A DNA stretch of 64,000 bases, taken from Aliarcobacter trophiarum LMG 25534. Lineage in GTDB: Bacteria > Campylobacterota > Campylobacteria > Campylobacterales > Arcobacteraceae. Made by a program: the position numbers and the translations under genes. Shown piece after piece: positions 1 through 64,000 of this stretch; within the stretch, counting starts at the first letter, position 1; every line of letters begins with the position of its first letter. A model generated the notes under the pieces. That model saw only the letters and a program-made list of their open reading frames with translations, searched no databases and was not told where the DNA came from. Where the stretch lies: contig NZ_CP031367.1 in the NCBI RefSeq assembly GCF_003355515.1, forward strand, positions 310,001 to 374,000, in the 5' to 3' direction.

Positions 1-640
<640 letters not shown>

Positions 641-676
641 TCAAATTTCGGGTTAGGAGTTTATCAGAAAATTTAT

Positions 677-682
677 TTTATA
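677..682 (-). promoter_or_regulatory. putative gdhA -10 element
   Basis: On the minus strand the segment reads TATAAA within AATATAAAAT, about 52 bases upstream of the gdhA start codon. No good -35 hexamer is present. Assignment is by sequence only. Confidence 0.4.
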
Positions 683-695
683 TTGTTTAAATTTA

Positions 696-729
696 GGTAA
701 AATCTTTACAAATTCGTAAATCTTTTACC
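696..729. promoter_or_regulatory. 34-bp palindrome upstream of gdhA (possible operator)
   Basis: Outer arms ggtaaaa (696-702) and ttttacc (723-729) flank inner arms tttac and gtaaa around a six-base centre. Each half is itself nearly palindromic (GTAAAATCTTTAC and GTAAATCTTTTAC). It covers the expected -35 region of the gdhA promoter. On the plus strand it is followed by six T residues, so a terminator is an alternative, but no plus-strand gene ends here. Confidence 0.45.
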
Positions 730-762
730 TTTTTTCACATATTTAAGGAGATTTTAAGTATT

Positions 763-2085
763 TTATTCGTTCATTGAAGCAAAAAAATCATCATTGTTTT
801 TTGTTTTTTGCATTTTTGGGTATAAGAATTTTAAAACATCTACTTCATCCATTTCACTCATAGCATTTCTTAAAATCCAAGTTTTTTGTAAAATATCAGG
901 TGTTAAAAGAAGCTCTTCTTTTCTTGTTCCAGATTTTACTATATCAATAGCAGGATATACTCTTTTATTTGCAGAGTTTCTACTTAAAACTACTTCAGAG
1001 TTTCCTGTTCCTTTAAACTCTTCAAAAATAACTTCGTCCATTTTTGAACCAGTATCAATTAAAGCTGTTGATATAATTGTTAAACTTCCACCCTCTTCAA
1101 TATTTCTAGCAGCACCAAAAAATCTTTTTGGTTTATGTAAAGCATTTGCATCAACTCCACCTGAAAGAACTTTCCCTGAGCTTGGAGTAACTGTGTTATA
1201 TGCTCTTGCTAATCTTGTAATTGAATCAAGTAAAATAACTACATCTTTTTTCATCTCAACAAGTCTTTTTGCTTTTTCAATAACTATTTCAGCAACTCTT
1301 ACATGGTTTTGTGCTGGTAAATCAAAAGTTGAACTATAAACTTCACCCTTTACACTTCTTTGCATATCTGTAACTTCTTCAGGTCTTTCATCTATTAATA
1401 AAACCATTAAAGTAACTTCAGGATGGTTTTTACTAATTGCATGAGCTAACTCTTTTAATAGTTCAGTCTTACCAGTTTTTGGTGGAGCAACTATTAAACT
1501 TCTTTGACCTTTCCCCATTGGTGCAAAAAGATCAAGCACTCTTCCTGTTAATTTTTGTGAATCGAACTCAAATTTAAATTTTGTTGTAGAGTATAGAGGT
1601 GTTAAGTTATCAAAAAGAGGTCTATTTTTTGACTCTTTAACAGGTAGATAGTTTATTGCTTCAATTTTAAGTAGAGCATTATATTTTTCACTATCTTTAT
1701 TTGGTGGTCGAACTTGTCCTGTTACAATATCTCCAGTTCTTAGAGCAAATTTTTTAATTTGAGTGGCACTTACATATGAGTCATTTGAAGTATCTGAGAA
1801 GTTACCATCAATGGCTCGTAAAAATCCAAATCCACCATCTTTTATCTCAAGAATTCCAGTAAATAAGATAAAACCACCAGCATCTATTTGTGAAGCTAAT
1901 ATCATAAACATCAAATCTTGTCGTTTTAGCTCTTGAGGGTTTTCAACATCCAAATCATTTGCAATATCTATTAGAGTTTCAATAGGAAGCTCCCTTAATT
2001 GCTCTATTCTATAGCCATCAACTGGTACATGTGTTCTAGTTTTTTTACTGTTTTTTGATTTTAAATCTTCTTTTGACTCTTCCAT
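763..2085 (-). CDS. rho: transcription termination factor Rho
   Basis: Hexameric RNA-dependent ATPase/translocase that releases transcripts. The 440-residue protein has an N-terminal Rho domain (about 20-65), the cold-shock-like RNA-binding domain (about 70-145, with GFGFLR near 85-90), and the ATPase core. The Walker A segment PPKTGKTE lies at about 201-208 and Walker B ([16 protein letters not shown]) at about 282-297. Length is close to the family norm (about 420-440). The lysine-rich stretch at residues 5-16 is a short non-conserved leader. It appears monocistronic: gdhA lies downstream behind its own promoter, and a consensus-like promoter lies upstream. No anomalies. Confidence 0.98.
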
Positions 2086-2166
2086 GAGTTTTTTACCTTT
2101 TAGTTACATAAGTTTTATGCAAATGTTTTTGTAGTTTTTGTAAGCTTTTTAAAAAAGTGAAATGTA

Positions 2167-2195
2167 AATTTATCGAATATTTTAAAAAATGTCAA
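2167..2195 (-). promoter_or_regulatory. putative rho promoter
   Basis: The minus strand carries TTGACA (2190-2195), a 17-base spacer and TAAATT (2167-2172), about 82 bases upstream of the rho start. A perfect -35 box is unusual in this window, where most promoters show only a -10. Confidence 0.5.
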
Positions 2196-2249
2196 GATAA
2201 GTTTTGTAAAAAGCTTTTGATATGTAATATAAATTAGAATTATTTGAAA

Positions 2250-2278
2250 ATAAAAAAGGGTGCAAATTTACACCCTTA
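2250..2278 (-). terminator. intrinsic terminator after ahpC
   Basis: Arms aagggtg (2256-2262) and caccctt (2271-2277) form a 7-bp stem with an 8-base loop, followed on the minus strand by a T-rich run. It lies four bases beyond the ahpC stop. Confidence 0.85.
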
Positions 2279-2281
2279 AAA

Positions 2282-2878
2282 CTATAGTTTTTCGCTATTT
2301 TTAGCTAAGTATTCAGCAACACCAGATTTATCTGCTTTCATTCCTTCATCACCTTTTGACCAACCAGCTGGACAAACTTCACCATGCTCATTTGTAAATA
2401 ACATAGTATCAACCATTCTAATCATCTCATCAATATTTCTTCCAAGTGGTAAATCATTAATAACAGCATGTCTTACTGTTCCATCTTTATCAATTAAGAA
2501 TGATCCTCTTAAAGCTACTGATTCACCAAATAAAACATCATAATCTTTTGAAATTTGTTTTGTAATATCTGCAACTAATGGATATTTAACTCTTCCAATT
2601 CCACCATTTTCAACTGGAGTTTCTCTCCATGCAAAGTGTGAGAATTGAGAATCAACAGAACAACCAATTACTTGAATTCCTCTATCTTCAAAATCTTTAA
2701 TTCTATTTGAGAATGCAATGATTTCAGATGGACATACAAAAGTAAAATCTAATGGGTAGAAAAATAATACTGCACCATTTTTTCCAATATTTTTATATAA
2801 GTTAAAATCTTCTGAAATTGAACCATCTGCTAAAACAGCTGTTGCTGTAAAATCTGGAGCTTTTTTTGTTACTAACAT
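2282..2878 (-). CDS. ahpC: 2-Cys peroxiredoxin (AhpC/TSA family)
   Basis: Thiol peroxidase that reduces hydrogen peroxide, organic peroxides and peroxynitrite. The 198-residue protein has the peroxidatic cysteine C49 in DFTFVCPSE and the resolving cysteine C169 in EVCPAGW, so it is a typical 2-Cys enzyme; the length fits AhpC/Prx1. No AhpF is adjacent; in Campylobacter relatives thioredoxin or similar donors are thought to serve. It is transcribed divergently from fdxA, the same arrangement as in Campylobacter jejuni, where ahpC is iron- and peroxide-regulated. The ribosome site is AAGGATT. Confidence 0.96.
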   Translation of the reverse strand: MLVTKKAPDFTATAVLADGSISEDFNLYKNIGKNGAVLFFYPLDFTFVCPSEIIAFSNRIKDFEDRGIQVIGCSVDSQFSHFAWRETPVENGGIGRVKYPLVADITKQISKDYDVLFGESVALRGSFLIDKDGTVRHAVINDLPLGRNIDEMIRMVDTMLFTNEHGEVCPAGWSKGDEGMKADKSGVAEYLAKNSEKL

Positions 2879-2917
2879 AATTTAATCCTTTTTTATTTTT
2901 TGAAATTTAATAGTGAA

Positions 2918-2923
2918 ATTGTA
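2918..2923 (-). promoter_or_regulatory. putative ahpC -10 element
   Basis: TACAAT on the minus strand, 40 bases upstream of the ahpC start codon, in an A/T-tract context typical of epsilon-class sigma-70 promoters. Confidence 0.55.
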
Positions 2924-2947
2924 ACATTTTTTTTTTAGAGTAAGCTT

Positions 2948-2986
2948 AAAGATAAAAATATTTTTTAAAAGATAAATTTTATCTTT
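2948..2986. promoter_or_regulatory. AAAGATAAA repeat cluster between ahpC and fdxA
   Basis: AAAGATAAA occurs at 2948-2956 and 2968-2976 in direct orientation, 20 bases apart, and again inverted (TTTATCTTT) at 2978-2986. The last two copies form a 9-bp perfect palindrome with a one-base centre. The position, between two divergent genes that respond to iron and oxidative stress in Campylobacter, suggests an operator. Confidence 0.5.
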
Positions 2987-3045
2987 AATAATATATTTAT
3001 TTTTTCTTTGATAGAGTTTTGTAAAATTTTTTATGGAGAATAATA

Positions 3046-3318
3046 ATGGCAGTTTTAATTACTGATATTTGTATTAGTTGTGATGCCTGTTTGGATGAGT
3101 GTCCAGTAGGTGCAATAGTTGATAATGATGATAACCCAACAGGAGAAGATGTATATTTTGTATATAAAGATAAGTGTGTTGAGTGTGTTGGACACAATGA
3201 TACACCAGCATGTGCTGATGCATGTCCTACAGAGGGATGTATAGTTTGGGATGAGGTTGGTTCTAGTAAAGTAGAAAAAGATGATAGAGGAGAGGTTGGA
3301 GAACCTGTTGTTGAGTAA
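3046..3318 (+). CDS. fdxA: 2[4Fe-4S] ferredoxin
   Basis: Small cytoplasmic electron carrier of 90 residues. The first cluster motif is C9-x2-C12-x2-C15-x3-C19-P; the second begins C44-x2-C47 and, after an 8-residue insertion, continues through C56, C60 and a following CP, as in the long-loop Allochromatium/Campylobacter type. The C-terminal 20 residues are highly charged. A GGAG ribosome site precedes the ATG. It is divergent from ahpC and followed by ndk, matching the C. jejuni fdxA locus, where FdxA is iron-induced and needed for aerotolerance. Its partner enzymes are not shown by the sequence. Confidence 0.9.
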   Translation: MAVLITDICISCDACLDECPVGAIVDNDDNPTGEDVYFVYKDKCVECVGHNDTPACADACPTEGCIVWDEVGSSKVEKDDRGEVGEPVVE

Positions 3319-3353
3319 AAAGATATATATTTGCTTTTTTATCTTTTTTTAGA

Positions 3354-3359
3354 TACAAT
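3354..3359 (+). promoter_or_regulatory. putative ndk -10 element
   Basis: TACAAT within TTTTTAGATACAATC, about 33 bases upstream of ndk. The same 15-base string precedes purL (ending at 40512). Confidence 0.55.
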
Positions 3360-3391
3360 CCGCGACTAAAAAAAACAAAGAGGATTAGATT

Positions 3392-3805
3392 ATGGAAAGA
3401 ACATTATCAATAATAAAGCCAGATGCAGTTGCAAAAAATGTAGTTGGTAAAATTTTAGATAGATTTGAAAGTGCTGGTTTAAGAGTTGCAGCTACAAAAA
3501 AAGTACAATTAAGCAAGGCAGATGCTGAAGCTTTTTATGCAGTTCACTCTGCTAGACCTTTCTTTAAAGATTTAGTTGAATTTATGATTTCTGGACCAGT
3601 TGTAGTTTCTGTTTTAGAAGGAACAAATGCAATGGCAAAAAATAGAGATTTAATGGGTGCAACAAATCCAAAAGAGGCTGCTGCTGGTACAATTAGAGCA
3701 GATTTTGCAGATTCTATTGATGCAAATGCAGTTCATGGGAGCGACTCTTTAGAAAATGCTGCTATTGAAATTGATTTCTTTTTTGCACAAAGAGAGATTT
3801 GTTAA
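3392..3805 (+). CDS. ndk: nucleoside diphosphate kinase
   Basis: Transfers the gamma phosphate from ATP to nucleoside diphosphates through a phosphohistidine, balancing the NTP and dNTP pools. The 137-residue protein has the start-proximal IIKPDAV segment with K9, and the active-site histidine H115 in NAVHGSDS. Length is standard for the family. It has its own promoter-like element and a GAGGA ribosome site. The following DUF177 gene starts six bases after its stop, so it is probably the first gene of the ndk-DUF177-rpmF-plsX-fabH unit. Confidence 0.98.
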
Positions 3806-3811
3806 TTTAAA

Positions 3812-4189
3812 ATGAAAATAGAGTTTAAAAAAATACCTCAAGATAAAAAAGAGTTTAGTACCTCTTTGAATTCAGTTAAAATTGAAGGTACTTTTTGTAG
3901 AATTTCGTCATCATTAGTAAAAATTGAAGCAAATTTAATAGGTAATATTGAAACAGATTGCTCAAGATGTGGGACTTTAAAGACTTTAGATATAAATGAA
4001 GAGTTAAAACTTCTTTTATGTGATGGAGTATTTAAAGGAGATGAAGATGAATTTCTAGTAATAGAGATTGAAAATAGTTTAATTGATTTTGATGAAATAA
4101 TTCAAAGTGAAGTAAACAGTATAAAGAGTGACTATTTACTTTGTGGAAATTGTGAAACAAATGATAGTCTATTTGAACAAGAATTTTAA
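3812..4189 (+). CDS. DUF177/YceD-family protein
   Basis: A 125-residue cytoplasmic protein of the DUF177 (YceD) family, which bacteria commonly encode directly before rpmF. The sequence shows two CxxC pairs (SRCG near residue 50 and GNC near the C-terminus), suggesting metal binding, and an acidic middle region. In plants and E. coli, relatives have been linked to 23S rRNA accumulation; whether that holds here is inference. It sits between ndk and rpmF with tight spacing, which supports a role in ribosome supply. Confidence 0.85.
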   Translation: MKIEFKKIPQDKKEFSTSLNSVKIEGTFCRISSSLVKIEANLIGNIETDCSRCGTLKTLDINEELKLLLCDGVFKGDEDEFLVIEIENSLIDFDEIIQSEVNSIKSDYLLCGNCETNDSLFEQEF

Positions 4190-4203
4190 AATAGGAGAAT
4201 AAT

Positions 4204-4356
4204 ATGGCAGTACCAAAAAGAAGAGTATCTCATTCAAGATCAGCAATGAGAAGAACTCATTATAAAATTGCATTAAAAAGACCAGTAAAAGATAGTGATG
4301 GTTCTTGGAAAATGCCTCATATGGTAAACCCAAACACTGGTGAATATAAAAACTAA
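4204..4356 (+). CDS. rpmF: 50S ribosomal protein L32
   Basis: A short gene of 50 codons read directly from the sequence: it starts [17 protein letters not shown] and ends NPNTGEYKN. It is the L32 protein of the large subunit, in the cysteine-free form that lacks the zinc-ribbon CxxC pairs. An AGGAG ribosome site lies eight bases upstream. Its TAA stop shares one base with the ATG of plsX (TAATG), so translation is probably coupled. The rpmF-plsX-fabH order is widely conserved. Confidence 0.96.
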
Positions 4357-5384
4357 TGATAAAAATAGCAATAGATGCAATGGGTGGGGACTTTGGTCCC
4401 GAACCAATAATTGAAGGGCTTATTCTAGCCATTAGAAACAATAACAATTTTACGGCAATCGCTGTTGGAGATAAAGAACAATTATCTCTACTAATTCCCC
4501 CAGCTTTCAATCATAGAATAGAAATTTTAGATACTAAAGATGTTATTAGTATGCACGATAGTGCCACTGATGCATTAAAGAGAAAAGAATCTACTATATA
4601 TAGAGCAATTGAGTTAGTAAAAGAAGGAAAAGCAAATGCAGTAGTATCTGCTGGACACTCTGGCGCTACTATGTCATTAGCCACATTGAAAATAGGAAGA
4701 TTAAAAGGGGTTTCAAGGCCTGCTATTGCAACACTTATGCCAACAAGTGAAAATCAAAATACTTTAGTACTTGATGTTGGAGCAAATGTTGATAGTGATG
4801 CAAAAAATCTTTTTCAATTTGCTATTATGGGACAAGCTTATGCTCAATCTGTTTTAAGACTAGATGAGCCAATGATTGGACTTCTAAGTAATGGAGAAGA
4901 AGAGAGCAAAGGTAATGAAGTTACAAAAGAGTGCTATAAATTACTAAGTTCTGCTAAGGTTCCTAATTTTGCTGGGAATGTCGAAGGTGCTGATATTTTT
5001 AAAGGTACTGTTGATGTTGTTGTTTGTGATGGTTTTGTAGGAAATATACTACTAAAAACAGCTGAAGGTGTTGCTGATACAATAGGTAAAATAATTAAGA
5101 AAAACCTTAAAAGATCACTTATTTCAATAGCTGGAGCTGTTTTAATGAGAAAAGTATTTAAGAGCTTAAAAGTAAGAGTTGATTATGCAGAGTATGGTGG
5201 GGCACCACTTTTAGGAGTTAAAGCACCAGTTATTATCTCTCATGGAAAATCAAACCCAAAAGCAATTAAAAATGCTATTTTTCAAGCAATAATTAGTGCT
5301 AGTTCAAATTTAGATAGCATAATTGAACAAAGATTAGAGAAATATACAATAAAAGAGGATAGTATAAAAAAAGATACTATTTAA
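4356..5384 (+). CDS. plsX: phosphate acyltransferase PlsX
   Basis: Makes acyl-phosphate from acyl-ACP for the PlsX/PlsY route to phosphatidic acid. The 342-residue protein opens with [15 protein letters not shown], the family signature, and keeps VVSAGHSGA near residue 100, LDVGANVDS near 140 and VCDGFVGNI near 225. Length matches the family. It overlaps rpmF by one base and is followed nine bases later by fabH, linking membrane lipid initiation to fatty acid initiation. It is a peripheral membrane enzyme by family knowledge. Confidence 0.97.
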
Positions 5385-5393
5385 GGATAAGAT

Positions 5394-6392
5394 ATGACAT
5401 ATGCAGCTTTTAGATCAATTGGAGCTTATATTCCGCAGAAAATTATGACTAATGCAGATTTTGAGAAAATCATAGATACATCTGATGAATGGATAGTAAA
5501 GAGAACTGGTATAAAAGAGAGAAGATTAGCAGAAAAAGATGAAGCAAGTTCAGATTTAGGTGCAAAAGCAGCTGAGATAGCAATAAAAAGAGCAGGAATC
5601 AATAAAGAAGAGATTGATTTAATAATTTGTGCAACAGTAACTCCTGATTTTTTATGTATGCCTTCAACTGCTTGTTTGATAGCTTCAAAAATTGGTATAA
5701 AAGATATTATGGCATTTGATGTTAGTGCTGCTTGTACTGGATTTGTATATATTTTAAATATTGCAAAAGCTTTTATTGAATCTGGTCTAAAAAAGAATAT
5801 TTTACTTGTTGGAGCTGAAAAATATAGTTCTATTTTAAATTATGAAGATAGAACTACTTGCTTTATATTTGGAGATGGAGCAGGTGCTGCAATAATCTCT
5901 GCAACAAATGATAAAAATGAAGCTATTTTAGATGTTTCATGTTCTAGTGATGGGACATATGAAGATTTAATTAAAACTGCTGGTGGTGGGAGTAAACATC
6001 CATGTAGTCAAGAGGTTTTAGATGCTAAAATGTCATGTATCTCTATGAAAGGAAATGAGACATTTAAACTTGCTGTTAAAACTTTAACTTCTGATGTTAT
6101 AAAAATGATGGAAAAACATAATTTAAAAAATAGTGATATAACGCATTTTATTCCTCATCAAGCAAACTATAGAATTATAAAAGCTGTTGGTGAAGCTTTG
6201 AATTTAAATGAAAACCAAACAGTTGTAACTGTAGATAAATATGGAAATACAAGTGCTGCTTCTATTCCTATGGCTATGAATGATGCTTTTGAAGAAGGAA
6301 AGATAAAAGCAGGGGACACAATACTTTTTGATGCCTTTGGTGGTGGTCTTACTTGGGGAAGTGCTTTATTTAAATTTGCACCTAAAAAATAG
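5394..6392 (+). CDS. fabH: beta-ketoacyl-ACP synthase III
   Basis: Condenses acetyl-CoA with malonyl-ACP to start type II fatty acid synthesis. The 332-residue thiolase-fold protein has the catalytic triad C114 (SAACTGF), H255 (IPHQAN) and N285 (YGNTSAAS). It starts at ATG after AAGGATAAG, nine bases past plsX. It is the last gene of its operon: its stop codon forms one arm of a hairpin shared with the convergent gene on the minus strand. Confidence 0.98.
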   Translation: MTYAAFRSIGAYIPQKIMTNADFEKIIDTSDEWIVKRTGIKERRLAEKDEASSDLGAKAAEIAIKRAGINKEEIDLIICATVTPDFLCMPSTACLIASKIGIKDIMAFDVSAACTGFVYILNIAKAFIESGLKKNILLVGAEKYSSILNYEDRTTCFIFGDGAGAAIISATNDKNEAILDVSCSSDGTYEDLIKTAGGGSKHPCSQEVLDAKMSCISMKGNETFKLAVKTLTSDVIKMMEKHNLKNSDITHFIPHQANYRIIKAVGEALNLNENQTVVTVDKYGNTSAASIPMAMNDAFEEGKIKAGDTILFDAFGGGLTWGSALFKFAPKK

Positions 6393-6408
6393 TTTATAGC
6401 TATTTTTT
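6384..6408. terminator. shared bidirectional terminator between fabH and the minus-strand operon
   Basis: Arms aaaaaatag (6384-6392) and ctatttttt (6400-6408) form a 9-bp stem with T runs on both strands. The fabH stop lies in one arm and the stop of the convergent gene overlaps the other. Confidence 0.65.
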
Positions 6409-6841
6409 AAGTAAATTTTTTATTATTTGGATTACTTTTAAACAGATTCATTGAGTTGTTTTTTGGATTTTTAACTATATTATCAAATGTAGCACTTGTA
6501 TTTATAAAGATAATATTATCATCTTTAATAATTTGGAAAATTGAGTTTAAAGGTATTTTAACTAAACTTCCAAAATTATCTTTACCAAAACCAGCTTCAA
6601 AGCATAGAGATTCATCTTTTATATGTGCTGATTTAAATGTATAACCAGCTAAAGAAAATATTGAGAATTTACTCAAGCTATCTTGTAAATCACTAGGTAG
6701 TTTTGGATGAAAGCTACTATTTGAAATATTAGCAATAATACTAAAGTCAATATCTTTTGAGATAAAAGAATTGATAATTTCTTTGCAATGTTTTTGAAGT
6801 AGCTCCTGAATTTCTATATTTTCCATAATATTCTTTACCAA
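6407..6841 (-). CDS. small protein with SspB-like motif order, third gene of dynamin operon
   Basis: I do not recognise this gene with certainty. I favour the TTG start at 6839-6841: AAGGAG (6848-6853) sits six bases before it and overlaps the stop of the upstream gene. The ATG at 6826 would give 139 residues instead of 144, and the longest ATG frame (6877) would lie inside the dynamin gene. The order is an N-terminal helix, a DFSIIANI strand, then SLCFEAGFGKDN and VKIPLNSIFQII. This parallels the ClpXP adaptor SspB (helix, PHLVVDV, RFNARFGG, VSVPLAAVLAIY). It ends in a low-complexity polar tail, as SspB does. The function is a hypothesis only. Confidence 0.6.
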   Translation of the reverse strand: MVKNIMENIEIQELLQKHCKEIINSFISKDIDFSIIANISNSSFHPKLPSDLQDSLSKFSIFSLAGYTFKSAHIKDESLCFEAGFGKDNFGSLVKIPLNSIFQIIKDDNIIFINTSATFDNIVKNPKNNSMNLFKSNPNNKKFT

Positions 6842-6851
6842 AATAAACTCC

Positions 6852-8876
6852 TTATATCTCACTTTTAATTTTTTCAAGCTCTTCTATCTTTTCTAAAAAC
6901 TGTTCTTTTTTACTTTTTACAAAATTTACTCTATCTTTATTTATATCTAAATATTGCTCTTTTGAATATTTAATAATTTTAAACAGATAGTTTCTCTTTG
7001 AAGTTAGGAAATCCTCTATTTTTTCAAAACCAAAGTTTGCTTTTAGTTTTGCAACTATTTCATCCTCTCTTGGGCAATTTATAGAAAATCTACTAGGCTC
7101 TTTTTTATATAGCTCTTCACTTTCAACTATTTGTTGCTCAAAATGTGCAATAGTTGCTTGAGTTGTTTGAATATATGAGTACGATAAAGCACCGTTAAAA
7201 TAAGCAAACTTTTTTCTTAAAGCAGAAATATTTTCTAAAATTGCTTTATAGAACAATCTTATAACATTTTCATAAACTTTTGCTGCAAAGTGTCTTGTAT
7301 TTGAGAATTCAATATCACTAGCTATCTCTCTGTTTTTTCTTATAAGTTCATAATTTTCTTGCCACTTTACAACATCATTCTTTACAATTCTAAAGACTTC
7401 TCTAAATGCTTCATCAGTATCAAGTTCTATATTTTTTAGAAGTTTAATAGACCTTTTAAACATTTTGTCTATAGTTTGATCATCATAAAATAGAGCTTTG
7501 TAAATAGCATCGCTATCTACCCAAAATGTTTCAAAATCAAATTTCTCTATTTTTTCACCAAATAGTGATTTTGAGGTTTCAAATCTTGTAGATTTCACTC
7601 TTTTAATATTTTTAAATGTCTCATTTGCTATCTTTTCCATAACACTTTCTAAAGAGTTATAAATATTAAATAGCTCTTTAGAATATCTATTATAAATATT
7701 ATCAAAAGCTTCAATAACTCTAGGCTCACAACTCTCTAATATTTCAACCAATGCATCATAAACTTTTATTATAGTTTCATACTCTTTTACTAAAATATCA
7801 CAAAAACTTCTTAAATCTTTTTTGATAGCAAACTCTTTAGCTTCAGCAGCTTGTGGTCTAATAGTAGTTTCAATAAAATCTAAAACTTCTTCAATATTTG
7901 AGTCCTCAAGAAGTTTTGTATTTAGTGTTGTATCAACTAATTTTATAGATTTTATTCTATTTTTATGTTCCGATATGAGTTTTTCAATGTTACAATTGTT
8001 TTCGATATCATTTATTAAAAGCTCTTTTTTTAGCTCAGATAAGAGGTTTATATTTTCATCTTCGATTAAAATACCTTTCTCTTTCTCTCTTCCTTCCAAA
8101 GCTTTAATTGCAGATATTGGGACAACTTTTGCAAAGTATTTACTAAATTTATCTTTTACATAGTTTGTTGTTGTCTCTACTTGTTCTTGTGTTAATTTAT
8201 CTTTTTGATTTAAAACACAAAGAGATTTATTTTTAAAATGTTGCATATACTCTTCAAGAACTTCAGCTTCAGATAGTTTTCCAGCATTATCAATAAGAGT
8301 TAGCCAAATAATTCCACCAACATCTTTTAAAACTCTTCTAGTAACATCTGTATCACTTTGAGATTGTGAATTAAGTCCAGGTGTATCTACAAATGAGATA
8401 TCTTTTAAAATTGGCATTGGTGCATACAAAGTAAGATATTTGATATTCTTCATATCATCTTGTCTTTGGTCTGTAAAATCAGCAATACTCTCAATTGGAG
8501 CATACTCTGTAGCACCTGAATAGTATGTGATTTTGAGCTTAAACTCTTCACCATAATTTATAAAGTTTACTTTAGATGTAACAGGTGTAATTCCTGTTGG
8601 AAGAATATTTCTTGAAAGTAGGGCATTTAGAAAAGTTGATTTACCAGCACTAAATTGTCCTGTAATTGCAACTTCCATTGGGTATCTAGCACGTCTTAAT
8701 TGCTTATTTAAAATTGATTGTAACTGTATTGATGGGAAAAATTTTTCATCTAAAAGTTTATCAATTGTTTTTTTTATATCACCTACTAATCCTTCTTCAT
8801 AGACAATCTCTTGTAGTGCATGATTTTCATGATATTCATTTACAAAGCTCTTTAAAAAATTAAAATTTGCACTCAT
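6852..8876 (-). CDS. dynamin-like GTPase, second of pair (DLP2 type)
   Basis: Membrane-associated large GTPase of 674 residues. G1 is GQFSAGKS (73-80), G3 is DTPG (164-167) and G4 is NQKD (223-226); the remainder is predicted helical and charged, as in dynamin stalks. Its ATG shares one base with the stop of the upstream dynamin gene. Tandem dynamin genes in C. jejuni (DLP1/DLP2) form a heterotypic membrane-tethering complex, and this pair has the same order and relative sizes. No transmembrane segment is obvious, so membrane contact is probably through a paddle-like tip. The exact cellular role is unknown. Confidence 0.9.
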   Translation of the reverse strand: MSANFNFLKSFVNEYHENHALQEIVYEEGLVGDIKKTIDKLLDEKFFPSIQLQSILNKQLRRARYPMEVAITGQFSAGKSTFLNALLSRNILPTGITPVTSKVNFINYGEEFKLKITYYSGATEYAPIESIADFTDQRQDDMKNIKYLTLYAPMPILKDISFVDTPGLNSQSQSDTDVTRRVLKDVGGIIWLTLIDNAGKLSEAEVLEEYMQHFKNKSLCVLNQKDKLTQEQVETTTNYVKDKFSKYFAKVVPISAIKALEGREKEKGILIEDENINLLSELKKELLINDIENNCNIEKLISEHKNRIKSIKLVDTTLNTKLLEDSNIEEVLDFIETTIRPQAAEAKEFAIKKDLRSFCDILVKEYETIIKVYDALVEILESCEPRVIEAFDNIYNRYSKELFNIYNSLESVMEKIANETFKNIKRVKSTRFETSKSLFGEKIEKFDFETFWVDSDAIYKALFYDDQTIDKMFKRSIKLLKNIELDTDEAFREVFRIVKNDVVKWQENYELIRKNREIASDIEFSNTRHFAAKVYENVIRLFYKAILENISALRKKFAYFNGALSYSYIQTTQATIAHFEQQIVESEELYKKEPSRFSINCPREDEIVAKLKANFGFEKIEDFLTSKRNYLFKIIKYSKEQYLDINKDRVNFVKSKKEQFLEKIEELEKIKSEI

Positions 8877-11218
8877 TAATTTAGTCCTTTCACATTTGCC
8901 ACTATATTTTCAAGTTTTTTGATATTTTTATGTAAAGCTATAGATAGTTCTGCTTTATTTTTTTCATTCTCTTCAAAAGTTGAAATTCTATTTTGAAGAG
9001 TCATCTCTTCATTTGTTAATTTTTGTTCAAAGAGCTTTAAAGGAGCATTGAGAGTATTAAAGAAGTTATCAATTAATAAAGAACTAACTTTTTTTGCCTT
9101 TACTTTAATATCATCTTCAATTGTTTTAAATTGTGATTTTATAATATCAGCTATCTTTCTATCAAGCTCATTTAATTTTGTCTCTTTTGCACTACTTACT
9201 GCAACAATTATTTGATTTATCATAATTTCATTATTTGAAGTTAAAAATCCACTCTTAAAATCATCAGCAAAAAAACCTCTAGCATCAAAATTTTCATTTT
9301 TATGTCCCAATGCAAAGCCTAAATCATGATATTTTTGTTCACATTGTTCACCAATTGTTTGAGATTTTTTTATAAATTTATATCTATAATCTCTTATTAC
9401 ATCAATAATTCCATCTTTAATTGCAGTTTCAACTATAACTTTTACTCTTGTATTTTCAGGTCTTTTTTTATCTTTTTGTAAAGAGTATCTAGTATCATTT
9501 ACAACCCTTTGTTTAATAATATTTTGTAACTCAAAAAGTTCGCTTTGTAAAAATGTCTCCAGGGAGTCTATATATGATTTTGCATCATTTTTATAGTAAT
9601 TTATATCTTCACTCATAGATAAAAGAACTCTTTTATTTGTATCTTTTTTCTTATTAAACTCCTCTAATTCAAGCTCTAACTCATCTTTTGATTTGTTTAG
9701 TAAAGTTAGTTCATAGTTGTTAAATCCTATTTGCTTTTCTAATAGTCTATTAATTTGAGTCTTTGCTGATTGAATTACTAAATCACCTTTAGCAGAAGAT
9801 GTTCCAAATAGACTCTCCATGAGATAGTTTTCTATCTCTAGTATTCCTGTATCTTTTAAAGTAAATCCTGCTTCAAGTGCCTCTTTTTCTCTTCCTGTCC
9901 TATGTAAAAGGGCCATATGCCCTGATATTGGAATAAATTTTATAGTTTTTAAAATATGGTCTAATTGAGAGTCTTTATTTTGTGATTTTAGTTGTCTTTG
10001 TATTGAAGTTTTTGTATATTCAATAACCTCTTCAAGATTCTTTTTGCTAACTGTATCAGCTCTTGTAATTACAACTAAAAGTTTAGAAACGTTTTGGTAT
10101 AAAACAGCATCTATAATAAACTCAACATCTTTTAAAGTGGCACTTTGAGAAACATTCATTAAGTGCATCATAATATCACATTTACTAATGTACTCTTTTG
10201 TAATCTCTTCTCTTTGAATAACAGGGTCATCAAGTCCTGGAGTATCAACTATCTCTATACCGTCACTTAAAAACTTAAGATTGCTCCCTAGTTCTACATA
10301 TTTTACAAGGTTACATTTTTTAGCACTATGTTCTGCTGAAGTGTAAGCTTTTAGATTATCTATATCAACTTCATCAAATCTTGAAATAGGTCTTATATAA
10401 TTTTTTAGATTTTCTCCAAAGACTTTATTTGTTTCATCTACAAAATCTCTCATACTTTCCAAGCTTTTTGCACTCTCTTCTATCTTTTCCCACTCTTTTG
10501 TATTCCAATAAAATACCTTTGCATTATTAGTTAAGTTATGTTTTACGATAGTTAAATTTGCAGTTTCAGGAACAACAGCACTACCTAAAATCTCTCTTCC
10601 CATAAGAGCATTTAACATTGTAGATTTCCCAGCATTCATAACACCTGTTATTCCAATAGAAAATTTTTGGCTACTTATATAAGAGTTTATCTCTTCTAAT
10701 TCTAATAAGATTTCTTTGCTTTTTAACTCTATTTTTAATTCATTTAAAGTATTTTCAATAATAACTTTTAACTCTTTAAATGGTGTTTTATTCTCATTTT
10801 CAAGTTTTTTAACATGCTCTAAGTCGCTATTTTCTATATGTTTATTTTCAAATAAAGAGATTAATTTCTTTAATCCATCGGTATTTAGTATATTTTCACT
10901 ATTTAAATACTCAAATGATTCAATTAAAGTAGATATTAAATCCTTAGATGCTTTTGCATAAATTAGTTCAATAATATTGTTTTGAACATTATGAAACTCA
11001 TTTAAATTTGATGGAGTTTTGAGATTTATTTGTTGACAGAGTGTCTTAAATGACTTTAAATTTATATATTTATCATAATTTTTTCTATTTGCACTAATAA
11101 TTAATGCAAATATTGTAAAAGAGTTCTCATCTAATAATATATCAAGAGGCTCAATCTCTAAATTCTTTTGAAAACTAATACCGTGGTACAACAAAAAATA
11201 GTCATTTGCTAAACTCAT
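8876..11218 (-). CDS. dynamin-like GTPase, first of pair (DLP1 type)
   Basis: A 780-residue dynamin-family GTPase. An N-terminal helical extension of about 185 residues precedes the GTPase domain. G1 is GVMNAGKS (192-199), G3 is DTPG (325-328) and G4 is TRAD (385-388). Long helical segments from about 490 to the end fit a stalk. It starts at ATG after AGGAGAG and overlaps the next dynamin gene by one base, so the two are translated together. In C. jejuni the longer partner (DLP1) bridges DLP2 dimers. A strong terminator from the frd side lies only 18 bases upstream, leaving its own promoter unclear. Confidence 0.9.
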   Translation of the reverse strand: MSLANDYFLLYHGISFQKNLEIEPLDILLDENSFTIFALIISANRKNYDKYINLKSFKTLCQQINLKTPSNLNEFHNVQNNIIELIYAKASKDLISTLIESFEYLNSENILNTDGLKKLISLFENKHIENSDLEHVKKLENENKTPFKELKVIIENTLNELKIELKSKEILLELEEINSYISSQKFSIGITGVMNAGKSTMLNALMGREILGSAVVPETANLTIVKHNLTNNAKVFYWNTKEWEKIEESAKSLESMRDFVDETNKVFGENLKNYIRPISRFDEVDIDNLKAYTSAEHSAKKCNLVKYVELGSNLKFLSDGIEIVDTPGLDDPVIQREEITKEYISKCDIMMHLMNVSQSATLKDVEFIIDAVLYQNVSKLLVVITRADTVSKKNLEEVIEYTKTSIQRQLKSQNKDSQLDHILKTIKFIPISGHMALLHRTGREKEALEAGFTLKDTGILEIENYLMESLFGTSSAKGDLVIQSAKTQINRLLEKQIGFNNYELTLLNKSKDELELELEEFNKKKDTNKRVLLSMSEDINYYKNDAKSYIDSLETFLQSELFELQNIIKQRVVNDTRYSLQKDKKRPENTRVKVIVETAIKDGIIDVIRDYRYKFIKKSQTIGEQCEQKYHDLGFALGHKNENFDARGFFADDFKSGFLTSNNEIMINQIIVAVSSAKETKLNELDRKIADIIKSQFKTIEDDIKVKAKKVSSLLIDNFFNTLNAPLKLFEQKLTNEEMTLQNRISTFEENEKNKAELSIALHKNIKKLENIVANVKGLN

Positions 11219-11236
11219 TTATTCTCTCCTAAATAA

Positions 11237-11275
11237 AAAAAGTTAAATATCTATAAGATGATATTTAACTTTTTC
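11237..11275 (-). terminator. intrinsic terminator between frdB and dlp1
   Basis: Arms aaaaagttaaatatc (11237-11251) and gatatttaacttttt (11260-11274) form a long AT-rich stem with a loop of about 8 bases, and T-rich tails on both strands. A second stem, tttatgagagt/actctcataaa (11287-11311), lies just after the frdB stop without a clear T run. Confidence 0.8.
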
Positions 11276-11314
11276 TATTATTCTTATTTATGAGAGTAAA
11301 ACTCTCATAAATTT

Positions 11315-12046
11315 TTATCTAAGTGCTACTAATTTTCTTCTTAAGTAAGCAATTTTCTCTTGTAGAGGTAAATGTTTTGGACAGTGGTCTTCACATGCCA
11401 TTAAAGACATACAACCAAATACTCCATCATCATCACCAATTAATTCATAATAATCTTCCGCTGTTCTGCTATCATGTGGATCTATCTCAAATCTTGCAAC
11501 TCTATTTAATCCAACTGGACCAACAAATTTTGGACGCATTAGCATTGTTCCACAAGAAGCAACACAAATCCCACACTCAATACATCTATCAAGTTCAAAA
11601 GTATCATTTGCAACTTTTGGCTCAACTCTATCTTCAAGTTTTGAAATATCAACTTCATGATTTGAGTGAATCCATGATTCAACTCTTTTACTCATACTAT
11701 CCATCCATTTACCAGTATTTACAGATAAATCTTTGATTAATTCAAATGCAGGCATTGGCATTAATTGTAATTTTCCAGTTGGATAATTTGCAATTAGTGT
11801 TCTACAAGCAAGTGCTGGTTTTCCATTTACCATCATTCCACAACTTCCACAAATTCCAGCTCTACAAACAAAATCAAATGATAAATCAGGATCAAAATTT
11901 TCTCTAATTTGATTTAACGCAATAAAAAGAGTCATTCCTGCTGTCTCTTCCAATTTATATTCTACAAAGTGAGGTTTTGAAACCTTACTTCTAGGATTAT
12001 ATTTAAGAACTGAAATTGTAATTTCTCTACCTTTTTGTGCGCTCAT
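11315..12046 (-). CDS. frdB: fumarate reductase iron-sulfur subunit
   Basis: Relays electrons from the haem subunit to the flavin subunit. In the 243-residue protein the [2Fe-2S] ligands are C61, C66, C69 and C81. The C-terminal domain has C155, C158, C161 and C165 together with C212, C218 and C222, for the [4Fe-4S] and [3Fe-4S] clusters. It is the last gene of frdCAB; its ATG shares one base with the frdA stop. The order C-A-B and the long N-terminus match Wolinella and Campylobacter menaquinol:fumarate reductases. Two stem-loops follow its stop. Confidence 0.97.
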
Positions 12047-14031
12047 TATTTATCTCCTGCTCTTTCATTTTTATCTTTATAGTTCATTGGTAAACTAAAT
12101 GGCATTAACGCATGTTGGATTTCATGTCTATCTTTACCTTCAGCTTCTAATTTCTCTCTTAAACTATCAACCTCTTCTTGTCTTTTTGCAGATAATTCAT
12201 GTTCAATAATCATCCCTTTTGCACCATATCCTCTAAATGCAGGTGGCATCTCCATTTTCATAATATCAAGAGCTTCATAAGTAATAGTTGGTTCCATATC
12301 ATTTTTATTTGGCCATGAAGTAAGAGTTCTATTTAACCAGTTTTTGTCATCTCTTAAAAGATAATCTTCTCTATAGTGTGCACCTCTACTTTCAGTTCTC
12401 TCTCTTGCACCTTTAGCAACACAAAGAGCTACTTTAAGCATCATAGGAACTCTATAAGCCTCTTCAAGCTCAGGATTTCCAGCTCTCTCTTTTGATTTAA
12501 TATTAATCTGTTTTGTTTTAGCTAAAAGTTCTTTTAACTCTTCAACAGCTTCTTTTAATGGCTCACCACTTCTAAAAATACCAACTTTATCATCCATTAA
12601 TTGTTTCATTCGATTTTTTATTTTAAAAATATCTTCATTACCATTGTAAGATAGTAGTTCATTAATATAAGTATCTTGCTCATCTAAGAATTTTTGTACA
12701 GTTTTTGTAGGGATTGTCACATCATTTGAAAGACAATAATCAGCAAAATAGTTACCAATAATCATACCTGCAACAACTGTTTCAGATACTGAGTTTCCAC
12801 CTAATCTATTAAATCCATGCATATCCCAACAAGCAGCTTCACCACAAGCAAATAGTCCTGCTAAGTTTTGTGATTCACCTGTTGGTTTTGTTCTAATCCC
12901 ACCCATTGAGTAGTGTTGCATTGGAAGAACTGGTGCCCAACCTTTTGGTCCTTCATCAGCTGGATCAATTCCATTAAATATTTGACAAATCTCTTGAACA
13001 TCTCTTAAGTTTTTCTCAATATGCTCTCGCCCTAGAATAGAAATATCTAACCAAACATGGTATCCATAAGGAGAAGGAACACCTTTTCCATTTCTAATAT
13101 GTTCAATCATTCTTCTACTTACAACATCTCTTGAAGCTAGTTCTTTTTTCTCAGGCTCATAATCTGGCATAAATCTGTGACCATCAACATCTCTTAAAAT
13201 TCCACCATCTCCTCTACAACCTTCTGTTAATAGAATTCCAGATGGTACAATTGGAGTTGGGTGAAACTGTACAGCTTCCATATTTCCTAAAGTTGCAATT
13301 CCAGTTTCAAGTGCAATAGCAGCACCTGTACCTTCACAAATTACAGCATTTGTTGTTTGTTTAAATACTCTTCCATATCCACCTGTTGCTATACATGTAC
13401 CTTTTGCAACATAAGCTTCTAATTCACCAGTAATTAAATCTCTAACAATTGCTCCATAACATCTTCCATTTTCATGAATTAAGCTAATAGCCTCTTTTCT
13501 ATCTCTAATATCAACATCATGTTTTAAAGCTTCATTTGCAACACCAAAAAGCATTGTATGTCCTGTTGCATCAGCTGTGTAACAAGTTCTCCATTTTTTT
13601 GTACCACCAAAGTCTCTTGATGTAATAAGACCATGTCTATCTTCATCTTCAGTAATAGTTGTTTTTTTAGCATTTATAACAGCTTCTCTAGTTCCTTTTT
13701 CAACTCTACTCCAAGGAACTCCCCACGATGCAAGTTCTCTAATTGCCTTTGGTGCAGTATGAACAAACATTCTAGCAACATCTTGGTCACATCCCCAGTC
13801 AGAACCTTTTACTGTATCTTCAAAATGTAGATCTTCATTATCTCCATCAGACATTTTAGAGTTACCTAAACTTGCTTGCATCCCACCTTGAGCAGCAGCA
13901 CTATGAGATCTTTTTACTGGAACTAAAGATAAAACAATTGTACTCAAACCTTTTTTTTGTGCAGCAACTGCAGCTCTAAGACCAGCTAGTCCTCCACCAA
14001 TAACTAGTGCATCACAGTAATTTATTTTCAT
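12046..14031 (-). CDS. frdA: fumarate reductase flavoprotein subunit
   Basis: Catalytic subunit that reduces fumarate (or oxidises succinate) on the cytoplasmic side. The 661-residue protein has the FAD dinucleotide motif [10 protein letters not shown] (12-21) and the covalent flavin histidine H43 in [10 protein letters not shown]. Active-site segments include [11 protein letters not shown] and the arginine-containing [12 protein letters not shown] near residue 575. Length matches the Wolinella-type subunit. It overlaps frdC and frdB by one base each, so the three subunits are made in step. Confidence 0.98.
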
Positions 14032-14831
14032 TATGCTAATCCTCCAATGCTTTTAGCTTTTAAGTTATAATTGATGATATGTGCAGATGGTTTAAATGAA
14101 TCTCTAGGAATGTTATTTTTAGAGTTTTCGTAACCAATTTTCATATAAGCAGCAAGAGAAGCAAAACCTAATACTAAGAAGAACACAGTTAATGCCCATT
14201 TAAGTTTTTTAAGTGCTTTTCTAGTAGCTCTTGGGTTTGCTCCATCAAACCAACCCCATTTTACACAAAGTCTATAAAGACCAATTGTTCCATGGAACTC
14301 TACAGCTAAAAGAAGTAAAATATATAGTGGCCACATATACTCTTCCCAAACTCTAGCACTACTTTCATATGGTCCTATTTGATCAGGATGAGTCATAATT
14401 ATGTATAAATGAACAGATCCTAAAAAGAACATTGCAAATCCAGTATATGCTTGAATAAACCACAGTTTTGTATCATCATGACCCATACTTTTTGCATGAG
14501 CTTTAATTACTTGATACTGTTTGAAGTTACCTGGTAATTTTCTCATACCTAAAGCTGCATGAACAATAAAAATTATAAAAATAACAAGAGCTGCAATAGA
14601 TACTAAAAGAGGATTTCCATCTTCGAATATAAAGCTTCCTTCAAGTAATTTTGTTACTTGATACATAAAATCGTTTGACACCAAAATTGATGCAACAAGC
14701 ATCATATGTGCCCACATAAATAAAGCTAAAAAACCACCTGTAAAACTTTGAATAAAGTCAAGTTTTGCAGGTAATCTACTTTTTTTCCCTTCTTCGGTTT
14801 TCCCTAAATAACCCTCTACTAGGTCACTCAT
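14031..14831 (-). CDS. frdC: fumarate reductase dihaem cytochrome b subunit
   Basis: Membrane anchor that oxidises menaquinol and carries two haems b. The 266-residue protein has five predicted membrane helices. Histidines H42, H91, H141 and H180 fall at the positions of the four Wolinella haem ligands, each shifted by two residues. Glutamates E64 and E178 match the quinol-site and E-pathway glutamates of that enzyme. This places it in the B-type, electroneutral quinol:fumarate reductase class. It is the first gene of frdCAB; a TATAAT element lies about 45 bases upstream, and the ribosome site is AAGGATGG. Confidence 0.97.
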
Positions 14832-14876
14832 TTGCCATCCTTTTCTTTAGATTTAGATTTCACAACATGATATCAA

Positions 14877-14882
14877 ATTATA
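14877..14882 (-). promoter_or_regulatory. putative frdCAB -10 element
   Basis: TATAAT on the minus strand within CCTATAATTTG, 45 bases upstream of the frdC start. No recognisable -35 box. Confidence 0.5.
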
Positions 14883-14939
14883 GGTTTAAAATTAATCAAT
14901 AAAAGGGGGTTTTTGATAAAAAAATATAAAAGAATGTAA

Positions 14940-14976
14940 AAAAGTGACATTTAGTCCATTTATAGTGGACTAAATG
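14940..14976 (-). terminator. intrinsic terminator of the nuo operon
   Basis: A perfect 11-bp stem (14948-14958 with 14966-14976) and a 7-base loop, followed on the minus strand by CACTTTTTTAC. It lies about 40 bases beyond the nuoN stop and ahead of the frd promoter. Confidence 0.85.
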
Positions 14977-15014
14977 CAAAAATAGGGACTTTTACTATGC
15001 TACTAAAATACTCA

Positions 15015-16532
15015 TTATAAAAATAGAGATTTTACAGCTAATTGCGCAAAGTTTATCAAAGTATCTATATTTAGTACTGGAATAAAGAATACAACAGCTG
15101 ATCCGATACCACCAACAATAGTTAAAATTGCAACAAAAAGTATTGCATAAGTTGAAACTCTACTATCATTGAAATCTTCACTTATACACTCCTCTTTTGG
15201 AGGGTAAAAGTACATAACGGCAATTAATCTTAAATAGTAATACATAGAAACTATTGTAGCAAAAATAGCAAAAACAGCTAAAGCAACATATCCAGCTTTT
15301 AACGCTTCTGTAAATACATAAACTTTTCCTATAAATCCAATAGTTCCAGGAATCCCAGCTAGCGATAACATAAAAATTGTCATCATTGCTGCTAGAAATG
15401 GTCTTTGTTTTGCTAAACCCTTAAAATCATCAAAAGTAACTTTTATATTTGTCTCTGAGATAATATGAGAAGCTAATCCAAATGCACCTAATGCAGATAC
15501 TAAATATGCAATTAGATAAAACATTATTGAGTATGCAGCATCCATATTTACTATTTCACCATTTGTATAGCTTAAAGCAATAAAGGCAAGAAGTAAATAT
15601 CCTGTATGAACTATTGAAGATGCTGCTAACATTCTTTTTACAATATCTTGAGTAATTGCAAGCCACGTTCCAAATAGAAGAGTTAATATAATTACAACTT
15701 CTAAAACTGTATCCCAGAAATCTATAATTGGGGCTATGTAGTCCAAAATTAATCTTAAGAAAAATGAGAATATAGCAATTTTAAAAGTAGATGCCATATA
15801 TGCTGTAATTATCATAGGTGCACCTCTATAAATATCTAGTACCCATGATTGGAAAGGAAATGCTGCAATTTTGAAAAGAAATGTAAATAAAATTAGAGTC
15901 AATCCAATATATAATAACTCAAGGTTTTCACTAGAGTTTGTCATAATATAGCTATAAATATCACTTAAGTTTGTACTTGAAACTGATCCAAAAACCAAAA
16001 CAAGACCTAATAAGAAGAAAGTTCCAATAAAAGCACCTAATACTAGGTATTTAAATATAGCTTCAACTCTTTTTGAATCATCACTATTGTAACCAACCAT
16101 AATATACACACTAAATGAAGCAATTTCTAAAGCTATAAATGCAGTTATTAGCTCATTTGCTTGTGCTAAAACCATCATTCCAAATAGAGCAAATAATAAA
16201 ATACTAAAGAATTCACCTTTGAAATAACTTCTATGTTGTAAATAGTGCTCACCAATTAAAATTGTTAATAAAGTACCTAAAATAAGTAGTATATTAAAGA
16301 AATTTGAAAAAGTATCAAATGTTAAAACATTATTAAAAAAGCTCTCATAAGGTTGAACCGAATATAGAGTATTTGCATTTAAAAGAGCAAATACTAAGGC
16401 AGCTATTAAAAATAAAGATGATACAAAGATATGACTTTTTACACTAATTTTTTCATACATACTCATAAATAGTAGAGCAATAGCCCCAAATAAAACCAAT
16501 AGAGTTGGAATTAAATAAATAAAATTACTCAT
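15015..16532 (-). CDS. nuoN: complex I subunit NuoN
   Basis: Antiporter-like, proton-pumping membrane subunit of NADH:quinone oxidoreductase. The 505-residue protein is highly hydrophobic with about 14 helices. It keeps the Mrp-antiporter-type lysine and histidine helices ([14 protein letters not shown] near 226-239, [14 protein letters not shown] near 308-321). It is the last gene of the operon, overlaps nuoM by four bases, and is followed by an intrinsic terminator. Length and motifs are normal. Confidence 0.97.
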
Positions 16533-18016
16533 CTTGTTGCTCCAATTTGTAAAATATCTTGTAAGTAGTGTGTAACTGTTGGTTCAAATTTATCTATAAA
16601 AACTTCTGGATAAAATCCCATAACAAACACTAATACAACCCATGGAACAAGTCCAACTATCTCTTTGATTTTTAAATCTCTCATCTTAAGTTCTGCAGAA
16701 CCTTCAGGTCTATCTTGCAAAATTGCTCTTTGGAACATCCAAAGCATATATGAAGCTCCAATAATAACTGAAAGTGCAGCAACTATTCCTAAATAGATGT
16801 TGAAGTTAAATACTCCAAAAATTATAAGAAGTTCAGATACAAAACCATTAGTCCCTGGTAATCCAACATTTGCAAAAAGCATAACAGCAAATACAAAAGT
16901 AAATATTGGTGCTTTTTTTGCAATTCCACCTAAATCTTTTATAGTTTTAAAGCCTGTTTGTTCTTGCATTAATCCTACTAGTAAAAATAGTGCCCCCGTT
17001 GCTATTGCATGGGCAATTATTAAATATAATGCTCCATTTATACCATAAGAGTTTAGTGAGAAAATACCAGCAGCTATAAAACTTAAGTGAGAAGCTGATG
17101 AGTATGCAAACATTCTTTTAATATCATCTTGCATAAGTGCAGCAATACCAAAATATACAAGACCAAAAAGACCAATTATTACAAACCAAGTTGAAAACTC
17201 AATATAAACTTCAGGGAATAGAGGTATCATAAATCTTAAAACTGCATAAACTCCAAGTTTTGCCATAATAGAAGATAGTAAAAATACAGCTCCAGTTGGT
17301 GCATTTTTATATGTCTCCATAATCCAAGTATGTAGTGGAAATAGTGGAATTTTTATAGCAAATGCTATTAAAAACGCCAAGAATAACCAAACTTTCGTAT
17401 TATACTCAAGAGTAGATATCTGCATTAGTTTATCATAAGAAAAAGACCAAATACCAAACTCATTATGATGAGCAACACCTAAATATAGTATTGCAACAAG
17501 CATTAGAAGTGAACCAGCCATTGTATAAACTGTTACTTTTATTGTTGTAAAAACTTTATTACCAAAACCATATTGACCTATCATTAAAAATACAGGTAAA
17601 AGCATAACTTCCCAGAAAAAGTAAAATAATATTACATCAAGAGATAATAAAGCTCCTGTAACACCACTTTGAACTAAAAGCATATTTATCCAATACCCTT
17701 TTGTTTTCCCTTCCCATAAAAGAAGATAAGAAGTTGGAATTAAAATAGCAATCATCATTAAGATAGTTAATGAAATTCCATCTAAGCCAATATAGTAATT
17801 TATACCATATGTTTCAATCCAAATAACATTTGTTACAAACTGCATTCCAGAACTTGGTTCAAATTCTAAATAAAGTTTAAGCACAAGTGCTAAAATAACC
17901 GTAGTTGTAAGAAATGCAATATTTCTTATAGTATTTACATCTCTAGTTGTTATCATTAAACCCAATGCTACAATAGCGGGTAAAAATATAATAAATGAAA
18001 GAATATCTGCACTCAT
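16529..18016 (-). CDS. nuoM: complex I subunit NuoM
   Basis: Antiporter-like proton-pumping subunit of 495 residues with about 14 predicted membrane helices. Typical segments are [11 protein letters not shown] near 78-88, the conserved-glutamate helix [19 protein letters not shown] near 132-150, [18 protein letters not shown] near 221-238 and [13 protein letters not shown] near 296-308. It starts one base after nuoL and overlaps nuoN by four bases. Nothing unusual was seen. Confidence 0.97.
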
Positions 18017-18017
18017 A

Positions 18018-19904
18018 TTATAACCCTAATTTTAAATATAGATATACAAATATACAACTCATTCCAGCAAGCATAAATACTGCATAGAATCGTACATTTG
18101 CATTTTGTATTAATGCTACTTTTCTTCCAATAGCCACAAATCCAACTGAACACTTCATAATAAATGCATCAATAATTTTTGCATCTAAAACTTTATCAAT
18201 AAAACAAGATATCGCTTTTGAACTTCTTACAAAAACAAAATCATAAAGTTCATCAACATAAAGTTTTCTTCCAACAAAACCAACCTCAAGCTCAGGTTTT
18301 TCTAAATCATAATTTGCATATTTTTTGTATGCAATGAATATTCCTAAAGCTGCTACAATAACAGATAGTGCCATTAAAATATACTCAGTGCTATGAGACA
18401 GAGTGATTGTTTTTGAGTTTAAGCTTCCTAACCAACTATCAACCATATGACTTCCTCCAAATATAGAAGGAAGATTTAAGAATCCAGCTCCAATAGCTCC
18501 AATAGCTAAAACTAAAAGTGGAAAAGTAATAGTTCTACTTGTATAAACATACTCTTTATCATGTCCATTTGGAGTAACAAAAACTATAAAATATAGTCTA
18601 AACATATAAAATGCAGTTAAAAATGCAGTAAATAGTGCTATTGCATAAATCACATAGTGTTCCTCTTGGAATGCAGCTGCTAAAATTGCATCTTTAGAGA
18701 AAAATCCTGAAAATGGTGGAATTCCTGAAATTGCAATAACCCCTACTAAAAATGTTGCAGAAATTATTGGTAAAATTGCTCTATGTTTAGCAATATTAAA
18801 TATATTTTGTTCATGATGAAGAGCAATTATAACTCCACCAGCTCCCATGAATAGCATAGCTTTAAAGAATGCATGAGTGAAAACATGGAAAAGTCCACTT
18901 GAGTAAAACCCAAGTCCAACTGCTATAAACATATATCCTAATTGGCTCATAGTTGAGTATGCAAGGATTTTTTTAATATCAGTTTGTCTTGTAGCAATAA
19001 TCGCTGCAAGAAGAGCTGAAAATGCTCCAATATACGCTATAAATGTTCCTATTTCTTCTATTCCACTATATAAGAAGTGAAATCTTGCAACCATATAAAC
19101 CCCAGCAGTTACCATTGTTGCTGCGTGAATTAGTGCTGAAATTGGTGTTGGTCCTGCCATTGCATCTGGAAGCCATGTATAAAGAGGAATTTGAGCAGAT
19201 TTCCCCATAGCTCCTACAAATAGTAAAAACCCAGCTAAAAGTAACCAACCATTTGTAGTATTTCCTAAATTTGCCTCAATAGATGAAAAAGAGAGATCAA
19301 CTTGACCTAAAGCAAAAAATAGTGTAGCAACTCCTAGTAAAAATCCAAAATCTCCAACTCTGTTTACTATAAATGCTTTATTTGCAGCTTCAACATTTTC
19401 TTTACTTCCATAATAGAATTTAATTAAAAGATATGAACAAACTCCAACTCCTTCCCATCCTATAAATAAAATTACTGGATTATCTGCAAGAACTAGAATA
19501 AGCATTGATGCTAAAAAAAGATTAAAATAGGCAAAGAATTTACCAAATCCCTCATCACCTTTCATATATCCAACAGCATAGATATGAATTAACCATCCAA
19601 CAAATGTAACAAACATTGACATAAAAATAGATAGATTATCCCCTAAAAATGCCATATCAACATTTAAGTTTTCTACATTTAACCATGTAAATAGGTGTTG
19701 TTTAAAAATAATTTTCTCTTCAAGCATTCTTAAAAATAGGCTAAGAGTGATTAAAAAAGCAATTAAAGGAGTTAATGTTCCAATTATTGCAAAATAGTTT
19801 TGTGAAATTTTTTGTTTTTTAATATTATAGAAATATAAACCACCATTTAAAATAGCTCCTAACAAAGGAGATAAAATTATCCAAATTAAAAGATTTGTAC
19901 TCAT
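18018..19904 (-). CDS. nuoL: complex I subunit NuoL
   Basis: The largest antiporter-like subunit, 628 residues, which carries the long amphipathic helix running along the membrane arm. Conserved segments are FIGWEGVGVCSYLLI near 147-161, GAMGKSAQIPLYTWLPDAM near 232-250, and ILAYSTMSQLGYM near 315-327. The hydrophilic segment near 530-590 (KYANYDLEKPELEV...) precedes the C-terminal helix. It overlaps nuoK by four bases and is separated from nuoM by one base. Confidence 0.97.
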   Translation of the reverse strand: MSTNLLIWIILSPLLGAILNGGLYFYNIKKQKISQNYFAIIGTLTPLIAFLITLSLFLRMLEEKIIFKQHLFTWLNVENLNVDMAFLGDNLSIFMSMFVTFVGWLIHIYAVGYMKGDEGFGKFFAYFNLFLASMLILVLADNPVILFIGWEGVGVCSYLLIKFYYGSKENVEAANKAFIVNRVGDFGFLLGVATLFFALGQVDLSFSSIEANLGNTTNGWLLLAGFLLFVGAMGKSAQIPLYTWLPDAMAGPTPISALIHAATMVTAGVYMVARFHFLYSGIEEIGTFIAYIGAFSALLAAIIATRQTDIKKILAYSTMSQLGYMFIAVGLGFYSSGLFHVFTHAFFKAMLFMGAGGVIIALHHEQNIFNIAKHRAILPIISATFLVGVIAISGIPPFSGFFSKDAILAAAFQEEHYVIYAIALFTAFLTAFYMFRLYFIVFVTPNGHDKEYVYTSRTITFPLLVLAIGAIGAGFLNLPSIFGGSHMVDSWLGSLNSKTITLSHSTEYILMALSVIVAALGIFIAYKKYANYDLEKPELEVGFVGRKLYVDELYDFVFVRSSKAISCFIDKVLDAKIIDAFIMKCSVGFVAIGRKVALIQNANVRFYAVFMLAGMSCIFVYLYLKLGL

Positions 19905-20215
19905 CTTTTTTCTCCTTGTGATAGAGATGTAAATAGATCTGTATCTAAAGATTTTTTAGATCTAAATAGCAATATTACTATTGACAAAAATATAGCAGCT
20001 TCAGCTGCAGCAATAGAGATAACCATAATAGAGATAATTTGTGGTTCAATATTAAAATGGTATCTTGCAAATGTTACTAAAAATAGATTTACTCCATTTA
20101 GCATAAGCTCAAGAGACATATAAATTACAAATATATTTCTTCTTGCAATTACTCCAATAGCACCTATTGAGAATAAAATCATAGATACAAAGGCATAAGA
20201 ACTAAGTGTTATCAT
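19901..20215 (-). CDS. nuoK: complex I subunit NuoK
   Basis: A 104-residue membrane subunit with three helices. It holds the conserved membrane glutamates in YMSLELMLNGVNL (near residue 36) and AAAEAAIFLSIVILL (near residue 72), which belong to the proton-coupling E-channel. It starts three bases after nuoJ and overlaps nuoL by four bases. Length is standard for the family. Confidence 0.97.
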   Translation of the reverse strand: MITLSSYAFVSMILFSIGAIGVIARRNIFVIYMSLELMLNGVNLFLVTFARYHFNIEPQIISIMVISIAAAEAAIFLSIVILLFRSKKSLDTDLFTSLSQGEKR

Positions 20216-20218
20216 CTT

Positions 20219-20740
20219 TTAATCCTCCTTTGAAGTTATTTTAGTTTTTCTTCTTTTTGCAAGAACAACAGAGCCTACAAGTGCAATTAGAAGTAAAATT
20301 GAGATTAACTCAAATGCAATAATCCACTCATTATAAAGTATCAATCCAACAGGTTTTATAGTTCCAAAATCACTCTCTATAGGAGTCAAATCTTTATTTG
20401 GAAGATTTGAAACTGCTTTTAGAACCAATATATTTAGAGGTATCATTAAAATAGCACCAAAACCAATAAGCATAAACTTTTTTGGCTCTTTTGGTAAATC
20501 TTCTTCTTTGATATTTAAGAACATCAAAATAAATAGAATTAAAGCCATAATAGCACCAGCATAAACGATAATTTGAACCATAAATAACAAAGTTGCATTT
20601 AAAAGTGCAAACATTCCAGCAACACTTAGCATGGTAATTAAAAGCCCCAATGCGCTAAACATTGGACTTCTGTAAACCAACATAGCAATAGCACCAGTAA
20701 TTGCAAAAAATGCTAAAGCAATAAATAGTATATCAGCCAT
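20219..20740 (-). CDS. nuoJ: complex I subunit NuoJ
   Basis: A 173-residue membrane subunit with five predicted helices and the characteristic QIIVYAGAIMALILFILMFLN segment near 56-76, which includes the pi-bulge helix. The C-terminal tail is basic and hydrophilic. Its ATG shares a base with the nuoI stop. It is shorter than some homologues but within the normal range for this subunit. Confidence 0.96.
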   Translation of the reverse strand: MADILFIALAFFAITGAIAMLVYRSPMFSALGLLITMLSVAGMFALLNATLLFMVQIIVYAGAIMALILFILMFLNIKEEDLPKEPKKFMLIGFGAILMIPLNILVLKAVSNLPNKDLTPIESDFGTIKPVGLILYNEWIIAFELISILLLIALVGSVVLAKRRKTKITSKED

Positions 20741-21240
20741 TATTCAAAATCCTTTGATCTCTCATTTTTCATAAGAGCTTTTTTATCTAATACAAACTCT
20801 TCTCTAGTCCCTGCTGTAAATGAGAAAATTCCTGTATCCATTCGTATTGCATCACATGGACAAGCTTCTACACAGTATCCACAAAATACACACTCAAGAA
20901 GGTCTATTTTAAACTCTTTTGGTCTTTTTTCATCAACACCATCAAATCTCTCTTCGGCTTCAATAAAGATACATTCAGCTGGACATGCAGTTGCACACAT
21001 AAAACAAGCAACACATTTTTCTGTTCCATCATCATGTTTTGTTAATCTATGAACACCTCTATACCTTTCAGTTATATCCGTTGGTTGAACTTCTGGATAT
21101 TGTAAAGTAGGTAAACCCTCAACATCTTTTAAGTTTTTAAAAAAGTGTTTAAAAGTTGTCTTCATACCTCCAGCAATTGCTGGGATATATAATTTATCTT
21201 TAAATGAATTTCCATATCTTGGTACTATTTTTATTGCCAT
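20740..21240 (-). CDS. nuoI: complex I subunit NuoI
   Basis: Peripheral-arm subunit that passes electrons through two [4Fe-4S] clusters (N6a and N6b) toward NuoB. In the 166-residue protein the ligands are C76, C79, C82 and C86-P, then C117, C120, C123 and C127-P. It starts one base after nuoH and overlaps nuoJ by one base. Confidence 0.97.
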   Translation of the reverse strand: MAIKIVPRYGNSFKDKLYIPAIAGGMKTTFKHFFKNLKDVEGLPTLQYPEVQPTDITERYRGVHRLTKHDDGTEKCVACFMCATACPAECIFIEAEERFDGVDEKRPKEFKIDLLECVFCGYCVEACPCDAIRMDTGIFSFTAGTREEFVLDKKALMKNERSKDFE

Positions 21241-21241
21241 C

Positions 21242-22516
21242 TTAACTTCCTAATACAACAATAGTTGCTGTTATTACAATATTTAATAAAGCTAGTGGAA
21301 TTAAAACTTTCCATCCTAGCATTTGTAGTTGGTCATATCTAATTCTTAAAACAGTCCATCTAACCCACATATATACAAAAGCCATCATAAAGAATTTAAC
21401 CATAAAGGCTCCAATTTGAATAACTGCTGTTGCAATATTTACTCCATTTGTTCCTAAACCAGTTACTAAAAATGATACTAAAAGCCCAACTATCGCAATA
21501 CAGATTGTCCAAAAAGCAATAGTTAAAATCTTTGTCTCTTTCTCTCTACTTGTATCATTCCCAACTCTTTTATTGTTTTTCTTCATCCATTTTGTAAATA
21601 TAAATATTTTAATTGGAAGTAAAATAATTATTGCCAAAATAACATAATTTATATTTGATTGAATAGATGCTGTATCCATCCAAGGAATTTGATATCCACC
21701 AAAAAACAGAGTAACTATTAAAGCACTTGATGCACTCATAGCTGCATATTCACCAACTTGAAATAGTCCAAATTTCATAGCACTATACTCTGTATGATAC
21801 CCTGCAACTATTTCACTTTCTCCTTCTGCTAAATCAAAAGGTGCTCTGTTTGTCTCAGCAAATGAACAAACTATAAAAATAATAGCAGCAAGAGGTTGAA
21901 TAAATATTCCCCACATAGGGATAACTCCAAGATAAGTTCCTGTTTGAGCATTTACAATATCTGTTAAGTGAATAGAACCATAAGAGATAATCATAGAGAT
22001 AATAGATAATCCCATAGCAGCTTCATATGATATTACTTGAGCAGATGCTCTAATTGAACCTAAAAGACCATATTTACTTTGTGATGAGTAACCACCCAAA
22101 ATAATTCCATATACACTAAGTCCAGCAAATGCCAAAAACCACATAATTCCAAGGTGATTTGGAATGGCTTGCATTGTATGCGCTTTTCCATCAATTACTA
22201 AAACATCAGCATATGGAATAACAGCAAAAGTTAAAAAAGAGCATAAAAAAACAATAGCAGGAGCAATTGTAAAGAAAAACTTATGTTTTATATGAGAAGG
22301 TGTAAAATCTTCTTTAAAGATAAGTTTTAGCATATCAGCAACTGCTTGAACAAGACCACCTAGTCTTATAACTCCAATGCTACATCTATTTGGACCACTT
22401 CTATCTTGAATAAATCCAGCAATTCTTCTCTCCCACCAAACCCAAAGTGGTGTTAGCCCAACGGCAAGAACCACTGATAAGGCAATATTTACAATAATTA
22501 TAATTGTAGTACTCAT
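21242..22516 (-). CDS. nuoH: complex I subunit NuoH, with extra membrane segment
   Basis: Membrane subunit that forms the quinone-chamber floor. At 424 residues it is clearly longer than the usual roughly 325-350. Core motifs are present: WWERRIAGFIQDRSGPNR near 27-44, SFAETNRAPFDLAEGESEIV near 217-236 and VRWTVLRIRYDQL near the C-terminus. The extra length lies between GGYQIPWM (near 273) and the last core helices. It contains two added hydrophobic stretches separated by a charged segment (KWMKKNNKRVGND). The start overlaps nuoG by four bases. Confidence 0.95.
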   Translation of the reverse strand: MSTTIIIIVNIALSVVLAVGLTPLWVWWERRIAGFIQDRSGPNRCSIGVIRLGGLVQAVADMLKLIFKEDFTPSHIKHKFFFTIAPAIVFLCSFLTFAVIPYADVLVIDGKAHTMQAIPNHLGIMWFLAFAGLSVYGIILGGYSSQSKYGLLGSIRASAQVISYEAAMGLSIISMIISYGSIHLTDIVNAQTGTYLGVIPMWGIFIQPLAAIIFIVCSFAETNRAPFDLAEGESEIVAGYHTEYSAMKFGLFQVGEYAAMSASSALIVTLFFGGYQIPWMDTASIQSNINYVILAIIILLPIKIFIFTKWMKKNNKRVGNDTSREKETKILTIAFWTICIAIVGLLVSFLVTGLGTNGVNIATAVIQIGAFMVKFFMMAFVYMWVRWTVLRIRYDQLQMLGWKVLIPLALLNIVITATIVVLGS

Positions 22517-23949
22517 ATAGTTCCTTTTTCAATCATAGATTTTATGTTTTCTATAATTGTTGTAATTGTAGGCATTGGAATATCTTTATCCAATTTTGAT
22601 ACAACTTTTTGTCTTATTCCATCACAGTTTATGTATGAACCACTTTTTTCATAAAATGAGGCAACAGGAAGGGCAATGTGCGAATTTCCTACACTTAAAC
22701 AATGGTGAGAGAATAAAGAGATAAGTTTTTTATTTTCAAGTAAATTTAACTTATCTTCAAAATAGCTATTTTCTAAAACAAAAACAGTTTTTGCATCATT
22801 TAAAGCCTTTTCAAAAAACTCTTTAGACTCATCTATTTCAAGCTCTTTAAAAGATGCTCTATTAGCAGTTCTATCAGCTTTTTTTAACCAATCATCAGCA
22901 AATGCTTCATCATAACTATTTGGCGAATAACCACTTAGTTTTATATTTAATTTATTTGCTAGAGCTTTTACATTTATCATCTCTTCATATGATAGATTAG
23001 GACTTAAAAGTATTAGTTTAGTATCTTCACTTGAAAGCTCTTTAAAGATATTAATAATAGCATTTGAAATATTTGTCTCGTTTTTATCAATTAGGGCTGT
23101 TGTAAATCTATTTTTTGCATCATTTTCATAAGACAATCTTCCATAATCACACATAAACCAACCATTTACTGCTCTATTTGTTCTAGGTCTAAATCTATAT
23201 ATAATATCGTCTTTATATTTCTCTTTTCTATGATCTACATTTATATTACACCCTTTTGAACAACCATTACAAATAGCTTCAAAACTTTGTAAAAACCAAA
23301 CTCTTTGCTTAAATCTAAACTCTTTACTTGTTAATGCTCCAACAGGACATAAATCAACAACATTCATAGCATATGGATTGTCTAATGGTCGTCCTGGGAA
23401 TGTTCCAATTACTGAGTGGTCTGTTCTATCAATTACACCTAGCTCTGCAGTTTTTGTAATATCTTTACAAAATCTTACACATCTAAGACAAAGTACGCAT
23501 CTCTCTTGATCTAGCATAACATTTGAACCTAAATCAACTCTTTTTCTTGCATTATTTTTGTTATCAATATTTACTCTTGAAGCATAAAAACCTGATTCCA
23601 TATAGTAATCTTGTAGTTTACACTCACCAGCTTGATCACATGTAGGACAATCTATAGGGTGATTTATAAGTTCTAGTTCTAAAATATCTTTTCGAACATT
23701 TTCTATTTTTTCACCTTTTGTTCTTATAATCATACCATCTTTAATTGGTGTATCACATGCGATTTGAGGTCTTTTCTGACCTTCAATCTCAACCATACAC
23801 ATTCTACAATTTCCATCTTTTCCCAACGCTTGATGATAACAAAAGTGAGGGATATGGATTTTCTCATCCAATAATTTATCAATTAACAAGCTACCTTTAG
23901 TAGCTTGAAATTGAACTCCATTAATTGTTATACTAACTTGATCAGCCAT
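22513..23949 (-). CDS. nuoG: complex I subunit NuoG, short form
   Basis: Iron-sulfur subunit of the NADH-oxidising arm. I chose the ATG at 23947-23949 (MADQVSITING), which has AAGGGG upstream; a longer frame back to 24075 would run deep into gltA. The 478-residue protein has a [2Fe-2S] site (C37, C48, C51, C65), a His-Cys [4Fe-4S] site (H97, C101, C104, C110), a further [4Fe-4S] site (C151, C154, C157, C201) and an extra set C227, C230, C234, C267 that fits the distal N7 cluster. The molybdopterin-like domain of most NuoG proteins (800-900 residues) is largely missing, reduced to about 200 residues. Confidence 0.94.
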   Translation of the reverse strand: MADQVSITINGVQFQATKGSLLIDKLLDEKIHIPHFCYHQALGKDGNCRMCMVEIEGQKRPQIACDTPIKDGMIIRTKGEKIENVRKDILELELINHPIDCPTCDQAGECKLQDYYMESGFYASRVNIDNKNNARKRVDLGSNVMLDQERCVLCLRCVRFCKDITKTAELGVIDRTDHSVIGTFPGRPLDNPYAMNVVDLCPVGALTSKEFRFKQRVWFLQSFEAICNGCSKGCNINVDHRKEKYKDDIIYRFRPRTNRAVNGWFMCDYGRLSYENDAKNRFTTALIDKNETNISNAIINIFKELSSEDTKLILLSPNLSYEEMINVKALANKLNIKLSGYSPNSYDEAFADDWLKKADRTANRASFKELEIDESKEFFEKALNDAKTVFVLENSYFEDKLNLLENKKLISLFSHHCLSVGNSHIALPVASFYEKSGSYINCDGIRQKVVSKLDKDIPMPTITTIIENIKSMIEKGTI

Positions 23950-23971
23950 AAATTCATATCCCCTTATTATT

Positions 23972-25258
23972 TTATTTACCTGTATATAATTGTCTTGGTC
24001 TAGCAATTTTATGTTTTGGATCTCTTTTGAACTCTGCCCATTGAGCAATCCATCCTGGTGTTCTTCCAATAACAAAAATAGGTGTAAACATCTCTACTGG
24101 AATTTTAAGTGCTGTTAAGATAACTCCTGAATAGAAGTCAATATTTGGATATAGTCCTCTTTCTTTAAAGTAATCATCTTTTAGAGCAGCTTCTTCAACA
24201 GCAGTTGCAATATCAATTAATTTTGAATCAAGGTTTAATTTTTCTCTTAATTGACCTTGTAAATCTCTTAAAGTATCAGCTCTTGGATCTCTATTTTTAT
24301 AAACTCTATGGCCAAATCCCATAAGTCTAAATGGATCATTTTTATCTTTAGCTTTTGCAATAAAGCTTGGTACATTTTTAACATCACCAATCATTCTTAA
24401 TTGATCCATAACTTTCTCATTTGCTCCACCGTGAGCCGCTCCCCAAAGTGCTGAAATTCCTGAAGCAATTGCTACATAAGGGTGAGCTTCAGTCGAACCA
24501 ACATTTCTAACTGTTGTTGTAGAAGCATTTTGTTCATGATCTGCATGAAGAGTTAAAATAGCATCAAGTGCATCAACTTCAATTTGAGTAATCTCTTGAT
24601 TTTTACCATTTCCTAAATACTTCATTTTTCCACCTGGATATGCTCTTAACATATATAAGAAGTTTTCTGTGAAGTATCTATTAATATCTGGATATATCAT
24701 AGGTGTTCCAATTGAGTTTCTATATGCCATAGCTGCAATTGTAGGCATTTTAGCCATAATTCTATTTTGCATTGTTCTATACTCATCTTCATCTTCTAAA
24801 TGTAAATGATCCTTATAAAATGCAGATAGTGCCATAGTTGAAGCTGCCATTGTTGCCATTGGATGAGCTTTATCAGGTAGAGCATCAAATAGTCTAATAA
24901 TTCCTTCATCAACAAAAGATCTATGTCTTATTTCTAAATCAAGATTTTTTGATTCATCTTTAGTTGGAAGTCTTCCGTTCATAAGTAAGAAAGATACATC
25001 TAAAAATGAGTGTTTACCAGCTAAATCAGCTATATCATAACCTCTATATTTAAGCTCCGAGTTTTCGCCATCAATAAATGTAATTTTTGATTCACAAGCA
25101 GCAGTTGAAGTATATCCAGGGTCAAATGTAAACATTCCTGAATCTTTATAAAAAGTAGAAATATCTACAACACTTGGTCCTCTTGTACCATCTACAATAT
25201 TGTACTCATAAGATTTACCATTTCTATTGTCAGTAAAAGTCATCGTATTCTTTGCCAT
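23972..25258 (-). CDS. gltA: citrate synthase (type II)
   Basis: Condenses oxaloacetate and acetyl-CoA to citrate, the entry step of the TCA cycle. In the 428-residue protein the catalytic residues are H276 (WGAAHGGAN), H317 (GFGHRVYKNRDPRA) and D374 (PNIDFYSG). The N-terminal beta domain marks the hexameric, NADH-sensitive type II class. It lies inside the complex I operon, 32 bases after nuoF and 22 bases before nuoG, with AAGGAG before its ATG. No promoter is visible in the short gaps, so it is probably co-transcribed with nuo. Confidence 0.98.
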   Translation of the reverse strand: MAKNTMTFTDNRNGKSYEYNIVDGTRGPSVVDISTFYKDSGMFTFDPGYTSTAACESKITFIDGENSELKYRGYDIADLAGKHSFLDVSFLLMNGRLPTKDESKNLDLEIRHRSFVDEGIIRLFDALPDKAHPMATMAASTMALSAFYKDHLHLEDEDEYRTMQNRIMAKMPTIAAMAYRNSIGTPMIYPDINRYFTENFLYMLRAYPGGKMKYLGNGKNQEITQIEVDALDAILTLHADHEQNASTTTVRNVGSTEAHPYVAIASGISALWGAAHGGANEKVMDQLRMIGDVKNVPSFIAKAKDKNDPFRLMGFGHRVYKNRDPRADTLRDLQGQLREKLNLDSKLIDIATAVEEAALKDDYFKERGLYPNIDFYSGVILTALKIPVEMFTPIFVIGRTPGWIAQWAEFKRDPKHKIARPRQLYTGK

Positions 25259-25290
25259 TTTGTTCTCCTTATTTTAATTTTAAAATTAAT

Positions 25291-26544
25291 CTATACTTTT
25301 TTGATATAAGCGTCAAATTCACTTCTAAATTTCTTTACAATACTTGCAATAATGTCTTTAACAGCAGGTGCGAAAACACAAACTGTTTTTCCATTCATAG
25401 TTTCGCAAACATCAAGTATTGTTTGTAAATCATTTGAAGAGCCACAACCCTCTATAATATCTCTTATAATTTTATCAATCCAACCACAACCTTCTCTACA
25501 AGGTGTACATTGACCACACGATTCATGATGATAAAATTCAATAATATTTTTTGCAACTTCAACCATACATGCACTATCATCAATTACAATCATACCTCCT
25601 GTACCTAAAGTTGAACCTATATCCCACATTGACTCATAATCTAATACTGCTTTTTCTACTTCATCAGCTGTTAGTATTGGACATGAAGTTCCACCTGGAA
25701 TGATAGCTTTTAACTTTTTACCATCAAGCATTCCACCACCAACTTCATTTAAGAAGTCAATCATTTTGTTACCATATTGAAGTTCATAAACTCCTGGGTT
25801 TTTAACAGGTCCTGAAATAGCAAAAAGCATAGTTCCTGGTGATTTTTCTGTTCCATATTTTGTATAACCTTCAGAGCCATTTTCTACAATATTTGGTACA
25901 GATGAGATAGTTTCAACATTGTTTACAGTTGCTGGATCTCCATAAAACCATTCACACTCTTTTCCATGTGGTTTTAATCTAGGATGTCCTCTTTTCCCTT
26001 CTATTGACTCTATAAGTGCAGATTTTTCTCCACAAATATAGGCTCCTCCACCTCTATGAACAGTAATATCAACTTTGAAATCATACTTATCCATAATTTT
26101 ATCACCAATGATTTTTGCTTTATAAGCTTCTTGTATAGCTTCATTTAATCTATCTATAAAAAACTTATACTCTCCTCTTATATAAATATAAGCATGATTT
26201 GCTTGGATTGCCCAACAAGTACAAATAATACCTTCTATTAAAAGATGTGGGTCATATTGAAAAATCTGTCTATCTTTAAAAGTTCCAGGTTCACTCTCAT
26301 CACCATTTACTATTAAATATCTAGGTCTTTCATCAACTGGTGGCATAAGTTCCCATTTAGGACCACAAGCGGCTCCACCACCACCTTTTCCTCTAAGCCC
26401 TGATTTTGTAACTTCAGCAGTAACCTCTTCAGGTTTCATAGTAAAAAGTTTATCTATAGAAGAGTATCTACCATTTGCAAGAGCAACTTCAAGTTTATGA
26501 GAATTTGGAATATCAAAATTTTTACTTACTATTTTAGTTATCAT
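25291..26544 (-). CDS. nuoF: complex I subunit NuoF (NADH-binding)
   Basis: Binds NADH and FMN and the first [4Fe-4S] cluster (N3). The 417-residue protein has the glycine-rich nucleotide segment GLRGKGGGGAACGPKW (49-64), the flavin-loop GGGAYICGEKSALIESIEG (165-183), and cluster ligands C343, C346, C349 and C389. It overlaps nuoE by 11 bases. Its presence shows that the complex accepts electrons from NADH, unlike Campylobacter and Helicobacter, whose complex I lacks NuoE and NuoF. Confidence 0.98.
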   Translation of the reverse strand: MITKIVSKNFDIPNSHKLEVALANGRYSSIDKLFTMKPEEVTAEVTKSGLRGKGGGGAACGPKWELMPPVDERPRYLIVNGDESEPGTFKDRQIFQYDPHLLIEGIICTCWAIQANHAYIYIRGEYKFFIDRLNEAIQEAYKAKIIGDKIMDKYDFKVDITVHRGGGAYICGEKSALIESIEGKRGHPRLKPHGKECEWFYGDPATVNNVETISSVPNIVENGSEGYTKYGTEKSPGTMLFAISGPVKNPGVYELQYGNKMIDFLNEVGGGMLDGKKLKAIIPGGTSCPILTADEVEKAVLDYESMWDIGSTLGTGGMIVIDDSACMVEVAKNIIEFYHHESCGQCTPCREGCGWIDKIIRDIIEGCGSSNDLQTILDVCETMNGKTVCVFAPAVKDIIASIVKKFRSEFDAYIKKV

Positions 26545-27019
26545 TTTTACACTCCCAAATTATTTTCTCTAGCTTCTCTTTTGTAAGTTTTTCATGATAA
26601 ACATTATTTAGTGCAATCATTGGAGCGCCTCCACAAGCACCTTGACACTCAACTTCACTAAAAGTAAAAAGTCCATCAGCACTTGTTTGACCAGGTTCTA
26701 ATCCTAAGCTCTCTTTTATATAAGCTTTAAGCTCTCTTGCACCCATTAGCATACATGAAACTGTTTTACATAGTTCAATATGATACTTACCTTTTGGTTT
26801 TAAATTAAACATTGTATAAAAGGTTGCAACCTCATATACTTGCATTGGGCTTTTTTCTACTTTACTAGCTACATAAACCATAGCTTCTGGACTTACCCAA
26901 CCTTCTTGTTCTTGTACTAACCATAAAGCTGGTAGCATACAAGAGTCGATTTTTGGATATCTTGAAGCATACTCTTGAAATTTTGCTTCATTTTCTGGTG
27001 TATATTTAAAACTACTCAT
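26534..27019 (-). CDS. nuoE: complex I subunit NuoE
   Basis: A thioredoxin-fold subunit of 161 residues with a [2Fe-2S] cluster (N1a) bound by C84, C89, C125 and C129. It pairs with NuoF to form the NADH-oxidising module. The ATG shares one base with the nuoCD stop and the end overlaps nuoF by 11 bases, indicating translational coupling. Length is normal. Confidence 0.97.
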   Translation of the reverse strand: MSSFKYTPENEAKFQEYASRYPKIDSCMLPALWLVQEQEGWVSPEAMVYVASKVEKSPMQVYEVATFYTMFNLKPKGKYHIELCKTVSCMLMGARELKAYIKESLGLEPGQTSADGLFTFSEVECQGACGGAPMIALNNVYHEKLTKEKLEKIIWECKNDN

Positions 27020-28653
27020 TATCTATCAAACTCCCCAGCAATAAAATTCAAACTAGCCATTGTAACAACGGCATCAGCTAACATTGTTCCTTCAACTATT
27101 TTTGAATAAGCAGCAAGTGAGTAAAAACAAGGTGGTCTACATTTTACTTTATAAGGTCTTCCACTTCCATCACTTACAATAAAAAATCCTAATTCACCAT
27201 TCGTAGCTTCAGTTGAGCTGTAATACTCACCTTTAGGAACTAAAATTCCTTCAAAAGTAAGTTTAAATTGGTTCATTAATCCTTCAATATTTCCATAAAC
27301 ATCTTTTTTCAAAGGAAGCACTGCATTTGGTGCATATACATTTATTGCACCATCTGGCATATTTTTCATAGCTTGTCTTATTATTTTTATAGATTGAATA
27401 GACTCTTCAAATCTACACATCATTCTGTCATAAACATCTCCATGACTTCCAATAACTAGATCAAAATCAAAGTTTTCATATCCGTAGTATGGTTTATCTT
27501 TTCTTAAATCATGAGCAACTCCTGTTGCTCTTAAGTTTGGTCCAGAAATACCATTAGCAAGTGCAAAATCAGATTTTATAACTCCAATGTCTTGTGTTCT
27601 ATCATGGAAAAGCTTATTATGAGCTATCAATGATAGTACATCTGAGATTGCTTTTTCAGATGTTTTTAGGACTTCTTCTAAATCTTTGTCAAAACCATCG
27701 TATAAATCAAACTCCAAACCACCAATTCTTGTATATGTATTTGTAAGTCTAGCTCCTGTAAGTTTTGATAATAGATCATAAGCTTGATCTCTTGCTCCAA
27801 ATAGATACCAAAGGCTTGTAAGTCCACCTAAATCAACCATATTTGCTGCATTACAAACAAAGTGGTCAATTATACGGCTTAACTCACCAATTACTACTCT
27901 TATCATTTTGGCTCTAGGAGTTATCTCAATTTTCATCATATCTTCAATAGCTTTTGCCCAACCTATGTTGTTTAAAATAGCACTACAATAATTTAATCTA
28001 TCAGTATATGGGATTACTTGAGAGTAAGTGTGATGTTCACAGGCTTTTTCAAAACCTCTATGTAAATATCCAATTTCAGTAACACAAGCAGCTATTGTCT
28101 CACCTTCAAGTGCTACAAAGTTTCTTATAGTTCCATGACTTGCAGGGTGAGATGGACCAACATTTAAAAGCATTAAATCTGCTATTTCATCATCAGAATA
28201 GTTTTTTGATTTAAGTAAAGGCATCATCTCATCCATTAAATCATCAGTCTCTGTACAAATTTGCCCTTTAGTGATTTTATAATCTTTTCTCAAAGGGTGC
28301 CCTTCAAACTGTTGATGATTTAAAACTCTTTTTAAGTTAGGATGATTTGTAAATAATACTCCATATTGATCATATGCTTCTCTTTCTGCCCAATTTGCAG
28401 ATGGAAAAAGATCATAAACTGAATCAATACTTAAAGTTTCATCATTTACGAAGGCTTTTACAGTAGTCTCTTTTTTGAAATCAGAGCTTCTTAAAACATA
28501 AACAACAGCAAATCTACTAGGTGTTGAATCTGGAAATTTTAAATAATCAACTGCAGTCATATCTAAAAGAATTGTAAAATCTTCATCTTTTTTCAATTTT
28601 AAAAGAGTAGCTCTTAAATCTTTTGAATCAACTAATAAATCACATTTAAGCAT
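27019..28653 (-). CDS. nuoC: complex I fused subunit NuoCD
   Basis: A 544-residue fusion of the NuoC and NuoD quinone-module subunits. The NuoC part (about 1-140) shows its signature [18 protein letters not shown] (90-107) and EGHPLRKDY (117-125). A short linker leads into NuoD, which begins around 160 with [14 protein letters not shown]. The C-terminus ends in GEFDR, as normal for NuoD. NuoD, with NuoB, forms the quinone-binding pocket. The start overlaps nuoB by eight bases. The fusion is known in E. coli and other groups, so it is not a sequencing artefact. Confidence 0.97.
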
Positions 28654-29161
28654 CTAAAAATCCTTTATACTCTTTAACTCTATCTTTAATAATTGACTCA
28701 TTTTTTGCTTTCTCTTGAATTCTCATAATTGCATCAAGAACAGCTTCTGGTCTTGGTGGGCAACCAGCAACATACTCATCAACTGGAATAATTTCATCAA
28801 TTCCTTGAACAGTTGCATAGTTGTCATAAAATCCACCACTAGAGGCACATGCTCCCATAGAGATAACCCATTTTGGTTCACACATCTGCTCATAAATCTT
28901 TTTTAAAATTGGAGCTTGTTTATATGAGATAGTTCCAGCAACTATCAATAAATCTGCTTGTCTTGGAGAAAATCGTACAACTTCAGCTCCAAATCTTGAA
29001 ACATCATATCTAGAAGCGGCAACAGCCATAAACTCAATACCACAACAAGCAGTTCCAAATGCCATAGGCCAAAGAGAGTATGACCTTCCCCAGTTAATAG
29101 CTGCATCTAACTTTGTAGTAAGAATGCTATCTCCTAAACTTGATTCAACTCCTAATCCCAT
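28646..29161 (-). CDS. nuoB: complex I subunit NuoB
   Basis: Carries cluster N2, the last iron-sulfur centre before quinone. In the 171-residue protein the ligands are the adjacent pair C39-C40 ([10 protein letters not shown]), C105 (GACASSGG) and C134 (AGCPPRPE). It overlaps nuoA by 10 bases and nuoCD by 8. Length is typical. Confidence 0.97.
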
Positions 29162-29514
29162 GATAAAGCCTTTTTCTTATAGATATAAATTAATCCAATA
29201 AATAACAGTCCCATAAAGATAAACATCTTAAATAGTCCAGCAACTCCCAGATCAACAACATTTACAGCCCAAGGAAACATAAAAATCACTTCCACATCAA
29301 AAAGTAAAAATGAGATAGCAACCAAATAGAATTTTACAGAAAATCTATTGTTTGTTGTTCCAACAGGATTTGTAACCCCACTTTCATAGACATTGTTTTT
29401 CATAACAGAGTCTTTGTTTTGAGGACCAATAAATTTGGTAAGCATAAAAACAACTGCAAGAATTACGCCAATGGCAATAAATATAGCAGATGCTAAGATT
29501 AATTCAGCAGACAT
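29152..29514 (-). CDS. nuoA: complex I subunit NuoA
   Basis: A 120-residue membrane subunit with three helices. The conserved acidic loop [15 protein letters not shown] and the helix [14 protein letters not shown] are present. It is the first gene of the nuo operon: AGGAAAAAAG precedes its ATG, and a TACAAT element lies about 39 bases upstream. The order nuoABCDEF-gltA-GHIJKLMN then runs without an internal terminator to 14940. Confidence 0.96.
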
Positions 29515-29552
29515 CTTTTTTCCTATCTTTTATAAAATATAATCAGAAGTTG

Positions 29553-29558
29553 ATTGTA
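29553..29558 (-). promoter_or_regulatory. putative nuo operon -10 element
   Basis: TACAAT on the minus strand within TGTACAATCAAC, about 38 bases before nuoA. It resembles the -10 elements before ndk, purL and the LD-carboxypeptidase gene. Confidence 0.5.
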
Positions 29559-29666
29559 CACAAATTTTTTAAACTAAACAATTTTATTGCACTTTTATAG
29601 CTAATTAAAAAAATAAGTGTGAATAAATGTAATACTTTCTAATCTTGACAAATTAACTATTGATGG

Positions 29667-29690
29667 AACAAGCCTTTTATAAGGCTTGTT
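29667..29690. repeat. 10-bp perfect inverted repeat between nuoA and the UbiD-family gene
   Basis: aacaagcctt (29667-29676) and aaggcttgtt (29681-29690) with a 4-base loop. It has no T run on either side, so it may be an operator or a leader hairpin rather than a terminator. Confidence 0.5.
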
Positions 29691-29791
29691 TGAAATAAAG
29701 CTAAAATTTTATTTGCTACAAAAAGAAACATCAAGAGATATTAAAGAAGATAATGATAGAGTAAAATCTTATTAAACCTTAAGGAAAAATA

Positions 29792-31606
29792 ATGAAAAGA
29801 GCGATAGAGCTTTTGAAAAAACACAATCTTTTAAAAATTATTGATGATGAGCTTGATATAAATCTTGAAATTCCACATGTTGCATATATTGAGGTTAAAG
29901 AGCCAAATTCAAAGGCTATTTTATTTACAAATGTAGTTGATAGAAAAAATGGTAAAAAATTTAAAGAGCCAGTTTTAATGAATGTTTTTTGTAATGAAAA
30001 AGCAGTTAAGCTATTTATTGGAGATGGAGATATTATTGGAGCCGAAATAGAGAGTTTACTTAAAATGAAGCCACCAGTTAGTTTCAGTGAAAAACTATCA
30101 ACTTTAGGAAAATTATTCTCACTTAAAAATACAATTCCAAAAAAATTAAATAAAAAAGGTGTTTGCCAAGAAGTTGTAAAGCTAGGTAGTGATGCAAAAC
30201 TTAGTGACCTGCCAGTAATTACAACTTGGGAAGAGGATGGTGGACCTTTTATTACAATGGGACAAGTTTATACTCAAAGTTTAAATGGAGAACTTAAAAA
30301 TTTGGGAATGTATAGATTGCAAGTTTATGATGATAATACTCTTGGAATGCATTGGCAAATTCATAAAGACTCAAATCACTTTTTTCATGAGTATAAACAA
30401 GCTGGTAAAAAGATGCCTGTAAGTATAGGAATTGGTGGAGATCCTATGTATATTTGGTGTGGACAAGCTCCCCTTCCTATTGGAATTTTTGAACTTATGC
30501 TTTATGGATTTGTTAAAAATAGTCCTGCAAAATTGGTTAAATCTATTACAAATGATATTTGGGTTCCAGAAGATAATGATTATATAATAGAAGGCTTTGT
30601 AGATCCTAGTAAACTTAAGATTGAAGGTCCTTTTGGAGATCATACTGGTTATTACACTCTTGAAGAGGAGTTTCCTTTTATGGAAGTTAGTGCAATAACA
30701 AGTAAAAAAGAGCCAGTATTTTTAGCAACTGTTGTTGGAAAACCACCTTTAGAAGATAAATATATGGGATATGCAACAGAGAGGATATTTTTGCCACTTT
30801 TAAGAACAACAGCTCCTTCATTAATAGATTATTATATGCCAGAAAATGGTGTTTATCATAATCTTATTTTGGCAAAAATAGATAGTTTTTATCCAGCCCA
30901 TGCTCAACAAATGATGCATGCATTTTGGGGAGTAGGGCAGATGAGTTTTGTAAAACATGCGATATTTGTAAATAGTGATGCACCAGCTCTTACAAATCAT
31001 GATGAGATTACAAAATATATTTTAAATAGAGTAAATGTGGAAGATTTACTTGCAACTAAAGGAGCAGTTGATCATCTTGACCATACTGCTCCAAAGTTTG
31101 CAAGTGGTGGAAAACTGGGAGTTGATTGTACAGGAGAAGAGATAAAAGAGCTTGGAATTACACTTTTAAGTGATAGTGAACTCTTAGAAAAGATGCAAGA
31201 GATAAGTAAAGAGATAAAAGGCTTAAAACAGTACTATATAGATACAAAAAATCCAATTTGTGTAATAAGTGTGGATAAAACAAGAAGCCAAAAAGAGCTT
31301 TTTGAAGAGCTAAAACCACTATTTTCTCATATAAAAATTTTAATCATTGTAGACAACAGAGCAAATGATTTAGAAAATCCTTATATGCTAATTTGGAGAG
31401 TTACAAACAACTTTGACTCTACAAGAGATTTATATATTTCTGAAAACACTATTTGTCTTGATGGTACAAACAAAAGTACACTAGATGGCTTTTCTAGAAG
31501 ATGGCCAGGAGATGTAAATTGTACTAAAAGTGTAATTGATAGTTTAATAGAGAGAAAAATTATAGATATAGATGAAGAGTTTATAAAAAAACACCAGTTA
31601 TACTAA
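29792..31606 (+). CDS. UbiD-family decarboxylase, probably menaquinone biosynthesis
   Basis: Prenylated-FMN-dependent decarboxylase of 604 residues. UbiD-family segments are visible: PVITTWEEDGGPFITMGQVYTQ near 141-162, the cofactor-loop region WQIHKDSNHFF near 188-198, and EGPFGDHTGYYTLEEEFP near 278-295, which holds the catalytic Glu-Asp-Glu neighbourhood. In Campylobacterota the long (about 600-residue) form is the decarboxylase linked to the futalosine pathway for menaquinone. Menaquinone would serve the neighbouring complex I and fumarate reductase. A TAAAAT -10-like element and AAGGAAAA ribosome site precede the ATG. The exact substrate is inferred. Confidence 0.88.
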   Translation: MKRAIELLKKHNLLKIIDDELDINLEIPHVAYIEVKEPNSKAILFTNVVDRKNGKKFKEPVLMNVFCNEKAVKLFIGDGDIIGAEIESLLKMKPPVSFSEKLSTLGKLFSLKNTIPKKLNKKGVCQEVVKLGSDAKLSDLPVITTWEEDGGPFITMGQVYTQSLNGELKNLGMYRLQVYDDNTLGMHWQIHKDSNHFFHEYKQAGKKMPVSIGIGGDPMYIWCGQAPLPIGIFELMLYGFVKNSPAKLVKSITNDIWVPEDNDYIIEGFVDPSKLKIEGPFGDHTGYYTLEEEFPFMEVSAITSKKEPVFLATVVGKPPLEDKYMGYATERIFLPLLRTTAPSLIDYYMPENGVYHNLILAKIDSFYPAHAQQMMHAFWGVGQMSFVKHAIFVNSDAPALTNHDEITKYILNRVNVEDLLATKGAVDHLDHTAPKFASGGKLGVDCTGEEIKELGITLLSDSELLEKMQEISKEIKGLKQYYIDTKNPICVISVDKTRSQKELFEELKPLFSHIKILIIVDNRANDLENPYMLIWRVTNNFDSTRDLYISENTICLDGTNKSTLDGFSRRWPGDVNCTKSVIDSLIERKIIDIDEEFIKKHQLY

Positions 31607-32070
31607 ATAACTGGTCTATTTAATCTTAAAAAATATAAAGATGGCAGTACAAGCCCAAAAGTAATAGCAAAAAGTATAGAGAAAGATTTTAATCCATCGT
31701 GAATAAAAAGCTCTATAAGTTCTGGTTTTGCGCCATATCGGTTTATATCTATTAAAGTAACCATTGCACTAAATGCATAAGTCCCAGGTAAAACAGGAAT
31801 TATAGAAGCTACGGTATAGACAGGTCTTGGAATTTTATACTTTCTTGACCAATAAAGAGCTACTATTCCAATAATTGCACTAGCCAAAAAAGTTGATATT
31901 TCTATTCCAAAATCTAAAGTTAAAAATATTGTTCTCAAATCATAAACTATGGCTCCTCCGAATGCACAATATTTTAACGTATGTTTTGGAACATTAAAAA
32001 CCATAGCAAATCCAAGGGAAGCAAGACTAGCAAATATTGCTTCAACAAATAATTTTAATAAAAGTTCCAT
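31603..32070 (-). CDS. ThrE-type threonine/serine exporter, small subunit
   Basis: An integral membrane protein of 155 residues with about four to five helices (for example AIFASLASLGFAMVFNVP and TVASIIPVLPGTYAFSAMV). It corresponds to the C-terminal half (ThrE_2/DUF3815) of the Corynebacterium ThrE exporter, encoded separately from its partner here. It starts one base after the partner gene. Its stop overlaps the end of the convergent UbiD-family gene by four bases. Transport direction and substrate are inferred from the family. Confidence 0.82.
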   Translation of the reverse strand: MELLLKLFVEAIFASLASLGFAMVFNVPKHTLKYCAFGGAIVYDLRTIFLTLDFGIEISTFLASAIIGIVALYWSRKYKIPRPVYTVASIIPVLPGTYAFSAMVTLIDINRYGAKPELIELFIHDGLKSFSILFAITFGLVLPSLYFLRLNRPVI

Positions 32071-32071
32071 C

Positions 32072-32854
32072 TTAAGCCTTTATTCCCAAAATTGTAATGG
32101 CAAAAATAATACCAACTGATGTAGCTAGTGTTAAAATGATACCATCCATCCATCGACCCCAACCCATCATCATATAGCCCTTAAATGAGTCTAAAAATGA
32201 ATTTACAAAAGCAAAACCAGGGGCAAGAAGTAAAACACTAGCGGCAAGGGCTATATTTGGAGTGGAGCTAAGACCATAAAGTTTTGATATTCCTGCAATA
32301 AATGTTGCAACAAAGGCGGTTATTCCAAAAGCTATAATCATAATAAATCTTTTTTTTGCTAACTCTTGTCTAGTAAACATAGCAACAGTAGAAGCACAAA
32401 AAGTGACTAATACGGCAATCATATCTCCGCCTTGTAAATAAGCAAAAGAGCTACAAGCTAAACCAACCATAAAAACAACCAACCAACGATTGTAATAGTT
32501 TGGTTCAATCTGTTTTAAAATTGTATATAAATATGAGATATCGTAGTTTACTTGAGACTCTTTTTTTTCCATTTTTAAAACTATATTTTGGATTTGGCAA
32601 ACGATACTCATATTTATTGGCTTGTGGTGAACTCTTCTTGTAGTTGTAATAGATTGACCATTTTTAAGAGTTGTTAAAACTATTGCAGAAGGAATAAGTG
32701 ATATTTCGACACTAGAAACACCTAAAACATTTCCTAGTCGTTGAGCAGTTTGCTCTATTAAAATACTTTCAGCTCCATATTCACTCATTAAAACGGCAGC
32801 TTTTATAATTCCTCTTGTGATAATTGATTGCTCTTCATAAGATAGTTTGTGCAT
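32072..32854 (-). CDS. ThrE-type threonine/serine exporter, large subunit
   Basis: A 260-residue protein with a cytoplasmic N-terminal region of about 120 residues followed by roughly five helices. It matches the ThrE N-terminal domain family (DUF1212). The segment GAESILIEQTAQRLGNVLGVSSVEISLIPSA-type (near 29-57) is typical, as is HHKPINM near 81-87. It is the first gene of a two-gene operon with the small subunit. A clear TATAAT lies about 29 bases upstream, with AAGGAAA-type ribosome sites. Confidence 0.85.
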   Translation of the reverse strand: MHKLSYEEQSIITRGIIKAAVLMSEYGAESILIEQTAQRLGNVLGVSSVEISLIPSAIVLTTLKNGQSITTTRRVHHKPINMSIVCQIQNIVLKMEKKESQVNYDISYLYTILKQIEPNYYNRWLVVFMVGLACSSFAYLQGGDMIAVLVTFCASTVAMFTRQELAKKRFIMIIAFGITAFVATFIAGISKLYGLSSTPNIALAASVLLLAPGFAFVNSFLDSFKGYMMMGWGRWMDGIILTLATSVGIIFAITILGIKA

Positions 32855-32882
32855 TTTCTTTCTTTTTTCCTCAATTTATGAA

Positions 32883-32888
32883 ATTATA
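32883..32888 (-). promoter_or_regulatory. putative -10 element of the ThrE-type operon
   Basis: TATAAT on the minus strand within TAGTATAATTTC, 28 bases upstream of the start codon and downstream of the tex stop. Confidence 0.55.
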
Positions 32889-32923
32889 CTAAAATTTCTT
32901 ATATTTAAGAGAAGACAAAGTAG

Positions 32924-35023
32924 TTATTTTAAGCTAATTGCTACTCTTTGTCTATCTAAATCAATGTTTATAACTTTTAAGTTTTCTAAATTTTGATTTA
33001 TACTTAAAAACTCACTAGGATGTGAAACTCTTTTATGGCTTATTTCTGAGATATGAAGAAGGGCATCATTTTTTAATCCAATATCTACAAATGCCCCAAA
33101 ATCTGTGATATTTCTTACAATCCCACTTAAAATAAATCCCTCTTTTAAATCATTTATATCTAAAATATCATTTGCAAACTTTACTTGATTAAAATCCATT
33201 CTTACATCATAACCAACTTTTGTAAGCTCATTTACTATATCTTTTATTTTTAAACTGCTTACCTTTAGCTCATTTGCTACTTTTTCAAAATCTTTTATAT
33301 CTTCAATTTTATAGTTTTGTTGAAGTTTACTTGTTAGAATATAATCCTCAGGGTGAATTGCAGTATTATCTAAAATAGAGTTTCCATCTTTAATCCTTAA
33401 AAATCCAACACTTTGAATAAATGCTTTTTCTCCCAAACCTTTTACTTGTAGAAGCTGCTCTTTTGAATTAAACTTTTTGATTTTCCCCCTATATTCAACT
33501 ATGTTTTGGGCTAATTTTTCACTAACTCCAGAGATAAAAGATAAGAGTTTGTATGAGGCAGAGTTTAAATCAACTCCAACTTTGTTTACTAAATCTATTG
33601 TAATGTTTTCCAGCTTCTTTTCTAGCTCTTTTTGATTTACATCATGTTGGTATTGACCAATTCCAAGTGATTTTGGATCGATTTTAACTAAAGCAGCCAT
33701 AGGGTCTCTTAACCTTTGAGCTATTGAAATAGCTCCTCTTATGGTTACATCAAGATTTGGATACTCATTTATTGCTATTTGTGATGCTGAGTAAACACTA
33801 GCTCCAATTTCGCTAACAATTGCATATTTTATATCTAAATTATGCTCTTTTAAAAGCTTTTCTATAAAAATTGCACTCTCTCTTGAAGCTGTACCATTTC
33901 CAATAGCAATAGCTGTAATCTTATATTTCTTGATTAGATCTAAAAGAGTTTTAGAAGAGTTTACAAAATCCTCTTTAGGTTTTGTTGGATAGATAACTGA
34001 ACTATCTAAAAAAAGTCCATTTTTATCTATGACAGCTAATTTACAACCAGTTTTAAATCCAGGATCTATTCCTAAAATTACCTGATTTATAAGTGGAGCA
34101 GTTAGAAGTAGCTCTTTTAAGTTTTTTCCAAAAAGTTCTATGGCATTAACACTAGCTCTCTCTTTTAAGTTAGAAATAGCTTCCCTTTTTAAAGTAGGAA
34201 GTAATAATCTTTTTAAACCATCTTTAAAACTATCAAAAACTAACTCTTTTGAACTTGAAGCATTTGTAGGAATTTTGTATTTTTTGATGTTTTCTAAAAT
34301 ATAATTCTCATCTATCTCAACTTTTATAGAGAGTTGTTTCTCATTTACTGCTCGTAAAATCGCTAAAACTCTATGAGATTTTATAAATTTTATTTTTTCA
34401 CTTGTATTTGCAAAATTTGAATAAAGACCATTTTTATCAAACTCTTTTGTAGGAGTTATTTCTAAAATACCCCAATTTTGGATTAAGTTTCTTAAAACTT
34501 CTTTTGATTTGAAATCATCTGCATATCTTTGTGCAATTATATCTTTTGCCCCATTTATTGCTTCATTTACTGTTTTAACATTTTCATTTAAAAAAGATTT
34601 TGCTTTTTGTTCACACTCCTCTTTAGTATATCTCATACTTTGGATAATATTTGCTAAAGGTTCAAGACCATTTTCTAAGGCAGTAGTAGTTCTTGAAGAT
34701 TTTTTCTCTTTAAAAGGTGAATAAATATCTTCTAAAGCTTGAAGTGTTGTAGCTTCATCTAAGCTTTTTTTTATTTTTTCATCTAAAAAACTTCTCTCTT
34801 TTAAAATACTTTTAATCTCATCTTTTCTATGTAGAAGCTTTTTTGAATACTCAAAAATTTCTTCAAAATCTCTAAGTTGCTCATCTGTTGCACTATTTGT
34901 AAACTCTTTTCTATATCTTGCAATAAATGGAATAGTGCAACCCTCATCTAAAAGTTTTATAATATTTTCAATAATATTTTTTTGTAAATTAGTTTTATTG
35001 TGTAAAATTTCTATTAAATTCAT
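32924..35023 (-). CDS. tex: Tex-family RNA-binding transcription accessory protein
   Basis: A cytoplasmic nucleic-acid-binding protein of 699 residues. The order is an N-terminal helix-turn-helix region, a YqgF/RNase H-like domain starting at VILGIDPGFKTGCKLAVID near 315, helix-hairpin-helix segments (YKLLSFISGVSEKLAQNIVEYR near 485), and a C-terminal S1 domain (FILSGIVRNITDFGAFVDIG near 630). Length is slightly shorter than the usual 720-780. A TACAAT element lies upstream next to a 12-bp inverted repeat. Family members affect transcription and stress tolerance; the precise job here is unknown. Confidence 0.94.
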   Translation of the reverse strand: MNLIEILHNKTNLQKNIIENIIKLLDEGCTIPFIARYRKEFTNSATDEQLRDFEEIFEYSKKLLHRKDEIKSILKERSFLDEKIKKSLDEATTLQALEDIYSPFKEKKSSRTTTALENGLEPLANIIQSMRYTKEECEQKAKSFLNENVKTVNEAINGAKDIIAQRYADDFKSKEVLRNLIQNWGILEITPTKEFDKNGLYSNFANTSEKIKFIKSHRVLAILRAVNEKQLSIKVEIDENYILENIKKYKIPTNASSSKELVFDSFKDGLKRLLLPTLKREAISNLKERASVNAIELFGKNLKELLLTAPLINQVILGIDPGFKTGCKLAVIDKNGLFLDSSVIYPTKPKEDFVNSSKTLLDLIKKYKITAIAIGNGTASRESAIFIEKLLKEHNLDIKYAIVSEIGASVYSASQIAINEYPNLDVTIRGAISIAQRLRDPMAALVKIDPKSLGIGQYQHDVNQKELEKKLENITIDLVNKVGVDLNSASYKLLSFISGVSEKLAQNIVEYRGKIKKFNSKEQLLQVKGLGEKAFIQSVGFLRIKDGNSILDNTAIHPEDYILTSKLQQNYKIEDIKDFEKVANELKVSSLKIKDIVNELTKVGYDVRMDFNQVKFANDILDINDLKEGFILSGIVRNITDFGAFVDIGLKNDALLHISEISHKRVSHPSEFLSINQNLENLKVINIDLDRQRVAISLK

Positions 35024-35046
35024 AGCTCTTTCTTCTTTTTATAACA

Positions 35047-35082
35047 ATTGTAGCAAAGTTTATAAGCTATTAGCTTATAAAC
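35047..35082. promoter_or_regulatory. tex -10 element and adjacent 12-bp inverted repeat
   Basis: TACAAT lies on the minus strand at 35047-35052. Immediately upstream, gtttataagcta (35058-35069) and tagcttataaac (35071-35082) form a perfect inverted repeat with a one-base centre. It may end transcription of the small upstream gene, or act at the tex promoter. Confidence 0.5.
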
Positions 35083-35104
35083 TTAAAATTTAAGATTTCT
35101 TTGC

Positions 35105-35332
35105 TTACTCTTCTTCAAAATTTGATTTACTATTTGGTGTAAAACTATCATCATAATCAAAGTTGTCATAATCATCATAATCAACAGTAAAAATTTTTGG
35201 ATATCCCAATTTTACTAACTCTTTGTCAATATTTTCTTCACTTAATCTATTTTTTATTTTATCCATAATTTGCTCAATATGCTCTTCTTTCACATCAGCA
35301 GCTCTTAATTCATAAATAATAGCTAAACTCAT
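35105..35332 (-). CDS. small acidic hypothetical protein
   Basis: A 75-residue protein that I do not recognise. The first 45 residues are helical and charged (EEHIEQIMDKIKNRLSEEN). The tail is strongly acidic and rich in Asp-Tyr repeats (DYDDYDNFDYDD, about 51-62). AAGGAAAAA precedes its ATG. It lies 20 bases after the M42-like peptidase gene and could be co-transcribed with it. No signal peptide or membrane segment is visible. Confidence 0.7.
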   Translation of the reverse strand: MSLAIIYELRAADVKEEHIEQIMDKIKNRLSEENIDKELVKLGYPKIFTVDYDDYDNFDYDDSFTPNSKSNFEEE

Positions 35333-35352
35333 TTTTTCCTTCTTTGTTTAAT

Positions 35353-36441
35353 TTAATTGTTTGTAGTTTTTATATAAAAACTACTTAAAATAAATATAAT
35401 TGCTTTAATAGATTCAATAGAAGCTGTCTCATCAACTGTATGATAACCAGTTGTTGGAATTTGCAAGGTTGAACCTTGTATCTCTCCATTTGATTCCATA
35501 ATAATTCTTCCTAGCTCTGTACTTCCAATGCTAAGAGGTTTTAGAGCATCTTTTTCTCTCAATCTATTTTTTTCAATTATAAATTTATCTTTGCAAGAGA
35601 ATGATATTTTATTTTTCTTACAAAATAGTTTTAACTCCTTTAAAAGTGGTGATTTAAATTTTGCATTTACATCTTTATTTCTTAGAACAACAAGCTGTTT
35701 ATCAGCTTCTTCTCTATTTTCATAAGGGCTTGTATCAAGAACAATCAATCTATTTGTAGATATTTTATTTTTTTTGAACCACTCGTGAATAAATCTCCAA
35801 CTCTTTCCAGCTTCTTCTTGAGCTGTAAAAAAGGCAGTTCCAGCAAATCCATGTTGATAAAGATATAAAATAATTGCGGCACTTAAAACATTGTCAAGTT
35901 GTGCAGATATTAAGTTGCCATTTTGTTTTAATTTATCAACAAAGGCAATTGGAGTACTAGGAAGTAAGTGATTTAAACCCTCTATTTTAAAAATTAGATT
36001 ATTTATCTCCTCTTTCAAAAAAGCATCTGTTATTTTCCCAATTCCTAAATAGCTTCCACTAAAAGGTTCATAAGCATGAACATTTTGATTTATATATCTT
36101 TGTGAGATTTGTTGAAAAGTCTGTTCTGAAAGAGAATTTCCTCTTAAATCAGAGCGATTTTTTGCTAAAAATGCAGCAAACTGAAACTCATTTGGACCTG
36201 TACAAATAACTCCATGTCTATCTATATGTGCGCTTAAAATACCATTTTGTGGCTCTTTACCACTAGCAACTAAAAGACCGTCATAATGCTCTGTTTTTAT
36301 GCCAATTTCATCAAGCTCTCTTTTTAAGTAGAGTAAAAAAGAGTGTTCAGCTCCTGTAACAGAAGGAACACGAATAAGCTGTTTTAGTAAATCTAAAAAT
36401 AGAGTAAAATCTTTTGGCTCATTTGAAAATGAAGCACTCAA
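35353..36441 (-). CDS. M42-like zinc aminopeptidase/deblocking peptidase
   Basis: A 362-residue cytoplasmic metallopeptidase. Predicted zinc-binding or catalytic residues are H72 and D74 (AHIDRHG), D183 (AQLDN), E209 and E210 (AQEEAG), D236 (LDTSPY) and a late histidine in TTGYHTVDE (near 337). This order fits the co-catalytic di-zinc M42/M20 clan. I use the TTG start at 36439-36441 because AGGAG lies five bases upstream and no suitable ATG is nearby. A TATAAT element (36489-36494, minus) and an 8-bp inverted repeat (36463-36480) precede it. Substrate is unknown. Confidence 0.85.
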   Translation of the reverse strand: MSASFSNEPKDFTLFLDLLKQLIRVPSVTGAEHSFLLYLKRELDEIGIKTEHYDGLLVASGKEPQNGILSAHIDRHGVICTGPNEFQFAAFLAKNRSDLRGNSLSEQTFQQISQRYINQNVHAYEPFSGSYLGIGKITDAFLKEEINNLIFKIEGLNHLLPSTPIAFVDKLKQNGNLISAQLDNVLSAAIILYLYQHGFAGTAFFTAQEEAGKSWRFIHEWFKKNKISTNRLIVLDTSPYENREEADKQLVVLRNKDVNAKFKSPLLKELKLFCKKNKISFSCKDKFIIEKNRLREKDALKPLSIGSTELGRIIMESNGEIQGSTLQIPTTGYHTVDETASIESIKAIIFILSSFYIKTTNN

Positions 36442-36462
36442 ACTATTCTCCTAAAAATTTAT

Positions 36463-36494
36463 AGAATAAAGGTTTATTCTTGTGTGAAATTATA
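36463..36494 (-). promoter_or_regulatory. promoter and leader repeat of the M42-like peptidase gene
   Basis: TATAAT on the minus strand at 36489-36494. The predicted start of transcription runs into an inverted repeat, agaataaa (36463-36470) and tttattct (36473-36480), with a two-base centre. Confidence 0.4.
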
Positions 36495-36564
36495 AACTAT
36501 TTTTTTAATATTTATCTAAAAAATTGCTTAAATTTGGCTGCAAAATACTATAGTGTTTTAATCA

Positions 36565-36596
36565 GGATTATTTTAATCCATATTTAAACTTACAAT
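36565..36596 (+). promoter_or_regulatory. nir/sir promoter with palindrome over the -35 region
   Basis: ggatta-ttt-taatcc (36565-36579) lies just upstream of TACAAT (36591-36596), which is 41 bases before the reductase start. The palindrome covers where a -35 box would sit. Confidence 0.4.
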
Positions 36597-36637
36597 AGTT
36601 ATACTTCTGAAAAATTACAACTATAATAAGGAATAGT

Positions 36638-38221
36638 ATGGCACAATTATCAGAACTTGAACTTTTGAAAGCTTCAAGAAATCCGCTTAGAGTAATAGAT
36701 GATATATATAAAGAAGCATTAGAAGGAATTCCTTTGAAAGATGAGTATATTGGACTTTTAAAATGGTATGGAATGTATCCTCACATAAATAAAGATAATC
36801 TTGAAGATAAAAAATATTTTATGCAAAGAGTAAAGTTAGTTGACGCAAGAATGAATTTAGAACAGTTAAGAGTTATGGGAGAAATTGGACAAAAATATGC
36901 TCAAGGTTTAGTTGATTTTACAACAAGACAAAATGTACAGTTTCATTATATTGAAATAAAAGATATTCCAGCTATTTTTGATCTATTAAATAGTGTCAAT
37001 CTAACTTCAAGAATGGCATCAGGTGATGGACCTAGACCTATTATGACATGCCCTGTTAGTGGAATTGATGAGGGTGAAATTTATGATGTAGAGAAACTTT
37101 TAAAAGAGGTTGATAGTTATTTTGATAAAAATGATGATAGATTTTGTAATTTTCCAAGAAAGTATAAAATAGGAATTAGTGGTTGCAAATGCCACTGTGC
37201 TGCACATGAAATTCAAGATGTAGCTTTTACTGCTTTTAAAGATAAAAATGGTGAAGTACTATTTGATTTAACTATTGGTGGTGGATTATCAAAATCAAAA
37301 CAGATAGCAACAAGAGCAAATAAGTATTTAAAACCAAACCAAGTTTTAGATGTTGCAGTTGCTTGTGCTGAGATTTTTAGAGATCATGGAAATAGAGATA
37401 ACAGAAATAAAGCAAGAGTTAGACATTTGTTAAATGATTGGGGAATTGAAAAATTTGTAGAGACAATAGAACAAGCCATTGGATATAAGCTTCAAGATGG
37501 ATTTATTGCTCCTGTTGTTGCCTCTTTTGAAAATAGAAACCATTTTGGGATAAATAAGCAAAAACAAGCAGGCTTTTCTTATGTAGGATTTGCAACAAAT
37601 TCAGGAAGAGTTGCTGGAGAGGATTTTGTAAAGTTTTATGAAATTTGTAAAAAGTATGGTGCAGGTGGAGTAGCACTTACGGGAACTCAAAACTTTATAG
37701 TATATGATGTAAAGGATGAGGTAGTTCAAAACTTAACAGATGAGTTTGAAGATTTAGGTTATCCCTCTTCTCCAAACCCTTTTAGGGCAAGATTACAATC
37801 ATGTACTGGAAAAGAGTTTTGTAAATTTGGAATAACTGAAACAAAAGAGTTTGCAAAAAGAGTTGTTGTTGAGCTTGAAAATAGATTCCCAGATTTTAAA
37901 GAGGATGTAACTATTGCTATTTCAGGTTGTGGAAATACTTGCTCTCATCCACAAATTGCTGATATTGGATTTGTTGGAGCTATGATTAGGCATGAAGGTG
38001 AAAGAGTTGAAGGCTATGATGTTCTTATGGGTGGGAATTTAGAAGGTACAAGCAAAAGTCGAATTGCTAGAAAGATTGGAGTAAAAGTTCCATCTACAGG
38101 TGTTATTGATTATATTGAAAAACTTATAAATGATTATAGAACAGATAGTTTAGGGCAGACAAGATTTAAAGATTATTTGGCAAATTTAGAGCCAGTTGGA
38201 GTTGTTGAAGATAGTGAATAA
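36638..38221 (+). CDS. sirohaem nitrite/sulfite reductase
   Basis: A six-electron sirohaem-[4Fe-4S] reductase of 527 residues, with two ferredoxin-like half domains followed by haem/cluster domains. The cluster and sirohaem ligands are C389, C395, C431 and C435 in the motifs SCTGKEFCKFG and SGCGNTCSHP. A second cysteine group (C182, C184, C186) lies in the first half. It appears monocistronic, with no sulfate-activation genes or other nitrite genes adjacent, so sulfite and nitrite cannot be separated by context. Electron donor is probably ferredoxin. Length fits NirA/SirA enzymes. Confidence 0.88.
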   Translation: MAQLSELELLKASRNPLRVIDDIYKEALEGIPLKDEYIGLLKWYGMYPHINKDNLEDKKYFMQRVKLVDARMNLEQLRVMGEIGQKYAQGLVDFTTRQNVQFHYIEIKDIPAIFDLLNSVNLTSRMASGDGPRPIMTCPVSGIDEGEIYDVEKLLKEVDSYFDKNDDRFCNFPRKYKIGISGCKCHCAAHEIQDVAFTAFKDKNGEVLFDLTIGGGLSKSKQIATRANKYLKPNQVLDVAVACAEIFRDHGNRDNRNKARVRHLLNDWGIEKFVETIEQAIGYKLQDGFIAPVVASFENRNHFGINKQKQAGFSYVGFATNSGRVAGEDFVKFYEICKKYGAGGVALTGTQNFIVYDVKDEVVQNLTDEFEDLGYPSSPNPFRARLQSCTGKEFCKFGITETKEFAKRVVVELENRFPDFKEDVTIAISGCGNTCSHPQIADIGFVGAMIRHEGERVEGYDVLMGGNLEGTSKSRIARKIGVKVPSTGVIDYIEKLINDYRTDSLGQTRFKDYLANLEPVGVVEDSE

Positions 38222-38229
38222 ATTATATT

Positions 38230-38258
38230 AAGGAGAGTTTTTTTAACTCTTCTTTTTA
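38230..38258 (+). terminator. intrinsic terminator after the nitrite/sulfite reductase gene
   Basis: Arms aaggagagtt and aactcttctt (38230-38239, 38245-38254, one wobble) around a T-rich loop, followed by TTTTT. The convergent M23 gene ends beside it, so it may serve both directions. Confidence 0.6.
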
Positions 38259-39446
38259 AAATAGATTAATTATACTTTTATCTGAAATTCTATCTAATCT
38301 TGTTGGAGCTGTTCTATTGTCATTTTCTATCTCTTTATTAAATTTAGAGATAGTAGCTTTTGTGTTTGCTAAAAATATAGGTTTTTCTTTTGGATCAAGA
38401 CCTTCAAATTTTGGTTTTTGTAAAACAGACATAGCATCTATTGCTACATTATTTTTATACATTCCTAAGTGTAAATGTGGTCCTGAACTAAGCCCAGTTG
38501 AACCAACATATCCAATGTGAGTCCCTTTCTTTATCATTTGCCCCTGCCTTAAACCTTTGGCAAATCCATTTTGATGTGCATATAGGGTTTTGTATCCATT
38601 TTGGTGATTTATTATAATAGTTTTTCCATAACCACTTTGAGTTCCTACAAACTCAATTTTTCCATCAGCTGCTGCATAGATATTTCTCCCTGTAGGAGCG
38701 GCAAAATCTGTACCTAAATGAGCTCTATACCTTTTTAAAACAGGATGGTATCTTTTATTTGTGAATGGGCTTGAAATTCTAGTATATGTTAAAGGTATCT
38801 GAAAAAGATAAGTTTTTGTAAAACCAACACCATTTTCATCATAATATTTATCATCTTTATTATTTCTAAATCTATAAAATGGTTTCCCATTTATTTGAAT
38901 CATAGCAGCATTTATTTCAGGCATACCGTGAAGTTTTCCCATATAAGTTTTTTGATTATACTCTATAGCTATAAAATCACCTTTTTTCATCTTTTTGAAA
39001 TCGGCACTTGAGTTGCTAAAAAGAGAGTTCAAAAGAGCTGCTATTGTAACATCTCCTGTCGCTTTTAAGATATCATTTGATATAGATTCAGTAATAGGAA
39101 TTGCAATTAGTTCAGAGGTTTCATTGTAGTTAATAGGTAGGGTTTGAAATTTGTAACTATCTGAGCTATCTTTATATATATGTATTTGAATATCGAGCGA
39201 TACAGGAATTAAAGCTTGAGTTAAACTTCCATCATCTTCTGTGTAAGAGAAAAATCTATTTCCAGATTGAATTTCGCTGCAAAGCTCTTGATCTTCTTTA
39301 TCTAAGTCATAATATAATTTTAGTGGGATTTTATTTTTTTCTAAAAATGTTAAAAAGCTTTCTCCTTTTTGCCAAGAAAGTTCTTCAATTTGAGCTGAAA
39401 ATAATATATTAGATAAAATGCAAATAAGTAAAATAATTTTTTTCAA
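38256..39446 (-). CDS. periplasmic M23 peptidoglycan metallopeptidase (Csd3/Pgp3-like)
   Basis: A 396-residue exported zinc peptidase. The signal peptide (about 1-18) is followed by a large N-terminal inhibitory-type region. The LytM domain from about 225 has H243 and D247 (HLGTDF), H291 and H324/H326 (GPHLHLG). The layout and length match Helicobacter Csd3/HdpA and Campylobacter Pgp3, D,D-endopeptidases/carboxypeptidases that trim cross-links and set helical cell shape. It is divergent from a Csd6/Pgp2-type gene, which supports this assignment. Some M23 proteins are endopeptidases only. Confidence 0.88.
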   Translation of the reverse strand: MKKIILLICILSNILFSAQIEELSWQKGESFLTFLEKNKIPLKLYYDLDKEDQELCSEIQSGNRFFSYTEDDGSLTQALIPVSLDIQIHIYKDSSDSYKFQTLPINYNETSELIAIPITESISNDILKATGDVTIAALLNSLFSNSSADFKKMKKGDFIAIEYNQKTYMGKLHGMPEINAAMIQINGKPFYRFRNNKDDKYYDENGVGFTKTYLFQIPLTYTRISSPFTNKRYHPVLKRYRAHLGTDFAAPTGRNIYAAADGKIEFVGTQSGYGKTIIINHQNGYKTLYAHQNGFAKGLRQGQMIKKGTHIGYVGSTGLSSGPHLHLGMYKNNVAIDAMSVLQKPKFEGLDPKEKPIFLANTKATISKFNKEIENDNRTAPTRLDRISDKSIINLF

Positions 39447-39484
39447 AATAATCCCTTTTTATTAAAAAATTAGGACAACTATTA

Positions 39485-39490
39485 TACAAT
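39485..39490 (+). promoter_or_regulatory. putative -10 element of the LD-carboxypeptidase gene
   Basis: TACAAT within ATTATACAATCCC, 32 bases before the preferred TTG start, in the 64-base divergent gap with the M23 gene. Confidence 0.5.
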
Positions 39491-39522
39491 CCCAAAACTT
39501 AAAAAAGAAAATGGAGTATAAA

Positions 39523-40482
39523 TTGTTAAAGTTTATTGTTTTAGTCTTTTTATCTGTAAATCTTTTTTCTAAAGATTTTTTAGAGTTATATAGAACTCAA
39601 GGGATAAATGCAGTAGAAAAAGAGCTCGAAAAGAGTTTAAGAGATGTCAATTCATGGAAAAAATACCTCGAAAATAAAAATGTAGATTATGGTTTTTATG
39701 AAACAAAAGAGTATGTTATTGTTGCACAAAAGAATAACAAAGAGATGAGTTTATTTGCAAAAAATGGAGATGACTTTAAAAAAATCTCAAAAGATAATAT
39801 GATTATTGGAGAAAATACTGGGGATAAGTTTTTAGAAGGAGATAAAAAGACTCCTGAAGGCTCTTATGATTTAACACAAAAAAGAACAGGACTTGACCAA
39901 TTTTATGGACCTCTAGCACTTGTAACTTCATATCCAAATAATTTTGATCAAAGTTTAAACAAAAAAGGACATGGTATTTGGATACATGGGATGCCTTTAA
40001 ATGGAGATAGAGAGAAGTTTACACAAGGCTGTTTAGCCATAAATAATGATAGTTTAAAAAGTTTAGAGAAAAACATTGATTATAAAAAAACAGTATTGAT
40101 AACTAGCCATGATGAGTTTAAAAAAGCAAAAAAAGATGATATAGCTCTTATTTTAAGCTCAATTTACAAATGGAAAGAGGCTTGGAAAGTATCAAATTTA
40201 AATGAGTATCTATCTTACTACTCTAAAGATTTTAAAAGATCAGATAGAAGCGATTTTAATACTTTTTCAAATCAAAAAAAGCAAGTATTTGCTAAAAATG
40301 AGAATAAAATAATAAATCTTTATAATATGGATATAAGTCCATACCCAAACTCTTTAGGAAAGAAAATGTATAGAGCTGTTATGGATGAAGAGTATATAAG
40401 TCCATCTGTAAAATTTGTTGGGAAAAAAGAGCTTTTTATTGAAGTAGCAAATAATAAAGTTTTAATTCTTGCAGAAGATTAA
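39523..40482 (+). CDS. csd6: periplasmic LD-carboxypeptidase (Csd6/Pgp2-like, YkuD fold)
   Basis: Trims the terminal D-alanine from tetrapeptide stems of peptidoglycan. I prefer the TTG at 39523 because GGAG lies six bases upstream; the ATG at 39511 gives four more residues but has no ribosome site. Counting from that ATG, a signal peptide (about 5-20) is followed by the YkuD domain with catalytic H159 (IWIHG) and C174 (TQGCLAI). The C-terminal 100 residues form an NTF2-like region (SSIYKWKEAWKVSNLNEYL...). This two-domain layout and length are those of Helicobacter Csd6 and Campylobacter Pgp2, which are required for helical shape. Confidence 0.9.
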   Translation: MLKFIVLVFLSVNLFSKDFLELYRTQGINAVEKELEKSLRDVNSWKKYLENKNVDYGFYETKEYVIVAQKNNKEMSLFAKNGDDFKKISKDNMIIGENTGDKFLEGDKKTPEGSYDLTQKRTGLDQFYGPLALVTSYPNNFDQSLNKKGHGIWIHGMPLNGDREKFTQGCLAINNDSLKSLEKNIDYKKTVLITSHDEFKKAKKDDIALILSSIYKWKEAWKVSNLNEYLSYYSKDFKRSDRSDFNTFSNQKKQVFAKNENKIINLYNMDISPYPNSLGKKMYRAVMDEEYISPSVKFVGKKELFIEVANNKVLILAED

Positions 40483-40505
40483 AACCTTTTTTAACTCTTT
40501 TTAGA

Positions 40506-40542
40506 TACAATCGCCCTAAAATTATGAAAATTTTAAGGCGAT
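40506..40542 (+). promoter_or_regulatory. purL promoter with overlapping 14-bp inverted repeat
   Basis: TACAAT (40506-40511) is followed by arms atcgccctaaaatt (40510-40523) and aattttaaggcgat (40529-40542), with one mismatch and a five-base centre. The repeat overlaps the end of the -10, the likely start site and the ribosome-site region before purL. Confidence 0.55.
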
Positions 40543-40545
40543 AAA

Positions 40546-42759
40546 ATGCAAAAAAAAGATCTTACAAATGAAGAGATAGCTTTAGCTCACTCTTTAACAA
40601 AAGAAGAGTACGAACATATTAAGAAAATCTTACAAAGAGAACCAAACTATGTAGAAATTGGTATCTTCTCTGCTATGTGGAGCGAACACTGCTCTTATAA
40701 ATCAAGTAAAAAATATTTAAGTGGTTTTCCTACAAAAGCTCCTTGGGTTATTCAAGGTCCTGGTGAAAATGCTGGTGTTATTGATATTGGAGATGGTTAT
40801 GCAGCTGTATTTAAAATGGAGTCTCATAATCATCCAAGCTTTATAGAACCTTACCAAGGTGCAGCAACTGGTGTTGGTGGAATTATGAGGGATGTATTTA
40901 CAATGGGTGCAAGACCAATTGCTAGTATGAACTCTATTAGATTTGCTTCGATTGAAGGTAATAGTGAAACTGCGAAAAAACATAGATACCTTTTAAAAGG
41001 CGTTGTTGCTGGAATTGGAGGATATGGAAACTGTATGGGAGTTCCTACTATTGGTGGAGAGACTAGTTTTGAAGAGTGTTATGCTGGTAATAATCTTATA
41101 AATGCATTTACTTTAGGATTAGCAAAGGCTGATGAGATTTTTTATGGTCGTGCTGAAGGAATTGGAAATCCAGTTATTTATGTTGGAAGTAAAACAGGTC
41201 GAGATGGACTTGGAGGTGCAGTTATGTCAAGTGCATCTTTTACAGAAGATAGTGAGAGTAAAAGACCAACGGTTCAAGTAGGAGATCCCTTTACAGAAAA
41301 ATTACTTCTTGAAGCTTGTTTAGAACTATTTAAAGCAGATTTAATTGTTGGTATTCAAGATATGGGTGCTGCTGGACTTACTTCAAGTTCATTTGAGATG
41401 GCAGGAAGAAGTGGAAGTGGAATGGTTATGCATCTTGATAGAGTTCCAGCAAGAGAAGAGGGGATGACTCCTTATGATTTTATGTTAAGTGAGTCTCAAG
41501 AGAGAATGTTAATTTGTGCAAAAAAAGGTTGTGAACAACAAATAATTGATATTTTCCAAAAATGGGAGCTAGATGTTGCTGTTATTGGAGAGGTTACAAG
41601 TAGTGGAAATATGGAACTATTCTGGCATGGTGAAAAAGTGGCAGAAGTTCCTGTTCAACCTGTAAGCGAAGAAGCACCAGTATTAGATAGACCAATAAAG
41701 GAACCAGAGTATTTAAAAACAATAAAAGATGTAACATTAGATAAACAAATCTCAAATCAAATAGCTTTTGATGAGTTGTTTTCTGATATGGAAGTTGTAG
41801 ATAAATCTTGGATATATACTCAATTTGACTCAATGGTTCAAACAAATACTATAAAAGGTCCTGGAAGTTTGGATTGTTCAACTATAAGAGTAAAAGAGAC
41901 TGGAAAAGCTTTAAGTATGAGTGCAGATTGTAATACTAGATTTTGTTATATAAACCCACAATTAGGAGCAGCAGCTGCAGTTATGGAGAGTGGTAGAAAT
42001 GTTGCTATGAGTGGAGCTGTTCCAAAAGCAATAACTGATTGTTTAAATTTTGGAAACCCACAAAATCCTGAGGTTATGTGGCAATTTAAAGAGAGTTGTG
42101 AAGGTATAAAAAGTGCTTGTAAAGCTTTAAATACTCCTGTTATTGGTGGAAATGTATCACTTTATAATGAAACAAATGGAGTTAGTGTATTTCCTACACC
42201 ATCAATTGCAATGGTTGGAATAAATGAAGATGCTAAAAATGTACTTTCTTCAAAAATCCAAAATAGTGGAAATATATTATTTCTTTTAGGAGAAACAAAA
42301 TCTGAGTTTGGAGGAAGTTTATATCTTAAAAAGCTATATGGAAAAGTTGCTGGAACACATCCTGAGGTAAACTTTGAAAAAGAGTTGGCTCTATGGAATT
42401 TGGTTATTGAAGCAAACAAAAAAAGAGTTTTAAAATCTGCAAAAGATATAAATCTTGGTGGAGTTGCTATATCATTAGCAAAAATGGCGACAGTAGCAAA
42501 TATTGGAGTGGAAGCAAATATCTCATTAAACGAAGATAGAGATGTTTTTAGTGAAAGTTTAAGTAGAGCTATTGTTGAAGTTGAGCCAAAAGATTGTGAA
42601 GAGTTTTTAGCATTAGCTTCTAAATATAATATTGAGTGTATAAGTATTGGAAAAACTGGTGGAGATAAATTTATTTTAAATGATATTTATAAAGAGTTAA
42701 AAGATTTAAATAAAATCTATTTTAATAGATTTAAAGAGGTAATAGAGCAAGATCAATAA
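40546..42759 (+). CDS. purL: phosphoribosylformylglycinamidine synthase subunit PurL
   Basis: ATP-dependent amidation of FGAR in purine synthesis, working with separate PurQ and PurS. The 737-residue small-type PurL has [16 protein letters not shown] near 41-56 (ATP site), [21 protein letters not shown] near 88-108, and [12 protein letters not shown] in the middle. Length fits the three-subunit system rather than the 1300-residue fused enzyme. PurQ and PurS are not in this window. It is followed by an intrinsic terminator and purH, so it belongs with purine synthesis genes. Confidence 0.97.
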
Positions 42760-42766
42760 ATCTTGC

Positions 42767-42802
42767 AAAAGCCAAAGCAAACTAGCTTTGGCTTTTTTTT
42801 AT
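42767..42802 (+). terminator. intrinsic terminator between purL and purH
   Basis: Arms gccaaagc (42771-42778) and gctttggc (42785-42792), extended by A/T pairs, with a six-base loop and eight T residues. The purH start is only about 28 bases beyond it. Confidence 0.92.
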
Positions 42803-42829
42803 TTTTAAAAATTTATAGTAAGGAAAAAG

Positions 42830-44368
42830 ATGAAAAAAAGAGCATTGATTAGTGTTAGTGATAAAAGTGGAGTTGTAAATTTTGCAAAGGAACTTGTAAA
42901 TTTAGGATATGAGATTATTTCAACTGGTGGAACATATAAGATTTTAAAAGATGAAAAAATTGCAGTAATTGAAGCAAATGAGATTACAAAGTTTCCAGAG
43001 TGCTTTGAAGGAAGAGTAAAAACTTTAAATCCATATATTCATGGTGGAATATTACATAGAAGAGATAAACAATCACATTTAGATGAAGCAAAAAATTTAG
43101 GAGTAGAATCTATTGATTTGGTTTGTGTAAATTTATATCCATTTAAAGCAACAATTCTTAAAACTGATAATTTTGAAGAGATTATAGAAAATATTGATAT
43201 TGGTGGACCAGCAATGGTTAGAAGTGCTGCAAAAAACTTTGATAGTGTAATTATTATAACAGATGTAGCTGATTATGATTTAGTTTTACAAAATCTTAAA
43301 AATGGTACAAATACAGTTGAATTTAGAAGAGATTTAATGATTAAAGCTTATGAGCATACAGCCTCTTATGATTCAATGATTGCAAACTATATGAACAAAA
43401 GATTTAATAATGGTTTTGGTGAAAAACAGTTTATAGTTGGTTCAAAAGTATTTGATACAAGATATGGAGAAAATCCACACCAAAAAGGTGCTTTATATGA
43501 GTTTGAAAATCAATTTTCAAATAAATTTAAAGTAATTAAAGGTGAACCTAGCTTCAACAATATGGGGGATATAAGTGGAGCAGCAAAAATAGCTGCTAGT
43601 TTTGGAAAAGATAAAGCTATTTGTATAGTAAAACATGGAAATCCATGTGGATTTGCTATTAAAGATACTCTTTTAGAGTCATATATTGAAGCTTTAAAGT
43701 GTGACCCTGTAAGTGCCTTTGGTGGAGTTGTAGCAGTTAATGGAATAGTTGATAAAGAGCTAGCAGAAAAAATGAATGAAATTTTCCTTGAAGTTGTTTT
43801 TGCTGCTGATTTTACATCTGAAGCTGTTGAAGTTTTTGAGAATAAAAAGAGAATTAAACTATTTTCGCAAGGGAGTGATTATTTAGAACTAGCAAATGAT
43901 AATTTTGATTTTAAAAGAGTTGATGGTGGATTTGTATATCAAGAAGCTGATAAAGTTGCAGATGATGAAGTTATAAATTCTAAGCTTATGTCACAAAGAG
44001 CTGCTACTAAAGAAGAAGTAAAAGATATGGAAATTGCTTATAAAATTGCATCTTTAACAAAATCAAATTGTGTAATTTATGTTAAAAACTCTGCAATGGT
44101 AGCTGTTGGAATGGGAATGACAAGTAGAGTAGATGCAAGTAAAGCAGCACTTAGAAAAGCTAGTGATATGGGTATTGATGTAACTGGAGCTGTATTAGCA
44201 TCTGAAGCATTCTTTCCATTTAGAGATAGTATAGATGAAGCACAAAAAGCTGGTGTAAAATGTGTAATTGAACCAGGTGGAAGTATAAGAGATGATGAGA
44301 TTATTGAAGCTGCAAATGAATATGGGATGGCTCTATATTTCTCTGGAATTAGACATTTCTTGCACTAA
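42830..44368 (+). CDS. purH: bifunctional AICAR formyltransferase/IMP cyclohydrolase
   Basis: Catalyses the last two steps of IMP synthesis. The 512-residue protein has an N-terminal MGS-like cyclohydrolase domain ([13 protein letters not shown] at the start, [10 protein letters not shown] near 33-42) and the formyltransferase domain with [10 protein letters not shown] near 266-275 and SDAFFPF-like SEAFFPFRD near 460. Length is normal. It begins after a terminator and has AAGGAAAAAG before the ATG. It probably depends on read-through from purL, since no promoter fits in the gap. Confidence 0.97.
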
Positions 44369-44385
44369 TATTTATATTAAATAAC

Positions 44386-44416
44386 TAATCTATACCAAAG
44401 TTTTTGGTATAGATTA
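44386..44416 (+). promoter_or_regulatory. 14-bp perfect inverted repeat before the sensor kinase
   Basis: taatctataccaaa (44386-44399) and tttggtatagatta (44403-44416) with a three-base loop. It is followed by AAAAAGGA, the ribosome site of the kinase, not by T residues. It may be a terminator-like hairpin for purH, a leader structure or an operator. Confidence 0.6.
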
Positions 44417-44428
44417 AAAAGGAAAAAA

Positions 44429-46369
44429 TTGCGACTTTTTTTTAATCTTAAACCTATTATTTTATTAATCTTTTTAAGTATAAACCTATTTTCAAAAGAT
44501 TTAACAAAAGTTACAATTCAACTATCTTGGTTTGATCAGTTCCAATTTGCTGGATATTATATGGCAAAAGAGCAAGGATTTTATGAAGAAGAAGGCTTAG
44601 ATGTTGAGATTTTGCCATTTAGTTTTGGATTAAATGTACCAAAAATGGTAAATGATTCTTTAGTAGATTTTGCAATAGGTAGAGAAAACCTAATCTTAGA
44701 GAAAGTAAAATATCCCAAAATTATAGCTCTAGCAGCAATTTTTCAAGCAACACCACTTGTATTAATAACTACAAAAGAGCAAGGAATAGATAGCTTTAAA
44801 AAATTTGAAAATAGAAGACTTATGAGAACAAAAGATGATGGTGCTGAAGTCTCTATAAGAGCTATGTTGGCTGCTAGTAAGATAGATTTAAATAAAATAA
44901 TTAATATAGAACATTCACATAATATCTATGATTTGATAGATAAAAAAGTTGATATTATCTCTGCATATACTTCAAAAGCTCCATATACTCTACAAAAAGA
45001 GGGGATAGAATATAATCTTTTTTATCCAAAAGATTATGGTTTTGATATGTATAGTGATTTTTTAATTACAAATATTGATAAATACAATAACAACTACAAT
45101 ATGGTTGAGAAGTTTAAAAAAGCATCTTTGAGAGGTTGGGAGTATGCTTACAATAATATAGAAAAAAGTGTTGATACTATTTTTGAAAAACATAATACTC
45201 AAAATCTTACAAAAGATGAGCTCATTTTTGAAGCAAAAGAGCTTAAAAAACTATCATATTTAAATGGAAACAAATTAGGAGAGATGAGACAAGATAAGGT
45301 TCAAAGAATTTATGATTTATACAATATTATGGGATATATTAATAGTGAGTTTAAAATTGATGATTTTCTAGGAATTGATAAAAAAAGTGACTTAGAAAAA
45401 TGGTTTCGCTTAAAGTTTGAAGAGTATTTTGATTTATCACTTTTATGGAAATTCTTTTTGATTATTATTGTTATTACAGCTATTTTTATATATAGACAAT
45501 ATTTTATAACAAAACTAAATAAAAGATTAAAAAATCTTGTAAAAATAAAAACAAATAGATTAAAAGTAATGAACAAAAAGCTCTCAACAAGAATTAAAAA
45601 AGAGTTAGAGAAACATCAAGAAAAAGATAGGATTCTAGCTCAACAACAAAAACTTGTGGCAATGGGGCAAATGATAGAAAACATAGCTCATCAGTGGAGA
45701 CAACCACTTTCAGTTATTAGTACAAGTGCTAGTGGATTGAAGCTAAAAAGAGAATTAAATATTTTAAGTAACGAAGATTTTATAAAAAATATAGAACAAA
45801 TAGTTGATACTGCAAAATATCTATCAGATACCATAGATGATTTTAGACATTTTTTCAAACCACAAAAAGATAAAACAAAGTTTAGCTTAGTAAAAAATAT
45901 TGAAAAAAGTCTATCCTTTGTAGAAACTGCACTTAAAGAGAATAATATAGAAATAGAGTTTGAGTATGAAGATGTTGATATTATTGCTTATGAGACGGAG
46001 CTTATGCAAGTTTTTATAAATATTATTAATAACTCAAAAGATGCCTTTATAGAAAATAAGATTAAAGATAGAGTTATCTTTATATCAATAAAAAATTTTT
46101 CAAATAGAGTTTTAATTGAGATAAAAGATAGTGCAGGTGGAGTAAAAGATGATATTTTAGACAAAGTATTTGAACCATATTTTACTACAAAACATCAATA
46201 TAGTGGCACTGGAATAGGGCTTTATATGTCAAATCAAATTATTAAAACACATTTAAATGGAGATATTTTTATGAAAAATTGTAGCTTTAAATATAAAAAT
46301 GTTGAGCAAAGAGGAGCTATTACAACAATAGTTCTAGGTAAAAATCCTTTGGAAGAGATAAAACATTGA
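44429..46369 (+). CDS. hybrid THI5/NMT1-like periplasmic sensor histidine kinase
   Basis: A 646-residue membrane kinase. It starts with TTG (44429-44431) after AAAAGGA. Residues 1-22 are a signal peptide or first membrane helix. About 25-315 resemble ABC substrate-binding proteins of the NMT1/THI5 (thiamine-pyrimidine precursor) family, with QLSWFDQFQFAGYYMAKEQG at 31-50. A membrane helix (338-356) and coiled coil (358-410) follow. The kinase core has phospho-acceptor H421 (NIAHQWRQPLS), N box 531-540 and G box GTGIGLY 593-599. No response regulator is adjacent. The final bases overlap bioA. Confidence 0.9.
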   Translation: MRLFFNLKPIILLIFLSINLFSKDLTKVTIQLSWFDQFQFAGYYMAKEQGFYEEEGLDVEILPFSFGLNVPKMVNDSLVDFAIGRENLILEKVKYPKIIALAAIFQATPLVLITTKEQGIDSFKKFENRRLMRTKDDGAEVSIRAMLAASKIDLNKIINIEHSHNIYDLIDKKVDIISAYTSKAPYTLQKEGIEYNLFYPKDYGFDMYSDFLITNIDKYNNNYNMVEKFKKASLRGWEYAYNNIEKSVDTIFEKHNTQNLTKDELIFEAKELKKLSYLNGNKLGEMRQDKVQRIYDLYNIMGYINSEFKIDDFLGIDKKSDLEKWFRLKFEEYFDLSLLWKFFLIIIVITAIFIYRQYFITKLNKRLKNLVKIKTNRLKVMNKKLSTRIKKELEKHQEKDRILAQQQKLVAMGQMIENIAHQWRQPLSVISTSASGLKLKRELNILSNEDFIKNIEQIVDTAKYLSDTIDDFRHFFKPQKDKTKFSLVKNIEKSLSFVETALKENNIEIEFEYEDVDIIAYETELMQVFINIINNSKDAFIENKIKDRVIFISIKNFSNRVLIEIKDSAGGVKDDILDKVFEPYFTTKHQYSGTGIGLYMSNQIIKTHLNGDIFMKNCSFKYKNVEQRGAITTIVLGKNPLEEIKH

Positions 46370-47652
46370 ACTATTTAGAAATAGATAAAAATCATCTTTG
46401 GCATCCATATAACTCTTTGCCATCAAAAACTCCTATTTGGAGCGTAAAAAAAACAAAAAATTGTAAGATTTTTTTAGAAGATGGAAGAGTTTTAGTCGAT
46501 GGTATGAGTTCATGGTGGAGTGCAATACTAGGTTACAATAATAAAAGAATCTATAAATCTTTAAAAAAACAGGCAAAAAATATGCCACATATTATGTTTG
46601 GTGGATTAACTCACAAACCAGCTTGTAAACTAGCTAATAATTTAGTAAAACTTACAGGTTTTAATTCAGTATTTCTTTGCGATAGCGGTTCAGTTTCAGT
46701 TGAAGTTGCTTTAAAAACAGCAATTTTATATCATAAAGCAAAGGGTGAGAATAGATATACTTTTTTAGCTTTAAAAAATGCTTATCATGGTGATACTTTA
46801 GGAGCTATGAGTGTTTGTGATCCAGAAAATTCGATGCACAGTTTATATGGAGACTATTTAAGTAAAAATATCTTTGTAAAAACTCCAAATATGGGTTTTG
46901 ATGCAGATTTTTGTGAAGCTTTAGAAGATTTAGAAGAGAAGCTTAAAGAAAATCATAAAGATATTGCTGCTTTTATTGTTGAACCAGTTGTTCAAGGAGC
47001 TGGTGGGATGAGAATATATAATCCACAATATCTACAAGAGGCAAAAAAAATTTGTACAAAATATGATATTTTACTAATCTTTGATGAGATAGCAACTGGT
47101 TTTGGGCATACAGGAGAGATGTTTGCATATATGCACACAAATATAAAACCAGATATTATAACTATTGGAAAAGGTATTACAAGTGGTACTATCTCACTAG
47201 GAGCTATGCTTACAACGAAAGAGATAAGTGATGTAATTTCAAATAGCTCTATTGAAGTTTTAATGCATGGACCAACTTTTATGGCAAATCCATTGGCATG
47301 TAGTATTGCAAATACTTCTATAAAAGAGCTTTTGAGTTTTGATTGGAAAACAAAAGTTTTAGAAATAGAAAAAACTTTTAGAAAGGAGTTAGAAGTTTTA
47401 AGAGAAAAAAAAGTCGTAAAAGATGTAAGAGCCATTGGAAGTATTGGGATAATTGAGTTAAATAGTGATGTTTTTGCTCAAGATTTACAAAATTTTTGTG
47501 TACAAAATGGTGTTTGGCTTAGACCTTTTGGAAAACTATTTTACTCAATAGTATCATATACAATTAGTAAAAAAGAGCTAGAAAAAGTTATAAAAACTAT
47601 GGTAAAAGCAGTTAATGAGATAGATAAAAAATATGAAAAGTGCTTGAAGTAA
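46366..47652 (+). CDS. bioA: adenosylmethionine-8-amino-7-oxononanoate aminotransferase
   Basis: PLP enzyme that makes 7,8-diaminopelargonic acid in biotin synthesis. The 428-residue protein has HLWHPY at 10-15, GMSSWWSAILGYN at 46-58, D240 (LLIFDE) contacting PLP, and the Schiff-base lysine K269 in TIGKGI. It starts with TTG (46366-46368), overlapping the kinase stop by four bases, so translation is probably coupled to the kinase. Other bio genes are not adjacent; birA is at 62245. Length is normal. Confidence 0.96.
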   Translation: MNYLEIDKNHLWHPYNSLPSKTPIWSVKKTKNCKIFLEDGRVLVDGMSSWWSAILGYNNKRIYKSLKKQAKNMPHIMFGGLTHKPACKLANNLVKLTGFNSVFLCDSGSVSVEVALKTAILYHKAKGENRYTFLALKNAYHGDTLGAMSVCDPENSMHSLYGDYLSKNIFVKTPNMGFDADFCEALEDLEEKLKENHKDIAAFIVEPVVQGAGGMRIYNPQYLQEAKKICTKYDILLIFDEIATGFGHTGEMFAYMHTNIKPDIITIGKGITSGTISLGAMLTTKEISDVISNSSIEVLMHGPTFMANPLACSIANTSIKELLSFDWKTKVLEIEKTFRKELEVLREKKVVKDVRAIGSIGIIELNSDVFAQDLQNFCVQNGVWLRPFGKLFYSIVSYTISKKELEKVIKTMVKAVNEIDKKYEKCLK

Positions 47653-47667
47653 TATAAAGGAGTTTAT

Positions 47668-48027
47668 ATGAAACTTAATAAACTATCAAAAGAGGAAGAG
47701 TATATTATAGAACATAAGGGAACAGAGAGACCTTTTAGTGGATTGTATAATGATTTTTATGAAGTTGGAACTTATTTATGTAAAAAGTGTAATGCAAAAT
47801 TATATAAAAGTGAAGATAAGTTTAAATCAAATTGTGGATGGCCAAGTTTTGATGATGAGATAAAAGGTGCTATAAGGAAACTTCCTGATATAGATGGAAG
47901 AAGAGTAGAGATAGTTTGTGCTTCTTGTGGTGGGCATTTGGGACATATTTTTGAAGATGAGGGATTTACTTCTAAAAATATAAGACATTGTGTAAACTCT
48001 TTATCTTTACATTTTGAAAAGGAGTAA
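47668..48027 (+). CDS. msrB: methionine-R-sulfoxide reductase
   Basis: Reduces the R epimer of methionine sulfoxide in proteins. In the 119-residue protein the zinc ligands are C38, C41, C84 and C87, and the catalytic cysteine is C108 ([10 protein letters not shown]). GWPSF (57-61) and GHLGHIF (89-95) are family marks. AAGGAG precedes its ATG, 15 bases after bioA. msrA starts two bases after its stop, so the two repair enzymes are separate but coupled. Confidence 0.97.
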
Positions 48028-48029
48028 AA

Positions 48030-48518
48030 GTGTCAAATTCAAAAGCATATTTCGCAGCTGGGTGTTTTTGGGGAGTTGAATACTATTTCCAAAAAGAAAA
48101 TGGAGTAAAAAGTGTAATTAGTGGATATATGGGTGGGCATATCTCAAATCCTAGCTATGAGATTGTTTGTAGTGGAAATAGTGGGCATTTAGAAGTTGTT
48201 GAAGTTATTTTTGATGAAAATATAATATCTTATGAAAAATTGGCAAAACTATTTTTTGAAATCCATGATTTTACTCAAATAAATGGTCAAGGTCCAGATA
48301 TAGGAACTCAATACTTAAGTGCAATTTTTTATACAGATGAAAATCAAAAAAACATATCTCAAAATCTAATAGTAGAATTAGAAAAAATGGGATATAAAGT
48401 TGCTACAACTCTATATCCAGAAGTAACTTTTTATAAAGCTGAAGATTACCATCAAAACTACTACAATAGGCATAATAAAATGCCATATTGTCATAGATAT
48501 AAAAAGATTTTTAATTAG
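48030..48518 (+). CDS. msrA: methionine-S-sulfoxide reductase
   Basis: Reduces the S epimer of methionine sulfoxide. The 162-residue protein starts with GTG (48030-48032), preceded by GGAG (48021-48024) that overlaps the end of msrB. The catalytic cysteine is C12 in AAGCFWGVE; GYMGG and YHQNYY are also present. It overlaps the end of the convergent hypothetical gene by eight bases. Length is typical. Confidence 0.97.
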   Translation: MSNSKAYFAAGCFWGVEYYFQKENGVKSVISGYMGGHISNPSYEIVCSGNSGHLEVVEVIFDENIISYEKLAKLFFEIHDFTQINGQGPDIGTQYLSAIFYTDENQKNISQNLIVELEKMGYKVATTLYPEVTFYKAEDYHQNYYNRHNKMPYCHRYKKIFN

Positions 48519-48849
48519 TTCCTAAAATATAGTAGATTGGTTTTTTATCTAATCTTTCAATATCTACATTGTACTTTTCAGCCCATTTCCAAACAGCATC
48601 ATGAAAAGATTCTAAAATCTCTTTAGAGTCATTTTCATCACATTTTATCTTTAAAAAATCGTTTTTATTTGAAAATCCTATATAGGCATTCATCTTTTTT
48701 ATTTGGTCATTTAGAGTTAGAATATGCTTTGCAAATTTATCAAAACCCTTTGTAACTTCAATTACCTTTTGGGCTTGTTTTATAGTTGAGTCATTTAGTG
48801 AGTATCCTAGTTGTGAGACTATAACTTCTTCATTTACATCTATTTGCAT
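48511..48849 (-). CDS. hypothetical helical protein
   Basis: A 112-residue protein that I do not recognise. It looks cytoplasmic and mostly helical, with SKEILESFHDAVWKWAEKYN near 79-98 and no cysteine-rich motif except a single KCDEND. AAGGATTT precedes its ATG. It lies 106 bases downstream of the XRE regulator on the same strand, so regulation by that protein is possible. Confidence 0.65.
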   Translation of the reverse strand: MQIDVNEEVIVSQLGYSLNDSTIKQAQKVIEVTKGFDKFAKHILTLNDQIKKMNAYIGFSNKNDFLKIKCDENDSKEILESFHDAVWKWAEKYNVDIERLDKKPIYYILGTN

Positions 48850-48955
48850 ATAAATCCTTTATTTAAAATTTTTAAATACTATCAAAACAATATTTAAAGG
48901 ATAGTTATACATTTTTTATAAATGAAATGTTCTAAATACATTGTAATTTTAAAAG

Positions 48956-49210
48956 TTATCTCTTTAGTAATAATGATAAATCTATATCCAAAGACTTTGA
49001 TATTTTATATAGATGTTCAAGATTAAAATGTTTATCATATCTATTGTTCTCACAATTTGAGTAAAAGGCTATTGATTTTATACCAATATCAAGAGCTATT
49101 TTTTCTTGTGATAAACCTTTTTCTAATCTATATTTTTTTACATTATGTGAGATAGTTTGGTAAAAAAAGCGTATTTCCTCTTTTGAACTGTTACTAAAAT
49201 CTACTTCCAT
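48956..49210 (-). CDS. XRE-family helix-turn-helix regulator
   Basis: An 84-residue DNA-binding protein. The HTH spans about 23-75, with VKKYRLEKGLSQEKIALDIGI as the first helices and SKSLDIDLSLLL at the end. It has no sensory domain. A 10-base repeat (ATCCTATAGA) occurs twice just upstream and overlaps its leader, which suggests autoregulation. The size fits small repressor/antitoxin-like regulators, but no toxin motif was recognised in the neighbour. Confidence 0.8.
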   Translation of the reverse strand: MEVDFSNSSKEEIRFFYQTISHNVKKYRLEKGLSQEKIALDIGIKSIAFYSNCENNRYDKHFNLEHLYKISKSLDIDLSLLLKR

Positions 49211-49218
49211 TAAAGTAT

Positions 49219-49282
49219 ATCCTATAGAATTAATATGTTTTTACTTTATTAAGATAGAAATCACAAGTCTTTATCCTATAGA
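49219..49282. promoter_or_regulatory. two ATCCTATAGA repeats upstream of the XRE gene
   Basis: ATCCTATAGA occurs at 49219-49228 and 49273-49282, with 54 bases between their starts. The first copy lies 9 bases before the start codon, over the ribosome site. The core TCCTATAGa is nearly palindromic. Candidate binding sites for the adjacent regulator. Confidence 0.45.
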
Positions 49283-49425
49283 GTAATAACAACATCTAAA
49301 AAGGAAAAAATATGAGCATATAAATCTCATTATTTATAAGAAAGCTACTAATCATGTGAGTATTTATATTGCTGTTAGTGAATTTATCTTACAACCTTTA
49401 AGTATGTATTTGCATTATACTATAT

Positions 49426-49431
49426 TATAAT
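49426..49431 (+). promoter_or_regulatory. putative -10 element of the thiamine-binding-type gene
   Basis: TATAAT within ATATTATAATAC, 31 bases before the start codon at 49463. No -35 consensus. Confidence 0.45.
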
Positions 49432-49462
49432 ACTGATTTTAATAAAGTATAAAAGGATAAAA

Positions 49463-49777
49463 ATGTCAGTTTTAATGAGTTTAGCAATGTTTCCAACAGA
49501 TAAAGTAGGAAGTAAAAGTAAAGAAGTAGGAGAAGTTTTAAAAATAATAAAAGATAGTGGTTTAAAATATCAGCTTACATCTATGAATACAATAGTTGAG
49601 GCGAAAACTTTAAAAGAGCTTTTAGATTTGGTAAACCTTTGTTATATAAAACTTGAAGAACTAGGATGCAATAGAGTTTATGCTGTTATGAATTTTGATA
49701 TAAGAACAAGTGGAGAATATAGAATAAAAAGCAAGATAGCTTCAGTTGAAAACCATATAGGAGAGGTTTCAAAATAG
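49463..49777 (+). CDS. MTH1187/YkoF-family thiamine-binding-type protein
   Basis: A 104-residue protein of the MTH1187 (DUF77) family. Members have a ferredoxin-like fold, form tetramers, and bind thiamine or related ligands. The pattern VLMSLAMFPTD at the start and YQLTSMNTIVEA near 35-46 fits. AAGGATAAAA precedes its ATG. Ligand and role are not proven by the sequence. ppk2 follows with its own promoter. Confidence 0.75.
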   Translation: MSVLMSLAMFPTDKVGSKSKEVGEVLKIIKDSGLKYQLTSMNTIVEAKTLKELLDLVNLCYIKLEELGCNRVYAVMNFDIRTSGEYRIKSKIASVENHIGEVSK

Positions 49778-49783
49778 TTTTAG

Positions 49784-49789
49784 TATAAT
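49784..49789 (+). promoter_or_regulatory. putative ppk2 -10 element
   Basis: TATAAT within TTTTAGTATAATTAAAC, 26 bases before the ppk2 ATG. Confidence 0.5.
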
Positions 49790-49815
49790 TAAACGATATA
49801 AAAAAAGGGGCAAAG

Positions 49816-50721
49816 ATGAATTTTGAGAAATTTTATGAGAAGAGTGCAAAAGCAAATGCAAATATGAGTTTAGATGAGTTTGCTCTAAAATTAAAAGAGG
49901 CAAATGGTAGCTTTATTAGTGAGCTACATTCAAAGTTTATATATCGAACAAAAGATGATATATTAAAACCTTATCAAGTTGAGCTTATAAAACTTCAAGC
50001 ACACCTTGAAAAGCATAATGAAAAGATGATTATTCTTATGGAGGGTAGAGATGCCTCTGGAAAAGGTGGAGCCATAAGAAGAATTACAAGATATATGAAT
50101 GAGAAGCATTATAGAGTAGTAGCTCTTGGAAAACCTTCAGATGTTCAAAAGACTCAGTGGTATTTTCAAAGATATGTAGAGCAGTTTCCAAAAGGCGGAG
50201 AGCTCGTGATATTTGATAGAAGTTGGTACAATAGAGCTATGGTTGAGCCCGTTTTTGGATTTTGTAGCCAAAAAGAGTATGAAGTTTTTATGAGAAGTGT
50301 TCAGAGGTTTGAAGAGGATTTAATAGACCATGGTTTTCATTTCCTAAAACTATATCTATCTGTTTCAAAAGAGGAACAAGCTAGAAGATTTGAAGAGAGA
50401 GAAGAAAACCCTCTAAAACAGTGGAAACTAAGTGAGATTGATTTACAAATGCAAAGCCGATGGGAAGAGTTTACACAAAAAAAATATGATATGTTAAAAT
50501 ATACTAATACAGAGAAATCTCCTTGGACGATTATTAGAAGTGATAGTAAATTTTTAGCTAGACTTAACTCTATAAAAGTTATTTTAAACTCAATTGATTA
50601 TGAAGGAAAAGATGAGAGATTAGATTTTTCAGTAGATAGTGATATTGTGATTACTGCTGAAAAAGAGTTAGATATTATGGATTATAAGAGAAAATCAGGA
50701 ATAACACAAGGTTTAATCTAA
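49816..50721 (+). CDS. ppk2: polyphosphate kinase 2
   Basis: Transfers phosphate between polyphosphate and nucleoside di- or monophosphates. The 301-residue single-domain enzyme has Walker A GRDASGKGG (77-85), the PPK2 motif WYFQRYVEQFPKGGEL (115-130) and Walker B VIFDRSWYNR (131-140). The length matches the one-domain class that phosphorylates GDP or ADP. It has a GGGG ribosome site and own promoter. The end overlaps the convergent M15 peptidase gene by nine bases. Confidence 0.94.
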   Translation: MNFEKFYEKSAKANANMSLDEFALKLKEANGSFISELHSKFIYRTKDDILKPYQVELIKLQAHLEKHNEKMIILMEGRDASGKGGAIRRITRYMNEKHYRVVALGKPSDVQKTQWYFQRYVEQFPKGGELVIFDRSWYNRAMVEPVFGFCSQKEYEVFMRSVQRFEEDLIDHGFHFLKLYLSVSKEEQARRFEEREENPLKQWKLSEIDLQMQSRWEEFTQKKYDMLKYTNTEKSPWTIIRSDSKFLARLNSIKVILNSIDYEGKDERLDFSVDSDIVITAEKELDIMDYKRKSGITQGLI

Positions 50722-51465
50722 AAGTAACTCAGGTCTATACTCAAAGTGCATGGTATCGTAGTGATACCATCTCCCACCCCAAATAAAGCCATATTTCTCA
50801 AATATTTTTACAATTTCAAGAGGAATCTGGTTTTTATATTCAATATCACTCTTCTTTTTTCCCCAAAGCCAGTAGTTTGAATACTCTTTATTTAAATCAA
50901 TAGCTATTGCAAAACTATGTGCACTAAGTCTATTTGTACCGCTTATTGTTCTAAAGTTATAAACTCCATCAGGTTTTAAAATATATTTATGAAACTCCTT
51001 TGGAAGTCTCTCTAGTTCACTACTTATTTGTTGAAGTTTTTCATTTATACCATTTATTTTTGTTACAAAAAGAGTTTGATTGTTTAAATTTGGTAGCCAT
51101 TTTATTTTTACTAGGTTCTTTTCTACCTCTTTTCTATCTTTTCCATATATTTTTTTGAAAAATTCTTCATTTCTAAATCTTCCAGCATCTTCATTCTTTT
51201 GTGGAGTATAGTTTTGATTTTCTTCTATTCTTTTATATTTTATACTCATTTGGTTCTCTAAAGAGCTATCTTTTAGTATCTCTTCATAGCTTGAGTTTTT
51301 ATTATTTGTAGAAAATTGTAACTTTGAACCATCTTTGAAATAGATAAAATTATCCTCGTATTTTTCTAAGAATAGAGGATAGGCAACTATTAACTTATTT
51401 GCTAAATTTTCATTTGCAAATAGATTAAGAGTTAAAAAAAGAGATAAAAAAGCTCTATTTAGCAT
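50713..51465 (-). CDS. exported M15-family (VanY-type) D,D-peptidase
   Basis: A 250-residue protein with a signal peptide (about 1-18, [11 protein letters not shown]). The C-terminal M15_4 catalytic domain has zinc ligands H183 and D190 ([10 protein letters not shown]) and H240 ([10 protein letters not shown]). It probably cuts D-Ala from peptidoglycan stems in the periplasm. It starts inside the 3' end of aroC (11-base overlap). No vancomycin-type regulators are near. Its precise substrate is inferred. Confidence 0.85.
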
Positions 51466-52531
51466 ATACTTTTTTTATATTTTCTACTTTTGAAGATAGA
51501 TTTAAAAGTAGCATATCAGCTAAAACTAAAGCCATCATACTTTCAGCAACTACTGAACCTCTTATTGCTACACAAGGATCGTGTCTTCCTTTTAATTTAC
51601 ACTCAACTTCATTTTCATATATATCAATAGTCTCTTGCTCTATGAAAATAGATGGAGTAGCTTTAAAATATACTTTTACATTTATATCATCACCATTTGA
51701 AATACCACCTAAAATTCCACCACTATGATTTGTTTTAAATCCAGATTTTCTTATTTGGTCATTATTGTCATATCCCAAAACTCTTGAAGCTTCTATCCCA
51801 TCACCAATTTCAACAGCTTTTACAGCATTTATACTCATCATAGCATTTGCAATTTGGGCATCTAGTTTATGATAAATAGGTTCTCCTAATCCTATAGGAC
51901 AATTTTTTACATTAATAAGTGCAACTCCACCTACACTATTGTGAGAGTTTTTTGCTTTTAAAATAGCCTCTTTTTGTGCATTTTCTACACTTTTATCAAG
52001 AGCAAAAATTTCTGAACTCTTTGTATTTTTAAAGTCAAAAGATGATGCTTTTATTCCATCTATTTCACAAATTCCACTTTTTATATCAATATTTAACTCA
52101 TTTAAAAGAAGTTTTGCAACTGCACCAGCTGCAACTCTAGCTGCTGTCTCTCTTGCACTACTTCTTCCTCCACCTCTATAATCTCTTATTCCATATTTAT
52201 TAAAGTAAGTAAAATCAGCATGTCCAGGACGAAATAGATCTTTTATATTTGAATAATCACTTGATTTTTGATTTTCATTAAAAATAATCATAGCAATACT
52301 TGTTCCAGTTGAATATCCTTCAAAAACACCACTTAAAATCTCAACAACATCGCCTTCTTTTCTTTTTGTAGCAAACTCATTAAGTCCAGGTTTTCTTCTA
52401 TCCATTTCACTTTGAATAAAATCTATATCAATTTTTACTCCAGCTGGAACTCCATCAACAATACACCCAAGAGCTTTACCGTGTGATTCTCCAAATGTTG
52501 TAAATCTAAATCTATGTCCAAAAGTATTCAA
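51455..52531 (-). CDS. aroC: chorismate synthase
   Basis: Makes chorismate from EPSP using reduced FMN. The 358-residue protein begins [22 protein letters not shown] and shows [36 protein letters not shown] near 101-135, the family signature. It overlaps rnc by four bases upstream and the M15 gene by 11 downstream. The rnc-aroC pairing is also found in Campylobacter. Confidence 0.98.
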
Positions 52532-53208
52532 AGTTCTTCCTCTCTTAATTTAGTAATAGCAATTTTAGCAACAGCTTGTTGTGCTAGTTTCTTACTTTTC
52601 CCAGTAGCTTTCCCAAAACTTTTCCCATCAATCCAAATAGATACTTCAAACTCTTTTTTATGGTCAGGTCCATATGAACCTTCAACAATATACTCAGGAA
52701 TTGAGGCAAATTTTGCTTGAGTTATCTCTTGAAGAGCAGTTTTATAATCACTAAATAGTACATCAAGATTTATTTTATCATAAGAGTTTTCAAGTAGATT
52801 TAAAATAATTGGTTTTAAAATCTCTAAACCACTTTCAAGATAAATAGCCCCCATAATTGCTTCAAATGCATCTGAAAGTATAGATGATTTTGTTCTTCCT
52901 TTATTTCTCTCTTCAGCATTTGAGATGAATATATAATCTCCCAAATTTATCTCATTTGCTAATTTAGTAAAGCCAGTTTCATTTACCAAACTAGCTCTTA
53001 TTTTACTAAGTTCTCCTTCGTTTGATTTTGGAAATTTTGTATATAAATACTCTCCAACAATCAAATTTAAAACAGCATCACCTAAAAACTCTAGTCTTTC
53101 GTTATTATATGGTTTTTTGAAACTTTTGTGTGTAAGTGCTTCGATTATCAGGTTTTTATTTTTAAACTGATAATCCAAACACTTTTCAAGTTTTGAATAA
53201 TCGCTCAA
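52528..53208 (-). CDS. rnc: ribonuclease III
   Basis: Double-strand RNA endonuclease for rRNA and mRNA processing. The 226-residue protein has the catalytic signature [15 protein letters not shown] near 37-51, the second acidic set ([14 protein letters not shown] near 111-124) and a C-terminal dsRNA-binding domain (about 150-226, [15 protein letters not shown]). AAGGACAAAA precedes its ATG, with TACAAT upstream. It overlaps aroC by four bases. Confidence 0.98.
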
Positions 53209-53260
53209 TTTTTGTCCTTTTTTTTAAAATTGTAAAAGTATAACACAAATATATTTTATT

Positions 53261-54310
53261 TTATTGCAATGATTGGTTTGAAATTGCATAAGCCTTTGTT
53301 AGATGGTGCTTTACTTTTAAAGTTAAAACAGAGTGACAGTTTGGACATCTTGCCTCATAAAATGGATTTGAATGTTTACAAGAGTTACAAATAAATTCAA
53401 AATTTAGGTTTGTTTTTATCTCTTTTTGATGATTATTTATTAAAATTAAAATATTCAAATCAAAATCTTCACTACTTGAAACACTATTTATGTAGCCTTT
53501 TGCACTATAAAGCTCATTTAAAAATTTATTGTTATTGATTTTATCAAAATCAATATCATCTTTTCTTTGATACCATAAAATATCAATTAATTCCTCACAT
53601 TTAAAGATATTGATATTTGAGAAGAAAAATTCTCTATTAAACTGGATTAAGAAAGTCACAAAAACTCTTTGAATAATACTGTTTTCTTTGAAAATTTCAA
53701 ATAAAAGCTCAGTCCTTTTTTCATAAGATAAAATTGGGTCATTTAGTATAATTAAAGTATCAAAATATATCTTTTCAATAGAAACATCAATATTTAACTC
53801 TTCTAAAGCTTGAGTAATCTCTTTTGCCTTTTTATAGTTTTTTAGTTTATCATTTACCAATAAAAGGCTTTTTAAAGCATTCTTATTTCGTGGAGAAAAT
53901 TGTAAAATTTTTAAGAATATCTCATTTGACCTTTGTAGAAAACCACCTTTAAAATATGTATTTCCAAGAAGTTCAAGAAGCTCCTCTTTTTTTACCCTAT
54001 CTTTTACATGCTCTAAAAGTGCTAAATATACACTAATTGCTTTATTATTGTCACCTTTGTGTAAAAAAGTAGATGCTAAAAGTAAAATTGAGTCAAATGG
54101 TAGATTGTAAGTTTTATAAAGATTTATATAGTCATTCTCTTTTAGATTTCCTAATTCAAATCTACGAGATAGTTTTCTATAATCTTTTCTCGCACTTTTT
54201 TCTTTATAAATACCATAAGAGTATGTAAAAAACGATATTAGAAAAATCATAAAAACTAATAAAAGCACCCCAATAACAGGGTCTCTATACTCTAAAAATA
54301 TATTATCCAA
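53261..54310 (-). CDS. LapB/YciM-like membrane TPR protein with C-terminal zinc ribbon
   Basis: A 349-residue protein with one N-terminal membrane helix (about 12-32). A TPR-like helical region follows (about 40-300; PFDSILLLASTFLHKGDNNKAISVYLALLE-type units). The C-terminus is a rubredoxin-like ribbon with C308, C311, C322 and C325. This order matches E. coli LapB, which controls LpxC turnover and LPS assembly, although the match is architectural only. It lies between rnc and dnaG, as a poorly characterised gene does in C. jejuni. I cannot confirm the function. Confidence 0.72.
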   Translation of the reverse strand: MDNIFLEYRDPVIGVLLLVFMIFLISFFTYSYGIYKEKSARKDYRKLSRRFELGNLKENDYINLYKTYNLPFDSILLLASTFLHKGDNNKAISVYLALLEHVKDRVKKEELLELLGNTYFKGGFLQRSNEIFLKILQFSPRNKNALKSLLLVNDKLKNYKKAKEITQALEELNIDVSIEKIYFDTLIILNDPILSYEKRTELLFEIFKENSIIQRVFVTFLIQFNREFFFSNINIFKCEELIDILWYQRKDDIDFDKINNNKFLNELYSAKGYINSVSSSEDFDLNILILINNHQKEIKTNLNFEFICNSCKHSNPFYEARCPNCHSVLTLKVKHHLTKAYAISNQSLQ

Positions 54311-54377
54311 TTATATAACCTTATAAAATATTAAAACAATACTTTAACATAAAAGTACATATAAAAAAATAAAACTG

Positions 54378-54392
54378 TATAATCTCAAAATG
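54378..54392 (+). promoter_or_regulatory. dnaG -10 element placed for a leaderless transcript
   Basis: TATAAT (54378-54383) ends six bases before the dnaG ATG (54390-54392), and no ribosome site is visible. Transcription would be expected to begin at or beside the ATG. Confidence 0.55.
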
Positions 54393-56024
54393 ATAAGAAA
54401 AGAGTCCATAGAGAGTTTAAAAAATTACCTTGATATTGTTGATGTTATTTCTCAGTTTTTAGAACTGAAAAAATCTGGTGCAAATTTTAAGGCTTGTTGT
54501 CCATTTCATGGAGAGGATACTCCATCCTTTGTAGTTAGTCCAGCAAAGCAGATATATCACTGTTTTGGCTGTGGAGTTGGTGGAGATAGCATTAAATTTT
54601 TGATGGAATATGAAAAACTCTCATATCCTGAGACTATTGAAAAACTAGCTTCAATGTACAACTACACTTTAGAGTACGATACAAATAGTGTAAAAAAAGC
54701 TGATAATAAAATTCTTGAAGATATAAATGCTTTTTATCAAAAGCAGTTTTTACTAGATGAGAATATACAAAACTATATAAAAGATAGAGGAGTTTTTAAA
54801 CTTTCAATAGAGCGGTTTGAAATAGGTTATGCAAGTAGTTCTAGTAGCACAATAGATTTTTTAAAAGCAAATCACTATAATTTAAATGATGCAATAGAAC
54901 AAGGAGTTATTAGCCAGGGTGAAAATGGACTATATGCAAGATTTATTGATAGATTAATATTTCCTATTTACTCTATAAATGGAAAACTTGTAGGTTTTGG
55001 AGGAAGAACTCTTACAAATCACGGTGCAAAATATGTAAACTCTCCTCAAACACCACTTTTTAATAAATCAAAACTTTTATATGGTTATCATCTAGCCAAA
55101 GAGAAAATCTATAAATCAAAAGAGATAATAGTTTGCGAGGGCTATTTGGATGTTATAATGCTTCATCAAGCTGGATTTAATAGTGCAGTTGCAACATTAG
55201 GAACAGCTCTTACAAAAGAGCATTTACCACTTTTAAGAAGAGGAGAACCCAAAGTAATTCTATCTTATGATGGAGATAAAGCTGGACAAAATGCAGCTTT
55301 TAAGGCTTCTGTTATGCTTAGTCAAAATGGCTTTGATGGTGGAGTTGTTATTTTTGAACAAGGTCTTGACCCAGCTGATATGGTAAAAGATAGAAAAATA
55401 AATGAGTTAGAAGAACTATTTTCAAATCCAACTCCTTTTGCTATTTTTTCAATAAGTTACATAATTTCAAACTATAATATAAATAATCCAGTTGAAAAGC
55501 AAAAAGCTTTAAGTGAGGCAAATGAGTATTTAAATAGTTTAAGTCAACTTTATCAAGAGGAGTACAAAAAGTTTTTGGCTCAAAAGTTAAATATAAAAGA
55601 GAGTTTAATAAAAGTATCAAATAGTAGTTATAGAAAAAATAGTGTTGAACTTTCAAAAGTTGATATTGCAGAACTTTGTATTATAAAGTCAATACTTGAT
55701 GATCCTAGAAGATTAGATATAGTTCTGGATAAAATAGATAAAACAATGTTTGAGTATCATCAAGAAGAGTTTGAAGAGTTATTAAATGATATAAATAGTA
55801 GCTCTTTAAATAAAATTATATTAAATGATAAGTTGGAAAGCTATGATGAAACAAGATTAAATAGAGAGTTACTAGTACTGCTACATAAGTTCTATTCAAA
55901 TAAACTTTTAAGTTTATCTTATGATAATAGTATGAATTTTAAAGAGAAAGTAAATCAAATAAGAAAAGTAAAAGATAATTTATACCAGTTAAAACAAGGA
56001 AAACTTGTAAGTTATAATTTATGA
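54390..56024 (+). CDS. dnaG: DNA primase
   Basis: Synthesises RNA primers for replication. The 544-residue protein has a CHC2 zinc finger (C37, H40, C58, C61), the Toprim core with VCEGYLDVIMLHQAG near 248-262 and SYDGDKAGQ near 290, and a C-terminal helicase-binding region. Length is normal for the group. It is transcribed away from the LapB-like gene. The promoter geometry suggests a leaderless mRNA. Confidence 0.98.
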   Translation: MIRKESIESLKNYLDIVDVISQFLELKKSGANFKACCPFHGEDTPSFVVSPAKQIYHCFGCGVGGDSIKFLMEYEKLSYPETIEKLASMYNYTLEYDTNSVKKADNKILEDINAFYQKQFLLDENIQNYIKDRGVFKLSIERFEIGYASSSSSTIDFLKANHYNLNDAIEQGVISQGENGLYARFIDRLIFPIYSINGKLVGFGGRTLTNHGAKYVNSPQTPLFNKSKLLYGYHLAKEKIYKSKEIIVCEGYLDVIMLHQAGFNSAVATLGTALTKEHLPLLRRGEPKVILSYDGDKAGQNAAFKASVMLSQNGFDGGVVIFEQGLDPADMVKDRKINELEELFSNPTPFAIFSISYIISNYNINNPVEKQKALSEANEYLNSLSQLYQEEYKKFLAQKLNIKESLIKVSNSSYRKNSVELSKVDIAELCIIKSILDDPRRLDIVLDKIDKTMFEYHQEEFEELLNDINSSSLNKIILNDKLESYDETRLNRELLVLLHKFYSNKLLSLSYDNSMNFKEKVNQIRKVKDNLYQLKQGKLVSYNL

Positions 56025-56378
56025 CTAAAGACTAACTAATAAATTTAATCCCCCCCTTACCTAGCAAACTAAAATAAGTTAAAGACTTACCAAACTATAT
56101 GGAGGCTAAAATCTTTTTTATGCCTCCTTCTCTTCCAATTAAATATTCATAATTTTTAAATAATTTATTTAAAATAACATATTTTTTAATTTTTATTAAA
56201 GATTATTTTTTATATTATCTTTATATGTAAATTTTTTTTATTAAATCAATAGATAAAAGTAAAAGGGAAATATAAATAACTATTATCTTTTGATGAAAGT
56301 AAAACTAATAATTTTAGAAATAAATAGGAGCAAACTTAAGATAGTTATGTAAATTAAACACTAAGGAGGAGAAGAAAG
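56025..56378. other. gene-free stretch between dnaG and the GLUG remnant
   Basis: About 354 very AT-rich bases. They hold a C7 tract (56050-56056), a weak hairpin ggaggc/gcctcc (56101-56106, 56122-56127) followed by TTCTCTT, which may end dnaG transcription, and a strong ribosome site (AAGGAGGAGAAG) for the next gene. I see no convincing open frame or RNA gene. Confidence 0.6.
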
Positions 56379-57105
56379 ATGAATTTCAATAAAGAGTATA
56401 AAAATAGGTTTAGAATACTAAAAGGTGGATTGGTATCTTTAGTTATTTCAAGTTGTTTGTATGGAGCACCAAGTGGAGGGCTTGTTGGAGGGAATGAAAA
56501 CTCTTCTATATCTAACTCATATGCTACAGGAGAGGTAAGTGGAGAAAATGGTATTGGAGGTCTTGTTGGACTTAATAGTCACCACTCTACTATAGAAAAT
56601 TCATATGCAACAGGAGATGTATTTGGTGAAGATGTTGTTGGAGGATTTGCTGGATATAATGAGAGAGATATTTAGCTCTTTTTATAATAAAGCAAAATCA
56701 ACTCAAACAAATGGTATAGGAGATAATCAATCAACTCAATCAGAGGTATATTCTAAAACAACTGATGAGATGGCAGATATAGAACTTTATAAAAGCCGTG
56801 GATGGACTATAACTCTTGATGAAAATGCTCTAGATATTCCAACATTTGACTCAAATGGTAATTGGGTAATTAAACCTGTAGATAGTCCAAGTGAAGTTGA
56901 AAAACCTACTAAATATACTAAAACTGATAAACATGGTGAAATTATAAAAAGTATCGCTTATAATAGTTTTATCTATAAAAAAGATAGATTCAATATAGAT
57001 GATATAAACACAATTTATAAAAAAAGAGATACAAATATAGAGCTAAAAGATGGTGGTATTAACTTACCAAACAGTAGATTAAGTCAAGTTTTTAACTCAT
57101 TTTGA
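56379..57105 (+). pseudogene. frameshifted GLUG-repeat adhesin-like protein remnant
   Basis: Two overlapping frames belong to one protein. The first (98 codons) has an autotransporter-type N-terminus (NRFRILKGGLVSLVISS, about 9-25) and two GLUG units (GGLVGG..SISNSYATG, GGLVGL..TIENSYATG), then a stop just after a (GA)4 tract (56661-56668). The second frame continues with the usual GLUG C-terminal block (SSFYNKAKSTQTNGIGDNQ, KTTDEMADIELYKSRGW). Adding one GA unit would join them into a 242-residue protein. Related adhesins are far larger, so the gene may also have lost its middle. It could be phase-variable or simply broken. Confidence 0.75.
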
Positions 57106-57242
57106 TAGGCTGTTAATTGGCTAAGGTTTAATATATAAAATTATCTGCCAAAGTTATAAAAGAGGGAAGATATACTTAATTAAATTTGTTTTATATATAA
57201 AACTCCAATATCCCTTTAAAGAAAGTTTAATAAAATCTTAGA

Positions 57243-57248
57243 TATTAT
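57243..57248 (+). promoter_or_regulatory. putative rplU-rpmA -10 element
   Basis: TATTAT within TTAGATATTATTCCCG, 73 bases before the rplU ATG. It implies a leader of about 65 bases. Confidence 0.4.
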
Positions 57249-57321
57249 TCCCGTTCGAAAAATGCAAATTAGTATAAAAACCAACCCTAGTTATGCTTAT
57301 AAACAAGAAGAGGATGAAAAG

Positions 57322-57639
57322 ATGTACGCAATTATCAAATGTGGTGGAAAACAGTATAAAGTATCAGAAGGTGATATTATAGATATTGATTACACTGGTA
57401 AAGCTGCTAAAGAGAGTTTAGAAATAACGGATGTTATTGCAGTTAATAATGGTGAGTTAAAAACAGGAGCTGCAGTTTCAAGTGCAAAAGTTGAAGCAGT
57501 TGTTGTTTTAGATGGAACAGGTGTAAATAGAGATAAAAAAGTTGTTATTTACAAAAAAAGAAGAAGAAAAGATTCTAAGTTAAAAAGAGGTTTTAGAAAA
57601 AGCTTCACTAAAATTAGAATTACAAAAATTGCTGCTTAA
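57322..57639 (+). CDS. rplU: 50S ribosomal protein L21
   Basis: Large-subunit ribosomal protein of 105 residues. I chose the ATG at 57322 ([14 protein letters not shown]), which has AGAGGAT upstream and is where L21 proteins begin. An earlier in-frame ATG at 57262 would add 20 unrelated residues from the leader. The basic C-terminus ([20 protein letters not shown], about 79-98) is typical. It is followed 28 bases later by rpmA. Confidence 0.97.
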
Positions 57640-57667
57640 GCATTAAAAAAATTTAAGGAGAAATAAA

Positions 57668-57922
57668 ATGGCTCACAAAAAAGGTCAGGGTAGTACTCAG
57701 AACAATAGAGATTCAGCTGGTAGAAGACTTGGTGTTAAGAAATATGGTGGTGAAGTTGTAGCTGCTGGAAATATTATTATTAGACAAAGAGGAACAAAAG
57801 TTCACTTAGGAAATAATGTTGGTATGGGAAAAGATCATACAATATACTCTTTAATTGACGGTGTTGTTAAATTTGAGATTAAAGATAAAAAAAGAAAAAA
57901 AGTTTCTGTTTACGCTTCGTAG
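57668..57922 (+). CDS. rpmA: 50S ribosomal protein L27
   Basis: An 84-residue large-subunit protein that reaches the peptidyl-transferase centre with its N-terminus. It starts [20 protein letters not shown], so it does not need the N-terminal cleavage known in Firmicutes. AAGGAGAAAT precedes its ATG. It is followed by a strong terminator and then obgE. Confidence 0.98.
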
Positions 57923-57944
57923 GCAAGAGATTTAGTTTTTTTTG

Positions 57945-57980
57945 AAAAGGGTGTATGTTTTACCATACACCCTTTTTTTA
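57945..57980 (+). terminator. intrinsic terminator between rpmA and obgE
   Basis: Arms aaaagggtgtatg (57945-57957) and catacaccctttt (57964-57976), perfect over 13 bases, with a six-base loop and a T run. The obgE ATG is about 20 bases beyond it. Confidence 0.92.
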
Positions 57981-57996
57981 TTTATAAAGGAAAACT

Positions 57997-59082
57997 ATGT
58001 TTATAGATAGTGCAAGATTTAGTGTAAGTAGTGGAAAAGGTGGACAAGGTTGTGCCTCTTTTAGAAGAGAAAAGTTTGTTGTTCAAGGTGGTCCAGATGG
58101 TGGAGATGGTGGACGTGGTGGAGATGTTTACTTTGTTGTAGATAATAACACAGATACTTTATCTTTTTATAAAGGGAAAAGAGTTTTTAAAGCAGACAAG
58201 GGACAACCAGGAATGGGAAGACAAAAAACTGGTAAATCTGGAGAACATCTTATTTTAATAGTACCTCCTGGAACACAAATAATAGATGATGATACAGATG
58301 AGATTTTATACGATTTACTTGAAGATGGTGAGAAGTTCCTTTTTCTTGAAGGTGGAAAAGGTGGACTAGGAAATGTTCACTTTAAAAACTCAAGAAATCA
58401 AAGACCTACATATTTCCAACCAGGGCTTCCAGGTATTTCAAAAAATATAAGATTGGAACTTAAGCTAATAGCAGATGTTGGACTTGTAGGCTATCCAAAT
58501 GTTGGGAAATCTACTTTAATATCTGTAACATCAAATGCAACTCCAGAAATAGCAAATTATGAGTTTACAACACTTACTCCAAAATTGGGAGTTGTAAATG
58601 TTGGAGAGTATAGTTCTTTTGTAATGGCTGATATTCCTGGAATCATTGATGGTGCAAGTGAAGGAAGAGGTTTAGGACTTGAATTTTTAAAACATATAGA
58701 AAGAACAAAGACACTTCTATTTACAATAGATGTTGCAAATCATAGAACTATGATTGAGCAATATAATGTTTTAAAAGAGGAGCTTTTAAAGTTTTCAGAA
58801 GAGCTTGCACAAAGAGATTTTGCAATAGTTTTGAGTAAAATAGATGCTTATTATGGTGAAGATTTACAAAAAGATATAGAGGAGTTTTTAAAAGCTTTAA
58901 ATTTAGAAAGCTCAAGTAAAAATGAGTTTAAATTTGATAATAATTTACCATATTTTGTACAAGATTTAATCTTTTCAAAAAAAGATAGTAGTAAGCCATA
59001 TTTTGTTTTACCAATCTCTTCCCTTGATAAAACAAATATTAATTCACTAAAATATGCACTTTACACTATGCTAGGAAAGTAG
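57997..59082 (+). CDS. obgE: Obg-family ribosome-associated GTPase
   Basis: GTPase for late 50S assembly and stress signalling. The 361-residue protein has the glycine-rich Obg fold ([14 protein letters not shown] near 31-44), then the G domain with G1 GYPNVGKS (165-172) and DIPG near 212-215. The C-terminal OCT domain is mostly absent, as in other Campylobacterota. AAGGAAAAC precedes the ATG. proB starts at the next base after its stop. Confidence 0.97.
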
Positions 59083-59850
59083 ATGAAACGAATAGTTATA
59101 AAAGTTGGAACGGCTGTTTTAACACAAGATGATAATACGAAATTAGCATTAAATAGGATAGAGAATCTAGTAAAATTAATCTCAACATTAAAAAATGATA
59201 AAAAATTAGAGATTATCTTTGTTAGTTCAGGAGCTGTTGGGGCTGGTTATACTTTGTTGCAATTAGATAAAAAAGATTTAGTAAATAAACAAGCTTTAGC
59301 AGCAGTTGGTCAACCTGTATTAATAAAGACTTACCAAGAGCTTTTTTCACAATATAATATAGATATTGCTCAAATGTTATTTATAGCAGATGATTTTGAT
59401 TCAAGAAAAAGATCTAAAAATGCAAAAAATGTTATGGAAAGGTTGCTTGTAAACAATATCTTACCAATTATAAATGAAAATGATATTATTTCGACAGAGG
59501 AGCTAATAGGAGACAACGACCAATTAGCAGCATATATAACTCACTATTTTAAAGCTGATATGTTAGTTATTTTAACAGATATTGATGGATATTATAATAA
59601 AAATCCACGAGAATTTCCTGATGCAGAACTTCAAAAAATAGTATCAACAATAAGTGAAGATGAGCTATTTAAAAAACCTAGTGCAAATTCTAAATTTGCA
59701 ACAGGTGGAATAGTAACAAAACTAAAAGCAGCTGATTTCTTAATGCAAAAAGATATTCCTATGTATTTAACTAGCGGTTTTGATTTAACAAATGCTTATG
59801 AGTTTTTAGTAAATAAAAACCACAAAAGTGGAACGATTTTTAAAAAATAG
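59083..59850 (+). CDS. proB: glutamate 5-kinase (no PUA domain)
   Basis: First enzyme of proline synthesis from glutamate. The 255-residue protein contains only the amino-acid kinase fold: IVIKVGTAVLT at 4-14, FVSSGAVGAGY near 46-56, and NENDIIST with DNDQLAA-type residues near 134-150. The C-terminal PUA domain of E. coli ProB is missing, as is common in this phylum. It starts directly after the obgE stop, and fmt follows after nine bases. Confidence 0.95.
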   Translation: MKRIVIKVGTAVLTQDDNTKLALNRIENLVKLISTLKNDKKLEIIFVSSGAVGAGYTLLQLDKKDLVNKQALAAVGQPVLIKTYQELFSQYNIDIAQMLFIADDFDSRKRSKNAKNVMERLLVNNILPIINENDIISTEELIGDNDQLAAYITHYFKADMLVILTDIDGYYNKNPREFPDAELQKIVSTISEDELFKKPSANSKFATGGIVTKLKAADFLMQKDIPMYLTSGFDLTNAYEFLVNKNHKSGTIFKK

Positions 59851-59859
59851 GAGTTTTAT

Positions 59860-60783
59860 ATGAAAAAAAAGATTTTATTTATGGGAACTCCCTCTTATGC
59901 AACAGAGATTTTAAAAGAGCTTATATCAAATAAAAACTATGAAGTTGTAGCTATTTTTACTCAAGAGGATAAACCTGTTGGAAGAAAACAGATTTTAACA
60001 CCACCACATATAAAACAATATTGTATAGAAAACTCTATTGATATTCCAATACTGCAACCTAAAAAGATAAAAGATAACCTTGTAGCATATATAACTATAA
60101 AAGAGTTAGAACCAGATTTTATTGTTGTTGCTGCCTATGGTCAGATTTTACCAAAAGAGATTTTATCTGTAGCCCCTTGTATCAATTTGCATGCTTCAAT
60201 TTTACCAAATTATAGAGGAGCAAGTCCTATTCAAGAAGGAATTTTAAATGATGATAAGTATTTAGGAGTTACTTCTATGCTTATGGAAGAAGGACTTGAT
60301 TGTGGTGATATATTAGGAGTTTCATATCTAAAAAATGAAAAAAATATGCTTGTTGATGAAGCTTTTACAAAGTTATCAATTTTAGCAACAAAGCTTACAA
60401 TTATAACTTTAGATAATTTTGATAAATTAAAGCCAATAAAACAAAATAATTCAGAGGCAAGCTTTTGTAAAAAGATTAAAAAAGAGGATGGAGAAGTTGA
60501 CTTTTCTAGTGCGAAAGAGCTATTTTTAAAATATAAAGCGTACTCTTTTTGGCCAACTGTTTTTTTGAAGTCAGAGCTTAAATTAAAAGATATAGAGCTT
60601 ATAGATGACAACTCTTTAAATATTGCTGGAGAGATTTTGGATATTTCAAAAGATTATATTATTGTTGGTTGTGAACAGGGGAGATTAAAAATTAAAACTC
60701 TACAAGCTCCATCAAAAAGTTCTATAAATAGTGTTGAATATATAAGAGGACAAAGATTAAATATAGGAGAAATTTTAAATTAA
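59860..60783 (+). CDS. fmt: methionyl-tRNA formyltransferase
   Basis: Formylates initiator Met-tRNA using 10-formyl-THF. The 307-residue protein begins KKKILFMGTPSYATEIL and has the catalytic segment INLHASILPNYRGASPIQ (near 107-124) followed by the expected aspartate in GLDCGDIL. Length is normal. It ends the rplU-to-fmt unit. In Campylobacter birA would follow directly; here a PAS gene and a transporter intervene. Confidence 0.97.
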   Translation: MKKKILFMGTPSYATEILKELISNKNYEVVAIFTQEDKPVGRKQILTPPHIKQYCIENSIDIPILQPKKIKDNLVAYITIKELEPDFIVVAAYGQILPKEILSVAPCINLHASILPNYRGASPIQEGILNDDKYLGVTSMLMEEGLDCGDILGVSYLKNEKNMLVDEAFTKLSILATKLTIITLDNFDKLKPIKQNNSEASFCKKIKKEDGEVDFSSAKELFLKYKAYSFWPTVFLKSELKLKDIELIDDNSLNIAGEILDISKDYIIVGCEQGRLKIKTLQAPSKSSINSVEYIRGQRLNIGEILN

Positions 60784-60820
60784 ATTAAGTTATATTTACT
60801 TTAGTTTAAAATCTTTTGTA

Positions 60821-60826
60821 TATAAT
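60821..60826 (+). promoter_or_regulatory. putative -10 element of the PAS gene
   Basis: TATAAT within TTGTATATAATCCAC, 43 bases before the start codon. Confidence 0.5.
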
Positions 60827-60869
60827 CCACATAAAATTTTTAATAGATAAGAAATAAAGGAAAAATGTT

Positions 60870-61271
60870 ATGTCAAAAGAGATAGTTTTAGATGATTATG
60901 CTTTTTTAGTTAGTGAAACTGATGAAAAAGGGATAATTATCTTTGCAAATGATGACTTTTGCAAGATAGCTGGATATGGAATTGATGAATTAATAGGAAA
61001 ACCTCATAATACTGTAAGGCATCCAGATATGCCAAAAAGTGCATTTAAAAGCTTATGGGAAACTGTAAAAAGTGGTAATATTTGGACTGGATATGTAAAG
61101 AATGCAACAAAAGATGGGAATTATTATTGGGTATATGCAACTGTCTATCCAACAATTACAAGTGAAGGAACAAAAGGTTACCTATCTTGTAGAAGAAAAG
61201 CAAGTGCCGAAGAGATAGCTTCTCATGAAATTTTATATGCAGAGCTAAAAAAGAGTGAAAAAGTAGCTTAA
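60870..61271 (+). CDS. single PAS-domain protein (Aer/CetB-like)
   Basis: A 133-residue protein consisting of one PAS domain (about 12-115). The segment GKPHNTVRHPDMPKSAFKSLW (about 43-63) is characteristic of the FAD-binding PAS domains of Aer and of Campylobacter CetB/CetC energy-taxis proteins. It has no output domain, so it probably acts by protein contact, for example with a separate chemoreceptor. A short coiled tail (ILYAELKKSEKVA) ends it. It has its own TATAAT element. Confidence 0.8.
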   Translation: MSKEIVLDDYAFLVSETDEKGIIIFANDDFCKIAGYGIDELIGKPHNTVRHPDMPKSAFKSLWETVKSGNIWTGYVKNATKDGNYYWVYATVYPTITSEGTKGYLSCRRKASAEEIASHEILYAELKKSEKVA

Positions 61272-61282
61272 GATTTAAAATC

Positions 61283-62176
61283 TTAAGCTAAGTAAGAAAC
61301 AAACATAGTAATTGTAAATAGACTTACAATTACTCCTAAAACTAAAGAGTTTATAGCAATTTTTTCATCTAAGCCACCTTTTATAGCTAAAACTGCAGCC
61401 ATTGTCATAGGAGGCATTGCAACTTCTATTATTGTAACTTTTACCCAAGTTTCATCAATATTGTAGAAAAATTTAAATATAAAAAGTATAATAATTGGAA
61501 CTATAATCATCTTTAAAACAACAGCAACACTTACTATATGTAATTTCGTAAATATATGTTTTAGCTCCAGTTTCATTCCTATTGCAATCATAGCAATTGG
61601 TACAAGAGTACTTCCTAAATTTGAAGTTGTATATAAAATATATTTTGGAACTTCAAAGTTTTTTGCAAATATTGTAATAAAAAAAACAATCATTGGTGGA
61701 AATAAAAATATGGATTTTGATATATTTAAAATAGAGTTTTTCCTTCCACTTCCCCATGTTATAATAATCATACCAACAGATACTAAAAGTAAAAATGAGC
61801 CAAAAATATCATAAATAACTCCATAAACAATAAAATCTTGACCATAGAAAGCATCAATATAAGAAAAACCTATAAAAGAGGTATTTCCAAAAGTTGCCAT
61901 AATCATAAAAGTAGCAAGACTAACTCTAGATAGCTTCATTGCTTTTCCAATAATATATGATAAAAAAAGATTAAAAAATATTATTCCCATAAACATAAGA
62001 ATAAGCCACAAAATTTTTGTATCTAAATTAAGTGGGTAAATTTTTGAAAAAACAATAGCTGGAAGTGAAAAATAAATTATAAAATCCACAAGAGCTTTTG
62101 AGTTATCTTGAAAAATGATTTTAAATAGATAACCAAAAAGCAGATAAATAGCTATTGGTAAAATAGGGTCTAACAT
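61283..62176 (-). CDS. AEC-family transporter
   Basis: A membrane transporter of 297 residues with ten predicted helices in two repeats. It belongs to the auxin efflux carrier family (YfdV/MdcF type). The segment FGNTSFIGFSYIDAFYG near 92-108 is typical. Substrates in bacteria are often organic acids or amino acids, but the substrate here is unknown. AAGGAGAG precedes its ATG. It is convergent with the PAS gene and divergent from birA. Confidence 0.85.
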   Translation of the reverse strand: MLDPILPIAIYLLFGYLFKIIFQDNSKALVDFIIYFSLPAIVFSKIYPLNLDTKILWLILMFMGIIFFNLFLSYIIGKAMKLSRVSLATFMIMATFGNTSFIGFSYIDAFYGQDFIVYGVIYDIFGSFLLLVSVGMIIITWGSGRKNSILNISKSIFLFPPMIVFFITIFAKNFEVPKYILYTTSNLGSTLVPIAMIAIGMKLELKHIFTKLHIVSVAVVLKMIIVPIIILFIFKFFYNIDETWVKVTIIEVAMPPMTMAAVLAIKGGLDEKIAINSLVLGVIVSLFTITMFVSYLA

Positions 62177-62232
62177 AAACTCTCCTTTAGAAGTTTTGAT
62201 TATAATTAATATAATCTTTTAAAAAAGTTATA

Positions 62233-62247
62233 TATAATTTCAAAATG
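62233..62247 (+). promoter_or_regulatory. birA -10 element placed for a leaderless transcript
   Basis: TATAAT (62233-62238) ends six bases before the birA ATG (62245-62247), the same geometry as dnaG. No ribosome site is visible. Confidence 0.55.
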
Positions 62248-62880
62248 AAAATTATAAGATTATATGAAGTTGATTCAACACAAAAATATTTAAAAGAGTA
62301 TGTAAGTAAAAATGATAAAGAACTCCCTTTGTGCGTGACAGCAAAGATACAAACATCAGGAGTTGGAAGTAGGGGTAATTCATGGGTTGGAACAGATGGA
62401 AACCTTTTTTTCTCTTTTGCTCTAAAAAAAGAGAATTTACCACAAGATTTGCCTCTTCAAAGTGCTAGTATATATTTTACTTTTATATTAAAAGAAATTT
62501 TAGAGAAAAAAGGGTCAAAACTATTTTTAAAATGGCCAAATGATTTCTATATAGAAGATAAAAAAATTGGTGGAGCAATAACTTCTATTTCTAAAGATAT
62601 ACTTTTTTGTGGAATAGGCTTAAATCTTTTTGAAGTAGATAGTAGTTTTGGTAAACTTGATATAAAACTAGATATAAATGAGGTATTAGAGTTATATTTT
62701 AAAGAAATTGAAAAAAAGACTTCATGGAAGCAAATTTTTAGTCTATTTAAGATAGAATTTATTCATTCTAAAAAGTTTCAAGCAACTATTGATAATGTCA
62801 AAGTTTCACTTGAGAAAGCTATTTTAAATAGCGATGGTTCTATACAAATTGAAAACAAAAAGGTATTTAGTTTAAGATGA
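62245..62880 (+). CDS. birA: biotin--[acetyl-CoA-carboxylase] ligase (no repressor domain)
   Basis: Attaches biotin to the carboxylase carrier protein. The 211-residue protein has the ligase core: SRGNSWVG near 43-50 for biotinyl-AMP, and KWPNDFYIEDKKIGG near 92-106. The N-terminal DNA-binding domain of E. coli BirA is absent, so it cannot repress bio genes. It overlaps parA by four bases (ATGA), as in Campylobacter. It is probably leaderless. Confidence 0.94.
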   Translation: MKIIRLYEVDSTQKYLKEYVSKNDKELPLCVTAKIQTSGVGSRGNSWVGTDGNLFFSFALKKENLPQDLPLQSASIYFTFILKEILEKKGSKLFLKWPNDFYIEDKKIGGAITSISKDILFCGIGLNLFEVDSSFGKLDIKLDINEVLELYFKEIEKKTSWKQIFSLFKIEFIHSKKFQATIDNVKVSLEKAILNSDGSIQIENKKVFSLR

Positions 62881-63653
62881 CAGAGATTATTTCAATAGCA
62901 AATCAAAAAGGTGGAGTAGGAAAAACTACAACCGCAGTAAATCTTAGTGCGGCTTTAGCACTAGATGGTAAAAAAGTGTTACTAATAGATGCAGACCCAC
63001 AAGCAAATGCTACAACTTCTTTAGGATTCCATAGAGATACATATGAATATAATATTTATCATGTAATGCTAGGAACAAAAGACCTTTCAGAGATTATTTT
63101 AGATTCTGAAATAGAAAATTTAAAAGTTGCCCCTTCAAATATAGGTCTTGTAGGAATAGAAAAAGAGTTTTATAAAAATACTAAAGAGAGAGAGCTTGTA
63201 CTAAAAAGAAAAATTGATACGGTTAAAGCTGATTATGATTATATAATTATTGACTCACCTCCTGCTTTAGGACCAATTACAATAAATACTTTGGGTGCTT
63301 CAACATCTGTTTTGATACCAATTCAGTGTGAATTTTTTGCATTAGAAGGTTTAGCTCAGCTTTTAAATACAATAAAACTTGTAAAACAGACTATAAATAA
63401 AAGTTTACAAATAAGAGGGTTTTTACCAACAATGTATTCATCTCAAAATAACCTTTCAAAGCAGGTTTTTGCTGATTTAGCACAACACTTTGAAAATAAA
63501 CTATTTAAAATTGATGATGACTCATATGTTGTAATTCCAAGAAATATAAAATTAGCAGAGAGTCCTAGTTTTGGTAAGCCAATAATGCTTTATGATACAT
63601 CATCAATTGGGACAAAAGCATATACAAACTTAGCAAAAGCGATTATTGGTTAA
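62877..63653 (+). CDS. parA: chromosome partitioning ATPase ParA (Soj)
   Basis: Walker-type ATPase that with ParB segregates the chromosome origin region. The 258-residue protein has the deviant Walker A KGGVGKTTT (10-18), IDADPQANAT (38-47) and DSPPALGP-type IIDSPPALG near 121-129. It overlaps birA by four bases and is followed after 22 bases by parB. Length is standard. Confidence 0.97.
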   Translation: MTEIISIANQKGGVGKTTTAVNLSAALALDGKKVLLIDADPQANATTSLGFHRDTYEYNIYHVMLGTKDLSEIILDSEIENLKVAPSNIGLVGIEKEFYKNTKERELVLKRKIDTVKADYDYIIIDSPPALGPITINTLGASTSVLIPIQCEFFALEGLAQLLNTIKLVKQTINKSLQIRGFLPTMYSSQNNLSKQVFADLAQHFENKLFKIDDDSYVVIPRNIKLAESPSFGKPIMLYDTSSIGTKAYTNLAKAIIG

Positions 63654-63675
63654 ATTTTTTTAAGAGGAAAATAAA

Positions 63676-64000
63676 ATGGCATTAGGAAGAGGATTAGGAG
63701 AACTTTTAGGTGAAGTTGAGACAGCATATGGTAAATCTGCTGGAAACTCAAATAGTGGAGTTAAGAAGATTGAAGTATCTTTGATTAAGCCAAATCCAAA
63801 TCAGCCAAGAAAAATATTTGATGAAGAGAAACTTCAAGAGTTAAGTCTATCTATAAAAGAGCATGGACTTTTACAGCCAATCGTTGTTGTTGAAGATGAA
63901 GATGGAACTTATACTTTAATTGCAGGTGAGAGAAGATTAAGAGCCCACAAATTGGCGGAACTAGAAGAGATTAAAGCCATTATTGTTAGTGAAGATGAGT
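63676..64000 (+). CDS. parB: chromosome partitioning protein ParB, N-terminal part
   Basis: DNA-binding CTPase that loads at parS sites. I translated the open frame from the ATG at 63676; about 108 codons are present and the C-terminus lies outside. It begins MALGRGLGELLG and has the ParB core boxes IKPNPNQPRK and IAGERRLRAHK, the second being the CTP-binding motif. AGAGGAAAA precedes its ATG. In related genomes the ATP synthase genes follow. Confidence 0.96.
   Translation, partial: MALGRGLGELLGEVETAYGKSAGNSNSGVKKIEVSLIKPNPNQPRKIFDEEKLQELSLSIKEHGLLQPIVVVEDEDGTYTLIAGERRLRAHKLAELEEIKAIIVSEDE

Follow-up and report, generated by a model that had tools for sequence, protein, structure and literature searches.

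The locus raises the question of whether a sensor histidine kinase whose reading frame runs into the start of bioA is thereby linked to biotin supply. The reading favoured here, with a probability of roughly 0.55, is that the link between the two genes is mainly inherited gene order condensed in a reduced genome and not a biotin-sensing circuit, with the kinase sensing a heterocyclic nitrogen compound and signalling to a REC-GGDEF-EAL protein.

The kinase locus

The window, a stretch of 64,000 nucleotides from Aliarcobacter trophiarum LMG 25534, encodes a membrane-anchored orphan sensor histidine kinase between purH and bioA, with msrB/msrA following downstream (Table 1). The NMT1, HisKA and HATPase_c domains each score above their own Pfam cut-off, with PF09084 reaching 148 bits against a gathering cut-off of 20.5, placing the sensor in the NMT1/THI5-like family, and the NMT1 signature W-x2-QFQFAGYY lies at residues 34-44. 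The protein has the make-up of a sensor histidine kinase, with a phospho-acceptor His in HisKA and the N, G1, F and G2 boxes in HATPase_c, its motifs being HQWRQP 421, NIINN 531, DSAGG 567, FEPYF 581 and GTGIGL 593. By the usual topology the NMT1 domain would lie outside the cytoplasm. Pfam found no response regulator or transporter among the neighbouring genes, and across the genome no response-regulator match comes closer to the kinase than 76.8 kb. An earlier note, made from the letters of the sequence, had read the span 44386-46376 as a 14-bp perfect hairpin just upstream of a histidine kinase with an NMT1/THI5-like domain, which overlaps the bioA start (ATTGA, TTG) and has no regulator or transporter beside it, and each of these points held.

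Table 1. Features of the kinase locus (positions in the window)
Feature	Position	Strand	Details
purH, upstream neighbour	42830..44368	+	Pfam AICARFT_IMPCHas and MGS
Hairpin, 14 perfect pairs, loop of 3	44386..44416	+	Between purH and kinase; ends 12 nt before the kinase TTG
Orphan NMT1 sensor histidine kinase	44429..46369	+	TTG start; 646 aa; intact ORF
NMT1/THI5-like binding domain (residues 37-243)	44537..45157	+	Pfam, E 4.7e-43
Seam (residues 315/316)	45371..45376	+	Alignment; relatives insert ~220 residues (second binding domain SBP_bac_3)
Putative second transmembrane helix (about residues 338-355)	45440..45493	+	Hydrophobic stretch, by eye from the sequence
HisKA dimerisation/phospho-acceptor domain (residues 412-478)	45662..45862	+	Pfam; His421 at nt 45689
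HATPase_c catalytic domain (residues 522-636)	45992..46336	+	Pfam
Overlap of kinase stop and bioA TTG start	46366..46369	+	4 nt, in ATTGA; sequence
bioA, adenosylmethionine-8-amino-7-oxononanoate aminotransferase	46366..47652	+	TTG start; TIGR00508 502.1 bits, cut-off 405

A literature search found no paper on an NMT1-domain kinase in Arcobacter or on one with a known ligand, and among papers pairing NMT1, THI5 and histidine kinase none, judged by title, concerned such a kinase. The accessible part of PMC5495459 does not mention the bioA gene, its one "bioA" match being the name of an instrument, and NMT1 was not found in the accessible part of PMC6219798.

The sensor domain and its candidate ligands

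The model of the sensor domain (pLDDT 92.8) has its best solved fold matches in ThiY (3ix1, Z 32.5) and a thiamin-bound SBP (4nmy, Z 30.6), which are also the best solved matches by sequence, with SsuA (2x26, Z 23.6) and TauA (6ssy, Z 20.2) following lower. A thiamin-precursor-binding fold is supported by this model. No biotin-binding protein is found among the best 50 fold matches listed (VIA-align), which does not exclude biotin as a ligand.

These matches argue for the thiamin pyrimidine (HMP, formylaminopyrimidine) or thiamin itself as the ligand sensed by the kinase, with bioA co-expressed in a vitamin-supply response, a reading that is nonetheless considered unlikely. The first-loop signature in the alignment is WFDQFQFAGYY in the kinase vs WYPNAVHTFLY in ThiY, a comparison that covers this loop. 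A thiC match is present in 30/31 genomes of the genus (fragmentary in G019) and lies ~215 kb from the kinase here, and with thiC in the genome import of the thiamin pyrimidine is therefore not required. No Rfam family, the TPP riboswitch included, reaches its gathering threshold in the window. In the accessible part of one study (PMC7373994), the NMT1/THI5-like genes controlled by the xanthine riboswitch have to do with purine oxidation and not with thiamin.

The ligand class is hinted at by stand-alone relatives ~30% identical to the NMT1 domain of the kinase, 11 of which are encoded beside an ABC ATPase and permease. A ring-opening amidohydrolase of AtzD/TrzD type is present in 8/11 of these transporter loci (all Paenibacillus) and a hydantoinase in 1/11, while no ring hydrolase was found at the other two (L205, L215) or with the Pseudoalteromonas proteins. 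On these grounds the ligand may be heterocyclic, an argument drawn from the neighbours of ~30%-identical proteins, eight of them from one Paenibacillus lineage. The NMT1 domain is widespread, and the neighbours of its stand-alone relatives yield a concrete list of ligands that can be tested.

The partner regulator

This kinase and three others with the motif H-(Q/H)-W-(R/K)-QPL have no receiver nearby. In a receiver profile an orphan REC-GGDEF-EAL protein (G000:C1:512203-513819), full-length in 29/31 genomes of the genus, ranks third of 23; the top two receivers have adjacent kinases, so the profile measures relatedness and not specificity. We infer that the orphan REC-GGDEF-EAL protein is the best partner candidate.

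The hairpin and purH

The hairpin stretch has a folding energy of -16.2 kcal/mol, compared with a shuffle mean of -6.0 (sd 2.19), with 0/200 shuffles as good. Its position is assigned to purH because a perfect stem of at least 11 bp follows this gene in 17/19 loci, the stem sequences being unrelated in several. Most likely it acts as the terminator of purH; the copy in the window lacks a U-tract on the plus strand, the 8 nt that follow the stem being free of T, and the terminator scan flagged it on the minus strand only. A riboswitch or operator was rejected as a general account of the hairpin, with no Rfam match at gathering level in the window and the stem not conserved in G027/G015 and more distant relatives. 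A CTATACC/GGTATAG stem is common to the window and its near relatives G007, G008, G009, G016, G030 and G014, and for this reason the hairpin may be an operator in that group.

The missing T residues, the presence of purH upstream of the kinase in many relatives and the finding of NMT1/THI5-like genes under xanthine/urate riboswitches, as given in the accessible part of PMC7373994, would all suit a kinase that belongs with the purine genes, sensing an extracellular nucleobase and being co-transcribed by purH read-through past the hairpin. This is doubtful given that, outside the compact group, at least 46 nt separate stem and kinase in all eight examined loci with a stem of at least 11 bp, with TATACT-type boxes visible between the two in several loci. 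Likewise the kinase lies away from purH in two g15 genomes read, and a terminator-like site between purL and purH (42767-42796) is stronger than the hairpin.

The pairing of the kinase with bioA

The pairing is real and old. The kinase is found no more than 6 kb from bioA in 48 of the 71 family genomes with a strong kinase match, in 30/30 genomes within the genus, so that the pair is conserved there as the earlier note required, and in 14/14 genomes of four further genera. The gap is at most 80 nt in all 30 genus genomes with the kinase, and the 31st, G020 (76% complete), has neither kinase nor bioA at the thresholds used. The 4-nt overlap recurs in 8/8 short-form genomes (G018 included) and among the junctions examined is limited to this group. 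In 6/15 non-adjacent genomes examined the kinase stands directly before a NUDIX gene, otherwise found downstream of bioA, with no local bioA, and in 4 genomes bioA lies upstream and not downstream of the kinase (gene order read in two). TATAAT occurs in 18/20 kinase-bioA gaps of at least 36 nt vs 5.15 expected by mononucleotide shuffling, the gaps coming from related genomes and TATAAT alone not being proof of a promoter. This suggests a putative promoter for bioA itself in most relatives having a real gap. Given the NUDIX loci without bioA, the upstream placements, the putative promoter and the restriction of the overlap to short forms, the idea that the pairing reveals the ligand is not supported. 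The earlier note had taken the coupling to suggest a ligand related to cofactor supply, an interpretation that is weak.

The proximity to bioA and the shared overlap would be expected of a biotin-pathway regulator that responds to biotin or dethiobiotin, both of them cyclic ureas, and acts on bioA by translational coupling together with a further regulator. The hydrolases beside the stand-alone relatives act on cyclic amides and the biotin ring is a cyclic urea, which is also in keeping with this. Such a regulator is nevertheless quite improbable, since the kinase is kept before NUDIX where bioA is missing, an ORF with transposase domains interrupts the kinase in G001 with bioA intact, bioA in relatives has its own putative promoter and bioB is elsewhere in the genome, at 1.80 Mb.

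The BioA and kinase trees conflict over the short forms forming one group. Replacement of bioA by recombination was considered, the BioA tree setting the window BioA apart from the relatives with which the kinase groups, and was not adopted, the one-clade test not being rejected (p-AU 0.068).

Losses in the short-form lineage

In long-form relatives (e.g. L049, L059; Pfam) the kinase carries a second sensor domain, SBP_bac_3, with a clean seam in the alignment. The window clade lacks both this domain and the NUDIX gene, the latter absent from 7/7 near-complete short-form genomes, and a second kinase of the same lineage lacks one of two SBP_bac_3 domains. The NUDIX gene, first guessed by size to be a response regulator, was ruled out as such by Pfam. 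The orphan SBP_bac_3 kinase L122 (202-203 kb) is not the split-off half of the long-form kinase, its orthologues coexisting with that form in many genus genomes, in most of which they are themselves longer.

It is conceivable, though held to be rather unlikely, that a tandem two-input kinase of Arcobacteraceae (NMT1 for a nucleobase or cyclic ureide, SBP_bac_3 for a second solute) was, in a single lineage with a reduced genome, pruned to NMT1 and joined to purine and biotin genes in one transcript, such that heterocyclic nitrogen supply would set both bioA expression and, via REC-GGDEF-EAL, cyclic-di-GMP. That the kinase is decaying and near loss in a reduced genome, as the lost domains and neighbours and the split kinase of G001 might imply, is very improbable with the frame open in 8/8 short forms, the kinase motifs in the window intact and 83-84% identity to four close relatives.

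Inherited gene order as the probable explanation

Under the favoured reading of condensed gene order, a small and probably heterocyclic nitrogen compound of nucleobase, pyrimidine or cyclic-ureide type would bind the NMT1 cleft and alter phosphorylation of His421, the phosphate passing to a regulator whose gene lies elsewhere in the genome, with the orphan REC-GGDEF-EAL protein as the likeliest recipient and cyclic-di-GMP as the output. As with the partner regulator, the ligand is one that we infer. In relatives bioA seems to be read from its own promoter. In the window lineage purH, hairpin, kinase and bioA are packed together and the kinase-bioA gap has closed, for which reason bioA is now probably read from the kinase transcript, or by purH read-through, with its translation probably coupled to that of the kinase. 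Against condensation, the proximity kept throughout the genus and the four further genera could mean selection. With condensation the locus would be a case of gene overlap in a reduced genome mimicking functional coupling.

Comparison with known systems

ThiY, the FAMP-binding protein of Bacillus halodurans, and the Clostridioides difficile thiamin-bound protein 4nmy share the fold of the sensor across the whole domain, with detectable sequence similarity. Both are free-standing SBPs by their PDB names, whereas the NMT1 domain here is fused to a kinase; a ThiY-type importer, a stand-alone SBP with an ABC permease and ATPase, is thus not what the locus encodes, no transporter being adjacent.

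The Thi5/NMT1 HMP synthase of yeasts (4h6d, 4esx) has the same fold, with Z 26.7 for 4esx and 4h67, and carries a Cys motif. The kinase was rejected as such an enzyme because the place aligned with the Thi5 AMIHT stretch, whose His is taken as His66, has no His and the single Cys is residue 618. His66 is an active-site residue of Thi5 in the accessible part of PMC10848271. The SsuA/TauA sulfonate-binding proteins are of the same fold class, with similarity below that of ThiY. BioY is an integral-membrane S component, and a BioY-type biotin transporter was rejected, the sensor having a soluble SBP fold. The earlier note had proposed THI5, SsuA and BioY-type binders for comparison, of which the first two share the fold, ThiY being closest, and the BioY type does not.

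Kinases with SBP-type sensor domains are a described kind (PMC9602780, accessible part), and at least 551 places encode NMT1-domain relatives, receptors and transporters together (confirmed matches of one scan). NMT1 sensor kinases, often with SBP_bac_3, occur alongside further NMT1 receptors in Campylobacterota and elsewhere among bacteria; their N-terminal domain has a QFQFAGYY-type signature like that seen here, and many have a similar kinase core. The kinase in the window differs from these kinases in being without SBP_bac_3 and in being packed against bioA.

The kinase and its locus

An NMT1-type sensor histidine kinase that overlaps the TTG start of bioA had been proposed from the sequence, and this was borne out by the open reading frame (hereafter K), by its Pfam domains and by the junction, at which the bioA start sits within the K stop in the sequence ATTGA. 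All of the kinase boxes were found in K, with His421 the likely phospho-acceptor. K is genuine and intact and belongs to a known class of receptors; its neighbourhood is conserved, not obligatory. In the window K-bioA is bordered by purH on the upstream side and by msrB and msrA on the downstream side; these last two are separate ORFs (stop, 2 nt, GTG), with a single fused ORF of 281 aa in the genomes G007, G008 and G009.

Coordinates of the features discussed
Feature	Position	Strand	Remarks
K	window 44429-46369	+	ORF, TTG start, 646 aa
NMT1 domain	K residues 37-243	+	Pfam, E 4.7e-43, above cut-off
HisKA domain	K residues 412-478	+	Pfam, above cut-off
HATPase_c domain	K residues 522-636	+	Pfam, above cut-off
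bioA	window 46366-47652	+	TIGR00508, 502.1 bits (cut-off 405)
msrB, msrA	window 47668-48518
Hairpin	window 44386-44416	+	14 perfect pairs
Terminator-like site	window 42767-42796		12 pairs, T-rich tail
L122	G000:C1:201704-203398		second orphan kinase
L100	G000:C1:512203-513819		orphan response regulator, REC-GGDEF-EAL
L059	5650-8875		NMT1 kinase
L149	6001-9236		NMT1 kinase
L232	2775-6759		NMT1 kinase
L235 (G001)	3589-7681		long-form K, split

Pairing of K and bioA

K was matched in 71 of 104 genomes of the family (E 1e-90 or better), in 48 of which it lies by coordinates within 6 kb of bioA. This proximity holds throughout the genus (30/30) and in the genera g2 (3/3), g4 (1/1), g16 (1/1) and g19 (9/9), in four of 12 genomes of g9, where bioA is upstream of K, and in none of 15 genomes of g8, g12, g14, g15, g17 and g18. 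Gene order was read for 15 of the 23 genomes in which K and bioA are not adjacent. In six (G055, G057, G059, G064, G086 and G087) K stands immediately 5′ of the NUDIX gene, normally found 3′ of bioA, with no bioA in between, and in G064 and G086 purH is the next gene upstream; K is therefore able to hold its place without bioA. The other nine are G051, G054, G074, G076, G078, G080, G084, G088 and G089, of which the matches in G074, G088 and G089 may be paralogues or fragments at contig ends. The coupling to bioA put forward in the earlier note stands as synteny, but the functional inference drawn from the overlap is unsupported beyond that. An ORF carrying DDE transposase domains interrupts the long-form K of G001, where bioA remains intact. 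Sequence comparison found neither purH nor NUDIX beside K-type genes in Sulfurimonas or other loci outside the Arcobacteraceae among the matches listed, and the only bioA match outside the family among these (L172, 24% identity) was too weak to be taken as bioA.

Short and long forms

K was matched in one piece in eight members of the genus (G000, the window's genome, G007, G008, G009, G015, G016, G018 and G027) and in the distant G051, with open frames of 649-665 aa. In most remaining genomes the match was in two pieces, within open frames of roughly 850-900 aa, some shorter (contig ends or breaks) and others longer, with an additional stretch separating NMT1 from the kinase. This stretch is SBP_bac_3 by Pfam in L049 and in the paralogue L059; that of L050 had no Pfam match, yet aligns with it. 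Short and long forms differ by a single clean gap at residues 315/316. We infer from sequence comparison that the short forms lost SBP_bac_3, since they nest among long forms in trees. The kinase-core tree requires two changes, yet leaves a single origin open (52% of bootstrap trees), and the BioA tree likewise requires two. The window's BioA is placed apart from those relatives that group with its K, a one-clade test falling short of rejection (p-AU 0.068). Near-complete genomes are 1.9-2.1 Mb for short forms (n=7) and 2.2-3.2 Mb for long-form members of the genus (rounded). The size pattern of L122 parallels that of K: G000, G007, G008, G009, G016 and G030 carry an open frame of 575-588 aa, and most other genomes one of about 790-800 aa; L122 and its G030 orthologue have one SBP_bac_3 copy, the G012 orthologue two.

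Transcription of K-bioA

Junctions were measured in 30 genomes of the genus plus G083, G092, G031 and G035. The gap is at least 36 nt in 20 of the 34, and 18 of these, from related genomes and so not independent, contain an exact TATAAT, where mononucleotide shuffles predict 5.15; its surroundings often resemble AATAATCTTTAGATATAAT. The two wide gaps that lack it are those of G029 (TACAAT in matching context) and G092. The remaining 14 junctions, including the window's, have gaps of at most 19 nt and no TATAAT-type box. Because the box is present in most of the wide gaps and absent from the narrow ones, bioA was probably once under its own promoter, gone once the gap closed in the window's wider group. 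The overlap is 4 nt in all eight short forms of the genus, or 1 nt in G015, G016 and G027 when BioA is trimmed to the window's start.

The perfect 14-bp hairpin reported before K was confirmed, the stretch folding at -16.2 kcal/mol with none of 200 shuffles equally good. A perfect stem of at least 11 bp lies within 15 nt past purH in 17 of 19 loci, while G086 and G001 have short perfect stems only, yet fold roughly equally well. The window and its near relatives have a common stem sequence, to which those of G027 and G015, among others, bear no relation. For nine loci, those of seven short forms plus G030 and G014, the end of the stem falls anywhere from 6 nt inside the K start (longest-ORF call) to 16 nt before it, with 0-5 T in the next 8 nt; in the other eight with a stem of at least 11 bp it falls 46-1282 nt from the K start, with 3-7 T. 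The window's hairpin is followed by no T in those 8 nt, and a consensus scan finds it terminator-like on the minus strand only. Position and conserved structure mark the hairpin as most likely a purH terminator that has eroded in the window, which would allow read-through into K-bioA. A strong terminator-like site also lies between purL and purH, so purH may be transcribed separately from purL.

Candidate partner regulator

G000 has 23 receiver matches, 21 above cut-off. Twenty of its kinase-like ORFs were compared, leaving out the HATPase matches L123 (CheA by look), L124 and L136 (frame size). The nearest receiver is more than 25 kb away for K, L122, L126 and L132, and the phospho-acceptor regions of the last three are 48-54% identical to that of K, as is that of L120 (49%), which has a receiver nearby. 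A profile built from seven receivers adjoining NMT1 kinases in other genomes ranked L101 (117.8 bits), L093 (110.8) and L100 (108.1) highest of the 23, the next scoring 85.4. L101 and L093 have kinases close by and L100 has none. A full-length L100 orthologue occurs in 29 of 31 genomes of the genus, the exceptions being G018 (54% complete) and G019. L100 is the best candidate partner of K but only a candidate. The NMT1 kinases of L059, L149 and L232 have a response regulator immediately downstream, OmpR-type by Pfam in L059 and similar to it in the others, so kinases of this type can be encoded next to a partner.

Sensor domain and ligand

Neighbours were surveyed at all 80 named loci encoding NMT1-domain relatives among the matches listed, and in 11 a stand-alone relative (NMT1 domain, no kinase) adjoins an ABC ATPase and permease. 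Of these 11, eight are from Paenibacillus, a single lineage judging by similarity, and each also encodes a PucR regulator, a ring-opening amidohydrolase of AtzD/TrzD type and an isochorismatase-type hydrolase (the Pfam names were checked on L209). A hydantoinase is present in L190 (Chloroflexales); in L205 (Chloroflexaceae) and L215 (Histidinibacterium) there is neither a hydantoinase nor the amidohydrolase set. No such neighbours were seen for the Pseudoalteromonas stand-alone proteins L185, L187, L191, L193 and L200 (gene lists inspected for three). A heterocyclic nitrogen compound as ligand is only a lead, since the stand-alone relatives are about 30% identical to the domain of K.

An AlphaFold2 model of K residues 22-335 (66 aligned sequences) had a mean pLDDT of 92.8. 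Among the matches listed the top solved structure was 3ix1 (ThiY; Z 32.5, 292 aligned, rmsd 3.1), then thiamin-bound 4nmy (Z 30.6, 290 aligned, rmsd 3.0), Thi5 (Z 26.7), SsuA (Z 23.6) and PqqT (Z 22.4), with Foldseek likewise placing 4nmy, 3ix1 and Thi5 on top. The predicted ThiY-like fold does not fix the ligand; PMC7373994 reports a separation of xanthine-riboswitch NMT1/THI5-like genes from thiamin genes. The description "thiamin-precursor-type" suits the fold but does not settle the ligand, the first-loop motif being WFDQFQFAGYY in K where ThiY has WYPNAVHTFLY in the sequence alignment.
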